From Aminobacter anthyllidis (GTDB lineage: Bacteria; Pseudomonadota; Alphaproteobacteria; Rhizobiales; Rhizobiaceae): a stretch of 64,000 bases of DNA. Below are positions 1 to 64,000 of this stretch, one piece after another. The notes beneath the pieces are model-generated. The model had not been told where the DNA came from, did no database searches, and worked only from the letters and a program-made list of their open reading frames with translations. Where the stretch lies: the NCBI RefSeq assembly GCF_018555685.1, contig NZ_JAFLWW010000008.1, forward strand, positions 124,001 through 188,000, given 5' to 3'. A program made the position numbers and the translations under genes. Within the stretch, counting starts at the first letter, position 1; the number at the start of each line of letters is the position of its first letter.

Positions 1-985
1 GCGCCGAGACGGTGATGGCCGTGCCCAGCGCCATGGCGAAGACCGACAGGATGCCGCCGGCCCACAGGCCGTTGAGGAAGGCGAAGCTGAGCACGATCAG
101 CGCGCCGGAGCAGGGGCGGATACCGACGGCGGCAACCGCCGACCACGCCGTGCGCCAATCGAAGTGCTTGCCTTCCAGCATCCTCGGGTCGGGCGCATGC
201 GAATGGCCGCAGGTCGAGCAGACTTCGCCCACGGCGTGAGCGTGGTGGCCATGGCCATGATCGTGAGCGTGATGCTCGTGCGTGTGGTCATGATGTGCGT
301 GGCTGTCGCCGTGCGCATGATCATGGTGATCGTGCGAATGGTCGTGGCCGCAGGTGGCGTGGTCGTGATCATGATGATCATGCGCATGAACATGGGCGGC
401 AGACAGGCTGTGCACCGGGGCCGCGCCGGCCAGGAATGCCATCGGCTTGAGCTTCTTCCACAGCAGCCAGGCACCGAAGGCGGCGATCAGCGCATAGCTC
501 ACCGTCTCCAGGAACCATGTCGCATTGGTCATCGACACCGAGGTTCCGCGCAGGACGAGGAACACCAGCGTCATCAAAACGATCGCGGTGGCACCCTGGA
601 GGAAGGCCGAGACGAAGGACAGCATGATGCCGCGGCGCAAGGCCACCTCGTTGGCGAGCATGTAGGACGAGATCACCGCCTTGCCGTGGCCAGGGCCGGC
701 GGCATGTAAGATGCCATAGGCGAATGACAGCCCGACCAGCACCCAGATGCCGCCGCTCTCACCGTCGCGCATCGCCTTCAGCGAGCCGGTCAGCGAGCGG
801 TAGAACTGCTGTTGATGCACGTTGATCCAGTTGAGCAGCTCGGAGAACATGCCGGTCGAAGGCACCATCGCTTCGTTGGTGCCGATGCCGAGCGAACTCT
901 GGGCGTGCGCCCGGACCGCGAAATGGCTGAGCACGTAGCTGAGCGCCAGGAGCGCGAAGATCACGCGGATGGTCGTCTTCTTCAC
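1..985 (-). CDS. NicO-family nickel/cobalt (metal) permease, 3' end cut by window edge
   Basis: Membrane permease of the NicO/RcnA type, which moves Ni, Co or a related divalent metal across the inner membrane. My translation of the minus strand gives an open frame from a GTG at 985 to the window edge. It has an N-terminal hydrophobic segment (about residues 6-25), the family motif HAAGPGHGK near residue 95, further membrane helices, then a cytosolic or periplasmic loop packed with His and Asp (bases about 200-395). That loop is followed by CSTCGHSH, a metal-binding-looking patch. An upstream ATG at 990 is followed by a stop after one codon, so GTG is chosen. The DUF1007 gene ends 5 bp upstream, a common partner of NicO permeases. 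Metal specificity cannot be read from sequence. The C-terminus is missing. Confidence 0.88.
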   Translation of the reverse strand, partial: MKKTTIRVIFALLALSYVLSHFAVRAHAQSSLGIGTNEAMVPSTGMFSELLNWINVHQQQFYRSLTGSLKAMRDGESGGIWVLVGLSFAYGILHAAGPGHGKAVISSYMLANEVALRRGIMLSFVSAFLQGATAIVLMTLVFLVLRGTSVSMTNATWFLETVSYALIAAFGAWLLWKKLKPMAFLAGAAPVHSLSAAHVHAHDHHDHDHATCGHDHSHDHHDHAHGDSHAHHDHTHEHHAHDHGHGHHAHAVGEVCSTCGHSHAPDPRMLEGKHFDWRTAWSAVAAVGIRPCSGALIVLSFAFLNGLWAGGILSVFAMALGTAITVSA

Positions 986-989
986 TGCA

Positions 990-1655
990 TCACCCCTTGG
1001 CTTGGCAGTTCAATTCCAGGCGCGTGGCAAAAATCTTGCTCATGTCCGTGCCCGACGGATCGTTGAAGAACGCGTCGGTCAGCTTCGACTGGTTCTGCGC
1101 GATCGCCTCGTCCGGATCTGGACGGATGACGGTCTGCTTGCAGGTCGAAGGCAGGCCGGCGACGTTGAGGTTGGAGTCCTCGGTGAAATCGATCGCGGTA
1201 TAGAAGGTCGGATCGTAGACGCCGAAATCGATCTTGCCGGCAAGCTTCAGCGGCTCCTTAGGCTCGGTCTCGAACAGGATGATGAGCTGCTGGTCCTCGA
1301 AATTGGCAACCAGATTGGCCGGCGGCTTCATCGCGACATCCTTGCCGTCCACGGTCACGACCTGGAAATAATTGTACTCGCCGATCGATTCAAAAACCGT
1401 CTTTGACACCTCCGCCAGCTCGCTGTCGTCGAGCTTGAGATCGGAGTTCTTGTCGAACTCCATCAGCACCGTGCTGGAAAACAGGTCGTCGAACCGCCAC
1501 AGGTGCCTGAGCGATTTCACTGTTTTGTCGGGATTGAGCACGACGTCGAGCCGCGCTTCGGCAAAGACGTGCGGATGAACGCTCGCCGGCGCCGTCATGG
1601 CCAGCAGGGCCACCGCCGCCGTGGCCAGCATCGTCGTGGGTGTTTTCAGAATCAT
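990..1655 (-). CDS. DUF1007 family exported protein, partner of NicO permease
   Basis: Predicted 221-residue exported protein. The start at 1655 gives a clear signal peptide (residues 1-25, hydrophobic core LATAAVALLAM, then APAS). The mature protein begins with HPHVF, the His-rich N-terminal mark of DUF1007 proteins. These proteins are typically encoded beside NicO-type Ni/Co transporters and are thought to bind or deliver metal in the periplasm; the exact role is not established. A longer reading frame to 1769 exists, but its extra residues do not look like a signal peptide. Transcribed just before the permease, so the two probably form one operon. Confidence 0.85.
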   Translation of the reverse strand: MILKTPTTMLATAAVALLAMTAPASVHPHVFAEARLDVVLNPDKTVKSLRHLWRFDDLFSSTVLMEFDKNSDLKLDDSELAEVSKTVFESIGEYNYFQVVTVDGKDVAMKPPANLVANFEDQQLIILFETEPKEPLKLAGKIDFGVYDPTFYTAIDFTEDSNLNVAGLPSTCKQTVIRPDPDEAIAQNQSKLTDAFFNDPSGTDMSKIFATRLELNCQAKG

Positions 1656-1732
1656 AGCTCCGGCAGGCCGACCTGTTGGGTGATGCCGACAATTATCAGA
1701 AACCGGGCGAAAGTGGGACAGCCGCGGTTCAA

Positions 1733-2641
1733 CTAAACGGCATGGTCGCAAGGATTGGTCTTGAACCACTGCACCAGGAAGTCGACGAAGACCCGGATCT
1801 TCGCCGGCAGATAGCGCCGGTGCGGGTAGACCGCGAAGATGCCGCCGCCGCCGAGGCGGCGGTCGTCGAGCACCGGCACCAGCTTGCCCGAGTCGAGGTC
1901 GGGAGCGGCAATGAAATCAGGCAGGATGGCAAAGCCGAGGCCGGCAACGGCCGCGGCCCGCGCCGCCATCGGGCTGTTGACCTCCATCGGGCCTGATACC
2001 GACACGGTCATGATGTCCCCGGTCTCGCCGGAGAATGGCCAGTTCGACATGTAGCGGCCGTTGGTATCGATGATGCAGGGAACATTGGCGAGATCGGCCG
2101 GCCGTTTGGGCATGCCGTATTTTTCGATCAGCCCGGGCGAGGCGCAGACCCGGATGCCGAACGGCGACAGGCGCCGGGCGATCAGCGACGAGTTCTCGAG
2201 CCTGGAGATGCGGATGGCGAGGTCGAAACCTTCCTCGACTAGATCGACGAAACGGTCGTCGAGATGGATTTCGAGCACGATGTCGGGGTGCGCCTTGGCG
2301 AAGTCGATCAACGAGCGGCCGATCGGCGCGTCGGCGAAGGTGCGCGGCGCCGACAGCTTGACGCGGCCGCGCACGTCGCCGGAGGATTCGCGCACCGCGT
2401 CCGCCAGGCTGTCGACCTCGCGGATGATCTCCGAGGCGCGGCGATAATAGGTGTGGCCGGCCTCGGTCAGCGAGAACTGCCTTGTCGTGCGGTTGAGCAG
2501 CAGCGCGCCGAGCTCGTCTTCCAACTCGCGCACATATTTGGACAGCAACGCCTTGGAGCGGCCGATCTTGCGCGCCGCGGCCGAAAAGCCCTCGGCCTCG
2601 ACGACGTCGATGAAGGCGCGCATGCGGGTGAGTGTGTCCAT
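1733..2641 (-). CDS. LysR-family transcriptional regulator
   Basis: 302-residue LysR-type regulator. The N-terminal winged helix-turn-helix lies at about residues 3-62, with recognition-helix region AARKIGRSKALLSKYV, followed by a periplasmic-binding-protein-like effector domain (about 90-295). The start at 2641 has AAGGA 8 nt upstream. It begins 4 bp after the amidase stop codon, so the two genes are co-transcribed with the regulator second. By context it may regulate the amidase, but no effector can be deduced. The N-terminal layout (DTLTRMRAF..VVEAEGFSAAAR) is typical of the family. Confidence 0.92.
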   Translation of the reverse strand: MDTLTRMRAFIDVVEAEGFSAAARKIGRSKALLSKYVRELEDELGALLLNRTTRQFSLTEAGHTYYRRASEIIREVDSLADAVRESSGDVRGRVKLSAPRTFADAPIGRSLIDFAKAHPDIVLEIHLDDRFVDLVEEGFDLAIRISRLENSSLIARRLSPFGIRVCASPGLIEKYGMPKRPADLANVPCIIDTNGRYMSNWPFSGETGDIMTVSVSGPMEVNSPMAARAAAVAGLGFAILPDFIAAPDLDSGKLVPVLDDRRLGGGGIFAVYPHRRYLPAKIRVFVDFLVQWFKTNPCDHAV

Positions 2642-2645
2642 GACA

Positions 2646-3845
2646 TCAGTCCTTTGGGCGAGCGGCGTCGAGCACGCGGCGTCCGAGTTCGATCAGCGCC
2701 AGATCGCTGCCGGCCGGGCCGAGCAGCGAGAGCCCGAATGGCGCGCTGTCGACGGCGCCGATGGGCAGGGTGATCTGGGGGAACCCCGACAGGCCGGACA
2801 GGCACAGCAGCATCAGGGCGCGCTCGCGATAGGCCAGAAGCTCGTCATGGCTGCCGCTCGCCAGGGGGGCTGCTCCCGGCACCGTCGGCAGGACCAGAAC
2901 GCCGTCAGCGCCGAGCAGGTCCGTGAGCTCCTGGCGAAACGCGTCGCGTTTTTCGATCTCCGCGGCATAGTCGGCCGCGGAGATGGTGGCACCGAATTCG
3001 AAGCGTTCCTTGACGCCCGGCCCAAGGCCGCGATCTCCAGAAGAGATCCAGGCGCCATGCTGCTGCCAGGCCTCGTAGGCCTGGACCTTGCGGAAACACC
3101 AGTAGAGTTCGTCGGGCGAAAAGGAGAGGGGGCCGGCCTTGGCAACCGGGCCAAGGGCCATATCGGCATGCTGGCGCATCCGCTTGTACTCGGCGACCTC
3201 ATTCGGGCCGGTCGGCAGGCTGTCGAGCCAGCTGAGCCCTACAGGCCGTGTGAGTTGGCCGCGATGGGCGTCCTCGCCGATGAGCAGCTTCGCCACTGTC
3301 TCGTAGATGTCGATATCCCGCGCGAACCAGCCGAAGGTATCGAGGCTCGGCGCCAGCTTCATCGCGCCATCGAGGGAAATCACCCCATGCGTGGTGCGCA
3401 GGCCGATCAGCCCGCAGAAGCTCGCCGGCGCCCTGATCGAGCCGCCGGTGTCGGAGCCTATGGCGATGTCGGCAAGCTGGCCGGCCACCGCTGCTGCCGA
3501 GCCAGATGACGAGCCACCGGTGACACGGTTCGATGCTGCCGGGTTGATCGGGTGCGGAAAATGCGCATTCTGGCCCATCAGCGAGAAGGCGAGTTCGTCG
3601 GTCTGGGTCTTGCCGACGAATCGCGCGCCGGCATCGAGCAGGATTTGTACCGGAGCTGCGGTTTTTATGGCCGGATCGGCGCTGGCCGCCTTTTCAGGGT
3701 TGCCGCAGCCGGTTGGGTAGCCGGCGACATCATAAATGTCTTTGACCGCCAGCCGCAGTCCCGCCAAAGGGCCGGTTTCCGAATTGAAAACAGGTACTTG
3801 CGGCAGGTCGAGAAACGCGTTGAAGGACTTGGGCGCACCAGCCAT
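2646..3845 (-). CDS. Amidase (amidase signature family)
   Basis: 399-residue amidase signature hydrolase, which cleaves a carboxamide to acid and ammonia or amine in the cytoplasm. The Ser-cisSer-Lys triad is visible: Lys35 in LAVKDIYD, the cis-Ser in GGSSSGSAA (about 112-113), and the nucleophile Ser136 in GSDTGGSIR, 24 residues later as in family members. At 399 residues it is shorter than GatA (about 480-490), and there is no GatB/GatC gene nearby, so it is a catabolic or side-chain amidase rather than the tRNA amidotransferase. It heads a two-gene operon with the LysR gene. Substrate unknown. The ribosome-binding site is weak. Confidence 0.9.
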   Translation of the reverse strand: MAGAPKSFNAFLDLPQVPVFNSETGPLAGLRLAVKDIYDVAGYPTGCGNPEKAASADPAIKTAAPVQILLDAGARFVGKTQTDELAFSLMGQNAHFPHPINPAASNRVTGGSSSGSAAAVAGQLADIAIGSDTGGSIRAPASFCGLIGLRTTHGVISLDGAMKLAPSLDTFGWFARDIDIYETVAKLLIGEDAHRGQLTRPVGLSWLDSLPTGPNEVAEYKRMRQHADMALGPVAKAGPLSFSPDELYWCFRKVQAYEAWQQHGAWISSGDRGLGPGVKERFEFGATISAADYAAEIEKRDAFRQELTDLLGADGVLVLPTVPGAAPLASGSHDELLAYRERALMLLCLSGLSGFPQITLPIGAVDSAPFGLSLLGPAGSDLALIELGRRVLDAARPKD

Positions 3846-3984
3846 CGTTCGAAACCTGTTTACGATATCTCCAAGATTGTTCAGCGTTTGAATTTTTTCA
3901 ACCCACTATGAGATTTTAATTGATTGTGACGGTCGCGAGCCATATATCCGCGCTTGCCCAAAGTCGCACGTGCCTGTGGGTGTC

Positions 3985-4395
3985 CGCCGATCCCTCGAAT
4001 GGCGAGGAAATCGGTAAGGTAACTGGAGCTAACCCCTCCAGTCGATTTAGCGGCCAACCGCAAAATCGAGGACACCTTGAAGCAACGACGGTGCGGGCCT
4101 TTCTGGTTCTCTTCCGGCTGTCCAAAAGCCGGGGTTACTGAAGAGGCACACCTTCATTGCCGGCAGTGCGGAACGGGTCTTCCCATTTCCAAGCCAAGGC
4201 AGACAAAGCGAACCGAAGCCGGGCTGGCTTAGGTTCACCGCCGCGTGAAGCGCATTTATGGTTCCAGGGTCTCCACAGGCTGGTTCCATCAAATAGCGGT
4301 CATGTCTTTGTCCACCGCGGGATTCCGCGGCCGGGAACGGCCGTCCCGCAGCTTGATGATTTTTTGCGCGGCAGGACCGCGCGATGGAGAGACCT
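3985..4395 (+). promoter_or_regulatory. Structured mRNA leader of the decarboxylase gene, candidate speF RNA element
   Basis: About 550 bp without a convincing gene precede the decarboxylase. The RNA would fold into several hairpins: CCGAT-CCTCG arms at 3987-4014, CTGGAG/CTCCAG at 4023-4041, CCGGCT/AGCCGG at 4114-4132, a long GAACC..AAGCC/GGCTT..GGTTC stem at 4210-4236, and GCGCGG/CCGCGC at 4366-4382, ending 3 nt before the GGAG ribosome-binding site (4386-4389). CCGCGG/CCGCGG (4315-4330) competes with a longer GCGGGA/TCCCGC pairing (4317-4349). A T6 run follows at 4360-4365. A long conserved RNA motif, speF, is known upstream of this decarboxylase class in alphaproteobacteria. The assignment rests on position and structure, not on an alignment. 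Confidence 0.55.
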
Positions 4396-5529
4396 ATGGC
4401 CACTCAGCGCATCCTCGACTTCCTCGCCACCCGACGCCCGTCCGGCCCTTGCCTCGTCGTCGACCTCGATGTCGTGCGCGACAATTTCCGCGCCTTCGAG
4501 AAGGCGATGCCGGAGTCCAAGGTCTATTACGCGGTGAAGGCAAATCCGGCGCCTGAGATCCTGCGCCTGCTTGCCGGCATGGGCTCGTCCTTCGACACGG
4601 CTTCGGTTGCCGAAATCGAGATGGCCATGGATGCCGGCGCTCCGGCTGAGCGCATTTCCTTTGGCAACACCATCAAGAAGGAGCGCGACATCGCGCGTGC
4701 CTTCGAGCTCGGCATTCGCCTGTTCGCCGTCGACTGCGTCGAAGAGGTCGAGAAGGTTGCGCGCGCCGCTCCAGGCGCCCGTGTGTTCTGCCGCGTCTTG
4801 ACCGATGGCGAAGGTGCCGAATGGCCGCTGTCGCGCAAGTTCGGCTGCGTGCCTGACATGGCCGTCGACGTGCTGCGCCTTGCCAAGTCGCTTGGCCTCG
4901 ACGCCTACGGCGTGTCGTTCCATGTCGGCTCGCAGCAGACTGACCTGACCGCCTGGGATCGTGCGCTGGCCGACGCCAAGAAGGTGTTCGCCAAGCTCGC
5001 CGAAGAAGGCATCACGCTCGGCATGGTCAACATGGGCGGTGGCTTTCCGACGCGTTACCTGCGTGACGTGCCGGCGGCCCAGGCCTATGGCCAGGCCATC
5101 TTCGACGCGCTGTCCAAGCACTTCGGCAACAACATCCCGGAGACCATCATCGAGCCGGGTCGCGGCATGGTCGGCAACGCCGGCGTCATCAAGTCGGAAG
5201 TCGTGTTGATTTCGAAGAAGGCCGACAACGACAATGTGCGCTGGGTGTTCCTCGATATCGGCAAGTTCGGCGGTCTCGCCGAGACGATGGACGAGGCGAT
5301 CCGCTACCCGATCGTGACGGCGCGTGACGCAGATGAGAAGTCGCCTTGCGTGCTCGCCGGCCCGACCTGCGACTCGGCCGACGTCATGTACGAAAAGACG
5401 CCGTACCCGCTGCCCCTGTCGCTGACCATCGGCGACGAGGTGCTGATCGAGGGCACCGGCGCCTACACGACGACCTATTCATCGGTCGCCTTCAACGGCT
5501 TCGAGCCCCTCCGATCCTACGTGATCTGA
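4396..5529 (+). CDS. speF: Ornithine/lysine decarboxylase, PLP fold type III (group IV)
   Basis: 377-residue PLP enzyme of the ODC/diaminopimelate decarboxylase fold, expected to convert ornithine to putrescine (possibly also lysine to cadaverine) for polyamine synthesis. Seen: the PLP lysine Lys48 in YYAVKANP, the glycine loop HVGSQ, phosphate-binding EPGRGMVG, and the catalytic Cys325 in GPTCDSAD contributed by the partner subunit of the dimer. The size matches compact rhizobial ODCs. ATG 4396 is chosen over ATG 4384 because GGAG lies 6 nt upstream and MATQRILDF starts the conserved part. The gene follows a long structured leader (see 3985-4395). Some members also accept lysine, so the substrate should stay open. 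Confidence 0.92.
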   Translation: MATQRILDFLATRRPSGPCLVVDLDVVRDNFRAFEKAMPESKVYYAVKANPAPEILRLLAGMGSSFDTASVAEIEMAMDAGAPAERISFGNTIKKERDIARAFELGIRLFAVDCVEEVEKVARAAPGARVFCRVLTDGEGAEWPLSRKFGCVPDMAVDVLRLAKSLGLDAYGVSFHVGSQQTDLTAWDRALADAKKVFAKLAEEGITLGMVNMGGGFPTRYLRDVPAAQAYGQAIFDALSKHFGNNIPETIIEPGRGMVGNAGVIKSEVVLISKKADNDNVRWVFLDIGKFGGLAETMDEAIRYPIVTARDADEKSPCVLAGPTCDSADVMYEKTPYPLPLSLTIGDEVLIEGTGAYTTTYSSVAFNGFEPLRSYVI

Positions 5530-5561
5530 CGGCTCGCAAGAGTTGATCAGATCACCCCGGC

Positions 5562-5582
5562 GCGGGCGCAATCGGCGCCCGC
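5562..5582 (+). terminator. Hairpin downstream of the decarboxylase gene
   Basis: GCGGGCGC (5562-5569) pairs perfectly with GCGCCCGC (5575-5582) around a 5-nt loop, 33 bp after the decarboxylase stop. There is no clear T-run behind it, so it may be a weak terminator or a 3'-end stabiliser. Confidence 0.45.
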
Positions 5583-5629
5583 ACGGGTTCGCTTGTGGAC
5601 CAGTTCTCCGCTCGTGAAGGATCACGGAC

Positions 5630-6274
5630 ATGCATACCGAAAAAGAAACCATCGAGACCTCGCCCGACATCCTGATCGTGGCTGAAAACCCTGCCGACGT
5701 CGCCGCTCGCGAGGCGCTGCTCGACCGTGCCATGGGCCCGAAGCGGCGCAAGAAGTCGTCGGAGAAGCTGCGGCGGGGCCGCCGCCCGTCCGAGGGCCTG
5801 GCGTTGATCGCGCGCACTGAAGAGGGCTCGCTCGTCGGTACCGTGCGGCTGTGGGATGTGCGCCTGGGTGAGGGCGGTCCGACTGCGCTGCTGCTAGGCC
5901 CGCTCGCTGTCGATCCGTCGGCTAAGGGTGCCGGCATCGGTTCGGCGCTGATGCGCCAGGCGATTGCCGAGGCTGGCCGGCTTGGTCACCGCGCCATTTT
6001 GCTGGTCGGCGATGCGCCTTATTATGCGCGGTTCGGCTTCACCACTGAGAAGACCGGACAGCTTTCGATGCCGGGCCCTTACGAGCGCGACCGTTTCCTG
6101 GCGCTGGAACTCGTGCCTGGAGCGCTGGACGACGCCAAGGGCGTGCTCAAGGCTGCCGGCCGCAAGCTCGGCGCCTCGGTTCGCAAGTCAGATTCGGCTT
6201 TCGGAAAGAGCGATGTGGCAACGGACAGCGTCAGTACATCCTTTGGGCGTCCCGCAGGACGCGTGGCGCTCTGA
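5630..6274 (+). CDS. GNAT-family N-acetyltransferase
   Basis: 214-residue GNAT acetyltransferase using acetyl-CoA. The core fold runs from about residue 15 to 155. The acetyl-CoA pyrophosphate loop is visible as a GxGxGSALMRQAI-like stretch (KGAGIGSALM), preceded by the beta-4 strand LLLGPLAVDP and followed by a YYARFGF motif as in YhbS-like members. The C-terminal 50 residues are low in hydrophobic content and Ser/Lys/Arg-rich, beyond the usual domain. The start has AAGGA 8 nt upstream. It lies 100 bp downstream of the decarboxylase on the same strand; acetylation of a polyamine is possible from context, but the YhbS-like core does not name a substrate. Confidence 0.85.
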   Translation: MHTEKETIETSPDILIVAENPADVAAREALLDRAMGPKRRKKSSEKLRRGRRPSEGLALIARTEEGSLVGTVRLWDVRLGEGGPTALLLGPLAVDPSAKGAGIGSALMRQAIAEAGRLGHRAILLVGDAPYYARFGFTTEKTGQLSMPGPYERDRFLALELVPGALDDAKGVLKAAGRKLGASVRKSDSAFGKSDVATDSVSTSFGRPAGRVAL

Positions 6275-6318
6275 TCGGAGCGTCCCCTCCGGCTGCCTGA
6301 GGCAATCAGGTACTCAAG

Positions 6319-6552
6319 TCATTTCCAGGCCGACATTCGGCCTGGAGCCGCCGGAAAACAGGTCGGCGACGGCGTCCTGTCCTTGACGCAAGCGATCGAG
6401 GGCTGCGGCGACAGCGGCAGTCTCGAAGGCCGTTCTTGCTGCGCCGCGTGCCCATCGTCCATTCCGATAGTCGAGGCAAGGTAGCCGCAGCCCGACAACG
6501 GCATCACGCAAGCCACTACCACTGCCATTGCTGCAAGGCGGTTTCGTCTCAC
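6319..6552 (-). CDS. Small lipoprotein, first of three paralogues
   Basis: 77-residue predicted lipoprotein. Start taken as GTG 6552, with GGAG 6 nt upstream. It gives RRNRLAAMAVVVACVMPLSGC, a lipoprotein signal with lipobox LSGC. The mature part is short, contains GMDDGH and ends with a Cys-x7-Pro-x-Cys arrangement (ACVKDRTPSPTC) also present in the next two genes. No known domain. The signal peptide matches the neighbours (RNRLxALA...GC), so the three genes are an in-place expansion. Overlapping frames on both strands are possible; this one is chosen for its signal peptide and ribosome-binding site. Confidence 0.6.
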   Translation of the reverse strand: MRRNRLAAMAVVVACVMPLSGCGYLASTIGMDDGHAAQQERPSRLPLSPQPSIACVKDRTPSPTCFPAAPGRMSAWK

Positions 6553-6619
6553 CTTCGACTCCACGTCGGCTATGGGATTGCTGTGAAATGCCGTACCCCG
6601 TGGGACACGGCGCCATCCG

Positions 6620-6931
6620 TCACTGCTCGTAGGTGTAGTAGCGGTCGCCGCCATGGCGTGGCCGCCGCCTGTCATCGCAATCCGGATGCCGAGGCCGGCC
6701 ATACTCCTGGGTGCAGAAGACCGGCTCCGAAAATGGCGGGCGTGGTGCACGGGGTGGGCGCGGTGGCATTGGCGGGACCGGCGGGCGCGGATGATAGCGC
6801 GGGTGGTCCCCATGGCGCGGTGGGTAGATCGTGTCGTCCCAGCGCGGCGGGCCGTAGCGATCATCCACGCAGCCGGTGAGGGCTACTGCACACAGGGTCG
6901 CAGCCAGGGCAATGAGTCGATTTCGGTTCAC
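6620..6931 (-). CDS. Small Pro/Arg-rich lipoprotein, second of three paralogues
   Basis: 103-residue predicted lipoprotein starting at GTG 6931, with GGAG 6 nt upstream. The signal is MNRNRLIALAATLCAVALTGC, lipid attachment at the Cys of LTGC. It continues CVDDRYGPPRWDD and then a disordered Pro/Arg/His-rich segment (residues 35-70). The C-terminus has FCTQEYGRPRHPDC, two cysteines spaced as in the paralogues, followed by a charged tail with YYTYEQ. Function unknown. Probably anchored in the outer membrane, with the basic Pro-rich region lying in the periplasm or at the surface. Confidence 0.72.
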   Translation of the reverse strand: MNRNRLIALAATLCAVALTGCVDDRYGPPRWDDTIYPPRHGDHPRYHPRPPVPPMPPRPPRAPRPPFSEPVFCTQEYGRPRHPDCDDRRRPRHGGDRYYTYEQ

Positions 6932-7034
6932 ATGACACTCCGGGTGGATCTGACCGGGGCGGTGTGGACTCCAATTGTTGTGGGGACATTACCGGCTCGG
7001 ACCCAGCCAGACCGCTGGCCCTCACGAAACGAAA

Positions 7035-7056
7035 AAGGCCGGGATAGCCCGGCCTT
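7035..7056 (-). terminator. Rho-independent terminator after the third lipoprotein gene
   Basis: AAGGCCGGG/CCCGGCCTT stem with a 4-nt loop. Read on the minus strand it is followed by TTTTTC, 4 bp after the stop codon of the gene at 7061. A clear intrinsic terminator. Confidence 0.85.
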
Positions 7057-7060
7057 CTGG

Positions 7061-7381
7061 TCAGTCGTCGGCGAAGCGGCGTGCTCTCGGGCGATCGATG
7101 CAATCGGGCGACGGCGTCGTCGCCGGTCCGCCTCTGCAGTCGAGCGGTTCGCCGCGCGGACGCGGCGGCGGGCCATGGCGGGGGTATTCGCGTGGCCCAT
7201 CCCAGTTGCGCGGCCCGCGTGGGCCGTCCCAGTTGCGGGGGCCGTTTCTGGGACCATCCCAGTTGCGTGGCCCATGGCGCGGACCATCCCAGTCGCGAGG
7301 TCCATACCGGTCGTCCACGCAGCCGGCGAGGACCGCCACGCACAGGGTCGCAGCCAATGCGGCCAATCGGTTTCGGTTCAT
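7061..7381 (-). CDS. Small lipoprotein with WDGPR repeats, third of three paralogues
   Basis: 106-residue predicted lipoprotein from ATG 7381 (GGAGC just upstream). The signal MNRNRLAALAATLCVAVLAGC is nearly the same as in the gene at 6620, and the next residues VDDRYGPR are shared. The mature protein then has four tandem copies of a roughly 9-residue unit built on GPRNWDGPR (residues about 28-62), a Pro/Arg stretch, and the Cys..Pro-x-Cys tail. No known domain. Repeat expansion has probably made this copy differ from its neighbour. A longer in-frame start at 7498 lacks a signal peptide and was not chosen. Confidence 0.72.
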   Translation of the reverse strand: MNRNRLAALAATLCVAVLAGCVDDRYGPRDWDGPRHGPRNWDGPRNGPRNWDGPRGPRNWDGPREYPRHGPPPRPRGEPLDCRGGPATTPSPDCIDRPRARRFADD

Positions 7382-7479
7382 ATGAAGCTCCACAACGAAA
7401 CGTCCCTGTCCGGGGTGTGGACCTTGACCATTGCCGTTGCATTGCGCTTTCAACCGAAGCGAGCGGAATTCGCATGCAA

Positions 7480-7507
7480 AAAGGCCCGGTTGTGACACCG
7501 GGCCTTT
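7480..7507 (-). terminator. Rho-independent terminator after the SCP2 gene
   Basis: AAAGGCCCGG/CCGGGCCTTT stem with an 8-nt loop; on the minus strand followed by TTTT. It lies 26 bp beyond the stop codon of the gene at 7533. Confidence 0.85.
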
Positions 7508-7532
7508 CCGTTGGATGATTTTGCGTCGTGGC

Positions 7533-7814
7533 TTAGAGCAGCTGGCTCAGGCTCATGGCCACCGACATGTCGCCCTCGACCTTGATCTTGCCGGTCATGA
7601 ACGCCATCGTCGGGTTGAGGTCGCCGGCGATCAGCGACTCGAGATCGTCGAGCGACAGCTTGATGGTGCAATCGGCCGGGCCGTCGGTGGTCGAAAGGGT
7701 TGCACCGTCGATGACGATGACGCCGTCGCCGCCGGTGTCGAACTTGATCGAGCGGTCAAAGCCGGCGCTCTCTACCTTCGCCTTGATCTTGTCTGCGATT
7801 GCCTGAATGCTCAT
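7533..7814 (-). CDS. SCP2 sterol-binding domain protein
   Basis: 93-residue stand-alone SCP2-type lipid-binding domain. Start ATG 7814 with GGAGAG 4 nt upstream. Seen: the hydrophobic alternating strands VIVIDG and CTIKLSLDDLESLIAG, then the domain's signature end NPTMAFMTGKIKVEGDMSVAM, conserved in bacterial SCP2 proteins. Such proteins bind lipids or acyl-CoA in the cytosol; the physiological role in rhizobia is not known. Monocistronic, with its own terminator. A longer frame to 7892 adds residues with no family resemblance. Confidence 0.88.
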   Translation of the reverse strand: MSIQAIADKIKAKVESAGFDRSIKFDTGGDGVIVIDGATLSTTDGPADCTIKLSLDDLESLIAGDLNPTMAFMTGKIKVEGDMSVAMSLSQLL

Positions 7815-8003
7815 GGCTCTCTCCTGGTCTGTTCCTGAAAGGCGCTTGGCGCCCGGCCTCCCCGGACCAATCCGGACGAGCCGGCATGTCACAGGACTGC
7901 ATTGCCTATAGCTGGCGTCTTACGTTTACGTCAACGTTGAATTGACTGGTGGTGGCCACTTGAACTTGTGCCCCGAGGCAGCCAAACTAGCTGCCTGCAG
8001 GGT

Positions 8004-8552
8004 TCAGTGTGCCTTGGCCGGGGTTGCCTCTGCCGGCTTTGCGGCATCAGTCGCTGCCGCGGCAGCTGCCGATTCACGCTGGCGCACCGCGTTGTCGCGG
8101 ACGTCATCGGGTGTCAGGAAGTCGATCTGCTCGATCATCACTTCGTGGATCAGCTTCGAACCGACGCGCGTGTTGATGCTGTCGCGGATGCCGTTGCGAA
8201 AGCCGTCGAGATCAAGCTTTTCGTAGTCAGTGAAGTCGATCTGCGGATTGCCGTAGAGATACGAATAAACCTGGTCGACGAGCAGCGAGTCCATCGGCAC
8301 CGACATCTTGGCGACTTCCTTGGGCTCGACCGTATAGACGAGGCGCGTCAGGAAGTAGCCATGCACGCGCTCGCCCTTGAGCAGCGGCACGGAGATGACG
8401 TCTGTCTTGACGTAGTCGAGACCGCCGAGCAGCGGCTTCTGCTCCTCGGACGCCGGCAGGTTGGCGGCGGCCTGGAATGAATAGAAGACCGCGCCGAGGG
8501 TCACGGCGACAATCCACAGCGCCGCCGCGATGAACTTGATCACCGCGCCCAC
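8004..8552 (-). CDS. Conserved membrane-anchored protein of the flagellar cluster, function unknown
   Basis: 182-residue protein with one N-terminal membrane anchor (about residues 5-27, FIAAALWIVAVTLGAVFY), a soluble domain (35-155) and an Ala-rich tail. Most of the protein would be periplasmic. It is the last gene of the flhA-fliR-fliJ-like-flgJ-like-flgN-like run and overlaps the gene upstream by 13 bp, so it is translated from the same transcript. The shape, a single helix followed by a domain ending in a conserved DFLTPDDVRD stretch, recalls FliL, but the real fliL is at 34076 and no clear similarity is seen. I do not recognise a named family. Confidence 0.75.
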   Translation of the reverse strand: MGAVIKFIAAALWIVAVTLGAVFYSFQAAANLPASEEQKPLLGGLDYVKTDVISVPLLKGERVHGYFLTRLVYTVEPKEVAKMSVPMDSLLVDQVYSYLYGNPQIDFTDYEKLDLDGFRNGIRDSINTRVGSKLIHEVMIEQIDFLTPDDVRDNAVRQRESAAAAAATDAAKPAEATPAKAH

Positions 8553-8953
8553 CCGAATTCGTTGGCCGAATAGGTGCCGTCCGCTTCCGAGCGCTGGATG
8601 GCGTCGCGGAGCAGCGAGGCGACTTCGCTGACGGCGCTGAGATGGGCAAGAATCGCACGCTCGTTGGCGACGAGCTTGTCGCGCAGGCGTTCGACGCCGA
8701 CCTTGAGCTCGCCCGGGAAATCGCCTTCGACAAGGCCCTTGGTGGCGCGGGTCAGTTCATAGAGATAGCGGCTCTTGCGTGCGTTCGACGCCTTGATGTC
8801 GAAATGTATGTCGGTGCGGATCGCGGCGGTTTCTTCCTCGACCGCGTCTTCGATGCGGCTGATGATGGCCGCGACATTGCCCGGGCGGGCCGCGGTGTCG
8901 ATGAATTCGGCCGGCGCTGGAAGGTTCAGCCTGTATTCGGAGAGATCCGACAT
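8540..8953 (-). CDS. FlgN-like flagellar chaperone candidate
   Basis: 137-residue, mostly helical soluble protein. Heptad-like patterns run through about residues 24-120 (for example AAIISRIEDAVEEE, LRDKLVANERAILAHL). Position next to the rod-binding protein, small size and all-helical character fit the flagellar export chaperone FlgN, which guards FlgK/FlgL before export. Sequence signatures of FlgN are weak in alphaproteobacteria, so this is an inference from context. Overlaps the downstream gene by 13 bp and follows the flgJ-like gene by 10 bp. Confidence 0.55.
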   Translation of the reverse strand: MSDLSEYRLNLPAPAEFIDTAARPGNVAAIISRIEDAVEEETAAIRTDIHFDIKASNARKSRYLYELTRATKGLVEGDFPGELKVGVERLRDKLVANERAILAHLSAVSEVASLLRDAIQRSEADGTYSANEFGWAR

Positions 8954-8963
8954 ATCTTATCCT

Positions 8964-9518
8964 CTACGATTTTGTGTCAGTGACGGAGGCGGCCTCGTCG
9001 CTTCCGAGCGACTTCACCATCTTCCGCTGCAATTCCTGGATGAGCGCGGTCGCCTGGCTCATTTGTTCGTCGAGCGCAGCCTTTTCGGGGCCGCCGGAGA
9101 CGCCACTTACCGGCACCGCCTTTTCGTCCTTGATGTAGTGGTCGCGCATCACCGTCCTGGCGATGCCGATGCCACCGGCTTCGGCCGTCTGGTTGGCGAG
9201 ATGCTCTGCCATCATCGATTTCCACATGTCGCCGGCCATGCCCTTGCCGTAAACGCTCTCGGTGTTCTTCGGCATCATGTTGCCGATGAAGGTTTGCAGC
9301 ACCATCGCCTCGAACTTCTTCATCGAGGCGTCGGCCGATGTTCTGTCCAGCTGGCGCGCGACGCCGCCGGTAACTTCGGCCTCGGTGAGCGAGAAGGCAC
9401 CTGACGTGGCTGTGTTGGCTGTCCGGTTGGCGAGTGCCGTGCGCGCAGCCTGGAGGCCGGCCGGCTCGACAGCCTTGGCAACGTCCAGAATGATGTCGCT
9501 GGGTGGGGAGATGGCCAA
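8964..9518 (-). CDS. flgJ: Flagellar rod-binding protein (FlgJ N-domain type)
   Basis: 184-residue protein with the rod-binding domain of FlgJ but no peptidoglycan hydrolase domain. The diagnostic segment is at about residues 65-120: FEAMVLQTFIGNMMPKN, then YGKGMAGDMWKSMMAEHLA and a Gly-rich GGIGIA. The domain caps the growing rod in the periplasm. In many proteobacteria FlgJ carries a C-terminal muramidase; here the hydrolase may be supplied by the separate transglycosylase at 21829. Residues 1-55 are low-complexity. It lies in the flhA-fliR run, 64 bp after the fliJ-like gene. Confidence 0.82.
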   Translation of the reverse strand: MAISPPSDIILDVAKAVEPAGLQAARTALANRTANTATSGAFSLTEAEVTGGVARQLDRTSADASMKKFEAMVLQTFIGNMMPKNTESVYGKGMAGDMWKSMMAEHLANQTAEAGGIGIARTVMRDHYIKDEKAVPVSGVSGGPEKAALDEQMSQATALIQELQRKMVKSLGSDEAASVTDTKS

Positions 9519-9582
9519 ATCTGGCTCGCCTTTCCGGGGTTTACGTTACTGCTGATTGTGGCGGGTCAAGCTTGCGGCAACC

Positions 9583-9969
9583 TTACTTGTCGTCAGCCGA
9601 CTTTCTTTCAATGATTTCGAGACGTTCGCGGTCGGCGCTGTCGCGCTCGTCCTGGCGGCGGACATCGCGATAGGCGCGCTCGACCATGTTGGTGCGGGCG
9701 GTGGCCGTCGCGATCTTGCCGATCTCGACATTGGCGAGGCCGAGGTTGAGCTGCTTCTTGTCGATCGCCGCCTTGATGCGGCGATGGTAGAGTTCGGGGA
9801 ACAGTTGCGAGATGCCGTCGGTGTTGTCGAAGCTGGCCGACAGCGATTGCGCCTCGGCTTCGGCGGCGATCGCGTTGGCGACAAAGCCGGCATGGCGGGT
9901 TTCGTGCAGCGCCTTGAGCTGTTCCTGCACGACCACCAGCTTCTTCAGACGATCCCGGCGCGACGCCAT
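9583..9969 (-). CDS. FliJ-like coiled-coil export protein
   Basis: 128-residue, highly charged, helical protein. Residues 5-45 and 85-125 form probable long coiled coils (RRDRLKKLVVVQEQLKALHE; RRQDERDSADRERLEII). The antiparallel coiled-coil layout and small size fit FliJ, which couples the FliI ATPase to the FlhA export gate, and it sits directly after flhA-fliR. FliJ proteins diverge quickly, so the name is an inference. The start is 3 bp after the fliR stop, indicating tight translational coupling. Confidence 0.6.
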   Translation of the reverse strand: MASRRDRLKKLVVVQEQLKALHETRHAGFVANAIAAEAEAQSLSASFDNTDGISQLFPELYHRRIKAAIDKKQLNLGLANVEIGKIATATARTNMVERAYRDVRRQDERDSADRERLEIIERKSADDK

Positions 9970-9971
9970 GC

Positions 9972-10724
9972 CTATCTCCCCACGGTGATGTCGACGAAGC
10001 CGTCGGCGAACAGGCTGAGCATGGTGGCGATGCCGAAATAGATCAGGATCAACCCGCCGGCGACGACGAAGGGCAGCGAGATGAAGTAGACCGGGATCTG
10101 CGGCGTCAGCTTGTTGACGAAGCCGATCGTCAGGTTGATCAGGATGGCATAGGCGATGAACGGACTGCCAAGCCTGAGCACGACCATGAAGCTCTCAGAC
10201 AGCGTGTCGGTGATGTCGACCAGAGCCGCTTGAGGATTGAAGAACATGTTGACCGGCGCGACCTGGTAGGAAGCAACCAGCGCGCGGACGATCTCGTGGT
10301 GGAAATTGAAGGTGAACAGCAAAAGAAGCGCGGAGATCGAGATGATCGAGGCGAGGGCTCCCTGCGGTTCGTTTTCTTCGATGGCGTGGCCGCCGACGCC
10401 GCCGAAGCCGATCAGCATGGCGATCGCCGAGCCCATGAACATCAGCGCCAGGATGTAGAGCCTTGCCATCAGGCCGATCATGCCGCCGATCAAAAGTTCG
10501 GACGCGATCATCGGCATCAGTATGCCGGGGCGGGCGTCGACAAAGGGAAAGATCTGGTCCCAGAGATGGACCAACAGCCCGCCGGTGGCGGCAACGGCGA
10601 CGAACAGCCTGACATGCATGGGCACGCGCACGCTCGAGATTCCGGGCATCAGCATGAAGCAGCCGCCGATGCGACAGAAGGCGAGGAACGCCGCAAGGAC
10701 CATCCCTTGCGCGGCAGCATTCAT
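9972..10724 (-). CDS. fliR: Flagellar export apparatus protein FliR
   Basis: 250-residue polytopic protein of the flagellar type III export gate. About six hydrophobic segments are visible. The N-terminus [16 protein letters not shown] and the C-terminal [17 protein letters not shown] stretch are characteristic of FliR. Its ATG overlaps the flhA stop by 4 bp (ATGA), as usual for coupled export genes. Works with FliP and FliQ to form the export gate in the MS ring. Length is normal for the family. Confidence 0.95.
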
Positions 10725-12811
10725 GAGACGGTACCGAGCACGCGCAGTTCGACGCCCTTGGCGATCTCGACATGGCTGAGCACCGGCAGTGTCGGGAACA
10801 GCCGTTCGATGATCATGCGGACATAAGGACGTGCGTCGGGTGCCGTGACGATGACGAAACGCTCGCCGGTTTCGAGATGGGTGCGGATCGCCTTGGAGGC
10901 GTCCTGGCCGAACTCCTCGAGCTGGCGCGGGTCGATGTCGAACTCGCGCACTTCGCCCTTGGCGTCGCGCTTGAGGCTCTGGTGGAAGGCGAGGTCCCAG
11001 CGGTTGCCGAGACGCAGCACCTTGAGCACGCCGCCTTCGCTCAGGTCGCCGCAGATCTGCTGCGCCATGCGGATGCGGACATGTTCGACGATCTGCTCGG
11101 TGCGGCGCACATGCGGCGAGATCTCGGCGATGGCTTCGATGATGAGGTGGAGATTGCGGATCGAGACGCGCTCGGCGAGCAACAGCTTGAGCACTGCCTG
11201 CAGGCCCGGATAGGTGATGTGCGAGGTGCAGATCTCGTCGGCGAGCTTGCGGTATTCGGGATCCTGTCGTTCGAGCAGCGCCTTCATGTCCTTGTAGGAC
11301 AAGAGCTGCGGCAGGTTGTTGCGGATCACTTCGGAGAGATGGGTCAACAGCACCGACATGTTGTCGGCGAAGGTGAACTGCTCGCGCTTCAGATCCTCGG
11401 CGAAGGAATCGAGCACCGAAAAGGCGCGCATGCCGAAGGCCGGCTCGCGCACTTCTTCGCCTGGAATGTCAGGCAGCTCGCGCGAACCGAGCAGCACCAT
11501 GATCTCGCCGACGCGCATCTGGTATTCGGCGACGACGGTGCCATGGACCTTGATCTGGTAGCTCTTGGGCGGGATCGAGAAATCGTCGGTCATCCTGACT
11601 TCAGGCACGACGAAGCCGTACTGCGTGGCGAACTTCTTGCGCATCTTCGACATGCGGAAGGCGAGTTCCTGATGCGTGGCGAGCAGGCGCGTCGACAGCT
11701 GCTTGCCGATCAGCAGTTCGATCTCGGCGGTGGCGAGCGATGCCTTGACCGAATTCTTCTCTTCTTCGACCTTGTCGGCTTCAGCCTGTTCCTTTTCGGC
11801 GTCGGCTTCGGCGACGCGGCGGTTGTGGCGCAGCGGGATGACATAGCCGAGCGCTGCCATGCAGGCGGCAAGCGTGATGAACGGGAACATCGGCAGGCCG
11901 GGCAGCAGAGCGAGCAGCAGCAGCAGGCCGGCCGCAACGTAGAGCGCACGCGGATAGGCGCCAAGCTGGCCGAACACCGCCTGGTTGGTCGAGCCGCGGG
12001 TGCCGCCCTTGGAGACCAGCAGGCCGGCGGCGAGCGAGACGATAAGGGCGGGGATCTGGGTGACCAGGCCGTCGCCGACCGACAGCTTGATGAACACGTC
12101 GGCGGCTTCGCCCATGCCCATGTCGTGGCGGAAGTAGCCGATGGCGATGCCGCCGATGATGTTGATGGCGGTGATGATGAGGCCGGCGATGGCGTCGCCG
12201 CGGACAAATTTCGAGGCACCGTCCATCGAGCCGAAGAAGGAGCTTTCCTCTTCCAGTTCGCGGCGGCGCAACTGGGCTGTCTTGTCGTCGATCATGCCGG
12301 CCGAGAGATCGGCGTCGATCGACATCTGCTTGCCGGGAATGGCGTCGAGGGCAAAACGCGCACCGACTTCGGCGATACGCGTCGCACCCTTGGTGATGAC
12401 GATGAAGTTCACCACGATCAGGATCAGGAACACGATCAGGCCGATGACGAAGTCGCCGGACATCACCAGGTTGGAAAAGCCGGAGATGACATAACCAGCG
12501 GCGTGGGTGCCCTCGTTGCCATGCGACAGGATCATGCGCGTGGTGGCGATGTTGAGCGACAGGCGCAGCATGGTGGCGATCAGCAGGATCGTCGGGAAGG
12601 ACGAGAAATCGAGCGGGCGCTGGATCCACAGCGCAACCATCAGGATCAGCACCGAAACGGCGATGGAGAAGGCGAGGCCGACATCGATCAGGAAGGCCGG
12701 GATCGGCAGGAACAGCACCGCCAGGATGATGACGATGCCGATGGCGAAGAAGACGTCGCGTCCGCTCTTGTTCGCCGAGCCTTCGCCTGAAATGGTTTCG
12801 CTGATCGCCAT
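10721..12811 (-). CDS. flhA: Flagellar export gate protein FlhA
   Basis: 696-residue FlhA. The N-terminal half has eight membrane helices (about residues 22-320). The FHIPEP-type cytoplasmic signature lies between helices ([20 protein letters not shown], near residue 155), and the C-terminal half is the soluble nonameric ring that docks export chaperones. Start ATG 12811 gives [11 protein letters not shown] with GGAAG 5 nt upstream; an in-frame ATG 39 bp further up is not supported. First gene of the run to 8004. Unlike the layout I remember from Sinorhizobium, it is separated from fliQ by an MFS gene and about 1 kb of repeats, so it must have its own promoter. Confidence 0.97.
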
Positions 12812-12897
12812 TGATACTTCCGATCGAATCCCGCCGCGAGCCAATGCCACGGCCTGTTGACCCTATTGCGCCAAGCTTGCGCGAGGGTGGGAGCGCC

Positions 12898-13032
12898 CTT
12901 CCCGTCGCCCCGTTACGGGGAAAGGGTGGCCGCGAGGCGGTCGGGTGAGGGGCAGAGCCAAATCTTGCAAGTTTGAGCCGCCCCTCATCCCCCTGCCGGG
13001 ACCTTCTCCCCGTATTGTGACGGGGAGAAGGG
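12898..13032. repeat. Palindromic intergenic repeat element (imperfect inverted repeat)
   Basis: Two arms of about 52-56 bp, roughly 12898-12953 and 12979-13032, are diverged inverted copies of each other. Both contain CCCCGT-type blocks facing ACGGGG and a GGGTGAGGGGC / GCCCCTCATCCCC pair. Each arm also folds on itself (CCCCGTTACGGGG; CCCCGTATTGTGACGGGG). This GC-rich multi-palindrome form is typical of dispersed non-coding repeats in rhizobial genomes. No coding potential seen. Confidence 0.7.
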
Positions 13033-13481
13033 ACGCACTTGTTCACCGCCACGCTCGCTTTCGCGCCTGGCCATTGTCAAAGAGCGCTCCCGCTTGGAAG
13101 GTAGTTCTGGAGGCGGGGCGCGAGGCCGTTCCTTCCTAGTTTATGCATGTAGCGCGACGTTCGCGCCCGCCTGGTGTTCTTGCCCCGCTCAGTCGCCTCG
13201 GCTTTCACCGCCAGCCGCGGCAAGGCCCGGACTTGGGGGCTCATCACCCAGCAGGAGATCCGACCTCCTGCCAGCCCGGCACCGGCGCTTCCCCCCGCTG
13301 CCCGGTGCGCACCGGGGTCCCGTGGAAGATCGCGAGGGGAATGATATGGGAGGTTTGGGAGGGCGTGGAGAAACGAGGGCGGCTATCCACGCTGGTTGGT
13401 GACAAAGATACTGACAGAGAGCGGGTTCAAAGGGTGGTTCGGTCGCGCCCTACGAAGCAAACCGTTGGCGTCACGTTCCTT
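13033..13481. other. Intergenic stretch between two palindromic repeats, no gene recognised
   Basis: About 450 bp with no frame that looks coding: codon usage is irregular, and short frames on both strands lack ribosome-binding sites and family resemblance. Part of an unusual gap of about 970 bp in an otherwise dense flagellar cluster. It may be a decayed gene or insertion scar. The flhA promoter must lie just left of it, near 12812-12900. Confidence 0.5.
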
Positions 13482-13667
13482 CGCACCCCCCTCTGCCCTG
13501 CCGGGCATCTCCCCCACAAGGAGGGAGATTAGTCTCGTCGCCGGCGGCGCTCATCCTGCGACGCAGCTAAGGCAACCCTTGCTACGTTGGCGATTGGGCG
13601 AGGCGCGGATGAAGGCATGATCTCCCTCCTTGTGGGGGAGATGGCCGGCAGGCCAGAGGGGGGTGCG
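13482..13667. repeat. Palindromic repeat with 48-bp inverted arms
   Basis: Left arm 13482-13529 (starts CGCACCCCCCTCTG, ends GGAGGGAGAT) and right arm 13620-13667 are reverse complements with about three mismatches, enclosing 90 bp. Each arm also has inner symmetry (ATCTCCC..GGGAGAT). This is a MITE- or RIME-like hairpin element without a transposase. Similar TCTCCCCC/GGGGGAGA blocks occur in many Mesorhizobium-type intergenic regions, from memory. Confidence 0.8.
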
Positions 13668-13780
13668 ACGTATCGCGACCGTGAAGGTTAGCGGAAAAGT
13701 TCGCGTCTAAAACCCGTTGCCCGTGGAAAACCTGTTCACATGCAAGGTCCCCACAACCGTTAGCGCCAATCCGCCACCCC

Positions 13781-15424
13781 TCAATGCAGCTCGATGTGGC
13801 CCTTGTGGGTGCCAAGCGCTGCGGCGAGGCTGGTGGGGCGTTCGATCAGGCGGTGGACGCGTGGCGGCTGGGCGCCGCTGTGAAGCGCCCTGAGCTTGTC
13901 GCCGATGACGGCGTCGGCGTGGGTGGCGCGCTGGTTGTGGCGGATATATTCGAGCCAGGTCGGCGTGTGGTAGGTCTCGACCCATATCTCCGGGTTTTCG
14001 AGGTCGCGCGCCAGCACCCAGTTGCGGGCACCGTCGCGGCGGCGCACGCGGCGACGTTCGGTCATGGCATCGAGGAATGCCGGCACGTCCTCCTCGCGGA
14101 TGATGAACTCGATCGATATCACGATGGGGCCTGAGCGCGGCCGGACGTCGAGCGCCAGATGCGGCTCGCGGAAACGGTTGAGCGGGTCGAGGTTGAGTGC
14201 GGTGTGCTCGGGCAGCGGTAAAAGGAACCCGATCGCCGCGCCGACCAGCATCACGACACCGGCGGCGACGAGGGCTGTCGCAGCGCCGTTGCTTTCGGCG
14301 ACGAGGCCCCAGATCCAGCTGCCCAGCGCCATGCCGCCGAAGGTCGCCATCTGGTAGATCGACAGCGCCCGGCCGACGACCCAACGCGGGGTCGACATCT
14401 GCACGGTGATGTTGAAGTGCGACAGCGCCAGCACCCAGCAAGCGCCGCCGATGAGCAGGCCGCCGCTGGTGAGCCAGGCGTTGGAGCTCCAGGCTGCGAT
14501 CCAGCTGCATAAAGCAAAGCCGAGGAAGGCCGAGCGCACGATGGATTCGCTCGACATGCTGCTGCGGATGCGGCCGCTGATCAGTGCGCCGCCGACAGCG
14601 CCGATGCCGAAGGCGCCGAGCATGATGCCGTAGGTGAGAGGGCCGCCAGCGACGAGATCGCGGGCAACCAGCGGCAGCAGCGCCTGGATGACGACGGCGG
14701 TGAAGCCGAAAGCGAAGCTGCGCAACAGCACCTTGCCGATGTTGGGCGACATGGCGACATAGCGGAGGCCGGCGCCCATGGCCTGGCCGAGCGTTTCGCG
14801 CGGCAGCGGGTTTGCCGGGTATTCAGGACGCCAGCGGAACAGTACGAAGATGATCGCGAAGTAGCTCAGCGTGTTGACGGCGAATGCCGCCGCCGCACCA
14901 GCCGTGGCGACGATGATGCCGCCGATGGCCGGGCCGACGCTGCGCGTCATGTTGAAGCCCATCGAATTGAGCGCGACGGCCGCCGGCATGACCGTGCGCG
15001 GGACCATGTCGCCGACGGAGGCCTGCCAGGACGGGTTGTTGAGGGCCGTGCCGCAGCCGATGAGGAAAGTGAAGGTGAGCAAGAGCCACGGCGTGATCAG
15101 GCCGAGATAGGCAAACAGCGTCAGCATCGCCGAGACGGCAAACATGAAGCATTGCGCGGTCAGCATGACACGGCGGCGGTCGTAGCTGTCGGCCAGCGCG
15201 CCGGAGGCGAGCGAAAACAGCATGATCGGCAGCGAGATGGAGGCCTGGACCAGCGCCACCATGTCCGACGACGTGGCGATCGAGGTCATCAGCCAGGCCG
15301 CGCCGACGGACTGGATCAGGCTGCCGAAATTCGACGCCAGGCTGGCGAACCAGACGGAACGGAAGATGCCGTGCTTGAATGGCGCGAGTGCCGAACCTTG
15401 CTCGTACTGGTGGTCGTCGTCCAT
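13781..15424 (-). CDS. MFS exporter with C-terminal dimeric alpha/beta-barrel-like domain
   Basis: 547-residue protein of the MFS_3 type (EntS/transmembrane secretion effector class). Residues 1-410 contain about 12 membrane helices. The MFS loop motif is present after helix 2 as GALADSYDRRRV. The C-terminal 130 residues (about 415-547) form a soluble domain starting IVISIEFIIREEDVPAFLDAM, resembling the antibiotic-biosynthesis-monooxygenase-type fold found fused to this MFS subgroup. Likely exports a small molecule by proton antiport; substrate unknown. It interrupts the flagellar run between fliQ and flhA and is followed by repeat elements, so it looks like an insertion. Same strand as the flagellar genes. 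Confidence 0.88.
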   Translation of the reverse strand: MDDDHQYEQGSALAPFKHGIFRSVWFASLASNFGSLIQSVGAAWLMTSIATSSDMVALVQASISLPIMLFSLASGALADSYDRRRVMLTAQCFMFAVSAMLTLFAYLGLITPWLLLTFTFLIGCGTALNNPSWQASVGDMVPRTVMPAAVALNSMGFNMTRSVGPAIGGIIVATAGAAAAFAVNTLSYFAIIFVLFRWRPEYPANPLPRETLGQAMGAGLRYVAMSPNIGKVLLRSFAFGFTAVVIQALLPLVARDLVAGGPLTYGIMLGAFGIGAVGGALISGRIRSSMSSESIVRSAFLGFALCSWIAAWSSNAWLTSGGLLIGGACWVLALSHFNITVQMSTPRWVVGRALSIYQMATFGGMALGSWIWGLVAESNGAATALVAAGVVMLVGAAIGFLLPLPEHTALNLDPLNRFREPHLALDVRPRSGPIVISIEFIIREEDVPAFLDAMTERRRVRRRDGARNWVLARDLENPEIWVETYHTPTWLEYIRHNQRATHADAVIGDKLRALHSGAQPPRVHRLIERPTSLAAALGTHKGHIELH

Positions 15425-15601
15425 GCGCCAAGCCGGCCGAGCCGGGTGCCCCTCGTGTGAATCGTTGTCGGACGACTAGACCATGATCGCGCGGCGGGGT
15501 GAACCCATTTGTCTGGAACCGGCATGGTCCAGTGGCGGCTCGGCAGCGGGCCACAGCGCGGCATTGAGGCGAGGCGGCTCGAAGGCCAGCTTCCCGCGCG
15601 G

Positions 15602-15868
15602 TCAGAAACCGTTTTCGATGCGCTCGAAGATGACGTTGGTGAAGCTGGATATCTGGGCGCCGATGAACGGGCCGGTCAGCGCCACCACCAGGAAGATGGC
15701 GACGATCTTGGGAACGAATGTAAGGGTGATTTCCTGGATCTGGGTCAGGGCCTGGATCAGGGCGATGACCACGCCGACCAGCATGGCTGCCGCCACCGCG
15801 GGCGCGGAGGCGGTCAGCACGGTCCAGATGGCGAACTGGACAAGGTCGAGGGCATCGGCCTCGTTCAC
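15602..15868 (-). CDS. fliQ: Flagellar export apparatus protein FliQ
   Basis: 88-residue protein with two membrane helices (about 15-40 and 53-75) and the FliQ core APAVAAAMLVGVVIALIQA followed by QIQEITLTFVPKI. Four or so copies join FliP/FliR in the export gate. ATG overlaps the flgD stop by 4 bp. Last gene of the flgE-to-fliQ run. The 177 bp between its stop and the MFS start contain no further gene. Confidence 0.95.
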   Translation of the reverse strand: MNEADALDLVQFAIWTVLTASAPAVAAAMLVGVVIALIQALTQIQEITLTFVPKIVAIFLVVALTGPFIGAQISSFTNVIFERIENGF

Positions 15869-16278
15869 GCGGCGGCCTTGACCTTGACGCCCGCGACGAC
15901 CGCGACGGTCTTGCCGTCGGCCAGCACGGCGGTGACGCCGTCCTTGGCGAGGCGGACCTCGGTGACGGTTCCCGACGTCTTGCCGTCGGCCGAGGTGATG
16001 TTGCGGCCGATCAGCGCGTCGGCCTGGGCGAGTGCCGAGGACTGCAGGATCTGGTCGAGGCGCGCGTTCATCTGCACCGACTGCTCGACCTGCGAGAAGG
16101 TGGCGAGCTGGGCCACATACTCGGTCGATTCCATCGGCTTGGTCGGGTCCTGGTTCTTCATCTGCGCCATCAGCAGCTTGAGGAAGGACTGGTAGTCGAC
16201 CTGGGTCTTGGAGCCGGTCGACTTGTTGGCGCCCGTATTGGCGCCGACGGGCGGGGTGGTGGAGAAATCAACGGCCAT
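15865..16278 (-). CDS. flgD: Flagellar hook capping protein FlgD
   Basis: 137-residue FlgD, the scaffold that caps the hook during assembly. The conserved N-terminal segment is clear: DYQSFLKLLMAQMKNQDPTKP followed by MESTEYVAQLATFSQVEQS. It is shorter than enteric FlgD (about 230 residues) and lacks the Tudor/FnIII C-terminal region in full, as seen in other rhizobial FlgD. Start overlaps the flbT stop by 1 bp and its stop overlaps the fliQ start, so all are coupled. Confidence 0.93.
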   Translation of the reverse strand: MAVDFSTTPPVGANTGANKSTGSKTQVDYQSFLKLLMAQMKNQDPTKPMESTEYVAQLATFSQVEQSVQMNARLDQILQSSALAQADALIGRNITSADGKTSGTVTEVRLAKDGVTAVLADGKTVAVVAGVKVKAAA

Positions 16279-16718
16279 CAGAATTTGCCTCCGGCTGCGC
16301 GAGCGCGTTCGACGGGCTGGGAATCGTTGCCGGCGATGATGCGCTGCTCGAGTGGGTAGAGAGAACGGATCGTCTTCAGTGCTTCGTAGACGTGGTCTTC
16401 GGCGACGAGGCGGTCGACATGCTTGAGGCTCGACAGGATCTCGGCATTGTCGAAGGTGGCGAGCAACAGCGGCAGCGAGCGGCGGAACATGTCACGCGCC
16501 TGGACCGCGCCGATGGGGTCGACCAGCATCACCTGCAGGATGAAGTAGAGTTGGCGCAGCGGGGTCGAGGCCTGCTCGGGCTGCAGCACGTGGCTTTCGA
16601 GCAGGAACTGCACATCGTTGAGCAGTTCGAGCGAGACCTTGCGGTCAGCGCGCACCACAGCACCGTTGATGTAGATCTTCTCGTTGGCCTTCAGCGATAT
16701 CTTCAGGGTGTTTTTCAT
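16278..16718 (-). CDS. flbT: Flagellin synthesis post-transcriptional regulator FlbT
   Basis: 146-residue FlbT. The N-terminus LKISLKANEKIYINGAVVRA and the middle LESHVLQPEQASTPLRQLYF match the family. In Caulobacter FlbT binds the 5'-UTR of flagellin mRNA and promotes its decay when assembly is blocked; in Brucella it acts positively. Targets here could be the conserved leaders at 30754, 31931 and 33089. ATG overlaps the flaF stop by 4 bp, a conserved gene pair. Confidence 0.95.
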   Translation of the reverse strand: MKNTLKISLKANEKIYINGAVVRADRKVSLELLNDVQFLLESHVLQPEQASTPLRQLYFILQVMLVDPIGAVQARDMFRRSLPLLLATFDNAEILSSLKHVDRLVAEDHVYEALKTIRSLYPLEQRIIAGNDSQPVERARAAGGKF

Positions 16719-17062
16719 TGGATGCCGTCACGAATGATCTGCGAGACCTCGATCAGGCCTTCAAAGCTGTCGGTGCGGCCCTGGCGCAGATCCTCGCCCT
16801 CGCGCAGGATCCACAAGCCGATCGAGATGAGGTTGGCGCGCAGTTCCTTGGGAAGCGCGTTCTCAGGGTTGCCGAGGTCGTCGAGCAGCGAGGTCCAGAC
16901 CCTGTTGGTGAAGTTCAGTGCCGCGATTGCTTCACTTGTATTGGCTCCGGCTTCGCCGGCCTTGATCAGCATGTCGATCGATCGGCTGAGAAGCTGACGT
17001 TCGCGGTCCCGCGCGTCGGCGACGGAGTCGGTCTGAATGTCGGCATAGGAGAATTGATACAT
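16715..17062 (-). CDS. flaF: Flagellar biosynthesis regulator FlaF
   Basis: 115-residue helical protein of the FlaF family (SYADIQTDSVADARDRERQ at the start; NRVWTSLLDDLGNPENALP in the middle). FlaF is needed for flagellin production or secretion and works with FlbT as its opposing partner. It follows flgL by 26 bp and is coupled to flbT by an ATGA overlap. Length is normal for the family. Confidence 0.95.
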   Translation of the reverse strand: MYQFSYADIQTDSVADARDRERQLLSRSIDMLIKAGEAGANTSEAIAALNFTNRVWTSLLDDLGNPENALPKELRANLISIGLWILREGEDLRQGRTDSFEGLIEVSQIIRDGIQ

Positions 17063-17088
17063 ATGCGTCCCGTTTGTTGCCGTTCACG

Positions 17089-18132
17089 TCAGAGGTAGTT
17101 CATCAGGCTGAGCTTCTGGATGCGTGCCGTCAGTGCGTATGATTTTTCGATCAGCGAGATGAGATCGGTGACGCGTGTCGCCGCCTTTTCGGGGTTGACG
17201 CCCTCGGTGTTGATGATGTGGCGCTCGAACAGATCCATCTGCATCTTGATGCGGTCGGTGGCGTTGGTGACACGCTGCTCGACGATACCGGTTTGCGCTT
17301 CGAGCTGGCCGATGTCGCTGATGGCTGCGCCGATTGTCGAGACGGCGCGCGTGACCAGTGCGCCGCGAGCGGCCTGGCCGACATTCGAGTCGAGCAGATC
17401 GCTGAGCATGGCGGCGGCCATGGCGACCTTGCGGATGCCGATATTGTTCGCGCTGACCGAGGATTCGGTTGTTTCGTTGAGGGTGATGCGGCTGGTGATG
17501 CCCTGGTCCGTGGCGTTCGAGAAATTGGCCTGCCAGCCGGCGCCGAGGAACATCGGCTCAGCGACCGTGGTCATGAAGTTGTCCATCTGTGCGGCAGTGA
17601 TGGTCTGCGCGCCCGGATCGTTCTGGGTGAAGCCGAAATGCGTCTGGAAGGCGGCGTCGAATGCCGCCTTGGCCGGCGAGCCGGGCTTGAAGTCGTTGAT
17701 CGGCTTCACGTCGGTGTTGGTGCCGGCGAACAGATACTCGCCATTCAGGCTGGTGTTGAGCACCGAGGTCAACGTGTCGAGCGTGCCGCGCGCGCTCTTT
17801 TGGGTGAGCGCGTAACCGGCGTCTCCCGAGGCACTGCTGGTCAGGCTGGCAAGGAAGGTCTGCGCTGCCTTGCCGACCTCGTTGAGCGACTTCTGCGTTG
17901 CCGCAAGACGTGAGGACACCAGGCCGTTGGAATCGATGATGCCGTCGAGACGTTCGTAGTCGCGGTGGAGCGTGACCGATTGCGCGGTGCGGGCGCCAAG
18001 CGCCAACCCGGTGTCGGCGACGAAGCCAGAGGTGGCTTCCTTCTGCGCCTTGATGAGCTCCGACTGCTGGCGCAGCATCGAGTAGCGCAGGGCGTTGGTG
18101 ACCGCGGATGAGGAGACGAAGGTTGCTTTCAT
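17089..18132 (-). CDS. flgL: Flagellar hook-filament junction protein FlgL (HAP3)
   Basis: 347-residue flagellin-like junction protein. The N-terminal D0/D1 helix (FVSSSAVTNALRYSMLRQQ) and the C-terminal helix ending SYALTARIQKLSLMNYL show the flagellin-type paired coiled coil. Exported without a signal peptide through the flagellar type III system, probably with the FlgN-like chaperone. Starts 4 bp after flgK. Length is normal for rhizobial FlgL. Confidence 0.93.
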   Translation of the reverse strand: MKATFVSSSAVTNALRYSMLRQQSELIKAQKEATSGFVADTGLALGARTAQSVTLHRDYERLDGIIDSNGLVSSRLAATQKSLNEVGKAAQTFLASLTSSASGDAGYALTQKSARGTLDTLTSVLNTSLNGEYLFAGTNTDVKPINDFKPGSPAKAAFDAAFQTHFGFTQNDPGAQTITAAQMDNFMTTVAEPMFLGAGWQANFSNATDQGITSRITLNETTESSVSANNIGIRKVAMAAAMLSDLLDSNVGQAARGALVTRAVSTIGAAISDIGQLEAQTGIVEQRVTNATDRIKMQMDLFERHIINTEGVNPEKAATRVTDLISLIEKSYALTARIQKLSLMNYL

Positions 18133-18136
18133 CGTG

Positions 18137-19591
18137 CTATCTCACCGCTGCCAGAAGTGCGGCCAGCATGTCGTCGACGGCCTTCATGAGCCGCGCCGAC
18201 GCCTGGTAGGCGTGCTCGAGGTCGAGCATCAGCGACATCTCGATGTCGACGTTGACGGCGGTTTCGTTGGAAAGTGCTTCCGCGGTGCGGACGGCCAGCG
18301 CTTCCTTGGTCTCGGCCGCGGTGTCGGCCTGCTTGCGCATGCCCTCGAACCAGCCGATGGAGTTGGTGGAGAAGGTGCTGAGGCTCGAACTGACGGCGAT
18401 GCCGGCTGCCGGATCGAAAGCCATCGTCTGATCGATGCGGTTGCCGTAGGAAATCAGCAGGTCGGCGTAGGAGGCGTTGCCGGCGGGGTTCTTGACGTAG
18501 CCCGCGCCGTTGATGCCGCCGTCGCGCAGCAGCTTGGGATTGCCGCCGACAACCGGGTCGACGGCGGGGTTGATCTTGATCGAGCGCGCGAGACCGTTGA
18601 CCAGAACGCCGGCCGGCGGGACAGCCGGGCCACCCGACCAGGTGAACAGGCCTGCCTGGTCGGCAAGCGCGGGCGCGGTTTCGGAGAAGGCGGTGATCAG
18701 GCCGCGCGCCATCTCGTCGAGTTGCGCCTGCATCGTCGTGGTGACGCTGTCGCGCAACTGGATCATGCCGGCAAGCTTGCCGCCGGCGTCGGTGTTGGCG
18801 CCGGTGCCGGGCTGGAGCGGCACGCCATCGATGAATATCTTGTTGCCGGTCATGCCGGCGGAGTAGCCGGCCGAGGGCGTGAAGGTGACCGAGCGCGGGA
18901 TCGTCTCGAACAAGGTCGTGCCATCACCCGTGGTGATGACCATGTCGTTGTCAGCGCGCTTGAAGGTCGAGATCGGCACGATCTCGGAAATCTTCTTCAG
19001 GATGGCATCGCGCTGGTCAAGGGAATCGTTGACGTCGCGCCCGGCGCGGGTGCCCTGGATGATCGCCTTGTTGGCCTGCTCGAAATCGGCCAGCAGCCTG
19101 TTGAGGTCATCGACCGACGTGGCGATCTCGCCGTCGGTTTCGGTCCGGATACGCTGGATGGCATCGCTGCCGTCGTTGAGCGAACGCACCACCTGGCGGG
19201 CGGCGTCGATCGCCGCCGTGCCGAGGTTCTGGTTGGAAGGCGCTGCCGCGTAAAGCTGCAGCGCCTGCTGGAACTTGCCAAGCGCGGTCGCGACCGAGCC
19301 CTTGTTGTCGGAACCGTTGACGTCGAGCGACAGCTTCTGCAGGCCTTCGAGAAGGGTGTTCTGGCCAGAGAAGTCGGCCAGCGCAGACAGGTTCTGGCGG
19401 AACAGCAGCTCGTTGGTAGCCCGCTGGATTTCGACCACGCGCGCGCCGGGGCCGGTGCTGGCAAGCACCGCTGTGCGGCGCACGTAGTCAGGGTTCGATG
19501 CATCCGCGACGTTGCGCGAAACCGTGCTGGTTTGGCGCGACGTATTGCGAAGCGCCTGTTGTGCGATGCTAATGGCAGACGACAGCGACAT
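18137..19591 (-). CDS. flgK: Flagellar hook-associated protein FlgK (HAP1)
   Basis: 484-residue junction protein joining hook to filament. The N-terminus SLSSAISIAQQALRNTSRQ with VSRNVADASNPDYVRR is the rod/hook-type start. The C-terminus SNETAVNVDIEMSLMLDLEH followed by YQASARLMKAVDDML is the FlgK end motif. No signal peptide, as expected for a type III substrate. It follows flgE by 36 bp and is coupled to flgL. Confidence 0.95.
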   Translation of the reverse strand: MSLSSAISIAQQALRNTSRQTSTVSRNVADASNPDYVRRTAVLASTGPGARVVEIQRATNELLFRQNLSALADFSGQNTLLEGLQKLSLDVNGSDNKGSVATALGKFQQALQLYAAAPSNQNLGTAAIDAARQVVRSLNDGSDAIQRIRTETDGEIATSVDDLNRLLADFEQANKAIIQGTRAGRDVNDSLDQRDAILKKISEIVPISTFKRADNDMVITTGDGTTLFETIPRSVTFTPSAGYSAGMTGNKIFIDGVPLQPGTGANTDAGGKLAGMIQLRDSVTTTMQAQLDEMARGLITAFSETAPALADQAGLFTWSGGPAVPPAGVLVNGLARSIKINPAVDPVVGGNPKLLRDGGINGAGYVKNPAGNASYADLLISYGNRIDQTMAFDPAAGIAVSSSLSTFSTNSIGWFEGMRKQADTAAETKEALAVRTAEALSNETAVNVDIEMSLMLDLEHAYQASARLMKAVDDMLAALLAAVR

Positions 19592-19627
19592 GCGTTGTTT
19601 TTCCAGCGGGCGATAAGCCCGTCAGTC

Positions 19628-20881
19628 CTATCTCTTCAGGTTGACGAGGATATCCATCAGGTCCGCTCCGGTTTGGAAGACCTTGGAATTGGCAGTGTAG
19701 TTGCGCTGGGACTCGATCATCGCGGTGAGTTCCTCGGCGATATCGACATTGGAGTTTTCGAGCGCGCCCGAGATCATCTTGCCGAGGCCGCCGGAGTCGG
19801 CAAAGCCGATCTGGACCGGGCCGGAGTCGGCACTTTCGCGGAACACGTTACCCGAAAGGGAGTTCAGACGATCGGGGCTCGCCACGTCGGCCAGCGGAAT
19901 CTTGTACAGCGGCTTCATCGAGCCGTCAGCGTACTGGGCGTACATGGTGCCGTCGGTGTCGATCTCGACGCGCTCGATGGTGCTCGGGCCATTGCCGTCG
20001 GCGACAGCCTTGGTCACGGTGTAGGGCGAGGCAAGCTGCGTCATCTTGGAAATGTCGAGGCTCACCGGCGCACCGTTTGGTACGGTAAAGCTGAGGCTGC
20101 CCGCGCTGGTCAGCTTGCCGGTGGTACCGTCAAAAGTCATCGTGCTGTTGGTGAGGAGACCGCCCGCGGCATAAGGGAACGATGTTCCAGGCGCCGCCTT
20201 GGACTGATCGAACACGGCGACGTCCCAGGTGTTGGCGCCGGTCTTGGTGTAGTAGATGTCGACGATCTTCTTGGCGCCGAGATTGTCATACATGACCATC
20301 GACGACTTGGAGGTGTAGGTCGCGCCGGCGGCGTTGCCACTCGGTAGCGGGCCGGTCACGACGGCCGCGTCGCTCTGCAGGTTGGCCGTGAAGGTGGCGT
20401 TCTTCGTCGGCAGCGCGGTAAGCTCGGAACTGGAGATCTGGACCGGAACTAGGCCGTCGAAACCGTTGGCGGTGGCGGCAGGCACGCCGTTGGCGTAGCT
20501 GTAGCCCATCAGCTGGTAGCCGGCGGCATTGATGAGGCGCCCCTGGCCGTCGGGCACGAACGAGCCGGCGCGGGTCAGGTAGGGCGAGCCGGACGCATCC
20601 TGGACGACGAAGAAGCCGTTACCCTGGACCGCGAGATCGGTGCCTGACGTCGTGTACTGCAGCGTGCCGTCCTTGGCGATGGCGTTCAGCACCTTGGTGG
20701 TGACGCCGCCGGAATTGTAGGCGCCCGGCGTGCTGGGCAGGACCAGCGACGAGAATTCGGTGTAGGCGCGCTTGTAGCCGGTCGTGCTCGAATTCGCGAT
20801 GTTGTCGGCGACCGTCGACAGCCGGTTCGCCTGGGCGTTCATGCCCGAAACGCCGGTTCGCATCATTCCGTAAAGGCTCAT
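19628..20881 (-). CDS. flgE: Flagellar hook protein FlgE
   Basis: 417-residue hook protein. N-terminal rod/hook domain MSLYGMMRTGVSGMNAQ with ADNIANSSTTGYKR, beta-rich middle, and C-terminal ALENSNVDIAEELTAMIESQ motif. Start ATG 20881 has GAGGAG 7 nt upstream; an in-frame start 15 bp further up would add MRRPP and is less likely. First gene of the flgE-flgK-flgL-flaF-flbT-flgD-fliQ run. In Sinorhizobium and Brucella this promoter is a Rem/FtcR-dependent class, and rem lies directly upstream here. Confidence 0.96.
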   Translation of the reverse strand: MSLYGMMRTGVSGMNAQANRLSTVADNIANSSTTGYKRAYTEFSSLVLPSTPGAYNSGGVTTKVLNAIAKDGTLQYTTSGTDLAVQGNGFFVVQDASGSPYLTRAGSFVPDGQGRLINAAGYQLMGYSYANGVPAATANGFDGLVPVQISSSELTALPTKNATFTANLQSDAAVVTGPLPSGNAAGATYTSKSSMVMYDNLGAKKIVDIYYTKTGANTWDVAVFDQSKAAPGTSFPYAAGGLLTNSTMTFDGTTGKLTSAGSLSFTVPNGAPVSLDISKMTQLASPYTVTKAVADGNGPSTIERVEIDTDGTMYAQYADGSMKPLYKIPLADVASPDRLNSLSGNVFRESADSGPVQIGFADSGGLGKMISGALENSNVDIAEELTAMIESQRNYTANSKVFQTGADLMDILVNLKR

Positions 20882-20900
20882 CGGTGGTCTCCTCAAATCT

Positions 20901-20940
20901 CATGCCACGCTAGTGAAGTTACGTGGCATGTCTTGCGCGA
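20901..20940 (-). terminator. Hairpin between rem and flgE
   Basis: CATGCCACG (20901-20909) and CGTGGCATG (20932-20940) are perfect inverted repeats separated by 22 nt, located 7 bp after the rem stop and 20 bp before the flgE start. No T-run. It may be a terminator or attenuator for rem read-through, or a protein-binding palindrome in the flgE promoter. Confidence 0.45.
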
Positions 20941-20946
20941 GGCTGA

Positions 20947-21615
20947 TCAGACGATCAGCCGGTAGCCGAGGAAACGCTTTGAATCGATCGGATCATGGCC
21001 AAGACGCTCGCGCAGTTTCTTGCGCAACTTGGAGATGTGGCTTTCGACGACATTCTCTTCGACTTCTTCATCGAAGACGCCATAGATTGCATTGAAAACC
21101 TGGGTCTTGGTGACGCGGCGGCCGCTGTTGCTTGCCAGATATTCGAGGATACGGCGTTCGCGGCGCGGCAGCGGCATCGGCTGCCCCTCGATTTCGGGGT
21201 CGCGGCCATCCCTGAAGATCCGCATCGCGCCGATCTCGGTGAAGCCGGTGTCTTCCTGGGCGCGGCGGCGGATCGCCGAGATGCGGGCAAGGATCTCGCG
21301 GATGTGGACGGGCTTGCGAATGACGTCGTCGACGCCTGATTCAAAAAGCTTGAGCGTGTTTTCGAGATTGTTCTGTTCGCTGAGCGCGATGACCGGCGCC
21401 TTGGAGCGGTCGCGCAGCTGACGCGGCGAGATCGAGCCTTCGTTGCAGTCACCGATGAGAAAGGCGCGAACCGAGCGCAGATCCTCTTCGGGAGCGCTGG
21501 TGACCCATTCGCCGAATTCGCCCGAGCGGAAGCCCGCGCACGCCACGCCTTCCCTGTCGAAGAGTGAATTATATCCGTTGGTGACGAGCTCTCGCTCGTC
21601 CACGATTACGATCAT
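20947..21615 (-). CDS. rem: Flagellar master response regulator Rem/FtcR (OmpR type)
   Basis: 222-residue OmpR/PhoB-type regulator, orthologue of Sinorhizobium Rem and Brucella FtcR by both sequence and place (between the transglycosylase and flgE). Receiver domain residues 1-115: acidic pair D6/E7 in VDERE, possible phosphoacceptor D56 in FLIGDC, and conserved KP in [13 protein letters not shown]. Winged-helix DNA-binding domain 130-222, with [17 protein letters not shown] as recognition region. It activates hook, basal body and flagellin genes in relatives. It appears to be a single-gene transcript with a 213-bp upstream region and is expected to be under VisN/VisR. Confidence 0.93.
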
Positions 21616-21828
21616 GATCCCGCCCCCGAATCAGTAAAAATGCCCTGTTAACCAATCGGTAATGGGTCGTGATCAAGGCGACCAATCGTGAATTCTTGCC
21701 GCTATTTTTTAGGGAGTCTGGAATCGCGTGGGTTGAACAGGTTGCACGACATGCGTGCATCCGGTTTCAAGCCTGTGATGAGGGGCGGGAATGGCGACCC
21801 GTGTCCGATTCAGATTGGCGTAGGACGC

Positions 21829-22419
21829 CTATGGGTTGCAGAAGGTCCGGGCGTTTTCGGTCCAGCGGCCGAAGCCGGTGGCGACCATGTTGGCGATGAC
21901 GCGACAGACGTAGCGCTTCTGGGCGGGGTCGTTGTTAGGTCCGGCGTGGTAGCGGGCGACGGCCATCGACCATGACTCGTGACGAGAGTGAAGGCTGACG
22001 AGAAAGCGCGCGGCATAGTCGACATTGAGGCGGGGGTTGAGCATGTCGCGCACCGAACGGAACTCCGCCGCGTGGTAGCGGTGGTTGATCTGCATGCAGC
22101 CGAGGTCGATCAGCGTCTTGCCTTCGCCACGGGCCGTCTCGAAGGCGGCGAGGGCATCGGCCTCGCTTCGAGGGAAGACTGCTTTTCCTTCTATGTTCAA
22201 AGCGTTAGGCTGCAAGCTGCCCTTCTTTCCGGTCTCGGTCAGGCCGACGGCATAGAGAATGCCGACCGGTACGCCATAGCGGTCGGCGGCGCGCAGGATC
22301 TCCGGCTCGCACGGATTGGCCGCAGCCGCGGCCATGCCGGTGGCGACGCTAGATATAGCGGCTGCTGCCAGGGCGATCAGCGTTAGACGACGAGATGTTG
22401 CGTGAATTGCCATCATCAT
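21829..22419 (-). CDS. Lytic transglycosylase (SLT domain) of the flagellar cluster
   Basis: 196-residue exported protein. The start at 22419 is backed by GGGAGAG upstream and a signal peptide (LTLIALAAAAISSVATGMAAAA). The mature domain is a Slt-type lytic transglycosylase: YGVPVGILYAVGLTETG holds the catalytic Glu, followed by LGCMQINHRYH and AVARYHAGPNN, the typical SLT motifs. It cleaves peptidoglycan to let the rod through; FlgJ at 8964 lacks this activity, so this protein probably supplies it. The first 71 bp overlap the end of fliK in another frame. Two more ATG codons, 3 and 6 bp on, are possible starts. Confidence 0.88.
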   Translation of the reverse strand: MMMAIHATSRRLTLIALAAAAISSVATGMAAAAANPCEPEILRAADRYGVPVGILYAVGLTETGKKGSLQPNALNIEGKAVFPRSEADALAAFETARGEGKTLIDLGCMQINHRYHAAEFRSVRDMLNPRLNVDYAARFLVSLHSRHESWSMAVARYHAGPNNDPAQKRYVCRVIANMVATGFGRWTENARTFCNP

Positions 22420-23647
22420 TTGCCGCTCTCCCACTCTGACGTCCATTGCCGGAATTTGCCCCTTCACCACCTGTTCCGCCCGACTGGGCGGAAGCCTGGT
22501 CACGGCTTGCAAAGCCGGAGGAGGGACCACCGTCAGCGCGCGCGTTCGTGGACTGGGGCTGCAGGATGGTGACACGATCGACATCGAATCCGAGACCGCG
22601 CAGGGCGCTGTTGATCGCCTCCCGGTCAGACGAGAGCCTGTTGTAGGCCTCGGCGTTCTCGACCTCGATTTCAACCGAAAGTTGCTCTCCGGCGAGATGG
22701 AGATTGGCCGTAACCATGCCCAGTTCGACGGGGCGCAGCTGGATCTTGAGAACCTGTGCGCCAGGCGTGCTTGAGACGCTGTTCTGGAGCTGCTGGACCG
22801 AGGATGCGGCAGCGACGTGGCGCGATGCCGAGGAGGCGATATCGAGGGCAAGTGCGCCCGCGGTGCTGTTTGCGCCATTGCCCGCCGGGGCCGGGATCGA
22901 CTGCTCCGACATCACGGTGACCGTGTTGCCGACGGAAGGCTGTTCGGCCTGCCTGACGGGCGTCGGCCGCGCCGGCTTGTCGGCGCCTGCAGCGGCGTCG
23001 TTGGTAGCTCCCGTTTCCGGCACTCCAGGCTGTGACGCCTGCTGTGCCTCGGGCGCGGAGGCCGTTGCCGGTGCCGCAACAGGTGCCGCAGCTGGTGGAG
23101 CGGAGCCGGTGGCGGTCGAGCGCCCGGACTTGCCGCCGGTGACGAGTGTCGCGAGTTCTGTCTCGGACACGTCGCCCGCCGCGTCTGGCTGTGCCGCATC
23201 GGTGGCTTCGATGTCGCTTGCGTCGACGGAACCGGCGTTCGCCGGCTGAGTGCCCGCCTTGCGCAGCTCGCTCAGCGCAAGCACCAGCGGCAATGCAGGC
23301 TCGTCGGTCTTTTCAGCTTTGACTTCCTTCGCCGTGGCATCGGGTTGCCGCGGCTCGGACACATCAAGCGTCTCGCCTAACGCGGCTTCGCCGGTCTTGA
23401 GCGTATCGCCCTCGGCTTCGGCGAGCGCGTCACGCGCGGCAAGGCGCTCGGCAAGCTTGTTCAGGCCCTTGGGACGCGGGGCATCATGATCGGCGGCATG
23501 GCCCTTCGATTTCGGTTCGCCCTTGTGCGGCGAAGCGAGGGCCTGGCCGAAATCGGGCTGGTCGTCGTTGGCGAGGGCATTGCGCTCGTGGCCCGATGAA
23601 TGGCGGGCGAGCGGGCTCACCAGTGCCGCGCTGATGGCGTCGGTCAT
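22349..23647 (-). CDS. fliK: Flagellar hook-length control protein FliK (MotD)
   Basis: 432-residue protein. Residues 1-290 are low-complexity, Ala/Pro/Glu-rich and probably unfolded, as needed for a molecular ruler. The C-terminal FliK domain (about 300-385) is marked by VLKIQLRPVELGMVTANLHL and GLGFDVDRVTIL. In Sinorhizobium this gene was first called motD and later shown to be hook-length control. ATG overlaps the motC stop by 4 bp. The 3' end overlaps the transglycosylase start by 71 bp. Confidence 0.9.
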   Translation of the reverse strand: MTDAISAALVSPLARHSSGHERNALANDDQPDFGQALASPHKGEPKSKGHAADHDAPRPKGLNKLAERLAARDALAEAEGDTLKTGEAALGETLDVSEPRQPDATAKEVKAEKTDEPALPLVLALSELRKAGTQPANAGSVDASDIEATDAAQPDAAGDVSETELATLVTGGKSGRSTATGSAPPAAAPVAAPATASAPEAQQASQPGVPETGATNDAAAGADKPARPTPVRQAEQPSVGNTVTVMSEQSIPAPAGNGANSTAGALALDIASSASRHVAAASSVQQLQNSVSSTPGAQVLKIQLRPVELGMVTANLHLAGEQLSVEIEVENAEAYNRLSSDREAINSALRGLGFDVDRVTILQPQSTNARADGGPSSGFASRDQASAQSGGTGGEGANSGNGRQSGRAANDDGNSRNISSSNADRPGSSRYI

Positions 23648-25026
23648 TTGGGGGAGCCTCCTAGCAGTTCGTCAATGGATTCAAGCGTGCGGCGCGCTTC
23701 GGTGATCTTGGGGTCTTCCGGTTCCGCTGGTTCCGGCTGTTGCTGGGCCAATGGCACGACCCTTGGCGCTGCCGCGACCGCCGGCTGCTCAGCCGCCGGA
23801 GTGGCGGGCGCTGCCGGCGCGGCGGGTGCAGTCGACCGGACGGGCGCAGACGGGGCAGGGCTCGGCGCCTCGGCGGCATCGGGGATCATCGGATCCACTG
23901 CCGGCGGAGCAACTTCGAGCGGCGCAGGCGGCAAGTCTTCGATGTCGACAGGCTTCGGCGCGCTGGCAGGCGCTGCCGGCACCGCCGAGGTGAGTTCGGA
24001 GGCGACGGCCTCGACTGCATCCAGCAAGGCACGATCGCCCTTGGACAGCTTGTCGCGGTCGATGCCGCCAAGCTTGCCCAGCATGTCGGCTGCAGTTCCC
24101 GAAGTGACCGACGACAGGCCGGAGTAGAGCTGGGCGCGCGGATCGGTGCTGTCGAGCGTGCCGTCACGGCCTTTTTCAGCCTTGGCGGAGGCGAAGGCGG
24201 AAAGTTCGGTCAGGCCGTCGATGGCAGCACGGCGAGCGATGCGGAGGTAGACGACCTGTTCCTGCTCGGCATCCATCGCCGCCGTGATTTCAGCGAGCGT
24301 GTCGAGATTGATCGAGCTGTGCAGGGCAACGACACCGGCAACGAACGCGTCGGCGAACTGGCTGGCGTAAGGCGAACGCAGATAGTTGCGGACATATTGC
24401 GTCGAGTTGCGCAGGAAGCGGCCACCGTCGCCGACCCTGCTAGCAAGCGCCACGGAGCGGCGCAGGGCTGCTTCCTCGACAAGCGTGCCGGGGCTGAGCA
24501 AGCGGGCCTGGTCGAAGAGCTTCATCGCCTGCTCGGGCTGTTCAGCGATGCTGACCGAGCCCTTGACCAGGGCCAGGAATGCGCCGAGCTCGGAGATCTG
24601 GGTCAGCGGGTCGATCGAGGCGAGTGCCTCGACAGTCCCCTTGGGCTTGCCCCTGAGATAGTCGATGACGCCTTGCGCCAGCTTCTGGTCGGCTTCTTCA
24701 AGGGTAAGCCGCGAGACGACCTGCTCGATGGTCAGCGGGTTGCCGCCGCTCATCGCGTAGATCAGCAGGGCGCGAAAATTCTTGGGATCCTTGAACGCGG
24801 CGACATCGGCGGTGCGCATGCGCTCGTCGGTCATTTCGAGCAGCCGGCGCTGCAGCGGCAGCGATGCCTGGTCGCCGGAGGCGATGCGGTCCTGCAGAAG
24901 CTGCAGGCAGCGCACAAGCTGGTAAGGCTCGAGCGCCGGCGCTTCGCTGGCCGTGGCGCGTCCGGGCACGCCCGCGACGAGCAGGGCGATCAGGGCAGCG
25001 CCTGACAGGGTCGCCGCGAGCCTCAT
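23644..25026 (-). CDS. motC: Periplasmic motility protein MotC
   Basis: 460-residue exported protein. Signal peptide residues 1-26 ([24 protein letters not shown]). A helical repeat-like domain covers about 30-330, then a Pro/Ala-rich tail to the end. In Sinorhizobium MotC binds the periplasmic part of MotB and is needed for torque; MotE is its chaperone. Gene order motB-motC-motD and ATGA overlaps on both sides support the name. Specific to alphaproteobacteria. Confidence 0.92.
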
Positions 25027-26339
25027 TCGGAGCGCTCCAGCAGGATCTCGATGCGCCGGTTGGTGGCCGAGAACGGCTCCGCCGTATCCTTCAGCTTGCG
25101 GTCGGCGAAACCGGCGACCTCGACGATACGCTTTTCGTCGAGCCCGGCGCGGGCCAGCATGTAGTAGGCCGAGTGGGCACGCGCCGTCGACAGGCGCCAG
25201 TTGTCATAGCCGCCGCCGCGGAACGGACGCGCGTCGGTGTGGCCGTTGATCGAGATGTTGCCCTCATGGGCGGCGATGGTCTTGGCGATCTTTTCCATGG
25301 CGAGCACGAGCTGCTTGCGCGGCACGGCCGAGCCGATCTCGAACATGCCGAAATCGAACTGCTCGGTGACGGAGATGACGACGCCCTTGTCGGTGGCGAC
25401 GACCGACAGACCATCGGGCAGGGCGCCACCCGATTTGATCGCCTGGGCGAGCTCGCGCCGGATGGCGTCGGCATCGTTGATGGTTTCGCGTGTTGGCGCC
25501 TCGTCCTTGGGTTTTGGCTTTTCGGCCATCGCCTCGGCAGCCTCGCTCCTGGGAGCATCGCCTGGCTTGGCGGCGGTTTCGCGCGCTGCCGGGGCCGGCG
25601 TGGGCGTTGCAGGTGGTGTCTGTTCGGCGATTTTTGCCTGCGGTTCCTGCGCCTTCACCGGGTCGGACTTCGCCGAGCGCTCGGTCTTGTCGCCGGGCTT
25701 CGCCGGTTCGCCTTCGATGGCGGCGCGCTCGGCGCTTGCCTCGGCTGCCGGAGTGGCGACCTGTTCGGTCCAGAAATCGGGCGCGAAGGGATCGCGATAG
25801 GCTTCGCCGCCGGAAGAGCCGCTGGCCGGGCCGGCGTTCTGCGCGCCGCCTTCGCCGCGTTCCGAGACATTGGCCTTGGTGCCGGTGTCCTGGGCGATTT
25901 CGGCGAGCACGGCGTAGGGGTCGGCAAACAGGTGTTCGTCGGAGCGGTTAACGGCCGGGCTGGCGTCGGCGGAATTCTTCTCGGTCGACGGGCCAGCATT
26001 GCCGCGGCCGTCGGAGCCTGCCTTGGCGCTGGCTTCCTGCGGGTCCTCGGCGGTTAGGCCAACCGAATTGGGGCCGTCGCCGAGCTCTTCGAGTCCCTTG
26101 CGGGAGGCATTGCGGTCGACCAGCTTGACGGGGTTGAAGTAGCTCGCGACAGCCGCCTTGGTCTGCTCGTTGGCGGCGCTGATCAGCCACATGACGAGGA
26201 AGAAGCACATCATCGCCGTCATGAAGTCGGCGAAAGCGATCTTCCAGGCACCGCCATGGTGGCCTTCGTCGTGGTCGGAATGGGCCCGCCTGACGATGAC
26301 GATCTCGTGGCGTGGCTCGGGGCCGTCAGGGCCGTTCAT
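25023..26339 (-). CDS. motB: Flagellar stator protein MotB with extended linker
   Basis: 438-residue stator subunit. One membrane helix (about 40-60) begins with FADFMTAMM, where Asp38 is the proton-binding residue. The C-terminal OmpA-like peptidoglycan-binding domain (about 310-435) shows [10 protein letters not shown] and RIEILLE. Between them lies a 200+ residue Pro/Ala/Glu-rich segment, much longer than the enteric linker. MotC is thought to act on this part in relatives. Start 26339 is chosen for the 4-bp overlap with fliH and MNGPDG; a longer start at 26369 is possible. motA is 17 kb away on the other strand. Confidence 0.94.
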
Positions 26340-26953
26340 GGCAAGGTCTCGGAAAGTGCCGATGACCATTCGCCGAGGCGGGTCTCGAACAGGTTGTCGT
26401 CGATCGCGACGCTGAGATCGAAGCCGACGGCTTCGACGAAGTCGACGTTGTCGATGCGTTCGCCGATGGCGGCTGCCAGCGCGTCGAACAGGAATTGCGG
26501 GCCGCTGACCTTGATGCGCACCGCTTCGCGATCGGCGCAGGCGGCGAGGATGGCCGTCGACAGCGCGTCGATGGAGCGCTTGCGGATGTCGTCGCTGACG
26601 AGCGTCGCGACGACACGGGCGGCGGCGTCGGTGGCGAGGTGGACGACACGCGTCTCCATCTCGGCGATGCGCGTGGCGATGGCCTCGCCGGCCTCGGCAC
26701 CGAACCGGGCGCCAAGCTGCGCGATCTCGGCCGCGTGGCGCTGGCGCTCGGCCTCGAGCGCTGCCTCATGCTCCTCCGCCAGGCGCGCGGCCAGATCGGC
26801 CTCGGCCTGGGCAACCGCTTCGGCGACGATGGCCGGGATGTCCAGATCGGGAACGGCCTTGGGATACTCCGCTACCGGCGCATCGGGCACGACACCATGA
26901 GGGGCGAGCGGCGCGAAGTCGGTCAGCCGTTCGAAAAGCGCTGCAATCGACAT
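26336..26953 (-). CDS. fliH: FliH-like export ATPase regulator
   Basis: 205-residue protein. Residues 45-105 form an Ala/Glu-rich coiled coil ([18 protein letters not shown]). The C-terminal half (110-205) has the FliH/YscL-type helical-plus-beta fold ([13 protein letters not shown]..; [15 protein letters not shown]). FliH dimers bind and restrain FliI ATPase. ATG at 26953 shares one base with the fliF stop, and the stop overlaps motB, so it is translated in a chain with them. FliH is poorly conserved, so the symbol relies partly on context. Confidence 0.78.
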
Positions 26954-28605
26954 CAGGCGGCGACCTCGTTGCCGGCCCATTTGCGCAGGATCAGCGCGGT
27001 GCGCTCTTCATTGATGTCGACCATGCGGGCGAGGCGGTCTTGAGGGGCGGGGCGCAGCTTGTTGCGCAGATCGTCCATGGCGTGTGGCCGGTGGTCGGAA
27101 AGGGCGACCGGCTCTTCCTCGAAGGAGGCCATTCCATCGGCATTCGGCAACGCCCGCTGCATCTCCTCGAAGCTCGGACCGGCGAATGCGGGGAGCGACG
27201 GCGCTGCCCCGGACGAGCCCGAAAGCGCTGCCGCCATCGGCCTCAGGCCGAAGAAGGCGACGAGGAAGACAACGACGATGAAGGCGGCGGCGTTGATCAG
27301 CGTGCCGGCGTGCTGGCCGATCGAGGCGAACATGCCGGGGCTCTCGATGACTTCGCCGTCGAGGCCGTCGATGAACTCGACCGCCGAGACGTTGATCAGG
27401 TCGCCGCGCTTTTCGTCGAAGCCGGTGGCCGAAGTCACCATCTTCTGGATGTCGGCGACGCGGGCGGCGATGGCCTCGGGCGTTGCGTCCTTGCCGAGGA
27501 TGGCGGCGAGGCGCTGCTGGTTGACGACGACGGCGATCGACATCTTGGTCACCGAATAGCCGTTCGAGACGGTCGCGATGCGCTTGGAGTTCATCTCGTA
27601 ATTGGTGATCTCTTCCTTGCGGTCGCTTTCCGAGGTCGATTGCGGACCGTCGGTGGCGGTAGCTTCGGCATCGGGCAGGTTCTGCTCGACGGTTGCCGGC
27701 GTGGAAGACTGCTTCTGGTTGGAGTTCTCGTTGGCGCGCACGACCTGGACGGAGCGTTCGACGCGCGATTCCGGATCGAAGATGGTCTCTTCGGTCTGGC
27801 GCGAATCGGTGTTGACGTCGGCCTTGACGCTGGCGCGGAAATTGTCCGGGCCAAGATAGGCGGCCAGCGCGCGGCGGATGTTGTCTTCGATCTGGGTCTC
27901 GACAGTGCGCTCGACGCCGATGGAGCGGGCGGCACTCGAATTGCTGGGGTCGTCGCCCGATGCAAGCAGGTTGCCGCTCGAATCAAGCACCGTCACGCGT
28001 TCGGCATCGAGGCCAGGGACGGCTGCGGCGACGAGATGGCGGATCGACATCGCGCTCTTGTCGGCGTCCATGCTGGCGGCGCGGATGACCACCGAGGCCG
28101 AAGGCTTCTGCTCGTCGCGGCGGAAGTTGGCGCGCTCGGACATGACGATGTGAACGCGGGCCGCCTTGATGCCGGAAATCGACTGGATGGTGCGGGCGAT
28201 CTCGCCTTCCAATGCGCGGACGCGGGTGACCTGCTGCATGAAGGAGGTGAGGCCGAGCGAACCGACATTGTCGAACAGCTCGTAACCGGCGTTGGCGCTG
28301 GTCGGCAGGCCCTTTTCGGCAAGCAGCATGCGCGCCTGCGCCGTGCTGCCGGCTGGGACCAGCACGGTGGTGCCGTCGGAGGCGACGTCGAAGCCGATGC
28401 CGGCTTCGCCGAGCACCATGCCGATCTGGTTCACGTCGGAGCGTTCAAGTCCGACATAAAGCGTCTCGTAGGCCGGCCGGTTGAGATAGACGGACGCCAC
28501 GCCGACGATGGCGATCACCAGCGCTGCGATACCGCCCAACATGGCGAGACGGCGTGGGCCGAAACTCCTGAGATTGGCGACGATGCTCTGTAGCTGTTCG
28601 GGCAC
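26953..28605 (-). CDS. fliF: Flagellar MS-ring protein FliF
   Basis: 550-residue MS-ring protein with two membrane segments (about 20-40 and 430-452). YscJ/FliF-type ring domains appear between them (LYVGLERSDVNQI; GYELFDNVGSLGLTSFMQQV; ARVHIVMSERANFRRD). The C-terminal FliG-binding tail is LARMVDINEERTALILRKW. First gene of the fliF-fliH-motB-motC-fliK chain. In Sinorhizobium fliF instead lies next to visN; here it follows the flagellin genes as in Brucella, where FtcR controls the fliF promoter. The 121 bp upstream, to the flagellin stop, also hold a terminator. Confidence 0.96.
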   Translation of the reverse strand: MPEQLQSIVANLRSFGPRRLAMLGGIAALVIAIVGVASVYLNRPAYETLYVGLERSDVNQIGMVLGEAGIGFDVASDGTTVLVPAGSTAQARMLLAEKGLPTSANAGYELFDNVGSLGLTSFMQQVTRVRALEGEIARTIQSISGIKAARVHIVMSERANFRRDEQKPSASVVIRAASMDADKSAMSIRHLVAAAVPGLDAERVTVLDSSGNLLASGDDPSNSSAARSIGVERTVETQIEDNIRRALAAYLGPDNFRASVKADVNTDSRQTEETIFDPESRVERSVQVVRANENSNQKQSSTPATVEQNLPDAEATATDGPQSTSESDRKEEITNYEMNSKRIATVSNGYSVTKMSIAVVVNQQRLAAILGKDATPEAIAARVADIQKMVTSATGFDEKRGDLINVSAVEFIDGLDGEVIESPGMFASIGQHAGTLINAAAFIVVVFLVAFFGLRPMAAALSGSSGAAPSLPAFAGPSFEEMQRALPNADGMASFEEEPVALSDHRPHAMDDLRNKLRPAPQDRLARMVDINEERTALILRKWAGNEVAA

Positions 28606-28670
28606 GTGCGTAGGTTCCCCGCAATATCTTACGCGCAGACCCTAGACGTCGAAGCTTGTGCGAAAATGTT

Positions 28671-28697
28671 ATGGGCCGCGCAAGATGCGCGGCCCAT
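28671..28697 (-). terminator. Terminator of the distal flagellin gene
   Basis: Perfect 12-bp stem ATGGGCCGCGCA/TGCGCGGCCCAT with a 3-nt loop, 30 bp after the flagellin stop at 28727; on the minus strand it is followed by AACATTTTCG. Confidence 0.75.
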
Positions 28698-28726
28698 GGC
28701 ATTTCGTCGGGATTAATAAGGGTGGA

Positions 28727-29599
28727 TCAGCTCTTGAACAGTGCCAGGATCGACTGCGAATTCGAGTTGGCGATCGACAGAGCCTGGATGCCGAGCTGCT
28801 GCTGGACCTGGAGGGCCTGCAGCCGCGTCGATTCCTTGTTCATGTCGGCGTCGACGAGCTGGCCGACGCCACGGTCGATGGAGTCCATGAGCTTCGAGAC
28901 GAAGTCTTTCTGCAGGTCGATGTGCGACTTGGCAGCGCCGAGTTCGGAAGCAGCCAGCGTGAAGCCGGTCAGTGCGGCTTCGATGTCGGTCAGGAAGCCG
29001 TCGATGTCGGCGTCGGTACCATTGGTCTCGACATTGATTGCCATGATATCGGCGGTGATTGGCTTGGCCGTGCCGTTGGCGGCGAACAGCGTGACGTTGG
29101 CCAGGTCGATCGAGATCTTGCCGAGCGTGACGGAACCGTTTGCGGCGCGATTGTAAGAAGAAACGATCTCGACAGGGCCGGCGTCGTCGGTGGCAAGCAT
29201 GTTGGAACCGGCATAGCTGGCGCCGATAGCAGCGCTCCTGAGGTGGACCTGCAAAGTGGCAATTTCGCCCTGGATCTGCTTTCGGGTGTCGAGACCTTGC
29301 CCGCGTGCGGTGATCAGCTTCTGCTTGATGTCGTCGACGACGCCGATGACGTCCTTGAGCGCGGTATAGGCAGTGTCGACCTTGCCGGCGCCAAGGCCGA
29401 GCGCGTCCTGCACCGAGGAGTTGGCGCCGTTGTCCGAGCGCATCGTCGTTGCGATCGACCAGTATGCGGCGTTGTCCGAGGCTTCAGCAACACGGTAGCC
29501 GGTCGAGATGCGCCCCTGTGCTACCTGAAGGGCCTTGTTGGTGGCGCTCAGGCTCTGCAGCGCAGTCAAAGCCGCAGCGTTGGTCATGATGCTGGACAT
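28727..29599 (-). CDS. flaA: Flagellin (divergent fourth copy)
   Basis: 290-residue flagellin. N-terminal D0/D1 helices (MTNAAALTALQSLSATNKA, SDNAAYWSIATTMRSDN) and C-terminal LVDADMNKESTRLQALQ with ALSIANSNSQSILALFKS are conserved. The central part (about 140-205) is longer and different from the three tandem copies. Start ATG 29599 is preferred over GTG 29614 by alignment to the other flagellins. It lacks the 5'-UTR hairpin of the tandem copies and has its own terminator, so it is probably regulated differently. The numbering of fla genes is arbitrary here. Confidence 0.93.
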   Translation of the reverse strand: MSSIMTNAAALTALQSLSATNKALQVAQGRISTGYRVAEASDNAAYWSIATTMRSDNGANSSVQDALGLGAGKVDTAYTALKDVIGVVDDIKQKLITARGQGLDTRKQIQGEIATLQVHLRSAAIGASYAGSNMLATDDAGPVEIVSSYNRAANGSVTLGKISIDLANVTLFAANGTAKPITADIMAINVETNGTDADIDGFLTDIEAALTGFTLAASELGAAKSHIDLQKDFVSKLMDSIDRGVGQLVDADMNKESTRLQALQVQQQLGIQALSIANSNSQSILALFKS

Positions 29600-29897
29600 C
29601 GGATAGGTCCCCACTGTAATTCGCGCGACCCTGAATCGCGCTTTGCTGCGTCTGCCGCTGGTTAACCACTGCTAAACAAGTATGGTTAATGGCAGATTAA
29701 CATTGCCCGGACAGGTGAACGGGCACGAACACAGCAACATGATCAGTGGCCAAGCTTGTGCGAGCCTATCCAACTGTCCGCGGCAGGGTCGCCTGGTGCC
29801 AGAATAATGCCAAATTATTCAGCCGATTAGGCAGTTCGACCCGCCTGGGTAGAGTGTCGCGGCGATGCCGTCTTGCGCTTGCATTAGATGAAACGAA
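29600..29897 (-). promoter_or_regulatory. Upstream region of the divergent flagellin gene
   Basis: About 300 bp between flagellin genes. It contains the palindrome GGTTAACC (about 29662-29669) and, on the minus strand, CATTAACCAT 20 bp away. A TTAACCA element followed by a TTAGC-like block also occurs upstream of the three tandem flagellins, so this is a candidate promoter or regulator site. No exact -35/-10 pair is convincing. No gene seen. Confidence 0.35.
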
Positions 29898-29927
29898 ACT
29901 GGGCCGTACCTTGCGGTACGGCCCAGT
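29898..29927 (-). terminator. Terminator of tandem flagellin copy 1
   Basis: Perfect 13-bp stem ACTGGGCCGTACC/GGTACGGCCCAGT, loop of 4, followed on the minus strand by TTCGTTTC. It lies 36 bp past the stop at 29964. The same stem, slightly changed, follows the other two tandem copies. Confidence 0.85.
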
Positions 29928-29963
29928 CTGCAATCCTGATGCCTGAGACGGCTCGGATCGATG

Positions 29964-30746
29964 CTAGTTGCGGAACAGCGTCAAGAGCGACTGCGAGCTG
30001 GAGTTGGCGATCGAGAGCGCCTGGATGCCGAGCTGCTGCTGGGTCTGCAGGGCGGCGAGACGAGCCGACTCCTTGTTCATGTCAGCGTCGACCAGCTGGC
30101 CGATGCCGCGGTCGATCGAGTCGACCAGCTTGCTGGTGAACGACTTCTGCGAGTCGACGCGCGTCTTGGCGGCGCCGATGGTGGCCGCGTTGGTCTTCAT
30201 CGCGGTGAGCGCGGTGTTGACCGTGATGGTGTCGGTTGCAGCTCCCAGGGCAGCTTCGAGGTCGTAGGCGGCAACCGTCATCGTCGTCGGCGCAGCACCC
30301 GGCTGGTAGCCGGTCACGATGTTGGCGGCCGTACCGCCGGTCTTGAGCATGTTGACGCCCTGGAAATCGGCGTTCAGGGCGATCGACACGACCTGGGCCT
30401 TGAGCTGGGTGATTTCAGCGTCGATGGCGGCGGTATCGGTGCCGGGCGTTGCACGGGCAACGTACTTCTTGACGATTTCTTCGGTCTTTTTGATGGCTTC
30501 TTCCAGCGCCGAGGAGGCGGTGTCGAGGATGGCGGCGCCGAGGCCGAGAGCATCCTGCACGGCGCCGAGAGCGCCCGACTGGGTGCGCATGCCGGTAGCG
30601 ATCGACCAGTAGGCAGCGTTGTCGGAAGCGGTCGAGACGCGCTCGCCGGTGGCGATGCGGTTCTGGGTGACGGCCAGGTTCTTGTTGGTGCTCGACAGGG
30701 TCTGCAGAGCGGTCATTGCGGACGCGTTGGTGAGAAGGCTGGTCAT
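29964..30746 (-). CDS. Flagellin, tandem copy 1
   Basis: 260-residue short flagellin. Conserved D0/D1 ends: MTSLLTNASAMTALQTLSS with ATGERVSTASDNAAYWSIAT, and LVDSIDRGIGQLVDADMNK with SIANSSSQSLLTLFRN. Only about 100 residues lie between the conserved ends, so the exposed D2/D3 domains are almost absent. Differs from copies 2 and 3 mainly at about residues 86-92 and 155-195, and by ending FRN rather than FRG. Carries the SD-burying 5'-UTR hairpin and its own terminator. Confidence 0.95.
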   Translation of the reverse strand: MTSLLTNASAMTALQTLSSTNKNLAVTQNRIATGERVSTASDNAAYWSIATGMRTQSGALGAVQDALGLGAAILDTASSALEEAIKKTEEIVKKYVARATPGTDTAAIDAEITQLKAQVVSIALNADFQGVNMLKTGGTAANIVTGYQPGAAPTTMTVAAYDLEAALGAATDTITVNTALTAMKTNAATIGAAKTRVDSQKSFTSKLVDSIDRGIGQLVDADMNKESARLAALQTQQQLGIQALSIANSSSQSLLTLFRN

Positions 30747-30753
30747 AAGCCCT

Positions 30754-30782
30754 GTTCCTTGTATTCGAATTTTTTGAGGAAC
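30754..30782 (-). promoter_or_regulatory. 5'-UTR hairpin covering the flagellin copy 1 ribosome-binding site
   Basis: On the minus strand GTTCCT pairs with AGGAAC around a 17-nt A/T-rich loop. The 3' arm contains the AAGGA Shine-Dalgarno sequence, 9 nt before the ATG. Stem and start distance are identical in all three tandem copies while the loop varies, which suggests selection on the structure. Candidate FlbT-controlled leader. Confidence 0.6.
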
Positions 30783-30915
30783 ATGCCGGCAAAGGGCCGA
30801 CTCAGGCGACGCGGCATCATGCCTTTGGCCAACTGTTCCGGGCCAACTCGCGCTGTAACCCGATCTAACCGGGAAGCCCCTGCCAAATGGCTAATTTTCA
30901 TGGTTAATAGAATAT
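30783..30915 (-). promoter_or_regulatory. Conserved flagellin promoter block, copy 1
   Basis: A block of about 130 bp is kept almost unchanged upstream of the three tandem flagellin genes (also about 31960-32090 and 33118-33250). Shared core on the minus strand: TTAACCA near the distal end, a TTTGGCAGGG block, then CCCGGTTAGATCGGGTTA. The last part can form a CCCGGTTAGATCGGG hairpin. It should hold the promoter and activator sites; no standard sigma consensus was assigned. Beyond it, 30916-31030 is A/T-rich with no gene. Confidence 0.5.
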
Positions 30916-31030
30916 AAATGAGGAAATTTTTATGAAATTTACTTGCTGAATCTTAGTCACCTCTGATGTTGCGGATATTGTTTTGTGTGTTCCGAGATAA
31001 ATTGCATATTCATTAAGTATTTTCAAAGCG

Positions 31031-31064
31031 AAACCGGGCCGTACCTTTCGGTACGACCCGGTTT
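31031..31064 (-). terminator. Terminator of tandem flagellin copy 2
   Basis: 15-bp stem AAACCGGGCCGTACC/GGTACGACCCGGTTT with loop TTTC; the single mismatch becomes a G-U pair in the minus-strand RNA. 73 bp after the stop at 31138. Confidence 0.85.
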
Positions 31065-31137
31065 GCAACCCGAATGCCTGAGACGGCTCGGATCGGCTCG
31101 GGGCAGGGCGCGGTGAACCGCGTCCCGCCCGACGCCA

Positions 31138-31923
31138 TTAGCCGCGGAACAGCGACAGCAGCGACTGCGAGCTGGAGTTGGCGATCGAAAGCGCCTGGAT
31201 GCCGAGCTGCTGCTGGGTCTGCAGGGCGGCGAGACGAGCCGACTCCTTGTTCATGTCAGCGTCGACCAGCTGGCCGATGCCGCGGTCGATCGAGTCGACC
31301 AGCTTGCTGGTGAACGACTTCTGCGAGTCGACGCGCGTCTTGGCAGCGCCGATCGTGGCGGCTGCCGACTGCATCGCCTTGAGCGCGGTGTCCACTGCAA
31401 CCGTCGTGGTAGCGCCAGTCAGAGCAGCTTCGAGGTCATAGGCGGCAACCGACATCGTCGTCGGCGCAGCACCCGGCTGGTAGCCGGTCACGATGTTGGC
31501 AGCCGAACCGCCGGTGCTCTTGAGCATGTTGACGCCCTGGAAATCGGCGTTCTGGGCGATCGACACGACCTGGGCCTTGAGCTGGGTGATTTCAGCGTCG
31601 ATGGCGGCGGTGTCGGTGCCGGGCGTTGCACGGGCAACGTACTTCTGAACGATTTCCTTGGTCTTGTTGATGGCTTCTTCCAGTGCCGAAGAAGCGGTGT
31701 CGAGGATGGCGGCGCCGAGGCCGAGAGCATCCTGCACGGCGCCGAGAGCGCCCGACTGGGTGCGCATGCTGGTGGCGATCGACCAGTAGGCAGCGTTGTC
31801 GGAAGCGGTCGAGACGCGCTCGCCGGTGGCGATGCGGTTCTGGGTGACGCCCAGGTTCTTGTTGGTGCTCGACAGGGTCTGCAGAGCGGTCATTGCGGAC
31901 GCGTTGGTGAGAAGGCTGGTCAT
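31138..31923 (-). CDS. Flagellin, tandem copy 2
   Basis: 261-residue short flagellin, nearly identical to copy 3 through the first 130 residues (TQSGALGAVQDALGLGAAIL; KTKEIVQKYVARATPGTDTA) and at the C-terminus, ending SLLSLFRG. The variable centre has one extra residue (LKSTGGSAANI against LKTGGTAA) and a TGATTTVAVDTAL stretch. Like the others it lacks a signal peptide and is exported by the flagellar system. Promoter block, 5'-UTR hairpin and terminator are duplicated with it. Confidence 0.95.
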   Translation of the reverse strand: MTSLLTNASAMTALQTLSSTNKNLGVTQNRIATGERVSTASDNAAYWSIATSMRTQSGALGAVQDALGLGAAILDTASSALEEAINKTKEIVQKYVARATPGTDTAAIDAEITQLKAQVVSIAQNADFQGVNMLKSTGGSAANIVTGYQPGAAPTTMSVAAYDLEAALTGATTTVAVDTALKAMQSAAATIGAAKTRVDSQKSFTSKLVDSIDRGIGQLVDADMNKESARLAALQTQQQLGIQALSIANSSSQSLLSLFRG

Positions 31924-31930
31924 AAGCCCT

Positions 31931-31959
31931 GTTCCTTATATTCGAATTCTTTGAGGAAC
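31931..31959 (-). promoter_or_regulatory. 5'-UTR hairpin covering the flagellin copy 2 ribosome-binding site
   Basis: Same GTTCCT/AGGAAC stem as at 30754, with two loop changes. The AAGGA ribosome-binding site lies in the 3' arm, and the distance to the ATG is unchanged. Confidence 0.6.
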
Positions 31960-32195
31960 ATGCCGGCAACATTCCGGCTCAGGCGAAGCGGCATCATGCC
32001 TATGGCCAACTGTTCCGGGCCAACTCGCGCTGTAACCCGATCTAACCGGGAACACCCTGCCAAACGGCTAAGTAATGTGGTTAATCAACTGTAAACTGTT
32101 GATTTTTCTACAAGTTCATTTTCCATCACAAGTGCTGAGGCTGGTTGCCATGTACGTGCTTTGTTGAGGCAGAGCGGAAATTTGCCTTTAAAACG

Positions 32196-32229
32196 AAACC
32201 GGGCCGTACCTTTCGGTACGACCCGGTTT
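32196..32229 (-). terminator. Terminator of tandem flagellin copy 3
   Basis: Identical in sequence to the hairpin at 31031-31064; on the minus strand followed by CGTTTT. 69 bp after the stop at 32299. Confidence 0.85.
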
Positions 32230-32298
32230 GCAACCCGAATGCCTGAGACGGCTCGGCTCGGGGCGGGGCGCGGTGAACCGCGTCCCGCCCCGACGCCA

Positions 32299-33081
32299 TT
32301 AGCCGCGGAACAGCGACAGCAGCGACTGCGAGCTGGAGTTGGCGATCGAGAGCGCCTGGATGCCGAGCTGCTGCTGGGTCTGCAGGGCGGCGAGACGAGC
32401 CGACTCCTTGTTCATGTCGGCATCGACCAGCTGGCCGACACCGCGTTCGATCGAGTCGACCAGCTTGCTGGTGAACGACTTCTGCGAGTCGACGCGCGTC
32501 TTGGCAGCGCCGATCGTGGCGGCTGCCGACTGCATCGCCTTGAGCGCGGTGTCCACTGTCATCGTGTCAGTTGCAGCTCCCAGGGCAGCCTGCAGGTCGT
32601 AGGCGGCAACCGACATCGTCGTCGGCGCAGCACCCGGCTGGTAGCCGGTCACGATGGCAGCGGCCGTACCGCCGGTCTTGAGCATGTTGACGCCCTGGAA
32701 ATCGGCGTTCGTGGCGATCGACACGACCTGGGCCTTGAGCTGGGTGATTTCAGCGTCGATGGCGGCGGTGTCGGTGCCGGGCGTTGCACGGGCAACGTAC
32801 TTCTGAACGATTTCCTTGGTCTTGTTGATGGCTTCTTCCAGCGCCGAAGAAGCGGTGTCGAGGATGGCGGCGCCGAGGCCGAGAGCATCCTGAACGGCGC
32901 CGAGGGCGCCCGACTGGGTGCGCATGCTGGTGGCGATCGACCAGTAGGCAGCGTTGTCGGAAGCGGTCGAGACGCGCTCGCCGGTGGCGATGCGGTTCTG
33001 GGTGACGCCCAGGTTCTTGTTGGTGCTCGACAGGGTCTGCAGAGCGGTCATTGCGGACGCGTTGGTGAGAAGGCTGGTCAT
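32299..33081 (-). CDS. Flagellin, tandem copy 3
   Basis: 260-residue short flagellin, first in transcription order. It shares the long N-terminal stretch with copy 2, and the centre (LGAATDTMTVDTALKAM) is a mix of features of copies 1 and 2, suggesting recombination between copies. Differences include SIERGVGQLVDADM instead of SIDRGIGQLVDADM. Separate promoter block (about 33118-33250), 5'-UTR hairpin and terminator. The fliP gene ends upstream at 33348, leaving about 270 bp of non-coding DNA. Confidence 0.95.
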   Translation of the reverse strand: MTSLLTNASAMTALQTLSSTNKNLGVTQNRIATGERVSTASDNAAYWSIATSMRTQSGALGAVQDALGLGAAILDTASSALEEAINKTKEIVQKYVARATPGTDTAAIDAEITQLKAQVVSIATNADFQGVNMLKTGGTAAAIVTGYQPGAAPTTMSVAAYDLQAALGAATDTMTVDTALKAMQSAAATIGAAKTRVDSQKSFTSKLVDSIERGVGQLVDADMNKESARLAALQTQQQLGIQALSIANSSSQSLLSLFRG

Positions 33082-33088
33082 AAGCCCT

Positions 33089-33117
33089 GTTCCTTATATT
33101 TGAATTTTTTGAGGAAC
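33089..33117 (-). promoter_or_regulatory. 5'-UTR hairpin covering the flagellin copy 3 ribosome-binding site
   Basis: Same GTTCCT/AGGAAC stem as in copies 1 and 2. The loop has lost the TTCGAA palindrome (TTCAAA instead), yet the stem is intact. Confidence 0.6.
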
Positions 33118-33347
33118 ATGCCGGCAAACATTCCGGCTCAGGCGAAGCGGCATCATGCCTATGGCCAACTTGTTCCGGGCCAACTCGCGCTGTATCGCGA
33201 TCTAACCGGGAACACCCTGCCAAACGGCTAAGCAATGTGGTTAATCAACTGTAAATGGTTGATTTTTTTGAGTTTTGCTGAAACGAGCCAAAGTTCTCGG
33301 CGTCGGCCGAGAACTGGCTGGAACGACGGTCGTGTGCGTGAACGCCG

Positions 33348-34079
33348 CTATGTAAATGATCGCACAAGTGAGCCGACAAGCAGGTTCCAGCCGTCGATGA
33401 GGACGAAGAACAATATCTTGAAGGGCAGCGACACGACTGTCGGCGGCAGCATCATCATGCCCATGGCCATGGTGATGGTGGCGACGATCAGGTCGATGAC
33501 GAGGAAGGGCAGGACGATCAGGAAGCCGATCTCGAAGCCGCGTCGGATTTCGGAGATCATGAAGGCGGGGACCAGGATGCGCAGGTCGACCTTGTCTTCC
33601 GACACCGTCTGGCCACGCTCGCGGGCGAGGTCGGCGAACAGGTTGAAGTCCTTGTCGCGGACGTTGCGCATCATGAAGGTGCGGAACGGGTCGGAAATGC
33701 GATCGATGGCTTGCGCCTGGGTGATCTGGTTGTCCATCAGCGGCTTGACGCCGTTCTGCCAGGCCTGATCGAAGGTCGGCGACATGACATAGAAGGTCAT
33801 GAACAAGGAAAGCGAGATGAGGATCAGGTTGGCCGGCGTCGATTGCAGGCCGATGCCGGTACGCAGGATCGAAAATGCGATGACGAAGCGGGTGAAGCTC
33901 GTCACCATGATCAAAAGGCCCGGCGCCACCGAAAGCACGGTGAGCAGGCCGAACATCTGGATGATATAGCCGATGGTGGCGCCATCGGTGTTGCCGAGCG
34001 CGCTCAGGTCGAGCTGCTGCGCGCTCGCGGGCGCGATGGCACCAGCGAGTATGGCTGCGGTGGCCAGGAATTTTTTCAT
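33348..34079 (-). CDS. fliP: Flagellar export gate protein FliP
   Basis: 243-residue FliP. N-terminal cleavable signal (FLATAAILAGAIAPASAQ), as known for FliP, then four helices. The conserved LTRFVIAF-like stretch (SFTRFVIAFSILRTGIG), PTFDQAWQNGVKPL and the C-terminal DLIVATITMAMGMMMLPP are diagnostic. Start 34079 overlaps the fliL stop (ATGA); a much longer frame continues upstream through flgH territory but is a shadow. Last gene of the flgB-to-fliP run. Confidence 0.96.
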   Translation of the reverse strand: MKKFLATAAILAGAIAPASAQQLDLSALGNTDGATIGYIIQMFGLLTVLSVAPGLLIMVTSFTRFVIAFSILRTGIGLQSTPANLILISLSLFMTFYVMSPTFDQAWQNGVKPLMDNQITQAQAIDRISDPFRTFMMRNVRDKDFNLFADLARERGQTVSEDKVDLRILVPAFMISEIRRGFEIGFLIVLPFLVIDLIVATITMAMGMMMLPPTVVSLPFKILFFVLIDGWNLLVGSLVRSFT

Positions 34080-34585
34080 TCGAAGATCAACGTTCTGATC
34101 AGCACTTCCTTGACGTGGCCGTCGCTGCGGATCGCGGCGCGTTCGTCGAGGTCGGTCTTGAGATGGCGGAAAGCGCTGGCGCCCTGGACCTGATGGATCC
34201 TGAGCGTGCGCACGAAGGCGAGCAGGTCCTGGTGGACACGGTCGGCGAGGTCGGCGGGTTGCGGCGAGTCGAGCACGAGCGACACCTCGAGGCGGATCCA
34301 CATGGTGTCGGGTGCCGCGAGATTGGCGGTGATGGCGGGAAGCTGGATCAGCGTGCCGGCGGCCTCGGTGGCCGGACCGGCATGCGGCGCTTCGCCTTCC
34401 TTGGGCGCATGCGCTGCGGGCGCTTCGACTGCCGCCTGCTCGACAGGCGTGCTTTCGCCCTTGAGGTAGCTGCCCGACAGCCAGCCCATGCCGATGGCGG
34501 CCGATGTCATCACCGCCAGGATGCCGAACTGCACGACCAGCGAGGGGCCGGGCTTTGGGGGAAGGAACTGATTTATGTCTGACAT
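34076..34585 (-). CDS. fliL: Flagellar basal-body protein FliL
   Basis: 169-residue stator-associated protein with one membrane helix (about 16-38), a short Ala/Pro-rich linker and a periplasmic FliL domain (about 78-169) ending with the family-typical VKEVLIRTLIFE. Supports torque by surrounding stator units. It lies 9 bp after flgH and overlaps fliP by 4 bp. Confidence 0.93.
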   Translation of the reverse strand: MSDINQFLPPKPGPSLVVQFGILAVMTSAAIGMGWLSGSYLKGESTPVEQAAVEAPAAHAPKEGEAPHAGPATEAAGTLIQLPAITANLAAPDTMWIRLEVSLVLDSPQPADLADRVHQDLLAFVRTLRIHQVQGASAFRHLKTDLDERAAIRSDGHVKEVLIRTLIFE

Positions 34586-34594
34586 GTCCCGGAC

Positions 34595-35299
34595 CTAGAA
34601 GGGGAGGACCTGGTCGAGGAACTGCTGGCCATAGGGCGGCTGCTGGACCTCGGTGATGCGGCCGCGGCCGCCATAAGAGATGCGGGCTTCGGCGATGCGC
34701 TCGTAAGGAATGGTGTTTTCCGGACCGATGTCGGACGGACGCACGATGCCGGCGATGGTCAGCACGCGCAGCTCGGCGTTGACGCGGACTTCCTGCGAAC
34801 CCCTGATCATCATGTTGCCGTTGGGCAACACGTCGGTGACGACGGCGGCCAGCAGCAGGTTGAGCTTCTCGGAACGCGTGGTGGCGCCGTCGCCGGAGTA
34901 GATCGACTTGGAGCCGGCACTGCCGTCGCCCTTGCCGCCGGTCTTGGCGCCATCCCATTCCACGTTGAGGCCTGCGGCGATGGTCCGGTTGGTGACGCGG
35001 TTGCGCTCGGACTCGTTCTGGAAACGGGCCCTGTCGTCGATCTCGATCTTGACCGTCAGGATGTCGCCCGGCTGCAGCGCGCGCGGGTCGGTGAACATGC
35101 GGCTCTGCTTGTCCTGCCACAGCGAAAAGCGCTTGGGCGGAGCGGCTGGCGATTCAGGGTAGCGGTACATCGACGAGCTGCCGTCCTCGATGCCGGAACC
35201 GACGGCCGACATGGTCGGCTCCTTGCCGATTTCCTTGAGGTTGGCGCCGCAACCGGCGAGGCTGGCAAGAGCGACGGTGAAGAGGGCTTTTCTGATCAT
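34595..35299 (-). CDS. flgH: Flagellar L-ring protein FlgH
   Basis: 234-residue outer-membrane lipoprotein of the L ring. Signal MIRKALFTVALASLAGC with lipobox LAGC. Family features SLWQDKQSRMFTDPRALQPGD, GPENTIPYERIAEARISYGG and the C-terminal PPYGQQFLDQVLPF are present. Start 35299 overlaps the motE stop by 4 bp; the longer frame lacks a signal peptide. Confidence 0.96.
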   Translation of the reverse strand: MIRKALFTVALASLAGCGANLKEIGKEPTMSAVGSGIEDGSSSMYRYPESPAAPPKRFSLWQDKQSRMFTDPRALQPGDILTVKIEIDDRARFQNESERNRVTNRTIAAGLNVEWDGAKTGGKGDGSAGSKSIYSGDGATTRSEKLNLLLAAVVTDVLPNGNMMIRGSQEVRVNAELRVLTIAGIVRPSDIGPENTIPYERIAEARISYGGRGRITEVQQPPYGQQFLDQVLPF

Positions 35300-35892
35300 G
35301 TGGGGTCTTCCCGGCGTGCGGCGCTCGCGATGATGCGGGTCAGCTCCGCCGCCGCCTTGCTTTCCATTTCGTTCAGGATGACGCTGGACTTGCGTGCGTC
35401 GAGCTTCATCAGGATGGCGGCAGCGAGATCGACGTTCATCACCGCCAGACGCTCGGCGGCGGCGTCGGGCTTCATGCGCGCATAGATCTGGACCACACCT
35501 TCCTCGGCGCGGGCGAGGAAGACCTCGCGGCGCTTCAGCCATGTCTCGTATTCGGTCTTGCGTTCCTCGAGCAGCGCGATGCGCTTGTCGACCTCGGCCT
35601 GAAGCTTCTTCAGCTCCTCAGCCTGCAACTGGTAGCGGCGGTCGCGGGCGGCGTCGGCGATGTTGGAGCAGAAGCGCTCGACCTCGCTCTGTTCGACCGG
35701 AGGCGTCACGGGTGCGACTTCGACAGGGGCAGCTGGAACCTCCCGCTCGATGACCCGCGTCGGTTTGCCCTGAACCAGTGGCGTCTTCGGCGCGGCCTGC
35801 TCGGCATAGGCCGAACCGGTCAACACCACGGCAAGTGCTGCCGCGGCAAGTGCCTGGAGGCGGAAGTGGGAAAGCGTGCTCGTCATGGCCAT
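35296..35892 (-). CDS. motE: Motility protein MotE, periplasmic chaperone of MotC
   Basis: 198-residue (or 196 from the second ATG at 35886) exported protein. Signal peptide about 1-30 (LQALAAAALAVVLTGSAYA). Coiled coil 85-130 (LKKLQAEVDKRIALLEERK) and a MgtE-N-like end (YARMKPDAAAERLAVMNVDL; AAILMKLDARKSSVILNEM). In Sinorhizobium MotE forms dimers and keeps MotC stable in the periplasm. Position between flgI and flgH matches that genome. Coupled to flgH. Confidence 0.92.
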   Translation of the reverse strand: MAMTSTLSHFRLQALAAAALAVVLTGSAYAEQAAPKTPLVQGKPTRVIEREVPAAPVEVAPVTPPVEQSEVERFCSNIADAARDRRYQLQAEELKKLQAEVDKRIALLEERKTEYETWLKRREVFLARAEEGVVQIYARMKPDAAAERLAVMNVDLAAAILMKLDARKSSVILNEMESKAAAELTRIIASAARREDPT

Positions 35893-35895
35893 GGC

Positions 35896-37164
35896 CTACT
35901 GGACCACCAGGTCGGCCTGCAGCGCGCCTGCCGACTTGATGCCCTGGAGGATTGCGATGATGCCATCCGGCTTGACGCCGAGGCGATTGAGGCCGGCGAC
36001 AAGCGTCTGCAGGTCGGGGCCGTCGAGCAAAGCGAGCTTCGAGGTCGGCGTTTCCGTCTCGATGACGGTGGCGTCCTCGACTGCGGTTTCGCCGCGCGAG
36101 AACGGCTCGGGCTGGACGACGCGCGGCTGTTCGGTGATGCGCACGGTGAGCGTTCCGTGGCTGATGGCGACGCGCGAGATCTTGACCTCGTTGCCGATGA
36201 CGATGGTGCCGGTGCGCTCGTCGACGACGACCCGGGCCGGGGTGTCCGACATGATCATCAGGTTTTCGAGCTCGGCATAAAAGCGTGCCGTCGAAACGCC
36301 CTCGGGCTTGCGGATGACGACGACGCGCGAATCCTGCTCGCCGGCGACACGCTTGCCGAAACGATGGCGGGCATAGTCGTTGATGGCGTCGGCGATGCGC
36401 ACCGAGGTCGAGAAGTCAGGGTTGAATAGCTGCAGCGTCAGCACGTTCTCGTCGGCAAAGCGCGCCTTGACCTCACGCTCGACGATCGCGCCGTTGGGCA
36501 CGCGGCCCGAGGTGGGCACGCCTTGGGTGACCTGCTCGGCCTTGCCTTGCGCATTGAAACCGGAAACCAGCACCGAGCCCTGGGCCACCGCGTAGATCTC
36601 GCCGTCGGGTGCCTTGAGCGGGGTCATGACCAGCGTGCCGCCGGCAAGCGACGAGGCATCGCCGAGCGAGGAGACGTTGATGTCGATGCGCGCGCCGGCC
36701 TGGACGAAGGCCGGCAGGTTGGCGGTGACGATGACCGCGGCGACGTTGCGGACGCGGGCCCGGCCGTCTTCGGAAGCGATGCCGAGATTTTCGAGCATGG
36801 CGCGGATCGACTGCTCGGTGAAAGGCGAGTTGCGCAGGCTGTCGCCCGAACCGTTCAGGCCGATGACGAGACCATAGCCGACGACCTGGTTGTCGCGGGC
36901 TTCCTGGAGCGAGGCGACATCCTTGATGCGGACATTGACGAGATTGGCGCCGGTGCCCGAATTGAGCGTCGTCTGGCGGCCGCCGTCGCCGGATGTGGCG
37001 ATGAAGTTGCCGTCGCCGCCACCGAATTCGGTCATGGCGTTGCCGCCGGCAGTTTGCTTGCCGCCGGCCTTCAACTGGCCGGCCGGAACACCGTCTGGGC
37101 CGTCGGCGTAGGCGACTTGCAAGCCGAATACGGCGATTGCGGCGAGCAACAGTCTACGGATCAT
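35896..37164 (-). CDS. flgI: Flagellar P-ring protein FlgI with an N-terminal Gly-rich extension
   Basis: 422-residue P-ring protein. Signal peptide 1-20 (LLLAAIAVFGLQVAYA). The family core starts at about residue 76 with VRIKDVASLQEARDNQVVGY and runs to the end (NRLGVKPDGIIAILQGIK). FlgI is normally near 370 residues with the core directly after the signal; here about 55 extra residues rich in Gly, Asn and Thr (21-75) lie between them. The added part is in frame with good coding character. Overlaps flgA by 4 bp. Confidence 0.95.
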   Translation of the reverse strand: MIRRLLLAAIAVFGLQVAYADGPDGVPAGQLKAGGKQTAGGNAMTEFGGGDGNFIATSGDGGRQTTLNSGTGANLVNVRIKDVASLQEARDNQVVGYGLVIGLNGSGDSLRNSPFTEQSIRAMLENLGIASEDGRARVRNVAAVIVTANLPAFVQAGARIDINVSSLGDASSLAGGTLVMTPLKAPDGEIYAVAQGSVLVSGFNAQGKAEQVTQGVPTSGRVPNGAIVEREVKARFADENVLTLQLFNPDFSTSVRIADAINDYARHRFGKRVAGEQDSRVVVIRKPEGVSTARFYAELENLMIMSDTPARVVVDERTGTIVIGNEVKISRVAISHGTLTVRITEQPRVVQPEPFSRGETAVEDATVIETETPTSKLALLDGPDLQTLVAGLNRLGVKPDGIIAILQGIKSAGALQADLVVQ

Positions 37165-37634
37165 ATGGCACCCACGCGGATCGAGCCGTCGGCCATGACC
37201 GTGCCCGTGAAGACCTTGCCGCTGTCGAGGTTGCGGACCTTGACGACGTCGCCGGCAGCGCCGGGTTCGAGCGTCACGGCAGCCGCCGAAATCATCAGCG
37301 GGCCGGAGGCAAAGACGACCTGAACGGAGGCACCGCGGTCGACCAGCCAGGCTTCGCGCAGCGCGGTGATCGGAACATAACGGCCGGGCAGCAACGTGCG
37401 CTTGGCGATGCGGCCATCGAGCTCGTCGGCCAAAGTGGCGACGGCATCGGGCCGCACCTTGCCCGGCTTGAGGGTGATTTCCTTGAGCGAGGACAAGGCA
37501 ATCGTCTCGCCGGGATAGATGACGCGGTTGGGAACGAGCACGACCTCCTGGTCGGCAGCCTGCGCTGCGCCGCCAAGCATGGCGAATGCAAGCACCGCCG
37601 TGCGGATATGGAGGAGGGCGTTCCGTCGCCGCAT
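37161..37634 (-). CDS. flgA: Flagellar P-ring assembly protein FlgA
   Basis: 157-residue periplasmic chaperone for FlgI. Signal peptide about 1-27 (IRTAVLAFAMLGGAAQAA). The SAF-type C-terminal domain has LLPGRYVPITALREAWLVDRG and a final VKVRNLDSGKVFTG. Start ATG 37634 follows GGTGA by 5 nt; GTG 37643, which would overlap the flgG stop, is also possible. Between flgG and flgI in the basal-body operon. Confidence 0.93.
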   Translation of the reverse strand: MRRRNALLHIRTAVLAFAMLGGAAQAADQEVVLVPNRVIYPGETIALSSLKEITLKPGKVRPDAVATLADELDGRIAKRTLLPGRYVPITALREAWLVDRGASVQVVFASGPLMISAAAVTLEPGAAGDVVKVRNLDSGKVFTGTVMADGSIRVGAI

Positions 37635-37639
37635 GATCT

Positions 37640-38428
37640 TCACCGGAGATTCTTGGAAACGACGGCAGCCATTTCGTCGGCCGCCTGGATGACTTTCGAA
37701 TTCATCTCGTAAGCGCGCTGCGCCGAGATCAGCTCGGTGATTTCCTTGACCGGGTCGACGTTGGAGCTTTCGAGGTAGCCCTGGCGGACGGTGGCGTAGC
37801 CGGGATCCCCGGGGATGCCGACATTGGCCGCGCCCGAGGCTTCGGTTTCGGCGAAGAGATTGTCGCCGAGCGGCGCGAGGCCGGCCTCGTTGGCGAAGTT
37901 GGCGAGGGTCAGCTGGCCGAGCGGCTGAAGCGCTGTCTGGTTGTCGAGCCGGGCAAAGACCTGGCCGGAATTGTTGATGATCACCTCGACCGCGTCCTGC
38001 GGCACAGTGATCGCCGGGATGACGTTGAAGCCATCGACGGTGACGAGCTGGCCGGTGGCGTTCTTGTTGAACGAGCCGGCGCGGGTATAGAGCGTCTGGC
38101 CGTCGGCGCCCTCGATCTGGAACCAGCCCTTGCCGGTCAGCGAGAGATCGTATTCGTTGCCTGTGTTGGTGGGCACGCCCTGGATGTGGACGTTGCGCAC
38201 TGCCGCGGTCTTGACGCCGAGACCGATGCTGACGCCTTCCGGCACGATCGCCGAATTCGCTCGGTTCGGTACGCCCTGGGTGCGGTCGACCTGGTAGAGC
38301 AGGTCGGAGAATTCGGCGCGGGCGCGCTTGTAGCCGGTGGTGTTGATGTTCGCGATGTTGTTCGCGATCACCTCGAGATTGGTCTGTTGGGCATTCATGC
38401 CCGTGGCGGCGATGGCAAGTGCTTTCAT
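37640..38428 (-). CDS. flgG: Flagellar distal rod protein FlgG
   Basis: 262-residue distal rod protein of standard length. N-terminal [20 protein letters not shown] with [14 protein letters not shown], the YTRAGSF motif near residue 106, and C-terminal [20 protein letters not shown] are all canonical. Exported without a signal peptide. Follows fliE by 11 bp. Confidence 0.97.
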
Positions 38429-38439
38429 CGGGATGTTCC

Positions 38440-38751
38440 TCAGATGCCCATGCGGCTGACTTCGAGATAGGCCGTGACGATCTTGTCGCGGATGGCGACG
38501 GCGGCCTGCAGCGCCTGTTCGGCACTCATCACCGCGTCGACGACTTCACGCGTGTCGGCCTTGCCCTGGAGACCGGCGAGCGACAGCTGCTCGGCCTGGC
38601 GCAAGGTCGCCTGGGTCTGCGCGGCGGCGTCCGCAAGCGCTGCGGCGAATGACGAGGCGACACCGCCACCGGCGGCCGCGCCAGCCTCGGGCACAATGCT
38701 GGTCGGCTTGGACAGTAGCTGGGTGCCGACTGGGCTGATGCTGCCGATCAT
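38440..38751 (-). CDS. fliE: Flagellar hook-basal body protein FliE
   Basis: 103-residue MS ring-rod adaptor. The C-terminal part ([40 protein letters not shown]) is the FliE signature. ATG shares a base with the flgC stop. The flgB-flgC-fliE order is universal. Confidence 0.95.
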
Positions 38752-39167
38752 TACTGGTTCCTCATAAGATCAATCGTCATGGAAATGAGTTCGCGTGCCT
38801 GCTTGACGACCTGCAGGTTGGCTTCATAGGAGCGGTTGGCCTCGGTCATGTCGGCCATTTCGATGATGACATTGACGTTGGGCATCTTGACGAAACCGGC
38901 GGCGTCGGCGGCCTCGTTGCCGGGCTGGAATTCCAGCGGAAAGGCAGTCTGGTCATGGCCGATCGAGGCGATCTCGACTGTCGAGGCGCCAGTGGCTCGG
39001 TCGAGCTCGGCAGCAAAGCTGACAGTCTTGCGGCGATAGGGATCGGCACCGGGCGTGTTGCCGGTCGACTGGGCGTTGGCGAGGTTTTCCGAAACGATGC
39101 GAAGGCGTTCGGACTGGGCTCCGAGACCGGAACCGGCGACCTTGAGGGCGGCGACGAGCGGATCCAT
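38751..39167 (-). CDS. flgC: Flagellar proximal rod protein FlgC
   Basis: 138-residue rod protein. N-terminal [20 protein letters not shown] with [20 protein letters not shown] after it, and C-terminal [20 protein letters not shown] as in FlgC. It starts 5 bp after flgB and ends in a one-base overlap with fliE. Confidence 0.96.
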
Positions 39168-39172
39168 CGGCG

Positions 39173-39553
39173 TCAGGCCTTCGTGCTTAGCATGATCATG
39201 CGGTGGAAGGCCTTGACGATGGCCGTGTTGAGCTCGAACGAGCGGCGGACCTCGCCGGCTTTCATGAGCTCGTCTTCAACGGCGACCGTGTTGTCGGAAG
39301 GCAGGACCGCGTGCTTGGGATCCTCGGCCTTGATGGCGTAACCGGCTTCGGTGGCGCCGCCGCTGAGGTGACCCGTCTGGGTCGAGGTCATCGCGACACG
39401 CGAACGATCAAGAACCTTGTCGAACGGTTCGATGTCGTTGGTCCGGTAGCCGGGCGTATTGGCGTTGGCGACGTTACCGGCGATGGCGTTCTGGCGCACT
39501 GATAGCCAGCGAGCCTGCTGGGCGGCCAGATCGAACAGGTTGACGGGGTCCAT
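39173..39553 (-). CDS. flgB: Flagellar proximal rod protein FlgB
   Basis: 126-residue rod protein. Start ATG 39553 ([19 protein letters not shown]) has GGAGA 5 nt upstream; an upstream ATG at 39577 is less likely. [13 protein letters not shown] is the rod/hook motif, and the C-terminus has [13 protein letters not shown]. First of the flgB-flgC-fliE-flgG-flgA-flgI-motE-flgH-fliL-fliP run; the 72 bp upstream, to the previous stop, may hold a promoter. Confidence 0.95.
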
Positions 39554-39625
39554 GGAAATCTCCGAGCAGATTTCCAAACACTATTGCCCCAGTCTTGCGC
39601 GGGCCTTGCGCGGGGCCCAGCGCCA

Positions 39626-40255
39626 TTATTGCGAGACCTGGAAGACCTCTTCGCGCGAGGTGACGAGCACCCATTTGCCGTCGCGCTGCTCGATCGATGC
39701 GACGCGGCTCGAGTCGGGAAGGACCGATCCGCGCTGGACGACCCAGACGCCGGCGTCGTCTTCGACCATGGCGCGGCCGTTGGTGATATGGACGAGCTTG
39801 AACTCGATCTTGGGTCCGGGGAAGGGCTGTTCGGCAAGGCCAGGAACGCCGGCCTCATTGTCCTTGTCAGGACGCAGCGAGCCGGTTGCAAACAGGTCGA
39901 GCTTCATCGGCGGAATGTCTTCGACCGACATCGGCGCGCCGACGCGTTCGACCTGCTGGCCCATCACCAGTGGCGGCGCCTGGTCATTCTGGCCACCGCC
40001 GGAGAATTTCATCGCGCGAATGCCGAACTTGTCCTGGTTGAAGAAGATGTACCAGGGAAACAGCGCGCAGGTGAGCCCGAGCGCAATGCCCAAGGCGGCA
40101 ATGATGAAGTCGCTGCGGTGGTCGCGCTTTTCGCGCCGTGGCGCGATCGTCAGCGGCGAGCGCTTCAAGCCAAGGCGCTGCAGCAGCGTGCGCGGCTTGT
40201 CCTTGGAGCCGATCATCTCAAGGAACTCGCTTGCCGGGTCATTCCGCCTGAACAT
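39626..40255 (-). CDS. Conserved membrane-anchored protein in the flagellar cluster, function unknown
   Basis: 209-residue protein with a basic N-terminus, one membrane helix at about 49-71 (FIIAALGIALGLTCALFPWY) and a periplasmic domain (about 75-209). The last third, PKIEFKLVHITNGRAMVEDD then VWVVQRGSVLPDSSRVASIE, looks like a small beta domain, similar in style to proteins that bind a pilot or ring. It overlaps fliI by 17 bp and is followed by flgB, so it belongs to the flagellar regulon. I recognise it as a rhizobial flagellar-cluster protein but know no function. A later start at 40216 is possible. Confidence 0.8.
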   Translation of the reverse strand: MFRRNDPASEFLEMIGSKDKPRTLLQRLGLKRSPLTIAPRREKRDHRSDFIIAALGIALGLTCALFPWYIFFNQDKFGIRAMKFSGGGQNDQAPPLVMGQQVERVGAPMSVEDIPPMKLDLFATGSLRPDKDNEAGVPGLAEQPFPGPKIEFKLVHITNGRAMVEDDAGVWVVQRGSVLPDSSRVASIEQRDGKWVLVTSREEVFQVSQ

Positions 40256-41639
40256 GGGCTCTATCCTTGGATTTCAGATGGCGTGCGAGGTCGGAGAACG
40301 GATCGAGCGAAGGCCCGTCGACTGGCGACTGGCCGAGTGCTTCGTAGATCACAGGGACCTGGCGCACGGCGAGGTCGAGGTCCGGATCGGCACCGGGCTG
40401 GTAGGCACCGAGCAGACGGATGTCGCGCGTATCCTCGAAGCGCGAGATCAGCGCCTTGAGCTTGCTGACGAGCTGGCGCTGCTCAGGGGTCCAGGCCTTG
40501 CCGGCGAGACGCGAGATCGATGCCAGCGGATTGACCGGGGGATAGCGGCCCTGCTCGGCGATCGAGCGGTCGAGCACGATGTGGCCGTCAAGGATGCCGC
40601 GGACGGAATCGGCGACCGGATCGTTATGGTCGTCGCCGTCGATGAGCACCGAGATGATCGCGGTGATCGAGCCGGTGCCCTCCATGCCGGGGCCGGCGCG
40701 TTCGAGCAGCTTGGGCAGCTCGGTGAAGACGGATGCGGGGTAGCCGCGCGCCACCGGCGGCTCGCCGGCACCGATGGCGACTTCGCGGAGTGCGTGGGCA
40801 AAACGGGTGATCGAATCGAGCACCAGCAGCACGCGGTCGCCACGGTCGCGGAAATGCTCGGCGACGCGCATGGCGGTATCAGGCGCACGGCGGCGCATCA
40901 TCGCGCTCTCGTCGGAGGTGGCGACGACGGCGACGGTCTTGGCCATGGAGGCCACGCCGATGGTGTCTTCGAGGAATTCGCGGACTTCGCGGCCACGTTC
41001 GCCGATCAGCGCGACGACGACGGTGTCGAAGGCGTCAGCACCGGCGAGCATGGCAAGCAGCGTCGACTTGCCGACGCCGGAGCCGGCGAAGATGCCCATG
41101 CGCTGGCCGAAACAGAGAGGCGTGAAGATGTCGATGACGCGGACGCCGGTCATGAAGCCGGTTTCGACGCGCTGGCGCGCGAGGGCTGCCGGCGGGATGG
41201 CTTCGGCCGCATCCTGCCTGGTGTTGCGGATCAACGGCGTGCCGCCGTCGATGGGGCGACCAAGGGCATCGATGGCACGACCGCGCCAGCTTGGATGGGG
41301 CGTGATGGCGATCGGACCACGGGTGAAGACGGCGTCGCCGACACCAACATCGCCGCTGCTTTCGTATGGCGCGACAAGCACTTCATCGCGGCCGATCTGG
41401 ACGATCTCGCCACGGCGGTTGCGGCCATGGCCACGATGCTCGACGATGTCGCCGAGGCGCGCGATCGAGGAGAGGCCGCCGACCTTGTAGTGGGTCGGCG
41501 CGATTTCCGTGACTTGCCCACCACGCCTGACCAGCAGGCGGTCGTCGGCGAAGCGATGCTGGATCCGCTCGAGCGCTTCGAGCCGATTGTCGTGAACCGC
41601 CTCGGGCTCGTTGCGGATATTGGCCAGCGAGGTGCTCAC
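40239..41639 (-). CDS. fliI: Flagellar export ATPase FliI
   Basis: 466-residue F1-beta-like ATPase. Walker A GIFAGSGVGKST near residue 186, Walker B VLLVLDSITR, and ATP-synthase signature GRYPPVNPLASISR. It energises flagellar export with FliH and the FliJ-like protein. Starts with GTG 41639, directly behind the flgF TAA; the ribosome-binding site is weak, so translation is probably coupled to flgF. Length slightly above enteric FliI. Confidence 0.96.
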   Translation of the reverse strand: MSTSLANIRNEPEAVHDNRLEALERIQHRFADDRLLVRRGGQVTEIAPTHYKVGGLSSIARLGDIVEHRGHGRNRRGEIVQIGRDEVLVAPYESSGDVGVGDAVFTRGPIAITPHPSWRGRAIDALGRPIDGGTPLIRNTRQDAAEAIPPAALARQRVETGFMTGVRVIDIFTPLCFGQRMGIFAGSGVGKSTLLAMLAGADAFDTVVVALIGERGREVREFLEDTIGVASMAKTVAVVATSDESAMMRRRAPDTAMRVAEHFRDRGDRVLLVLDSITRFAHALREVAIGAGEPPVARGYPASVFTELPKLLERAGPGMEGTGSITAIISVLIDGDDHNDPVADSVRGILDGHIVLDRSIAEQGRYPPVNPLASISRLAGKAWTPEQRQLVSKLKALISRFEDTRDIRLLGAYQPGADPDLDLAVRQVPVIYEALGQSPVDGPSLDPFSDLARHLKSKDRAHVQAE

Positions 41640-42362
41640 TTACTTCGAGCCAAGGGTCTTGATGGCTTCGGAGAACGAGGCTTCGGTCTGGCGCATCAGG
41701 GCGGCGGTGCTCTCAAAAGCGCGCTGCACCATGATGAGCTTGGTCATCTCCTTGATAGGATTGACGTTGGACTCCTCGACGAAACCCTGGACGATGCCGG
41801 CATCCATGCGGTCGACGACCGGCTCGGGCGCTGACGGCGGGATGACGCCGGAATTGCCGTAACGGACGAAATTGGTGCCCGGGTTGAATTCGTAGAGGCC
41901 GATGGCGCCGACCAGGCGTCCGTCCTGGCGCAACGAGCCGTCGGTGCCCGCGGTTGGCGGTCCGGCGCGCGGGTCGAGCTGCATCGGCGCGCCGCCGGCG
42001 TCGAGCACCGGGTGGCCCTCGACGGTGACGAGTTGGCCTTCGGCGGTCATGGAGAAGCGGCCATCGCGCGTCATCACGACGCCGGCAGGGGTCTCGATGC
42101 CGAACCAGGCGTCGCCGCGGACGGCGAAATCGAAGGGGTTGCCGGTTTCGCGCATGCCGCCATGCTGGGTCGAAAGATAGGTGTCGCCCGGCGAGGTGAA
42201 AGAGACGGATTTCGGGCCGATGCCGGAAACGACGTCCTCGAACTTCACGCCGGTGGCGCGAAAGCCGACGGTCGAGGCGTTGGCGACATTGTCGGCGATG
42301 GTATTGAGACGCTTTTCCAGTGCGACCTGGGCGGAAAGGGCGACGTAGAGACCGTTCTGCAT
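41640..42362 (-). CDS. flgF: Flagellar proximal rod protein FlgF
   Basis: 240-residue rod protein. N-terminal ALSAQVALEKRLNTIADNVA with VGFRATGVKFED, a VMTRDGRFSM motif and C-terminal EESNVNPIKEMTKLIMVQRA. Lies between the DUF1217 gene and fliI as in other rhizobia. Start has no strong ribosome-binding site and is 6 bp after the DUF1217 stop. Confidence 0.95.
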   Translation of the reverse strand: MQNGLYVALSAQVALEKRLNTIADNVANASTVGFRATGVKFEDVVSGIGPKSVSFTSPGDTYLSTQHGGMRETGNPFDFAVRGDAWFGIETPAGVVMTRDGRFSMTAEGQLVTVEGHPVLDAGGAPMQLDPRAGPPTAGTDGSLRQDGRLVGAIGLYEFNPGTNFVRYGNSGVIPPSAPEPVVDRMDAGIVQGFVEESNVNPIKEMTKLIMVQRAFESTAALMRQTEASFSEAIKTLGSK

Positions 42363-42368
42363 GATGTC

Positions 42369-43490
42369 TCAGAACCTCATCTTATGCATGGCAAACAGCA
42401 GGTCGGCTGAGATGCCATAGGATGGTGAATTGCCGAAGAGCACGCCGACTGACTGCTGTACCGGGGAGGAAGGGTTGTTGATTTCCCACAGACTGGTGAA
42501 GCGCTTGAGGAAGTCGCCGAGCTTCTTGGGATTTGAAAAGGTCTCGATCTTGAGTTTGCTTTCGAACAGCTTGACCTGCTTGTCGATGTCGGCAGAGGCA
42601 AAGGATTCAGGCAGGCCGAGTGCCGTGCGCACGACCTTGGCGAGGGCGGGGTCGGCGAGGATTTCGTAGTAGCTGGTGACGGTCTTGGCCTTGCGCTCGA
42701 AATAGAGGGCGAGGCGCACGCCCTCATTGCTCTTGCCGGCGTTTTCCTCGAGCGTCTGGCGCACATATTTGTCGACCGCCGGCTTCTGGGCCGGATTGTA
42801 GGTCGTCGCGCTCTCGCCGAAGGCCTCGAAGTTGTAGGTGCTGGCGAACGCGGCGTAGCGCTTGTCCGTCATCTGGTTGGCGAAGCTTTTCGGATCGCGA
42901 ACGCCGCCGGCCAGAACCTTCTCCATCATCTCCTTGTTTGGGATCGAAGCTTCGATGGCGAAGGATTTCATCGCGAAGGCGTAGAGCCGCGTGTCGGACA
43001 TCAGGTCCTTGGCCGACTTCACCTTGACGATGTTGTCGAGGTAATATTGGACCTCTTGCTGAACGGCAGGCGAGTTGGGGTTGCCGCCACCCAGCTTGAC
43101 CTGGGCGAGGTACTTGTCGACCGCGCCCTGCTGCGCCTTGTTGAAGATGGTGGCCTTGTCGCCGAGCTCGGCGAAGTTGAAGCTCTTGACGAATTCGGCG
43201 TAGCGCTTGTCGCTCAGCTTGTTGGCGAAGCTGTCCTTGTTGGCCACGCCTTCCTTCAAGGCCTTGGCTATGAAGGCCTTGGCGTAGGCCATGTTTTCGA
43301 GGCCGTGCGCCTTCATGGCGTATTTGAACAGACGGTCGTTCTTGACGAACTCGTCGACGCTTTTCACCTTGGTGATGTTCTTGAGGTAGTATTCCGTTTC
43401 GCGCTCGACCGTGGGCTGGTCCTCGACACGACTAAGAGCCTTGCCGAGATCCCGCGCGATCAGCTGGTAGCTCGTATAGGTATTGATCAC
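42369..43490 (-). CDS. DUF1217 family flagellar-cluster protein with internal repeats
   Basis: 373-residue soluble helical protein of the DUF1217 type. Two tandem copies of a unit of about 125 residues are visible: EYYLKNITKVKSVDEFVKND ... SFANKLSDKRYAEFVKSFNF, then QYYLDNIVKVKSAKDLMSD ... SFANQMTDKRYAAFASTYNF, with a partial third (residues 245-355, lacking the KRYA motif). No signal or membrane segment. Such proteins occur beside flgF in rhizobia and Rhodobacter-like bacteria; the function is not established. First gene of the minus-strand run that includes flgF and fliI, divergent from motA. Confidence 0.85.
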   Translation of the reverse strand: MINTYTSYQLIARDLGKALSRVEDQPTVERETEYYLKNITKVKSVDEFVKNDRLFKYAMKAHGLENMAYAKAFIAKALKEGVANKDSFANKLSDKRYAEFVKSFNFAELGDKATIFNKAQQGAVDKYLAQVKLGGGNPNSPAVQQEVQYYLDNIVKVKSAKDLMSDTRLYAFAMKSFAIEASIPNKEMMEKVLAGGVRDPKSFANQMTDKRYAAFASTYNFEAFGESATTYNPAQKPAVDKYVRQTLEENAGKSNEGVRLALYFERKAKTVTSYYEILADPALAKVVRTALGLPESFASADIDKQVKLFESKLKIETFSNPKKLGDFLKRFTSLWEINNPSSPVQQSVGVLFGNSPSYGISADLLFAMHKMRF

Positions 43491-43642
43491 GACAACAGCC
43501 CTTCCGCCGCAGCATAGACGGGGAAGGCTACGCTCAAATGCTTGCGCGAGGCTGAATCGGCTCGCGATGGTCCTTCAAGCCTCACACAAGGCACGGCAGC
43601 TATCTGTGCCTGCATGTTGCTTTGAATGCGGAAGGACCTGCT
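43491..43642. promoter_or_regulatory. Divergent promoter region between motA and the DUF1217-flgF operon
   Basis: 152 bp separate the two start codons, so both promoters must lie here. No strong sigma consensus seen. The motA ribosome-binding site AAGGA is at 43632-43636. Confidence 0.5.
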
Positions 43643-44518
43643 GTGGGCATTCTGATCGGACTCGTCGTGACGCTGGGCTGTGTGCTCGGCGGCTTCATGG
43701 CGATGGGTGGACACCTAGAAGTCCTGATGCAGCCTTGGGAGCTCGTCATCATTGGCGGCGCAGCCCTCGGCACCTTCCTGGTCGCCAACCCGATGGCCAC
43801 CGTCAAGGATACCGGCAAGGCGATTGTCGAAGCGCTCAAGCAGGCGGTGCCGAAAGAGCAGGACTATCTCGAAACGCTGGGCGTTCTGCATTCGCTGATG
43901 CGCGAGCTGCGCACCAAGACGCGCTCCGAGGTCGAGGCCCATATCGACAACCCAGACGACTCGCCGATCTTCCAGGCCTATCCCTCGGTGCTGAAGAACT
44001 ACGACCTGACGCATTTCATCTGCGACTATTGCCGTATCATCATCATCGGCAATGCTCGTTCGCACGAGATCGAGGCGCTGATGGACGAAGAAATCCAGAC
44101 CATCCGCACCGACAAGCTCAAGTCCTATCACGCGCTGATCGCTGTGGGCGACGGCCTGCCGGCGCTCGGCATCGTCGCCGCCGTGCTCGGCGTGGTCAAG
44201 GCGATGGGCGCGCTCGACCAGTCGCCCGAGATCCTCGGCGGATTAATCGGTGCCGCACTGGTCGGCACCTTCCTTGGCATCTTCTTGTCCTATGCGGTGG
44301 TCGGTCCGATCGCCACCAAGATCAAGACGGTGCGCGAGAAGAAAAACCGCCTCTACATCGTCGTGAAGCAGACGCTGCTTGCCTACATGAACGGTTCGCT
44401 GCCGCAGGTGGCGATCGAGTTCGGCCGCAAGACGATTTCGTCTTACGATCGTCCGTCGATCGATTCGGTCGAGCAGAGCACGCTGAACACAGCCATCGTC
44501 GAAAAGAAGGCGGCCTGA
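43643..44518 (+). CDS. motA: Flagellar stator protein MotA
   Basis: 291-residue stator subunit with four membrane helices. Residues 1-25 form helix 1 ([20 protein letters not shown]); the proline pair needed for torque lies in [15 protein letters not shown]. The start is set at GTG 43643, with AAGGA 6 nt upstream and matching the usual MotA N-terminus; a TTG 21 bp upstream would add seven residues that the family lacks. Partner MotB is encoded at 25023 on the other strand. First of motA-fliM-fliN-fliG-flhB. Confidence 0.95.
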
Positions 44519-44554
44519 GGCAATGCGGGACGCTGACAAAGGGCATCGCAAGTC

Positions 44555-45487
44555 ATGAATACCACCGCAAGCCCGGCGGAATCGCGGGACGTCGTCATCG
44601 AGCGCCTGTTGGGCGATACCGGCGAACCGGAGAAAGTACTTGCCGCGTCGCGCCGTCTGGCTGAGCGCGCGGCAACCGCGGTTGCAGAAGCCATCAACGA
44701 CGTGCTGCCTTCGCCCGTTTTCGTCGAGGTCGGCGAGGTCAAGCTTGGCCGCATGACCGATGCCAAGGCCGGCAAGAACAACCAGGCGATGACCGTTGCT
44801 CCGACCCGCGCTTCGCCCGATGGTCTGGTGATGACGTTCGATCCGCAGGCGATCGCCATCCTGGTCAACCTGATGTTCGGCGGCGACCCCACGCGCGATG
44901 TCGCGCCGATCGACCGCGATCTTTCGTCGATCGAGCTCGGCGTTGTCTCGCTGCTGACCCAGGACGTCGCGCGCGCGCTGAACGCGCAAGGCCCGGATGG
45001 CGGGCTCGGCGTCAAACTGCCGGCGCCGGAAGCGATGACCGGCGCGACGATGAAGAAACATGTCTTCCGCGACGGACCTTCGGCGCGCATCGTGTTGACC
45101 GTTTCGACGACGGTTTCGCGCGGTACGCTGACGCTGACCCTGCCGCAGCGCGTGCTGGTGACGGATCGCCGCCCGGCCGAGGTGGAAACAAATGCCGCGC
45201 CAGCCACCGAATGGCGCTCGCGCTTCTCCGACGAATTGATGCGCTCGACAGTCAAGCTCGAGGCCTCGATGCCGATCGGCCGCATGACGCTTGGCGACCT
45301 GACCGGGCTCGTGGTCGGGCAGGTCATCGAACTCGCCGAAAACACCCAGTCCAACGCGATTATCGCCGCCCGCGGCAAGACATTGTTTGCCTGCGAGTTC
45401 GGCAAGCTCGGCCAGAACTACACCGTACGCATCCGGCGTCCGTTCGACTCTACCGAAGAAACAATTGAAGGGATCGTCGCGGGTTGA
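44555..45487 (+). CDS. fliM: Flagellar motor switch protein FliM
   Basis: 310-residue C-ring protein. The middle domain (about 40-220) is of CheC type and the C-terminal SpoA domain (about 230-305) has MPIGRMTLGDLTGLVVGQVI and NYTVRIRRPF. The enteric CheY-binding N-terminal motif (LSQxEIDxLL) is not visible, in line with other divergent alphaproteobacterial FliM. 36 bp after motA. Confidence 0.93.
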   Translation: MNTTASPAESRDVVIERLLGDTGEPEKVLAASRRLAERAATAVAEAINDVLPSPVFVEVGEVKLGRMTDAKAGKNNQAMTVAPTRASPDGLVMTFDPQAIAILVNLMFGGDPTRDVAPIDRDLSSIELGVVSLLTQDVARALNAQGPDGGLGVKLPAPEAMTGATMKKHVFRDGPSARIVLTVSTTVSRGTLTLTLPQRVLVTDRRPAEVETNAAPATEWRSRFSDELMRSTVKLEASMPIGRMTLGDLTGLVVGQVIELAENTQSNAIIAARGKTLFACEFGKLGQNYTVRIRRPFDSTEETIEGIVAG

Positions 45488-45532
45488 GCGCTGCCTAGCA
45501 GCCACCGCGAACGACAGAACTGGAGAACACCG

Positions 45533-45934
45533 ATGAGCAAGGCGCAGTCCAAGCCCGAGGTCGAAAAGCCCGAAATCGAGGAAGTCGAGGACGATCAGCT
45601 CAACCGTGCCATCGAAGAATTGCGCGGCGTTCTGAGCGAAGAGGAAAAACGACCAAGTGCTGCGAGCACCGCCGCCGCAGGCAACAACAGCGTGATCTTC
45701 GGCATTCCGGTCGAGGTGCAGATCGTATTGGGCAGCACCGAAATGCCGGTGTCCGAGCTGATGGCGTTGCAGAAAGGCTCGACCGTCGCGCTCGACCGAC
45801 GCATCGGCGAACCGGTCGACGTCGTCGTCAATGGCCGCCGCATCGCCCGTGGCGAGATCACCGTGCTCGAAAGCGACCCGTCGCGCTTCGGCATCCGCCT
45901 GACCGAAATCGTTGCGGCGACCAAGAGCGCCTGA
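45533..45934 (+). CDS. fliN: Flagellar motor switch protein FliN
   Basis: 133-residue C-ring protein. The acidic N-terminus (1-50) is disordered; the SpoA domain (about 58-130) has IPVEVQIVLGSTEMPVSELM, VALDRRIGEPVDVVVNGR and IARGEITVLESDPSRFGIR, the classic FliN end. Good AGGAGA-like site near the start (GGAGAACACCGATG). 45 bp after fliM. Confidence 0.96.
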   Translation: MSKAQSKPEVEKPEIEEVEDDQLNRAIEELRGVLSEEEKRPSAASTAAAGNNSVIFGIPVEVQIVLGSTEMPVSELMALQKGSTVALDRRIGEPVDVVVNGRRIARGEITVLESDPSRFGIRLTEIVAATKSA

Positions 45935-45977
45935 GGACTTTGACCGTGCTTACCCTCGCTTCTAGAAAGGCTTCCGC

Positions 45978-46985
45978 ATGACGACGCTGGCGACGCTTAC
46001 GCGGCCGCAGAAGGCGGCGGCCATATTGGTGGCGATGGGCAAGCCGTCGGCAAGCCGGCTGCTCAAGTTCTTCAAGCAGGATGAGCTCAAGGCGCTGATC
46101 GAAGGTGCGCGGCTGCTGCGCACCATCCCCCAGGCAGACCTCGAACGCATCGTCGCCGAGTTCGAGGCCGAGTTCACCGAAGGTGCCGGCCTGCTCGATT
46201 CGGCCGACAAGATGGACACGATCCTCAACGAGTCCCTGTCGCCGGAAGAGATGAACGCGCTGATGGGCGGCGCACCCCTGGCGATCAAGGACAACTTGCC
46301 GCCGGTGTGGCCGCAGGTCGAAAGGCTCGAAGCAACCCAGATCGGCGCATTCCTCGCCAATGAGCATCCGCAGACCGCGGCGATGATCCTGTCGAATCTC
46401 GCGCCGACCTATGCGGCAAGGGTGGTGTTGTCGCTGGAAAAGCCGGTGCGCAGCGAGATCATCAAGCGCATGATGGAACTGGCGAGTGTGCCGGAGGCCG
46501 CGACCAAGCTGGTCGAAGACCAGATCCGCAGCCGCGTCCTGACCGAAAGCGCCCAGAAGGACACTTCGGTTGGCCAGACGCGTGTCGCCAGCGTGCTCAA
46601 CGAACTCGACAAGTCGCAGCTCGAAGAAGTCATGAGCGACCTGAGAGAGGTCGGCATGGCTGATCTCGACGCCATCCGGGCCCGGCTGTTCTCATTCGAG
46701 GACGTTCCGGCCATGTCGCAGAAGGCGCGCGTCGCACTGTTCGATGGGCTGTCGAGCGAACTCATCACGCTTGCCCTGCGCGGCACGGCGCTGCCGCTTG
46801 CCGAAGCCGTGCTGTCGTCGATCGGCGCACGCACGCGCCGCATGATCGAATCCGAACTCGGCCAGGGATCGGAAGGCGTTCAACCGGCCGATATCCTGCG
46901 CGCACGCAAGACCGTCGCCTCCACCGCTTTGCGCATGGCCAACGAGGGGCTCCTCGAACTGCCATCGACGCAGAACGCCGCCTGA
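45978..46985 (+). CDS. fliG: Flagellar motor switch protein FliG
   Basis: 335-residue C-ring protein that contacts MotA. N-terminal FliF-binding domain, middle domain with EHPQTAAMILSNL (EHPQ motif), and C-terminal torque domain with charged residues in RGTALPLAEAVLSSIGARTR. N-terminal LTRPQKAAAILVAMGK is typical. Start ATG 45978 has AGAAAGG upstream. Same run as fliM and fliN. Confidence 0.95.
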   Translation: MTTLATLTRPQKAAAILVAMGKPSASRLLKFFKQDELKALIEGARLLRTIPQADLERIVAEFEAEFTEGAGLLDSADKMDTILNESLSPEEMNALMGGAPLAIKDNLPPVWPQVERLEATQIGAFLANEHPQTAAMILSNLAPTYAARVVLSLEKPVRSEIIKRMMELASVPEAATKLVEDQIRSRVLTESAQKDTSVGQTRVASVLNELDKSQLEEVMSDLREVGMADLDAIRARLFSFEDVPAMSQKARVALFDGLSSELITLALRGTALPLAEAVLSSIGARTRRMIESELGQGSEGVQPADILRARKTVASTALRMANEGLLELPSTQNAA

Positions 46986-47011
46986 CCCCGTCGGCCGCGG
47001 TCTGCTGAGCG

Positions 47012-48088
47012 ATGTCGGGCGAGGACAAAGACTCCAAAACAGAAGAGCCGACAGAGAAGAAAATCCGCGACACGATGGAGAAAGGCAAGTTGCCTGTCTC
47101 CAAGGAAATCGCGATCTTCACCTCGTTTCTGGCGATCATGGTCTACGCCGTGTTCTTCGCCGGCTCGGCGGTGACCGAACTTGGCGTCTTCCTGGCGAAC
47201 TTTCTCGAGAAACCCGAGGCGTGGCCGCTCGGCACCGAGCGTGACGTCACCGAGCTCTACCAGGCCGTTGCAGTAGAAGTCGGCCGTGCCGTCGCCAGCC
47301 TGTTCCTGATGCTGATCGTGGCCGGAGTCGGCGCTTCGCTGATCCAGAACGTGCCGCAGTTCGTAGGCGAGCGAATCCGCCCGCAAGTCGACCGCATTTC
47401 GCTGACCAAGGGATGGAAGCGGATGTTCGGCGCGCAGGGCCTCGTCGAGTTCCTGAAGTCGCTGTGCAAGCTCGGCTTCGTCATGATCGTGCTCTACTTC
47501 GTGCTGTCGGACGATCATCGAAGGCTGCTCGCCGGCATGATCACCAACCCGGTTGCCTTCAGCGATGTCATTCGCGGCATCACCGTCGATATCCTGGTGG
47601 CGATCGTCTTCGTCATGGGGGCCATCGGCGTCGCCGACATCTTGTGGTCGCGCTTCCACTGGTTCCAGGAACAGCGCATGACCAAGCAGGAGGTCAAGGA
47701 CGAGATGAAGCAGTCGGAAGGCGATCCGATCGTCAAGGCCCGCCTGCGTTCGATCGCCCGTGACCGCGCCCGCCAGCGCATGATGACGGCGGTGCCCAAG
47801 GCAACGCTGGTGATTGCCAACCCGACCCACTTCGCCATCGCGCTGCGCTATGTCCGCAACGAGGATGCAGCACCTGTCGTGCTGGCCAAGGGGCAGGACC
47901 TTGTGGCGCTGAAGATCCGCGAAATTGCCGAACAGAACGGCATTCCAGTATTCGAGGACGTGGCTCTTGCCCGCTCCATGTACAAGCAAGTTTCGGTGGA
48001 TAGTGTCATTCCATCGCAGTTCTATCAGGCCGTCGCCGAACTGGTGCGGATCGTTTACGGAAACAGGGCTCAGCGCAATCCGTCATGA
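47012..48088 (+). CDS. flhB: Flagellar export protein FlhB
   Basis: 358-residue export switch protein. N-terminal EEPTEKKIRDTMEKGKLPVS is canonical; four membrane helices (about 30-210) follow, then the cytosolic domain with the autocleavage site NPTH (VIANPTHFAIALRY) that changes substrate specificity from hook to filament. It overlaps the next gene by 4 bp. Confidence 0.97.
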   Translation: MSGEDKDSKTEEPTEKKIRDTMEKGKLPVSKEIAIFTSFLAIMVYAVFFAGSAVTELGVFLANFLEKPEAWPLGTERDVTELYQAVAVEVGRAVASLFLMLIVAGVGASLIQNVPQFVGERIRPQVDRISLTKGWKRMFGAQGLVEFLKSLCKLGFVMIVLYFVLSDDHRRLLAGMITNPVAFSDVIRGITVDILVAIVFVMGAIGVADILWSRFHWFQEQRMTKQEVKDEMKQSEGDPIVKARLRSIARDRARQRMMTAVPKATLVIANPTHFAIALRYVRNEDAAPVVLAKGQDLVALKIREIAEQNGIPVFEDVALARSMYKQVSVDSVIPSQFYQAVAELVRIVYGNRAQRNPS

Positions 48089-48528
48089 AAAATCAGCAGC
48101 ATGCTTCGTCCCGTGAAGTCCTTGTCGCAACGGCCATCCAGCCGGTGGTGCGCGAATTGCGCCTCGTCGACCTGGCCGACTACATCGCCTTCATCCGGCT
48201 GGAGCATTTCGCCAACGTGGCGGATCTCGTCGATTCAGCGGCGGAGCTGTATTTCATGCCAGGCGCGCTGCGTCTCGGCCTGGGTGGCGAGGCGCATGTC
48301 AGCTGGACAGGCGCTCCGCGCATCGTTCTCGACCTCGAGCTCCGGCCCGAAGGGGCCGTGGTCTATTTCCAGCTGTCGATGACGGCCAACAACGCATCGG
48401 TGGAAGTCCACTACGTGTCGTTCGAAAAGCCCGATCCTGAGCCCGAAAAGAACACCGAATATCTCGCCGCGGCCATCCAGCACGCGATGATCAGGCAGAC
48501 GGAAGCACCGCAGGCCGAAGCGGCCTAG
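48085..48528 (+). CDS. Conserved hypothetical protein co-translated with flhB
   Basis: 147-residue soluble protein without signal or membrane segment. Predicted as an alpha helix (about 20-60, DYIAFIRLEHFANVADLVDS) followed by beta strands (70-125). Its ATG overlaps the flhB stop by 4 bp, so it is a true member of the motA-flhB operon. It ends in a Gln/Glu/Ala-rich tail. I do not recognise a family beyond 'present after flhB in rhizobia'. Convergent with visR. Confidence 0.75.
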   Translation: MKNQQHASSREVLVATAIQPVVRELRLVDLADYIAFIRLEHFANVADLVDSAAELYFMPGALRLGLGGEAHVSWTGAPRIVLDLELRPEGAVVYFQLSMTANNASVEVHYVSFEKPDPEPEKNTEYLAAAIQHAMIRQTEAPQAEAA

Positions 48529-48652
48529 GATTCAGGTGAGGCCGGCCTGCAAATGCCGGCTCCCTGCGCTTCCGGTGCTCACGTACTTGAATTTACGCTC
48601 CGCTCCGGTTCTCGGAATCCGCCATTTCGGCTCGGCCTGGCGTGACTCTACG

Positions 48653-49408
48653 TTAGTCGATCAGGCCCATCCGCAAGGCCTTGGCGACCGCATGCATGCG
48701 GTTGACGGCATTGAGCTTCTGCGTCGTCTGGGTGAGGTACTGGTTGGCGGTGTGGACCGAAAGCTTGAGCAGCTTGGCGATCTCTTCGCTGGTGTAGCCG
48801 CGCGAGGTCAGCTTCAGGCACTCGATCTCGCGACGCGACATCGACGGCAGGTCGCGGGACTGGGTGGAAATGATGCGGGCGACCGCATCGAACAGGGCAA
48901 AGCAGCGTCCGTGCAGGTCGTGCAGCGATTGTGGATTGGGCGAAAGCTCCGCGCCGGCGAAGATGAAAAGGCCGACCTGGCCGCGATCGGTGTAAACTGG
49001 GAAGGCGATGCCGCGGCCACTCTGCGCAAGCGGTTCGATGCGGCTCGTCCAGGGAAGTGCCGCAAAGGCCTGCGCCGCGTCGGCGTCGTCCGCCCACCAG
49101 CATGGCGCCGTCGACTGGCGCGCATGACGCATCAGGTGTTCGCCGATGCCGCCGCCAAGCAGGCGCGCCGCGGACATGGTGCTGGGATAGTCGGAATCAA
49201 AGCATGGCGTCAGCCGGCCGCTGTCGGCCGACGATCCGGCGAGGCACAGTGCGAAATCGCGGGCGCCGAGATCGACCGAGATCCAGCGGCAGCGCCTGGC
49301 GGCATCCGCGAGTGTGACGGCGTGCAGGCCCACCGGGTGTGGGGCGGCCGGCACGTCCTGTTGGAATTCGGGTGCGCGGCTCAGCTGCTTTGCCTGGGCG
49401 TAGCTCAA
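48653..49408 (-). CDS. visR: LuxR-type motility regulator VisR
   Basis: 251-residue regulator. A GAF-like autoinducer-binding-type domain (about 15-165) is followed by a LuxR helix-turn-helix at about 183-245 (SRREIECLKLTSRGYTSEEI; LSVHTANQYLTQTTQKLNAV). VisN and VisR act as a heterodimer that activates rem in Sinorhizobium. The start is taken as TTG 49408 because its frame has GGAG 8 nt upstream, it overlaps the visN stop as TTGA, and no ATG or GTG upstream gives a sensible protein; the longer frame runs through visN. Confidence 0.88.
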   Translation of the reverse strand: MSYAQAKQLSRAPEFQQDVPAAPHPVGLHAVTLADAARRCRWISVDLGARDFALCLAGSSADSGRLTPCFDSDYPSTMSAARLLGGGIGEHLMRHARQSTAPCWWADDADAAQAFAALPWTSRIEPLAQSGRGIAFPVYTDRGQVGLFIFAGAELSPNPQSLHDLHGRCFALFDAVARIISTQSRDLPSMSRREIECLKLTSRGYTSEEIAKLLKLSVHTANQYLTQTTQKLNAVNRMHAVAKALRMGLID

Positions 49409-50106
49409 ATGATGCCGCTCCTGATCGCGGTTGCAATCGCCATGGCGCGATTGGATGCCGACAGTTTCTGGATCGCGTGGGTGATGTAGCTGTTGACGGT
49501 GTTGGACGACACACCGAGGATCAGCGCCACCTCGTCGGTGGTCTTGCCTTCGGACACCCAAAACAGGCATTCGCGCTCGCGGTCCGAAAGCGGGTCCTGC
49601 ATCGTCGCTGCGGCCAGCACGCTCGGCGCCTGCGACAGGGCATAGCAGCATTCGAGCTGGGTGCGCGGCATGACGTCGGGGTCGATGCGGCCGGCCTCGG
49701 CCGCCGAGAACAGGACAAACAGGCGCTGGCGGCCGACATGCAGGCGTAGCGCGAAGATTTCGGCATGGCCGAGCACGTCGAGCAGGCGGGCTTCCTCGCC
49801 GCCGAGCACTGCGGGTGCCTGGGAGGCAAGCAGGCTCTGCGGGCGGACGCCTGGCGCGCTGGCGAACGGGCCCTGGGCGAGGCCGGCGATCAAAGCGTGG
49901 CCGGCGAGCTGGATGGCGTCGTAGATCCAGTTCGAGGCGATGATCTGGAGATTGTCGCGTTCCTGGTCCTGGGCGATGGCGACGAGCATGTAGCCGTCGG
50001 CGCCGATCTCGTCGGTCAGGTTCATGAAGAAGGCGGTGAGATCGCTTCTGGATGCGAGCCTTGCTGCGACGGTGGTCTGTTCGTTGCGGGCTGCGAGGGC
50101 GGTCAT
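49405..50106 (-). CDS. visN: LuxR-type motility regulator VisN
   Basis: 233-residue partner of VisR. N-terminal ligand-binding-type domain (about 20-160, with TDEIGADGYMLVAIAQDQ) and LuxR helix-turn-helix 168-230 (LSDRERECLFWVSEGKTTDE; GVSSNTVNSYITHAIQKLSA). Ligand unknown. visN precedes visR in one transcript; placed beside flhB as in Sinorhizobium, although fliF is no longer next to it. Confidence 0.9.
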   Translation of the reverse strand: MTALAARNEQTTVAARLASRSDLTAFFMNLTDEIGADGYMLVAIAQDQERDNLQIIASNWIYDAIQLAGHALIAGLAQGPFASAPGVRPQSLLASQAPAVLGGEEARLLDVLGHAEIFALRLHVGRQRLFVLFSAAEAGRIDPDVMPRTQLECCYALSQAPSVLAAATMQDPLSDRERECLFWVSEGKTTDEVALILGVSSNTVNSYITHAIQKLSASNRAMAIATAIRSGII

Positions 50107-50516
50107 CTCAAAAACTTCTGCCGGAATCCATTATGGAACCAGATTTGGGCGGTGCCCGAACCGGTCGAAAAACTCAAAACTTTGACGTTAAAAACGCGAC
50201 GCGGACGCTTGGGCATCCATCGGCCGAATCCGTGCTGGTTGCGCGAAACCTGACGCGCTCTCCACCGGGGAAATCCCCAGTATTTCAGAGCGTTGGTGGT
50301 TCGCCGCGCCCCCCGAGGACCGGCTGATTCGGGTGTAATCTAACCCCTCGCGAATCGCTCCGCAAACATAATTGACAAAAAGTTAATTCAGAGTCCTTCG
50401 ACAGACTCAAGGCGGGGTGAAACGTCGCGGAAACCTTGGGGAAAGCTTGCGAAAATCGCCATTGATCGGTCGGCACAATCGGCCTAACGCTGCGTCCACT
50501 TGGGCAGGGGAATGCA
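50107..50516. other. Intergenic region between visN and the TMEM43-type gene
   Basis: 410 bp that must contain the divergent promoters of visN (minus) and the gene at 50517 (plus). Short frames on both strands have no ribosome-binding site or recognisable sequence. A/T-rich patches (for example TTGACAAAAAGTTAAT near 50371-50386) could serve as promoter elements. No RNA gene recognised. Confidence 0.5.
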
Positions 50517-51701
50517 ATGAGCGATCAATTTCGTGAAGTGACCAGCGTGTCGTGGTTCGGACGGATCAAGCGTTCGGTCGGCGGCGTGCTGGTCGGGCTG
50601 ATCCTTGCCGTTGCCATGGTGGCAGTGCTGTTCTGGAACGAGGGCCGGGCGGTGACCACCGCGCGCTCATTGGCCGAAGGGGCGGGCGCCGTGATATCGG
50701 TGCCTGTCGACAAGGTCGATCCCGTCAATGAAGGCGAGCTGGTGCACACCACAGGCCCGCTGACCACGTCGGACGAGGTCAGCGATCCGGACTTCGCCAT
50801 CGAGTCCAAGGGCGTGCGCCTGGTGCGTACCGCCGAGATGTTCCAGTGGGTTGAGAACTCCAAGTCGGAGACCAACACCAAGCTGGGTGGTGGCGAAGAG
50901 ACCGTCACCACCTACAGCTATGCCAAGGAATGGCAGGACCGCCCGATCGCCTCCTCGGAGTTCAAGCAGGTAAGCAACCACCAGAACCCGCCGATGGAAC
51001 TCGGTTCGCGCACGTTCCAGATCCATGAGGGCAAGCTCGGCGCCTTCACGCTGGACGAGCCGGTGTTCGACCGCATCGGCGACAGCAATCCGCTGACCAT
51101 CACGCCGAGCCAGCTTCCAGATATCGCCGCGGCCTATCCCGGCACCGAACGTGTCAGCGTCGTCGATGGGCGCATCTATCTCGGCGCCAATCCGACCTCT
51201 CCGGCAATCGGTGACTACCGCATTGGCTACCAGTTGGTGCCATTAGGCGACATCAGTGTCATCGGGCGGCAAACCGGCGACAGGTTTTCGCCCTACCAGA
51301 CGGTGGCCGGCGACGAGTTGCTGTTGGTCGACAGTGGCAGGGTGCCGGCCGACAAAATGTTCGCCGATGCGGTGAGCGTCAACACCCTCATCACCTGGCT
51401 GGTGCGCGCCGGCTGCCTGCTGTTGCTGGCTATCGGCTTCGGGCTGCTGCTGGCGCCGCTCGGCGTCCTGGCCGACGTGATTCCGTTTGTCGGCAGCATC
51501 GTGCGCATGGGCACCGGGCTGATCGCCTTCGTGCTGGCGCTGCTGGTGGGGACCGCGACGATTGCCATTGCCTGGTTCTGGTACCGGCCGCTGCTGGCGG
51601 TCGGCATCGCGGTTGGTGGGCTTGCTCTGGCCTATCTGCTGACGAGGTTCGGCAAACGCAAGGCGGCAGCCGCCGCGGCCCAGGCGGGCGCGACGGCTTA
51701 G
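50517..51701 (+). CDS. TMEM43/LUMA-type membrane protein
   Basis: 394-residue membrane protein of the TMEM43 family. One helix near the N-terminus (about 23-43, VGGVLVGLILAVAMVAVLFW followed by NEGRAV), a large extracytoplasmic domain (about 45-285), and four closely spaced C-terminal helices (about 290-385). NEGRAV after helix 1 and the RLVRTAEMFQW segment are family marks. The bacterial function is unknown. It ends in a basic/Ala-rich tail and converges with the deacetylase gene, with a 4-bp gap. Probably monocistronic. Confidence 0.85.
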   Translation: MSDQFREVTSVSWFGRIKRSVGGVLVGLILAVAMVAVLFWNEGRAVTTARSLAEGAGAVISVPVDKVDPVNEGELVHTTGPLTTSDEVSDPDFAIESKGVRLVRTAEMFQWVENSKSETNTKLGGGEETVTTYSYAKEWQDRPIASSEFKQVSNHQNPPMELGSRTFQIHEGKLGAFTLDEPVFDRIGDSNPLTITPSQLPDIAAAYPGTERVSVVDGRIYLGANPTSPAIGDYRIGYQLVPLGDISVIGRQTGDRFSPYQTVAGDELLLVDSGRVPADKMFADAVSVNTLITWLVRAGCLLLLAIGFGLLLAPLGVLADVIPFVGSIVRMGTGLIAFVLALLVGTATIAIAWFWYRPLLAVGIAVGGLALAYLLTRFGKRKAAAAAAQAGATA

Positions 51702-51705
51702 CTCG

Positions 51706-52737
<1,032 letters not shown>

Positions 52738-52754
52738 GAAAATCCTTCCTGGTT

Positions 52755-53441
52755 TTAGTTGAGGTCGAGATAGGGGGCGACGAGGGCAAGCCACATGGTC
52801 TTGACGTCGTCCTGGATGAGATCGAAGGCCTTGCGGTCGCGCTTGAGCCCGACGAGGCGGCAGACGTGGCCGACTTCCATCATCACCACGCCGAGCCGGC
52901 TGGCGATGCCGTCCTCAAGGGCCGGGTTCACATGCTGCAGCCAGGCGGCGTAAAGCGCGATGATCTGGTCGTCATATTCGTTCTGGATGGGTCTGAGATC
53001 GGGATTGCCTGTTATGGCCTCGATGACAGGCATCAGGGTGGCGTTGTCGAGATAGAGCCTGGAGGTGTCGACGAAGAGCTTGTCCACCTCCTGCTGGAAT
53101 TCGGCGCGGTTGGCGGGGCGGGGAGCTGCGATGCGCTTGGCGATCACCTCGGGAAACGCACCGAGCCAGCGACGGGCGAGGTCGAGCAGAATGGCTTCCT
53201 TGTTGGGGAAGTACTGATAGACCGAGCCGACGGACAGGCCGGCGCGCTGCGCGATGGCAAGCGTCGTCGGCGTCTTGGTTCCCTGTTCCCTCGTCAGGAT
53301 CAGTGCCGCGTCCAGAATCCTGTCGACGACCTTGCTCGACCGTTCCTGTCGCGGCTGCTTGCGCGGGCTAAGCGCCGTCGTGGCCTTCTTTGTCAGACTG
53401 CGATTCACGGACTGAACTTCTCGCTCCCTGCTCGTCGCCAT
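52755..53441 (-). CDS. TetR-family transcriptional regulator
   Basis: About 228 residues from ATG 53441 (ATG 53444 or earlier starts possible; ribosome-binding site weak). The TetR helix-turn-helix covers about 45-90, with TTLAIAQRAGLSVGSVYQYF and the FPNKEAIL turn, followed by a helical ligand-binding domain. Divergent from the amidohydrolase-transporter operon, with the deacetylase gene downstream. A near-perfect 16-bp palindrome at 53500 in the shared promoter is a likely binding site. Inducer unknown; a polyamine-like or amide compound is the natural guess. Confidence 0.88.
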   Translation of the reverse strand: MATSREREVQSVNRSLTKKATTALSPRKQPRQERSSKVVDRILDAALILTREQGTKTPTTLAIAQRAGLSVGSVYQYFPNKEAILLDLARRWLGAFPEVIAKRIAAPRPANRAEFQQEVDKLFVDTSRLYLDNATLMPVIEAITGNPDLRPIQNEYDDQIIALYAAWLQHVNPALEDGIASRLGVVMMEVGHVCRLVGLKRDRKAFDLIQDDVKTMWLALVAPYLDLN

Positions 53442-53499
53442 CATACACGAGAGACGTCCTCCACAACGCATCCCCGGGGAAACCCGCATATTGACAAAC

Positions 53500-53515
53500 G
53501 CGAATAATTAGTCGC
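53500..53515. promoter_or_regulatory. Candidate TetR operator overlapping a TTGACA promoter element
   Basis: GCGAATAATTAGTCGC is an inverted repeat with one mismatched pair, centred in the 224-bp gap between the divergent TetR and amidohydrolase genes. A TTGACA hexamer lies just left (53491-53496), reading toward the amidohydrolase. The position would let one regulator control both directions. Confidence 0.55.
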
Positions 53516-53665
53516 ATTTTTTCTCGACGCTGTCTTTAGGGAAACAAGAGGAATTCCTGGGACAGCGAACCGGCCTCAGCCTTGCTGTCTGGTTGCATCA
53601 CTCCTTGGGGATGGGGCAGCCGATGCGGGTTTGAACGCTCAGTCAGTCAAGTGCGCGGAGTCGCG

Positions 53666-55342
53666 ATGTCTGTCCAAACGGTTCGCAATGCCGACCTGAT
53701 CGTCATCAACGGTCGCGTGCTGACCATGGACTCGACCCGGCCCGCTGCCGAAGCGGTGGCCGTCAAGGACGGACTGATCGCAGCTGTCGGCGATAACTCC
53801 ACGATCGAAGCGCTGCGCGGCCCCGACACCAAGGTCATCGACGCACGCGGCGGCTCGGTGGTTCCGGGCTTCATCGAAGCGCACATGCATCTCTTCTCCG
53901 GTGCCGCCGAACTTGCGCATTTGCAGCTTGCCGGCGTGCACGGCTTCGAGGCTTTGCGTGAGGCGGTGCTGGCCTATGCGGCTGAACGTCCGGACCAGCG
54001 CATGCTGGTAGCCCAGGGCGCCGACTACACGATCCTGGGCAGCGAGCGCGTGACGAGGCATCACCTCGACGCCATCCTGCCTGACAGGGCCTTCCTGATG
54101 GCGGCACCCGACCATCACACCTATTGGGCCAACACCAAGGCGCTCGAAATGGCCGATGTGCTGCGCGGGCGCGAATTGACGCCCGGCAACGAGATCGTCA
54201 TGGGCGCCGACGGCCTGGCCGAGGGCGAGTTGCGCGAGAACGAGGCGTTCAACCCGGTGCTCAAGCTTGCGGGTGAGGAGCGCGTGCGGCTCGGCCTGTC
54301 GACGGGCGGCGAGCCCGACCCGATGCCCAATGCAGAGGAGCGTGCTGGCGACCGCGCCATCATGCGCCGCGGCCTCGACTGGTGCGCGCGCCACGGCATC
54401 ACCTCTGTCCAGAACATGGACGGCAATTTTTACCAGCTGGAACTTCTGTCCGAGGTTGAGGCCGAGGGTGACCTGATCTGCCGGGTGAAGATCCCGTTCC
54501 ACTACAAGAACTTCATGACGCTCGACATGCTGGACAAGGCGTCCGCCATGGCCGAGCGCTATGACAGCGACCGGCTGTCGTCGGGTCTGGTCAAGCTGTT
54601 TTATGACGGCGTGCTGGACTCCTGGACGGCCGTCATGATCGAGCCTTATGCCGACCGTCCGGACTGGGTCGGCGAGCCGCTGTTTTCGCCCGAGGAATTC
54701 AAGCGCATCGCCGCCGAGATCGACAGACGCGGCCTGCAGATCGCCGTGCATTCGATCGGCGACGGGGCGACACGCGCCGTGCTTGACGGCTACGAAGCTG
54801 CCGCAAGGACCAACGGCACGCGCGACAGCCGCCACCGGGTGGAGCATGTCGAGCTGACCACCGCTGATGACATCCAGCGCTTCGTCGACCTCGGCGTGAT
54901 CGCCTCGATGCAGCCTCCGCACCCGCCGGGCGCGATGAGCTTTCCGCTGGAGCCGACGGTGTCGCGCATCGGCCGGGAGCGCTGGCCCTATGCCTATCCG
55001 ACGCGCACCCTGATCGAGGCGGGCGCGCATGTGGTGTTCGCCTCCGATTGGCCGGTGGCGCCGATCGATCCGATCGAGGGCATGCAGGCGGCGATGCTGC
55101 GCAAGCCTTGGGCTGATGACATGCCCGACCAGAGCGTTTCGCTGCACCAGGCGCTGGCGGGCTACACGGTCGAGGGCGCCTATGCCGAGTTCAACGAAGA
55201 TCGGAAGGGCCAGCTGAAACCGGGCTATTTCGGCGATTTGGTTGTGCTTTCGGCCGACATCGAAGCGACAGATCCGGCCGTGCTGCACGAGGTCCGGCAG
55301 GTGACGACCATCTGCGGGGGGCGGGTGACCTACCAGGCGTGA
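53666..55342 (+). CDS. YtcJ-like metal-dependent amidohydrolase
   Basis: 558-residue amidohydrolase of the Amidohydro_3 (YtcJ) type. The metal site is visible as EAHMHLF near residue 73, with a later His-containing strand (IAVHSIGDGA) and the Asp-bearing end FASDWPVAPIDP. Start ATG 53666 gives MSVQTVRNADLIVINGRVLT, the normal beginning, with GGAG 5 nt upstream. Cytoplasmic hydrolase of an amide or cyclic-amide bond; members act on N-substituted formamides and exoenzyme-type substrates, so the substrate is open. First gene of the operon that runs to 62939; 125 bp to the next gene. Confidence 0.87.
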   Translation: MSVQTVRNADLIVINGRVLTMDSTRPAAEAVAVKDGLIAAVGDNSTIEALRGPDTKVIDARGGSVVPGFIEAHMHLFSGAAELAHLQLAGVHGFEALREAVLAYAAERPDQRMLVAQGADYTILGSERVTRHHLDAILPDRAFLMAAPDHHTYWANTKALEMADVLRGRELTPGNEIVMGADGLAEGELRENEAFNPVLKLAGEERVRLGLSTGGEPDPMPNAEERAGDRAIMRRGLDWCARHGITSVQNMDGNFYQLELLSEVEAEGDLICRVKIPFHYKNFMTLDMLDKASAMAERYDSDRLSSGLVKLFYDGVLDSWTAVMIEPYADRPDWVGEPLFSPEEFKRIAAEIDRRGLQIAVHSIGDGATRAVLDGYEAAARTNGTRDSRHRVEHVELTTADDIQRFVDLGVIASMQPPHPPGAMSFPLEPTVSRIGRERWPYAYPTRTLIEAGAHVVFASDWPVAPIDPIEGMQAAMLRKPWADDMPDQSVSLHQALAGYTVEGAYAEFNEDRKGQLKPGYFGDLVVLSADIEATDPAVLHEVRQVTTICGGRVTYQA

Positions 55343-55467
55343 GCCGCATGGCAAGCGCCTGACGACATGACTGCGAGCCGTTGTTGCCAAGCCTGACGGC
55401 GTGTGGTGACAATTGAACGGGGAAAAAAGTTCCACTGTGAAGGTGGGCGGAACAATGGGGCGTTTGC

Positions 55468-56562
55468 GTGCCGGATACACCGGGTAAGAATGCGATCGAG
55501 GTTCGTGGGGTTCGTAAAGTATTCGGGACGGGAGAGGCGCAGGTCGCAGCGCTGGACACCGTTTCGGTTTCGATCAGGGAAAACGAGTTCTTCACGCTGC
55601 TTGGACCTTCCGGCTGCGGCAAGACCACGCTGCTTCGCCTGATCGCCGGCTTCGATTTCCCTTCGGAAGGTGAAATCCTGCTCTATGGCAGCGATATCGC
55701 GCCACTGCCGCCGTTCAAGCGGCCGGTCAACACGGTGTTCCAGTCCTACGCGCTGTTTCCGCACATGACGGTGGCGCAGAACATCGGCTTCGGCCTCGAG
55801 ATGCTGGGCAAGCCGCGCGCCGAGATCGACGCCCGCGTCGCCGAGATGCTGAAGCTGGTGCGCATGGAGAAGCTCGCCAAGCGCCGGACGAGCCAGATCT
55901 CGGGCGGCCAGCAGCAGCGTGTCGCACTCGCCCGCGCGCTTGCGCCGCAGCCCAAGGTGCTGCTGCTCGACGAGCCGCTGTCAGCACTCGACTACAAGCT
56001 GCGCAAGGAGATGCAGATCGAGCTCAAGCGGCTGCAGCACGAGACCGGCATCACCTTCATCTTCGTCACCCACGACCAGGAAGAAGCGCTGACAATGTCG
56101 GACCGCATCGCGGTGATGTCATCGGGCAAGATCCTGCAGGTCGGCAGTCCGCGCGACATATACGATCGCCCGGCCGAGCGTTTCGTCGCCGACTTCATCG
56201 GCGAGACCAATTTCCTCGACGCCAGGATCGACAGCCTCGACGGAGGCAAGGCCAAGGTGACGCTGAAGTCTGGCGCCTCCATTTCCGCAACCGTTGCCGA
56301 CGGCTTCAAGCCCGATGGCGACGCGACCGTCGTGATCCGGCCCGAGCACGCCAAAGCCGTCAAAGGGCAGGGCGACATCTCAGGCGTGGTCGAAAACGTC
56401 GTCTATTTCGGCACCGACACGCATGTTCACATCAAGCTGGACGATGGTGAGACCTTCACCGTGCGCCAGCAGAATGCGCGCGGCGCGGGAGCCACCTTCG
56501 AGCGTGGCGAGCGTGTCGGCGTGGTGATCGGCGACGACGCGGCCCAGATCCTGAAGGACTGA
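55468..56562 (+). CDS. potA: Polyamine-type ABC transporter ATP-binding protein (PotA-like)
   Basis: 364-residue ATPase. Walker [11 protein letters not shown] (about residue 39), Q-loop [12 protein letters not shown] signature [14 protein letters not shown], Walker [13 protein letters not shown] and a C-terminal TOBE domain (about 270-360). Domain size and sequence match the spermidine/putrescine group. GTG start at 55468. Followed after 3 bp by the permease. The substrate is inferred from the family only. Confidence 0.92.
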
Positions 56563-56565
56563 GCC

Positions 56566-57486
56566 ATGGCCACTGCTGCGGAAGTCGAAAAACTCAATGA
56601 AAGCCGCGATGTTCGCAAGCGCTGGCTTTTGTCGGCGCCGGCGCTGACCATCATCTTCCTGGCGGCCTCAGGGCCGCTGCTGATCGTGTTGATCTACTCT
56701 TTCCTGACACCGGGACCTTATGGCGACGTGGTGTGGAAATTCTCCACCGAAGGCTGGGTGTCGGTCCTGCTTGAACGCGACATCTTCGATGACACGCTGG
56801 CCTTTGCCAGCGCGCATCTCACCATCTTCTGGCGCTCGCTGAAACTGGCCCTGATGGCGACCGTGGCGACGCTGATCTTCGGGTTCCCGACTGCCTATTT
56901 CATTGCGACGCGCTCGGAGCGGACCCGCGACATCTGGCTGTTTTTGATCACCATTCCGTTCTGGACCAACCTTTTGATCCGCACCTTCGCCGTGCTGCAG
57001 GTGATCCGCAACGAAGGCATCGTCAACACCGCGCTGATCAATCTCGGCATCATCGATCAGCCGATCCAGATGCTCTACACCGACTTCGCCATCATGGTCG
57101 GCATGGTTTATGTCTATCTGCCGCTGATGGTGCTGCCGCTTTATGCCAGCATGGAAAAGCTCGACTTCCGCCTCGTCGAGGCCGGCTACGATCTCTATGC
57201 CACCCGCTGGCAGGTGCTGCGCCGGATCATCTTCCCGATGGTCAAGCCGGGTGTCATCGCCGGTTCGATCCTGGTCTTCATTCCCGCCATCGGCGCCTAT
57301 GTGACGCCGAGCGTCCTGGGCGGCGGCAAGAACATGATGTTCGCCAACCTGATCGAGCTGCAGTTCGGGCAGGGCCGCAACTGGCCGCTGGGGGCGGCAC
57401 TGTCGATCACCGTCATGGCGATCGTCATGGTGGCGCTGCTGGTCTATGTCCGCAACACGTCGGGATCGGATGCGCGTCATGGCTAA
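56566..57486 (+). CDS. potB: Polyamine-type ABC transporter permease (PotB-like)
   Basis: 306-residue inner-membrane permease with six helices; the cytosolic coupling (EAA) loop is VEAGYDLYATRWQVLRRI near residue 205. N-terminal extension of about 30 residues. The loop and helix pattern match PotB. Its stop overlaps the potC start by 8 bp. Confidence 0.92.
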   Translation: MATAAEVEKLNESRDVRKRWLLSAPALTIIFLAASGPLLIVLIYSFLTPGPYGDVVWKFSTEGWVSVLLERDIFDDTLAFASAHLTIFWRSLKLALMATVATLIFGFPTAYFIATRSERTRDIWLFLITIPFWTNLLIRTFAVLQVIRNEGIVNTALINLGIIDQPIQMLYTDFAIMVGMVYVYLPLMVLPLYASMEKLDFRLVEAGYDLYATRWQVLRRIIFPMVKPGVIAGSILVFIPAIGAYVTPSVLGGGKNMMFANLIELQFGQGRNWPLGAALSITVMAIVMVALLVYVRNTSGSDARHG

Positions 57487-58279
57487 GCGGTTTTCGATCC
57501 GACAGCAGACCGGCTTCACCGCCATCGCCGCGGCCTGCTTCGTGCTGCTTTATCTGCCGATCGTCGTGCTGGTCGCCTACGCCTTCAACGACTCGACCTC
57601 GGTGTCGGAATGGGGTGGCTTTTCGCTGCGCTGGTTCGTCTCCGCCTGGAGCAACGTGCAGGTGATCGACGCGTCGCTGCGTTCGCTGCAGATCGCTTCG
57701 TGTGCCGCCATACTGGCTACGATCGCCGCCACGATGGCGGCACTGGCGACGACGCGGACGCAAGCCTATCGCGGGCTGACCTTCAAATACGCCTTCATCA
57801 ACCAGCCGCTGATGGTGCCTGAGATCGTCACCGGCGTTGCGTTGCTGATCTTCTTTGCCCAGATCAAGGTCGCCACCGGCTATTCGGGGCTGGGTTACCT
57901 GATTGCCGCGCATACGGCGTTCTGCATCCCCTTCGCCTATCTGCCGATCCGGGCGCGGCTTGAGAACATGGACCTGACGCTCGAACGGGCCGCCGCCGAT
58001 CTTTACGCCACGCCGTGGAAGGCGTTCCGCCGCGTGACGCTGCCTCTTTTGTGGCCGGGCATCATCGCTGGCCTGATGCTCGCCTTCGTCATCTCGCTCG
58101 ACGACGTCGTCATCACCGAGTTCGTCAAGTCGGGCGGGCAGGACACCTTGCCAACCTACATGCTGGGGCAGATCCGCCGCGGCATCACGCCGGAGGTCAA
58201 TGCGATCTCGACCGTCTTCCTGCTCTTGTCGGTCGTCATCGTCACGCTGTTCTTCTTCTTGAGCAGGAAACGGGATTAA
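57479..58279 (+). CDS. potC: Polyamine-type ABC transporter permease (PotC-like)
   Basis: 266-residue permease with six helices; EAA-type loop [19 protein letters not shown] near residue 160 and [18 protein letters not shown] after it, typical of PotC. ATG 57479 ([10 protein letters not shown]) is chosen over ATG 57470 and 57446. Translationally coupled to potB. 14 bp to the first binding-protein gene. Confidence 0.92.
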
Positions 58280-58293
58280 TCAACGGGAGTGAA

Positions 58294-59331
58294 ATGATGA
58301 ACCTGAAATCCATGTCGATGGCGGTCAGCCTCGCGCTGCTGGCGTCGACCAGCCTGGCCTCGGCTGAAGGCGCGCTGAACATCTACAACTGGGGCAACTA
58401 CATCAGCCCCGACATGATCAAGAAGTTCGAGGAGAAGTTCAGCGTCAAGGTCACTGTGACCGACTACGACTCGAACGACACCGCACTTGCCAAGGTGCGC
58501 CAGGGCGGCCACGGCTTCGACGTCGCCATGCCGTCGCAAACCTACGTGCCGATCTGGATCAGTGAAGGGCTGGTACTGGAGACCAATCCCGGCGGCATGG
58601 AGAACTTCAAGAACGTGGCACCCGAATGGGCCAATCCGGCCTTCGATCCGGGCCGCAAGTACACCGTGCCGTGGGCCTGGGGCACCGTCGGCGTGGTCGT
58701 CAACACCGACGTCTACAAGGGCGATATCAACACCTGGAAGATCGTCTTCGACACGCCTGAAGAGCTGAAGGGCAAGGTCAACGTCGTTCCCGAGATGAAC
58801 GACGTCATGCATGCCGCGATCAAGTATGTCGGCGGCGAGCAGTGCACCGGCGACAAGGAAGTGCTGAAGAAGGTGCGCGACGTGCTCGTCGCCGCCAAGC
58901 CGAACTGGATCGCCATGGAATACAACACCATCGAGAAGATGGGCGCCGGCGACTTCAAGGCAACCAGCGACTGGAACGGCTCGGCGTTGCGCCAGCGCCT
59001 GAAGAACCCAGCCATCCATTACGGCTACCCGGTCGAGGGCTTCCAGTACTGGAGCGACAACGTCGTTGTCCTCAAGGATGCCAAGAATGTCGAGAATGCC
59101 AAGCTGTTCCAGAACTTCATGATGGACCCTGAGAACGCGGCGATGAACTCGGCCTTCCACCGCTATGCCAACGGCATCGCCGGCTCGGAGAAGTTCATGC
59201 CTGCGGACATGACCTCGGCGCCCGAGGTCGTGGTGCCGGAGGAGTTCAAGAAGAACGGCGAGATCCTGCAGACCTGCGCGCCTGAAGTGACGGCGCTCTA
59301 CACCAAGATCTGGACCGAACTGCAGAAGTAG
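58294..59331 (+). CDS. Polyamine-type ABC transporter substrate-binding protein, copy 1
   Basis: 345-residue exported binding protein of the PotD/PotF group. Signal peptide about 1-24 ([16 protein letters not shown]), then [20 protein letters not shown], the family start. Conserved Trp/Asp/Glu positions that line the polyamine pocket appear likely ([15 protein letters not shown]), but pocket residues cannot be assigned by eye. Start 58294 or 58297. About three quarters identical to copy 2 by eye, so the two arose by duplication. Confidence 0.9.
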
Positions 59332-59352
59332 GCTTTGCGCGGGCCACGGCTG

Positions 59353-59378
59353 CCGGGATCGACGAAAATCGATCCCGG
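59353..59378 (+). promoter_or_regulatory. Hairpin between the two binding-protein genes
   Basis: Perfect 10-bp stem CCGGGATCGA/TCGATCCCGG with a 6-nt loop, 21 bp after the first binding-protein gene. No T-run, so more likely an mRNA 3'-end stabiliser or partial attenuator that sets the ratio of binding protein to downstream products. Confidence 0.5.
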
Positions 59379-59439
59379 TAGTGACCCATTTCTTATCTGC
59401 CGCTGGCAGAAAAAATCATATGAATGAAAGGACATTGCC

Positions 59440-60474
59440 ATGAAAACGAGATTGTCCGCCGCCACCACGGCCCTGGCGCTGCTGGCCGCAACCGGCCTCG
59501 CCGACGCCGAAGGTGCGCTCAACATCTACAATTGGGGCAATTACACCAACCCGGACGTCATCAAGAAGTTCGAGGACAAGTACAAGGTCAAGGTGACGAT
59601 CACCGACTACGACTCGAACGAGACCGCACTTGCCAAGGTGCGCCAGGGCGGCAGCGGCTTCGACATCGCCGTGCCCTCGCAGACGCACCTGCCGATCTGG
59701 ATCAAGGAAGGCCTCCTGCTCGAGACCAATCCCGGCGGCATGGAGAACTTCAAGAACGTGGCGCCCGACTGGGCCAACCCCGAATTCGACCCCGGCCGCA
59801 AGTATTCGGTGCCGTGGGCCTGGGGCACCCTTGGGACCGTCGTCAACACCACCACCTACAAAGGTGACATCAACACCTGGAAGATCATCTTCGAGACGCC
59901 CGACGAGCTGAAGGGCAAGGTCAACGTCGTTCCCGAGATGAAGGACGTGGTAACAGCCGCGATCCGCTATGTCGGCGGTGAACAGTGCACGGCCGACAAG
60001 GAGGTGCTGAAGAAGGCGCGAGATCTGCTGGTGGCGGCCAAGCCGAACTGGGTCGCCATGGAATTTGGCGCCATCGACAAGATGAAAGCCGGCGACTTCC
60101 AGGCTTCCACCACCTGGAACGGTGCTGCGCTGCGCATCCGCCTGGCGCGTCCCGAGGTCCACTACGGCTATCCGAAGGAAGGCTTCACCTTCTGGAGCGA
60201 CAACGTCGTGGTGCTGAAGGACGCCAAGAACGTCGAGAACGCCAAGCTGTTCCAGAATTTCGTCATGGACCCCGAGATCGCGGGCGCGCTTTCGGCCTTC
60301 CACCGCTATGCCAACGGCATTGCCGGCTCGGAGAAGTTCATGCCGGCCGAGATGAAGGACGCCCCGGAAATCGTCATTCCGGAAGCCAGCAAGGCGCATG
60401 GTACGATGGCCCTGATGTGCCCGCCGGAGGTCGATGCGATCTACACCAGGATCTGGACCGACCTGCAGAAGTAA
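59440..60474 (+). CDS. Polyamine-type ABC transporter substrate-binding protein, copy 2
   Basis: 344-residue paralogue of the gene at 58294. Signal peptide about 1-23 (ATTALALLAATGLADA), then [20 protein letters not shown]. The conserved core and C-terminus ([19 protein letters not shown]) match, while differences cluster at pocket-facing strands (for example QTHLPIW against QTYVPIW), so ligand choice may differ. Ribosome-binding site AAAGGA 8 nt upstream of the ATG. Confidence 0.9.
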   Translation: MKTRLSAATTALALLAATGLADAEGALNIYNWGNYTNPDVIKKFEDKYKVKVTITDYDSNETALAKVRQGGSGFDIAVPSQTHLPIWIKEGLLLETNPGGMENFKNVAPDWANPEFDPGRKYSVPWAWGTLGTVVNTTTYKGDINTWKIIFETPDELKGKVNVVPEMKDVVTAAIRYVGGEQCTADKEVLKKARDLLVAAKPNWVAMEFGAIDKMKAGDFQASTTWNGAALRIRLARPEVHYGYPKEGFTFWSDNVVVLKDAKNVENAKLFQNFVMDPEIAGALSAFHRYANGIAGSEKFMPAEMKDAPEIVIPEASKAHGTMALMCPPEVDAIYTRIWTDLQK

Positions 60475-60481
60475 ACACAGC

Positions 60482-60507
60482 GGGGTCCGGCGCACGCGCC
60501 GGACCCC
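60482..60507 (+). terminator. Strong hairpin after the second binding-protein gene
   Basis: Perfect 11-bp GC-rich stem GGGGTCCGGCG/CGCCGGACCCC with a 4-nt loop, 7 bp after the stop. No T-run, so either a partial terminator or a stability element, leaving lower expression of the hydrolase genes. Confidence 0.5.
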
Positions 60508-60535
60508 ATGCTCGCCTAAAGCGTGAGGTGACGCG

Positions 60536-61732
60536 ATGAGTTCCTACCGCAACAGCGATGTGCCGCCCCCGATCATGCAGGGCTCGCCGCCGGCAATGCC
60601 GGTGCCGAAGGCAGCCTGGGACATGCCGCCATGGAACCGCTGGGCGTTCCAGCATGTGCGCGAGATCGTACCGACGGCGGAGGTGTGGCGCGGCGAAGGG
60701 CCGGTGCGCGCATTGCCGCGCGCGGAAACGGATCTCGACGGGCTGGCGGTCGTGGACAGCCAGGGCAAGCCGACGACGCTTTCGGGCCTGCTCGACGAGA
60801 CCTATACCGACGGCTTCCTTGTGCTCAAGGACGGCAAGATCGCCTATGAGCGCTATTTCAACGGCATGACGCCGCGCACGCCGCATCTGTCGCAATCGGT
60901 GGCGAAGTCGGTGACGGGCACGGTGTTCGGCATTGTGGCCGGGCGTGGCATCGTCGACCCGAAGAAGCTGGTGACCGATTATCTGCCGGAACTGGCAACG
61001 ACCGGCTGGAAAGGTGCCACCGTCCAGCAGGTGCTCGACATGACCACGGGCGTGCGCTTCAGCGAAGCCTATACCGATCCCTATTCCGACATCGGCCAGG
61101 TCGACGTCGCCTGCGGCTGGAAGCCGGTCCCCGCTGATACGGACCCCGACTTCCACTGGCCGCGGCATATGTTCGAGCTGATCGAGCGCCTGACCGAAAC
61201 GACGCGGCCGCATGGCGCTGCCTTCGAGTATCGCTCGATTGAAACAGACGTGCTGGCTTTCATCATGGAACGCGCAACCGGCAAGCGGCTGCCACAGCTG
61301 GTTTCGGAAGAGCTGTGGCAGAAGATCGGCGCCGAAGAGAGCGCCTGTTTCACCGTCGACAGTGCCGGCTATGCGATAGCCGATGGTGGCTTCAACGCGA
61401 CGTTGCGCGATTACGCCCGCTTCGGCCAGACGATCCTCGAAGGCGGCGCCGGCATCGTGCCCGCCGATTGGATCGCCGAGACGCGGAACGGCGTGCACGG
61501 CCCGAACTTCAGCACCTCGATGCCGGAAGCCAGCTACCGCAACCAGTTCTGGATCGAGGATCCGCGCTCGCGCGCACTGATGTGCCGTGGCGTGTTCGGG
61601 CAACTGATCCATATCGACTTCGACGCCGGCATGGTGACGGTGAAACTGTCGACCTGGCCCGACTTCACCTCCGTGCCCTATTCAGTGGCGACCCTGAAGG
61701 CCGTGCACGCGATATCGGCCGCACTCGCCTGA
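60536..61732 (+). CDS. SxxK serine hydrolase (beta-lactamase/6-aminohexanoate-dimer hydrolase type), copy 1
   Basis: 398-residue class-C-beta-lactamase-fold hydrolase. Nucleophile Ser121 in SVAKSVTG (SxxK with Lys124); second-motif Tyr likely Y232 in EYRSIETD. N-terminal PPWNRWAFQHVREIVPTAE is typical of the 6-aminohexanoate-dimer hydrolase-like group. No signal peptide, so cytoplasmic: it should act on an imported compound. It would cleave an amide or ester bond; true beta-lactamase activity is unlikely. GAGG 7 nt before the ATG. In the operon with the ABC transporter. Confidence 0.85.
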   Translation: MSSYRNSDVPPPIMQGSPPAMPVPKAAWDMPPWNRWAFQHVREIVPTAEVWRGEGPVRALPRAETDLDGLAVVDSQGKPTTLSGLLDETYTDGFLVLKDGKIAYERYFNGMTPRTPHLSQSVAKSVTGTVFGIVAGRGIVDPKKLVTDYLPELATTGWKGATVQQVLDMTTGVRFSEAYTDPYSDIGQVDVACGWKPVPADTDPDFHWPRHMFELIERLTETTRPHGAAFEYRSIETDVLAFIMERATGKRLPQLVSEELWQKIGAEESACFTVDSAGYAIADGGFNATLRDYARFGQTILEGGAGIVPADWIAETRNGVHGPNFSTSMPEASYRNQFWIEDPRSRALMCRGVFGQLIHIDFDAGMVTVKLSTWPDFTSVPYSVATLKAVHAISAALA

Positions 61733-61760
61733 CCGGAATACTCAGCAGCAAGGAAATATC

Positions 61761-62939
61761 ATGACGTCATCAAACGCCTTCGAGCAGGCATTCGGTTTTG
61801 CGCGCAAGGATGTGACGCTCGGCAATTGGCGCGAACAGCCGTTCAACCGCTGGGCCTTCCAGAATGTCGGCGAGATGGTGCGCAGCGCGCGGATCCCGGC
61901 CGGGGAGGGCAAGGTCGAGAGCGCGTCGGTCGAGCTCGGCGGGCTTCTGGCGGAAACCGTGGCGACCAATGGCCGAAACGAGACCGTGGCCGGCTTCCTC
62001 GAGCGCTCGTCGACAGACGCGCTTGCGGTGATGAAGAAGGGGCGCTTCGTCGGCGACTGGTTCGCGCCCGCGATGCGGCCCGACGCGCGGCACATCATTT
62101 TTTCGATCTCGAAGTCGCTGACGGCGATCCTTGCCGGCGCACTCGGAGGCGAGGGCAAGCTCGATCCGAATGCGCCCGTGACGGCGTATGTGCCCGAAGC
62201 CAAGGGCTCGGTCTATGCCAATGCCACCGTGCGGCACGTGCTCGACATGACCGTCAGCCTCGATTTCGAGGAGGCCTATCTCGATCCCGAAAGCGCGTTT
62301 GCGCGTTATCGCCGCGCCACGATGTGGAACCCGGGCGGCGGGTCGGAGACGCTGCGCGAGTTCCTCGTTTCGCTGCAGCAGCTGGATGAGCCGCATGGAA
62401 AAACCTTTCGCTACCGTTCGCCCAATTCCGACCTGCTCGGCATCATCGTCGAACGCGCCTCGGGGCAACGCTACGCGGACCTGATGTCGGAGAAGCTGTG
62501 GCAGCCGCTGGGTGCGGTGCGCGACGGCTTCGTCAGCGTCGACGCGGAAGGTTCGTCGCGTGCCGCCGGCGGCGTGTCGGTAGCGGTGCGCGATCTTGCC
62601 CGTGTCGGCGAGATGATGCGCCAGGGCGGTGTGGCCGAAGGCGGGCGGATCGTGCCGCAAGCCTGGGTCGAGGACACGATCCATGGCGGCGACGCGGCAG
62701 CCTGGCAGCGCGGCACGATGACCAACCTGTTTGCCCAGGGGCGCTATCGCAACAAATGGTACCAGAGCGCCAACGCCAGCCAGGCCTATTGCGGCATCGG
62801 CATTCATGGCCAGTGGCTCTATGTCGACCCCAAGGCCGAGGTGGTGATCTCCAAGATGTCGTCTCAGGCGTTGCCGGTCGACGATCCGCTCGACCTCGAC
62901 AACGTGGCGTTCTTCGAGGCGATCTGCGCAAGGATTTGA
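61761..62939 (+). CDS. SxxK serine hydrolase (beta-lactamase/6-aminohexanoate-dimer hydrolase type), copy 2
   Basis: 392-residue paralogue of the previous gene. Nucleophile Ser115 in SISKSLTA (Lys118), second-motif Tyr218 in RYRSPNSD, which keeps the YxxN-type Asn missing in copy 1. N-terminal NWREQPFNRWAFQNVGEMV matches copy 1. No signal peptide. Overall identity to copy 1 is low outside motifs, so this is an older duplication than that of the binding proteins. Last gene of the operon; a palindromic repeat follows. Confidence 0.85.
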   Translation: MTSSNAFEQAFGFARKDVTLGNWREQPFNRWAFQNVGEMVRSARIPAGEGKVESASVELGGLLAETVATNGRNETVAGFLERSSTDALAVMKKGRFVGDWFAPAMRPDARHIIFSISKSLTAILAGALGGEGKLDPNAPVTAYVPEAKGSVYANATVRHVLDMTVSLDFEEAYLDPESAFARYRRATMWNPGGGSETLREFLVSLQQLDEPHGKTFRYRSPNSDLLGIIVERASGQRYADLMSEKLWQPLGAVRDGFVSVDAEGSSRAAGGVSVAVRDLARVGEMMRQGGVAEGGRIVPQAWVEDTIHGGDAAAWQRGTMTNLFAQGRYRNKWYQSANASQAYCGIGIHGQWLYVDPKAEVVISKMSSQALPVDDPLDLDNVAFFEAICARI

Positions 62940-62941
62940 GG

Positions 62942-63048
62942 GGGCGGCGTTCGAGTTCTATCGAATACCCTCTCCGTCACGGCTTCGCCGTGCCACCTCT
63001 CCCCCACTTCATGGGGGCGAGGAACCCAATCCTTTGAGGCCGCCGCCC
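62942..63048. repeat. Multi-palindrome intergenic repeat
   Basis: GGGCGGCG (62942-62949) and CGCCGCCC (63041-63048) enclose CACGGCTTCGCCGTG and CCCCCACTTCATGGGGG hairpins. The same CTCTCCCCC-type words occur in the elements at 12898-13667. Lies between the convergent hydrolase and LysR genes and can act as a two-way terminator. Confidence 0.55.
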
Positions 63049-63992
63049 TACGCGATCTCGCGCAGGATGTGGTCGTGCAGCAGCTGCGCCGTGGGTGACA
63101 GGGTGCGGCCGTGCACGGTGATCAGGCTGTAGGGCTGGACGTTGATGTCGAAGGCGATCGGCAGGATTTCGATCGACCCGGCCAGTCCGCTCTCGCTGTT
63201 GACGAATTTCGCGACGTCGATGGCGATGGGGGCGATGGCGTCCGACTGCGCCACCATCACCAGCGTCAGCAGCAGCGAACTGGTGTTGAGGATGCGGTCG
63301 GGCATGCGCACGTTGCGGCTCATGAAGATGCCTTGCACCGTCTGGCGCAGCAGCGAACCGCCGGGCTGGAACACCCAGTCGAACTCCGCGAGGCGCTCCA
63401 GCGCGACAGTGCCGGACCCGGCCAGCGGATGGCCACGGCGGACGATGAGGCAGGCTTTCTCGATGCCGATGATGCGGCTTTCGAACAAGCGCGGGTCAAG
63501 ATCGTCGGGCACGCGGGCGACGATGAAATCGTGGCGCGACGCCAAAAGTTCGCGTGCCAGCACGGCACTGGTCTCGATCTGGACGCTGATTTCGATGCGC
63601 GGGTAGCGCTCGCGGATCTTGCGGATCGCCGGCACGGCCAGCTCGATTGCCGGCGCGGTGACGGCACCCATCGCAACGGAGCCGCCCTTGCCGGATTTGA
63701 GGTCGGAGATCTCGCGGTCGACCTGCTGCATCTCGAGCAGGATGGCGCGGCCGCGGCGGGCGAGGGCTGCGCCATAAGGCGTGAGCCGGATGCCGCGCGG
63801 CAACCTTTCGCAGATCTGCACGCCGAGGATGTCCTCGATCTCGGAGATCATGCGAGAGGCGGCCGGCTGGGAGATGTTCATCACCTGGGCCGCGGCGCTG
63901 ATCTGGCCATGATCCTCGAGCGCCACCACCATGCGCATGTGGCGCAGCTTGAGGCCGCTGCGCAGCAGGGTTTCGTTGTCGCTGATGCGCAC
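63048..63992 (-). CDS. LysR-family transcriptional regulator
   Basis: 314-residue LysR-type regulator. Helix-turn-helix about 20-60 (LEDHGQISAAAQVMNISQPA followed by ASRMISEIE), effector domain about 105-310 (ERYPRIEISVQIETSAVLA; SDAIAPIAI). The sequence style suggests the GbpR/CbbR-like sugar- or aromatic-acid branch, but no ligand is implied. Start GTG 63992 is the first possible one in the window; no ribosome-binding site can be seen because the sequence ends 8 bp upstream, and the frame stays open to the edge. Convergent with the hydrolase operon. Confidence 0.85.
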   Translation of the reverse strand: MRISDNETLLRSGLKLRHMRMVVALEDHGQISAAAQVMNISQPAASRMISEIEDILGVQICERLPRGIRLTPYGAALARRGRAILLEMQQVDREISDLKSGKGGSVAMGAVTAPAIELAVPAIRKIRERYPRIEISVQIETSAVLARELLASRHDFIVARVPDDLDPRLFESRIIGIEKACLIVRRGHPLAGSGTVALERLAEFDWVFQPGGSLLRQTVQGIFMSRNVRMPDRILNTSSLLLTLVMVAQSDAIAPIAIDVAKFVNSESGLAGSIEILPIAFDINVQPYSLITVHGRTLSPTAQLLHDHILREIA

Positions 63993-64000
63993 GCTGGAGC

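Follow-up and report, generated by a model that had tools for sequence, protein, structure and literature searches.

ar45 and speF as probable halves of one pseudoknotted leader RNA upstream of an ornithine decarboxylase gene

The RNA that precedes a fold-III ornithine/lysine decarboxylase gene (ODC) in the window, i.e., the whole 64,000-nt stretch of Aminobacter anthyllidis DNA analyzed here, matches two Rfam families in tandem: ar45, filed as a small RNA (sRNA), and speF, known as a leader. Comparative sequence analysis indicates that the two are almost certainly halves of one pseudoknotted cis element, present almost only before ODC. Our preferred explanation, to which we give a probability of roughly 0.6, is a leader RNA that acts in cis, measures some 440 nt, is joined by a pseudoknot (PK-A) and responds to polyamines, a 3′ hairpin (H2) gating the ribosome site of ODC. 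Taken separately, control of ODC in cis by the leader is very probable, and direct ligand sensing by it has somewhat less than an even chance. The best reading is thus an orphan riboswitch-like translational leader, whose ligand is at the candidate stage. In one respect the locus is ordinary, since it belongs to known Rfam families and precedes the gene that one would expect; its interest lies in the likely union of two families in one RNA, the covarying pseudoknot, and an extra conserved hairpin near the ribosome site.

Two Rfam families cover the leader

An Rfam scan of the window placed a speF match 9 nt downstream of an ar45 match, both far above their gathering cutoffs (Table 1) and each the single match to its family in the genome. 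The gene that starts at 4396 is of the COG0019 type that defines the speF context. It matches PF00278 as well as PF02784, and its nearest PDB relative is a lysine/ornithine decarboxylase; the genome holds two more distant ODC relatives (33 to 34% identity). The original prediction of a speF-type leader before a decarboxylase is borne out by this search. It had also described a long structured leader at 3985 to 4395. That span does fold strongly (z = −3.35, beating 100 of 100 dinucleotide shuffles), and the 3′ hairpins named in it can be drawn, but it starts too late: ar45 begins at 3956, which leaves the 5′ strands of helices P1 through P4 (3956 to 3985) before or at the edge of the span. Computed over 3954 to 4398, the whole leader reaches z = −5.00. 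Missed in the earlier reading were the identity of the 5′ half as a separate Rfam family and the best-supported pairing, which joins both families.

A strict sigma-70 scan returned no promoter at the leader, so that the elements at 3920 to 3948 stay a putative promoter. Directly 3′ of ODC, on the same strand, is a GNAT acetyltransferase gene (5630 to 6274, +).

Table 1. Features of the leader and its surroundings in window coordinates. Congeners are 10 genomes, the window's own included.
Feature	Position	Strand	Sequence or partner	Basis or remark
Probable promoter	3920-3948	+	TTGATT 3920-3925, CATATATC 3941-3948	Kept in 10 congeners
Whole leader RNA, approximate transcription start to ODC start codon	3954-4395	+		Fold z −5.00; start placed from promoter position
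5′ domain, ar45 (RF02347)	3956-4102	+	Model 1-148	163.2 bits, gathering cutoff 40
P1, 5′ strand	3956-3959	+	GCCC, partner GGGC 4095-4098	Rfam structure; 195 to 217 of 220 paired per position; near-invariant
P2, 5′ strand	3963-3966	+	GUCG, partner CGAC 4086-4089	Rfam structure; three pairs in 214-215 of 220, outer pair in 115 of 220
PK-B, 5′ strand	3965-3969	+	CGCAC, proposed partner GUGCG 4166-4170	213 to 220 of 220 paired per position, near-invariant; suggestive only
P3, 5′ strand	3971-3973	+	UGC, partner GCA 4082-4084	Rfam structure; 220 of 220, invariant
P4, 5′ strand	3978-3985	+	GGGUGUCC, partner 4070-4077	Covariation
PK-A, 5′ strand, between P2 and P1 3′ strands of ar45	4090-4093	+	GGUG	Covariation
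Linker between ar45 and speF	4099-4111	+	CUUUCUGG in window	UUUUUUGG in many relatives
3′ domain, speF (RF00518)	4112-4262	+	Model 1-153	104.3 bits, gathering cutoff 37
P5 hairpin	4114-4132	+	CCGGCU-GUCCAAA-AGCCGG	Both-side changes at all 6 pairs; NUCCANN loop
PK-A, 3′ strand, speF hairpin loop	4149-4152	+	CACC	Covariation with 4090-4093
UGCC	4158-4161	+	Partner GGCA 4145-4148 (Rfam) or GGCA 4198-4201	
H2 hairpin	4258-4289	+	Loop GGUCUCCACAGG 4268-4279, presenting UCUCCA	Stem overlaps last 5 nt of speF match
Anti-RBS stretch	4267-4275	+	4267-4273 with 4389-4395, or 4270-4275 with 4385-4390	
Short competing hairpin of the original prediction	4315-4330	+		Not conserved
Long hairpin	4317-4349	+	GCGGGA/UCCCGC, inner CGGCCG/CGGCCG	120 of 120 cells, 10 congeners
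Terminal hairpin next to RBS	4366-4382	+		51 of 60 cells paired
Ribosome-binding region (RBS)	4385-4395	+	UGGAGAGACCU	Identical in 10 congeners
ODC, fold-III ornithine/lysine decarboxylase	4396-5529	+		PF02784 3.6e-58; PDB 5gjm 1.9e-63

ar45 and speF occur as one unit before ODC

The order was sampled with 297 genomes, matches being counted at E values up to 0.001. An ar45 match was found in 127 genomes and a speF match in 145 (113 and 118, respectively, over the cutoffs). In 123 of the 127 ar45 matches, speF follows 6 to 12 nt 3′ on the same strand, with a gap of 8 nt in 95, 7 nt in 16, 9 nt in 10, 6 nt in one and 12 nt in one; reading of the sequence showed a speF core and ODC at the remaining four as well. 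Judged by genome arrangement, ar45 does not behave as a free-standing sRNA gene, speF being present after all 127 matches.

Viewed from speF, ODC lies downstream of 140 of the 143 loci examined, and the three loci that lack it score only 26 to 28 bits for a cutoff of 37. There were 146 matches in all; the three set aside, in G101, G246 and G263, have coordinates that adjoin ODC. A sequence pattern detected the ar45 5′ core in 138 of the 140 speF-ODC loci, including 18 of the 20 that have no Rfam ar45 match. ODC orthologues (E up to 1e-100) are present in 150 of the 297 genomes, 147 of them with a leader match; the ODC of the other three (G003, G043 and G083) belongs, at 57 to 66% identity, to the more divergent ones. 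In the class sample, speF matches occur in 15 of 385 genomes, 10 of which lie outside the order.

Pooling all samples yielded 235 distinct leaders; removal of five leaders in which the pattern detected no 5′ core left a working set of 231. Left out of the leader counts were three sub-threshold loci without ODC (L155 to L157), one locus at a contig end (L147), and eight loci of one genus whose GAAAAGGC escaped the search pattern (L068, L069, L070, L072, L076, L081, L082 and L086, with L200 a duplicate of one); two wrongly anchored leaders (L120 and L181) were excluded from later counts. An ODC start is missing after two of the 235 leaders, L017, where the gene is broken in the alignment near its start, and L222, where there is no ODC. 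The latter exception belongs to G430, a genome of the window's family (L222/L289, G430:C25, speF at 130407-130556, 98.5 bits). Its leader directly precedes a GNAT gene 61% identical to that of the window, and the 12 kb that were read contain no ODC; it looks like a case in which ODC was deleted and the leader kept.

A covarying pseudoknot joins the two families

Covariation was scored with our own R-scape-like script (not R-scape itself) on 220 distinct cores, giving 14,535 column pairs, and compared with 60 null alignments in which the inferred substitutions were re-placed on the tree. The top two of all column pairs are the inner pairs of PK-A, a 4-bp helix that links the 3′ end of ar45 to a speF loop. 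They exceed every null score, as do one P4 pair and one off-register neighbor of PK-A. ar45 and speF are thus shown by comparison to form one fold, since the GGUG of ar45 has its partner in the CACC of the speF loop; on one strand, PK-A is collinear with P2 and P1.

Among the leaders read, PK-A takes forms that include GGUG:CACC, GUAG:CUAC, GUAA:UUAC, GAAC:GUUU and GGAC:GUCU; misfits also occur, e.g., GAUC opposite GUUC in seven leaders. When 76 diverse leaders were aligned separately, 94.0% of the PK-A cells proved to be paired, versus 71.0% after shuffling and at most 75.0% after sliding, and 67 cells carry double changes, versus 31.3 in shuffles. Only the middle two pairs carry double changes, variation in the outer ones is one-sided, and 18 of 301 cells are unpaired; in these 76 leaders, neither the number of pairs with double changes nor that of pair types is higher than in shuffles. 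On a tree of ODC proteins covering 225 leaders, each side of PK-A changes class at least eight times, in step with the other side: GG goes with CACC-like (132) or GTYY (7) partners, GT with CTAC/TTAC in 69 of 69, and GA with GTYY in 17 of 17. The eight left-out leaders of one genus have GGAU opposite GUCC and can form PK-A too.

P4 and P5 covary as well, the innermost P5 pair being unpaired in 20 of the 76 leaders. P1, P2, P3 and PK-B are near-invariant and therefore allow little or no covariation test, and PK-B is kept as suggestive because its four double changes all lie within one genus. Both GGCA partners of UGCC are likewise near-invariant, and covariation does not separate them.

H2 and the other 3′ hairpins

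Of 125 leaders from outside the window's family, 110 contain, in the stretch from speF to the start codon, a hairpin whose loop is a seven-base NUCCANN and whose stem has 4 or more pairs; the corresponding figures are a mean of 1.7 (maximum 6) in 50 shuffles and 1 in coding DNA of the same length. Hairpins of this type use 28 different sets of four closing pairs. Relative to the Rfam speF match (n = 109), 92 lie wholly beyond it, 5 overlap its end, and 12 have their loop inside it. The window's family has a larger H2 loop, a seven-base loop being closed by a stem in just 5 of 106 leaders; the family labels behind these counts (125 outside, 106 inside) were assigned by locus number. In the congeners the H2 stem is fully paired (inner 40 of 40 and outer 40 of 40 cells).

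The H2 loop can pair with the RBS. The minimum-energy fold of 4263 to 4398 joins 4267-4273 to 4389-4395, and UCUCCA at 4270-4275 complements UGGAGA at 4385-4390 in 10 of 10 congeners; the hairpin and the pairing with the RBS use shared bases. Over 216 leaders, the pairing energy was −9.18 kcal/mol with a leader's own RBS and −9.09 kcal/mol with permuted ones (standard deviation of the permuted means, 0.10), which gives no sign of specificity, and −5.63 kcal/mol in a coding-window control. As the leader's own site brings no gain over permuted ones, this pairing is put forward as a plausible closing step of the modeled leader.

P5 carries the same motif, with NUCCANN occupying its loop in 228 of 231 leaders. 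The first and seventh loop bases of P5 are linked: where the first is G, the seventh is A in 90 of 93; a first U is matched by C in 51 of 66, and a first C by A or C in 69 of 69. The same classes hold in H2 (15 of 19, 24 of 24, and 173 of 173), although the permutation test of this link ignores kinship. The link between bases 1 and 7 of the UCCA loops (window 4120-4126 and equivalents) resembles the 32-38 rule, by which two positions of the tRNA anticodon loop are tied to each other. Mimicry of a tRNA anticodon is not claimed because position 6 varies.

The remaining 3′ hairpins fared unequally. A switch between the pairings at 4315-4330 and 4317-4349 had been proposed, and it is unsupported, since conservation extends to the long hairpin but not to the short one; the switch was rejected. 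The short hairpin is paired in 53 of 60 cells, with 1, 3 and 3 of its 6 pairs lost in three congeners and no compensation; the long one is intact in 10 of 10 congeners (60 of 60 cells in its outer part and as many in its inner part), and two cells show compensatory changes. The last hairpin, said to abut the RBS, does so and is kept in 8 of 10 congeners, but its columns misfit in the two most divergent ones, where a shifted replacement hairpin can be seen by eye. The T6 run pointed out in the same region differs in length and composition between congener species, and a terminator scan of 3850 to 4420, limited to short loops and blind to long-range stems, was empty. Since the run varies and the scan found nothing, no terminator is supported there, and we reject the T6 run as one.

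Sensing leader, attenuator or separate RNAs

The preferred reading, a polyamine-responsive translational leader, can be laid out as follows. An aptamer-like core (3956 to about 4201) would respond to polyamine status and pass its state to the 3′ part. With H2 folded as a hairpin the ribosome site would be open; with the UCUCC of the H2 loop paired to it, the site would be closed. The discrete ar45 RNA of Sinorhizobium and Bartonella would be the 5′ domain, freed at the U-rich linker by termination or cleavage, rather than the product of a gene of its own. Counting against this reading are the six pathway compounds that did not bind in 2005, H2 loops that favor their own RBS no more than permuted ones, the near-invariance of P1, P2, P3 and PK-B, the Bartonella Northern blots interpreted as ar45 expression independent of speF, the six leader genomes without a homospermidine synthase match, and the G430 leader without ODC.

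Published accounts have treated the 5′ half as an RNA in its own right. At the leader site, the sRNA SmrC45 had its 5′ end mapped and its length estimated at 181 nt (PMC2780559); SmelC706, of 148 nt, is listed as type 1, trans-encoded, and partly overlaps C45 (PMC2873474); and a 2008 prediction paper noted possible independent transcription of the speF element as smrC45 (PMC2573895). For Bartonella, ar45 is described as expressed independently of the speF leader, an interpretation of Northern blots in a paper that also cites Hfq co-immunoprecipitation (PMC7717549). The discrete ar45-sized RNA in both S. meliloti and Bartonella, together with these data, would suit a trans-acting Hfq-binding sRNA next to a separate odc leader. 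Such independence is very improbable given the constant order and spacing of ar45 and speF, which were never found apart in the order sample, and the covarying helix that joins them; anyone looking for trans targets of ar45 may be following a leader fragment. A short RNA is also what a transcription attenuator would release, P1 and the U tract ending ar45 early and read-through yielding the odc mRNA. We regard this as possible but rather unlikely. The longest T run of the linker is 6 in 112 of the 231 leaders, 5 in 14 and 4 in 3, and del Val et al. (2007) assigned SmrC45 a Rho-independent terminator, but at an estimated length of 181 nt, not 148 (PMC2780559). In 102 leaders, the window's included, the longest run is at most 3 (3 in 96, 2 in 6), and the short-loop scan of the window found no terminator. 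Cleavage in the linker would yield an identical short RNA, and the PK-A partner is transcribed only after the U tract, so that PK-A cannot decide termination there.

The leader might instead be read by a protein. An RNA-binding protein that recognizes P5 and H2, both NUCCANN, and blocks or opens the site would account for the loop motif and the like 1-7 link that they share and would explain the negative ligand tests, but we consider it unlikely: there is no candidate protein, H2 has a larger loop in the window's family, and the kinship-blind permutation test weakens the 1-7 link. A translated leader peptide that senses ornithine, as speFL does in E. coli, is extremely improbable and was rejected. 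At 4140 to 4159 in the window, GAAGAGG and a conserved UUG resemble a Shine-Dalgarno sequence with a start codon, yet the frame from this UUG runs for 2 to 526 codons (median, 36) without a common stop in 231 leaders.

Homospermidine as a candidate ligand

Since 2005, speF has stood as a riboswitch candidate lacking a ligand, and the ar45-speF composite shows which construct to use; PK-A offers a clean compensatory-mutant test. That the ligand is unresolved, as the original prediction had it, agrees with PMC1273637 and PMC11477304. Its suggestions of ornithine, putrescine and spermidine run counter to a 2005 experiment on the A. tumefaciens leader (−400 to +3), in which in-line probing showed binding for none of six pathway compounds, these three included (PMC1273637). 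Homospermidine was not among the compounds of that panel, and for this reason the compound, the obvious one outside the panel, is worth testing as a ligand, no more. In S. meliloti, Odc2 is reported to make virtually all putrescine, and homospermidine is among the soluble polyamines (PMC13293326).

The window genome encodes a homospermidine synthase (G000:C29:103955-105397) 23 kb upstream of ODC, on the opposite strand and before the window start. The protein has PDB entry 4plp as its best match (2.3e-245) and no NCBIfam match. Relatives of the synthase (E up to 1e-80) are present in 153 of the 297 genomes and in 141 of the 147 leader genomes; one of the six leader genomes without a match is only 58% complete, and the synthase also occurs in 12 genomes that lack the leader. 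This co-occurrence is context, not proof, because the counts are uncorrected for kinship and because of these six and 12 genomes. In 33 genomes picked for having both genes close on one contig, the synthase gene lies 30 to 2604 nt downstream of ODC on the same strand. The gap is 630 to 1090 nt in 20 of the 33, which leaves room for a GNAT-like gene.

A homospermidine riboswitch, in which the pathway end product would bind the pseudoknotted core and close the ribosome site of ODC, is improbable on present grounds; in some genomes this control would concern ODC together with the synthase gene just downstream. If true, two RNA families now catalogued as unrelated would together make up a natural polyamine riboswitch.

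Relation to known elements

The leader corresponds to the speF element of Corbino et al. (2005; PMC1273637) in gene class, position and sequence. In the available part of that paper, neither the pseudoknot nor the UCCA hairpin is described, and the current Rfam model represents the 3′ half only; the composite nature of the leader is partly seen there already. Work from 2018 found additional conserved speF structure, according to PMC7266159, and the updated structure may already include PK-A or the UCCA hairpin. That paper aside, no report of a pseudoknot or of homospermidine for the speF element is apparent in the accessible portions of the literature, PMC1273637 and PMC11477304 included. The ar45 match of the window spans the full 148-position model, in agreement with the 148 nt of SmelC706, which overlaps SmrC45. 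The family is filed as a separate sRNA, whereas each of its 127 matches in the order sample forms the 5′ domain of an odc leader, with predicted pairing to speF.

As in translational riboswitches, a conserved pseudoknot core is followed in ar45-speF by a variable part that extends to the ribosome site; unlike them, ar45-speF is a candidate, for which six ligands failed. The speF leader of E. coli and Salmonella (speFL/orf34) is likewise a long structured leader of an ornithine decarboxylase gene, but it acts via a translated leader peptide, and its decarboxylase has another fold. Leaders of the window type have no conserved leader ORF among the 231 analyzed.

Two loci of the genome samples stood out. 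A second decarboxylase copy with 64% identity (G286:C35:73700-74830) has no Rfam speF or ar45 match, and the first copy in that genome differs in this respect. In another genome, speF matches of equal score at 13728-13883 and 4518011-4518166 of one contig (G351:C1), near both of its ends, are probably an unclosed assembly overlap.
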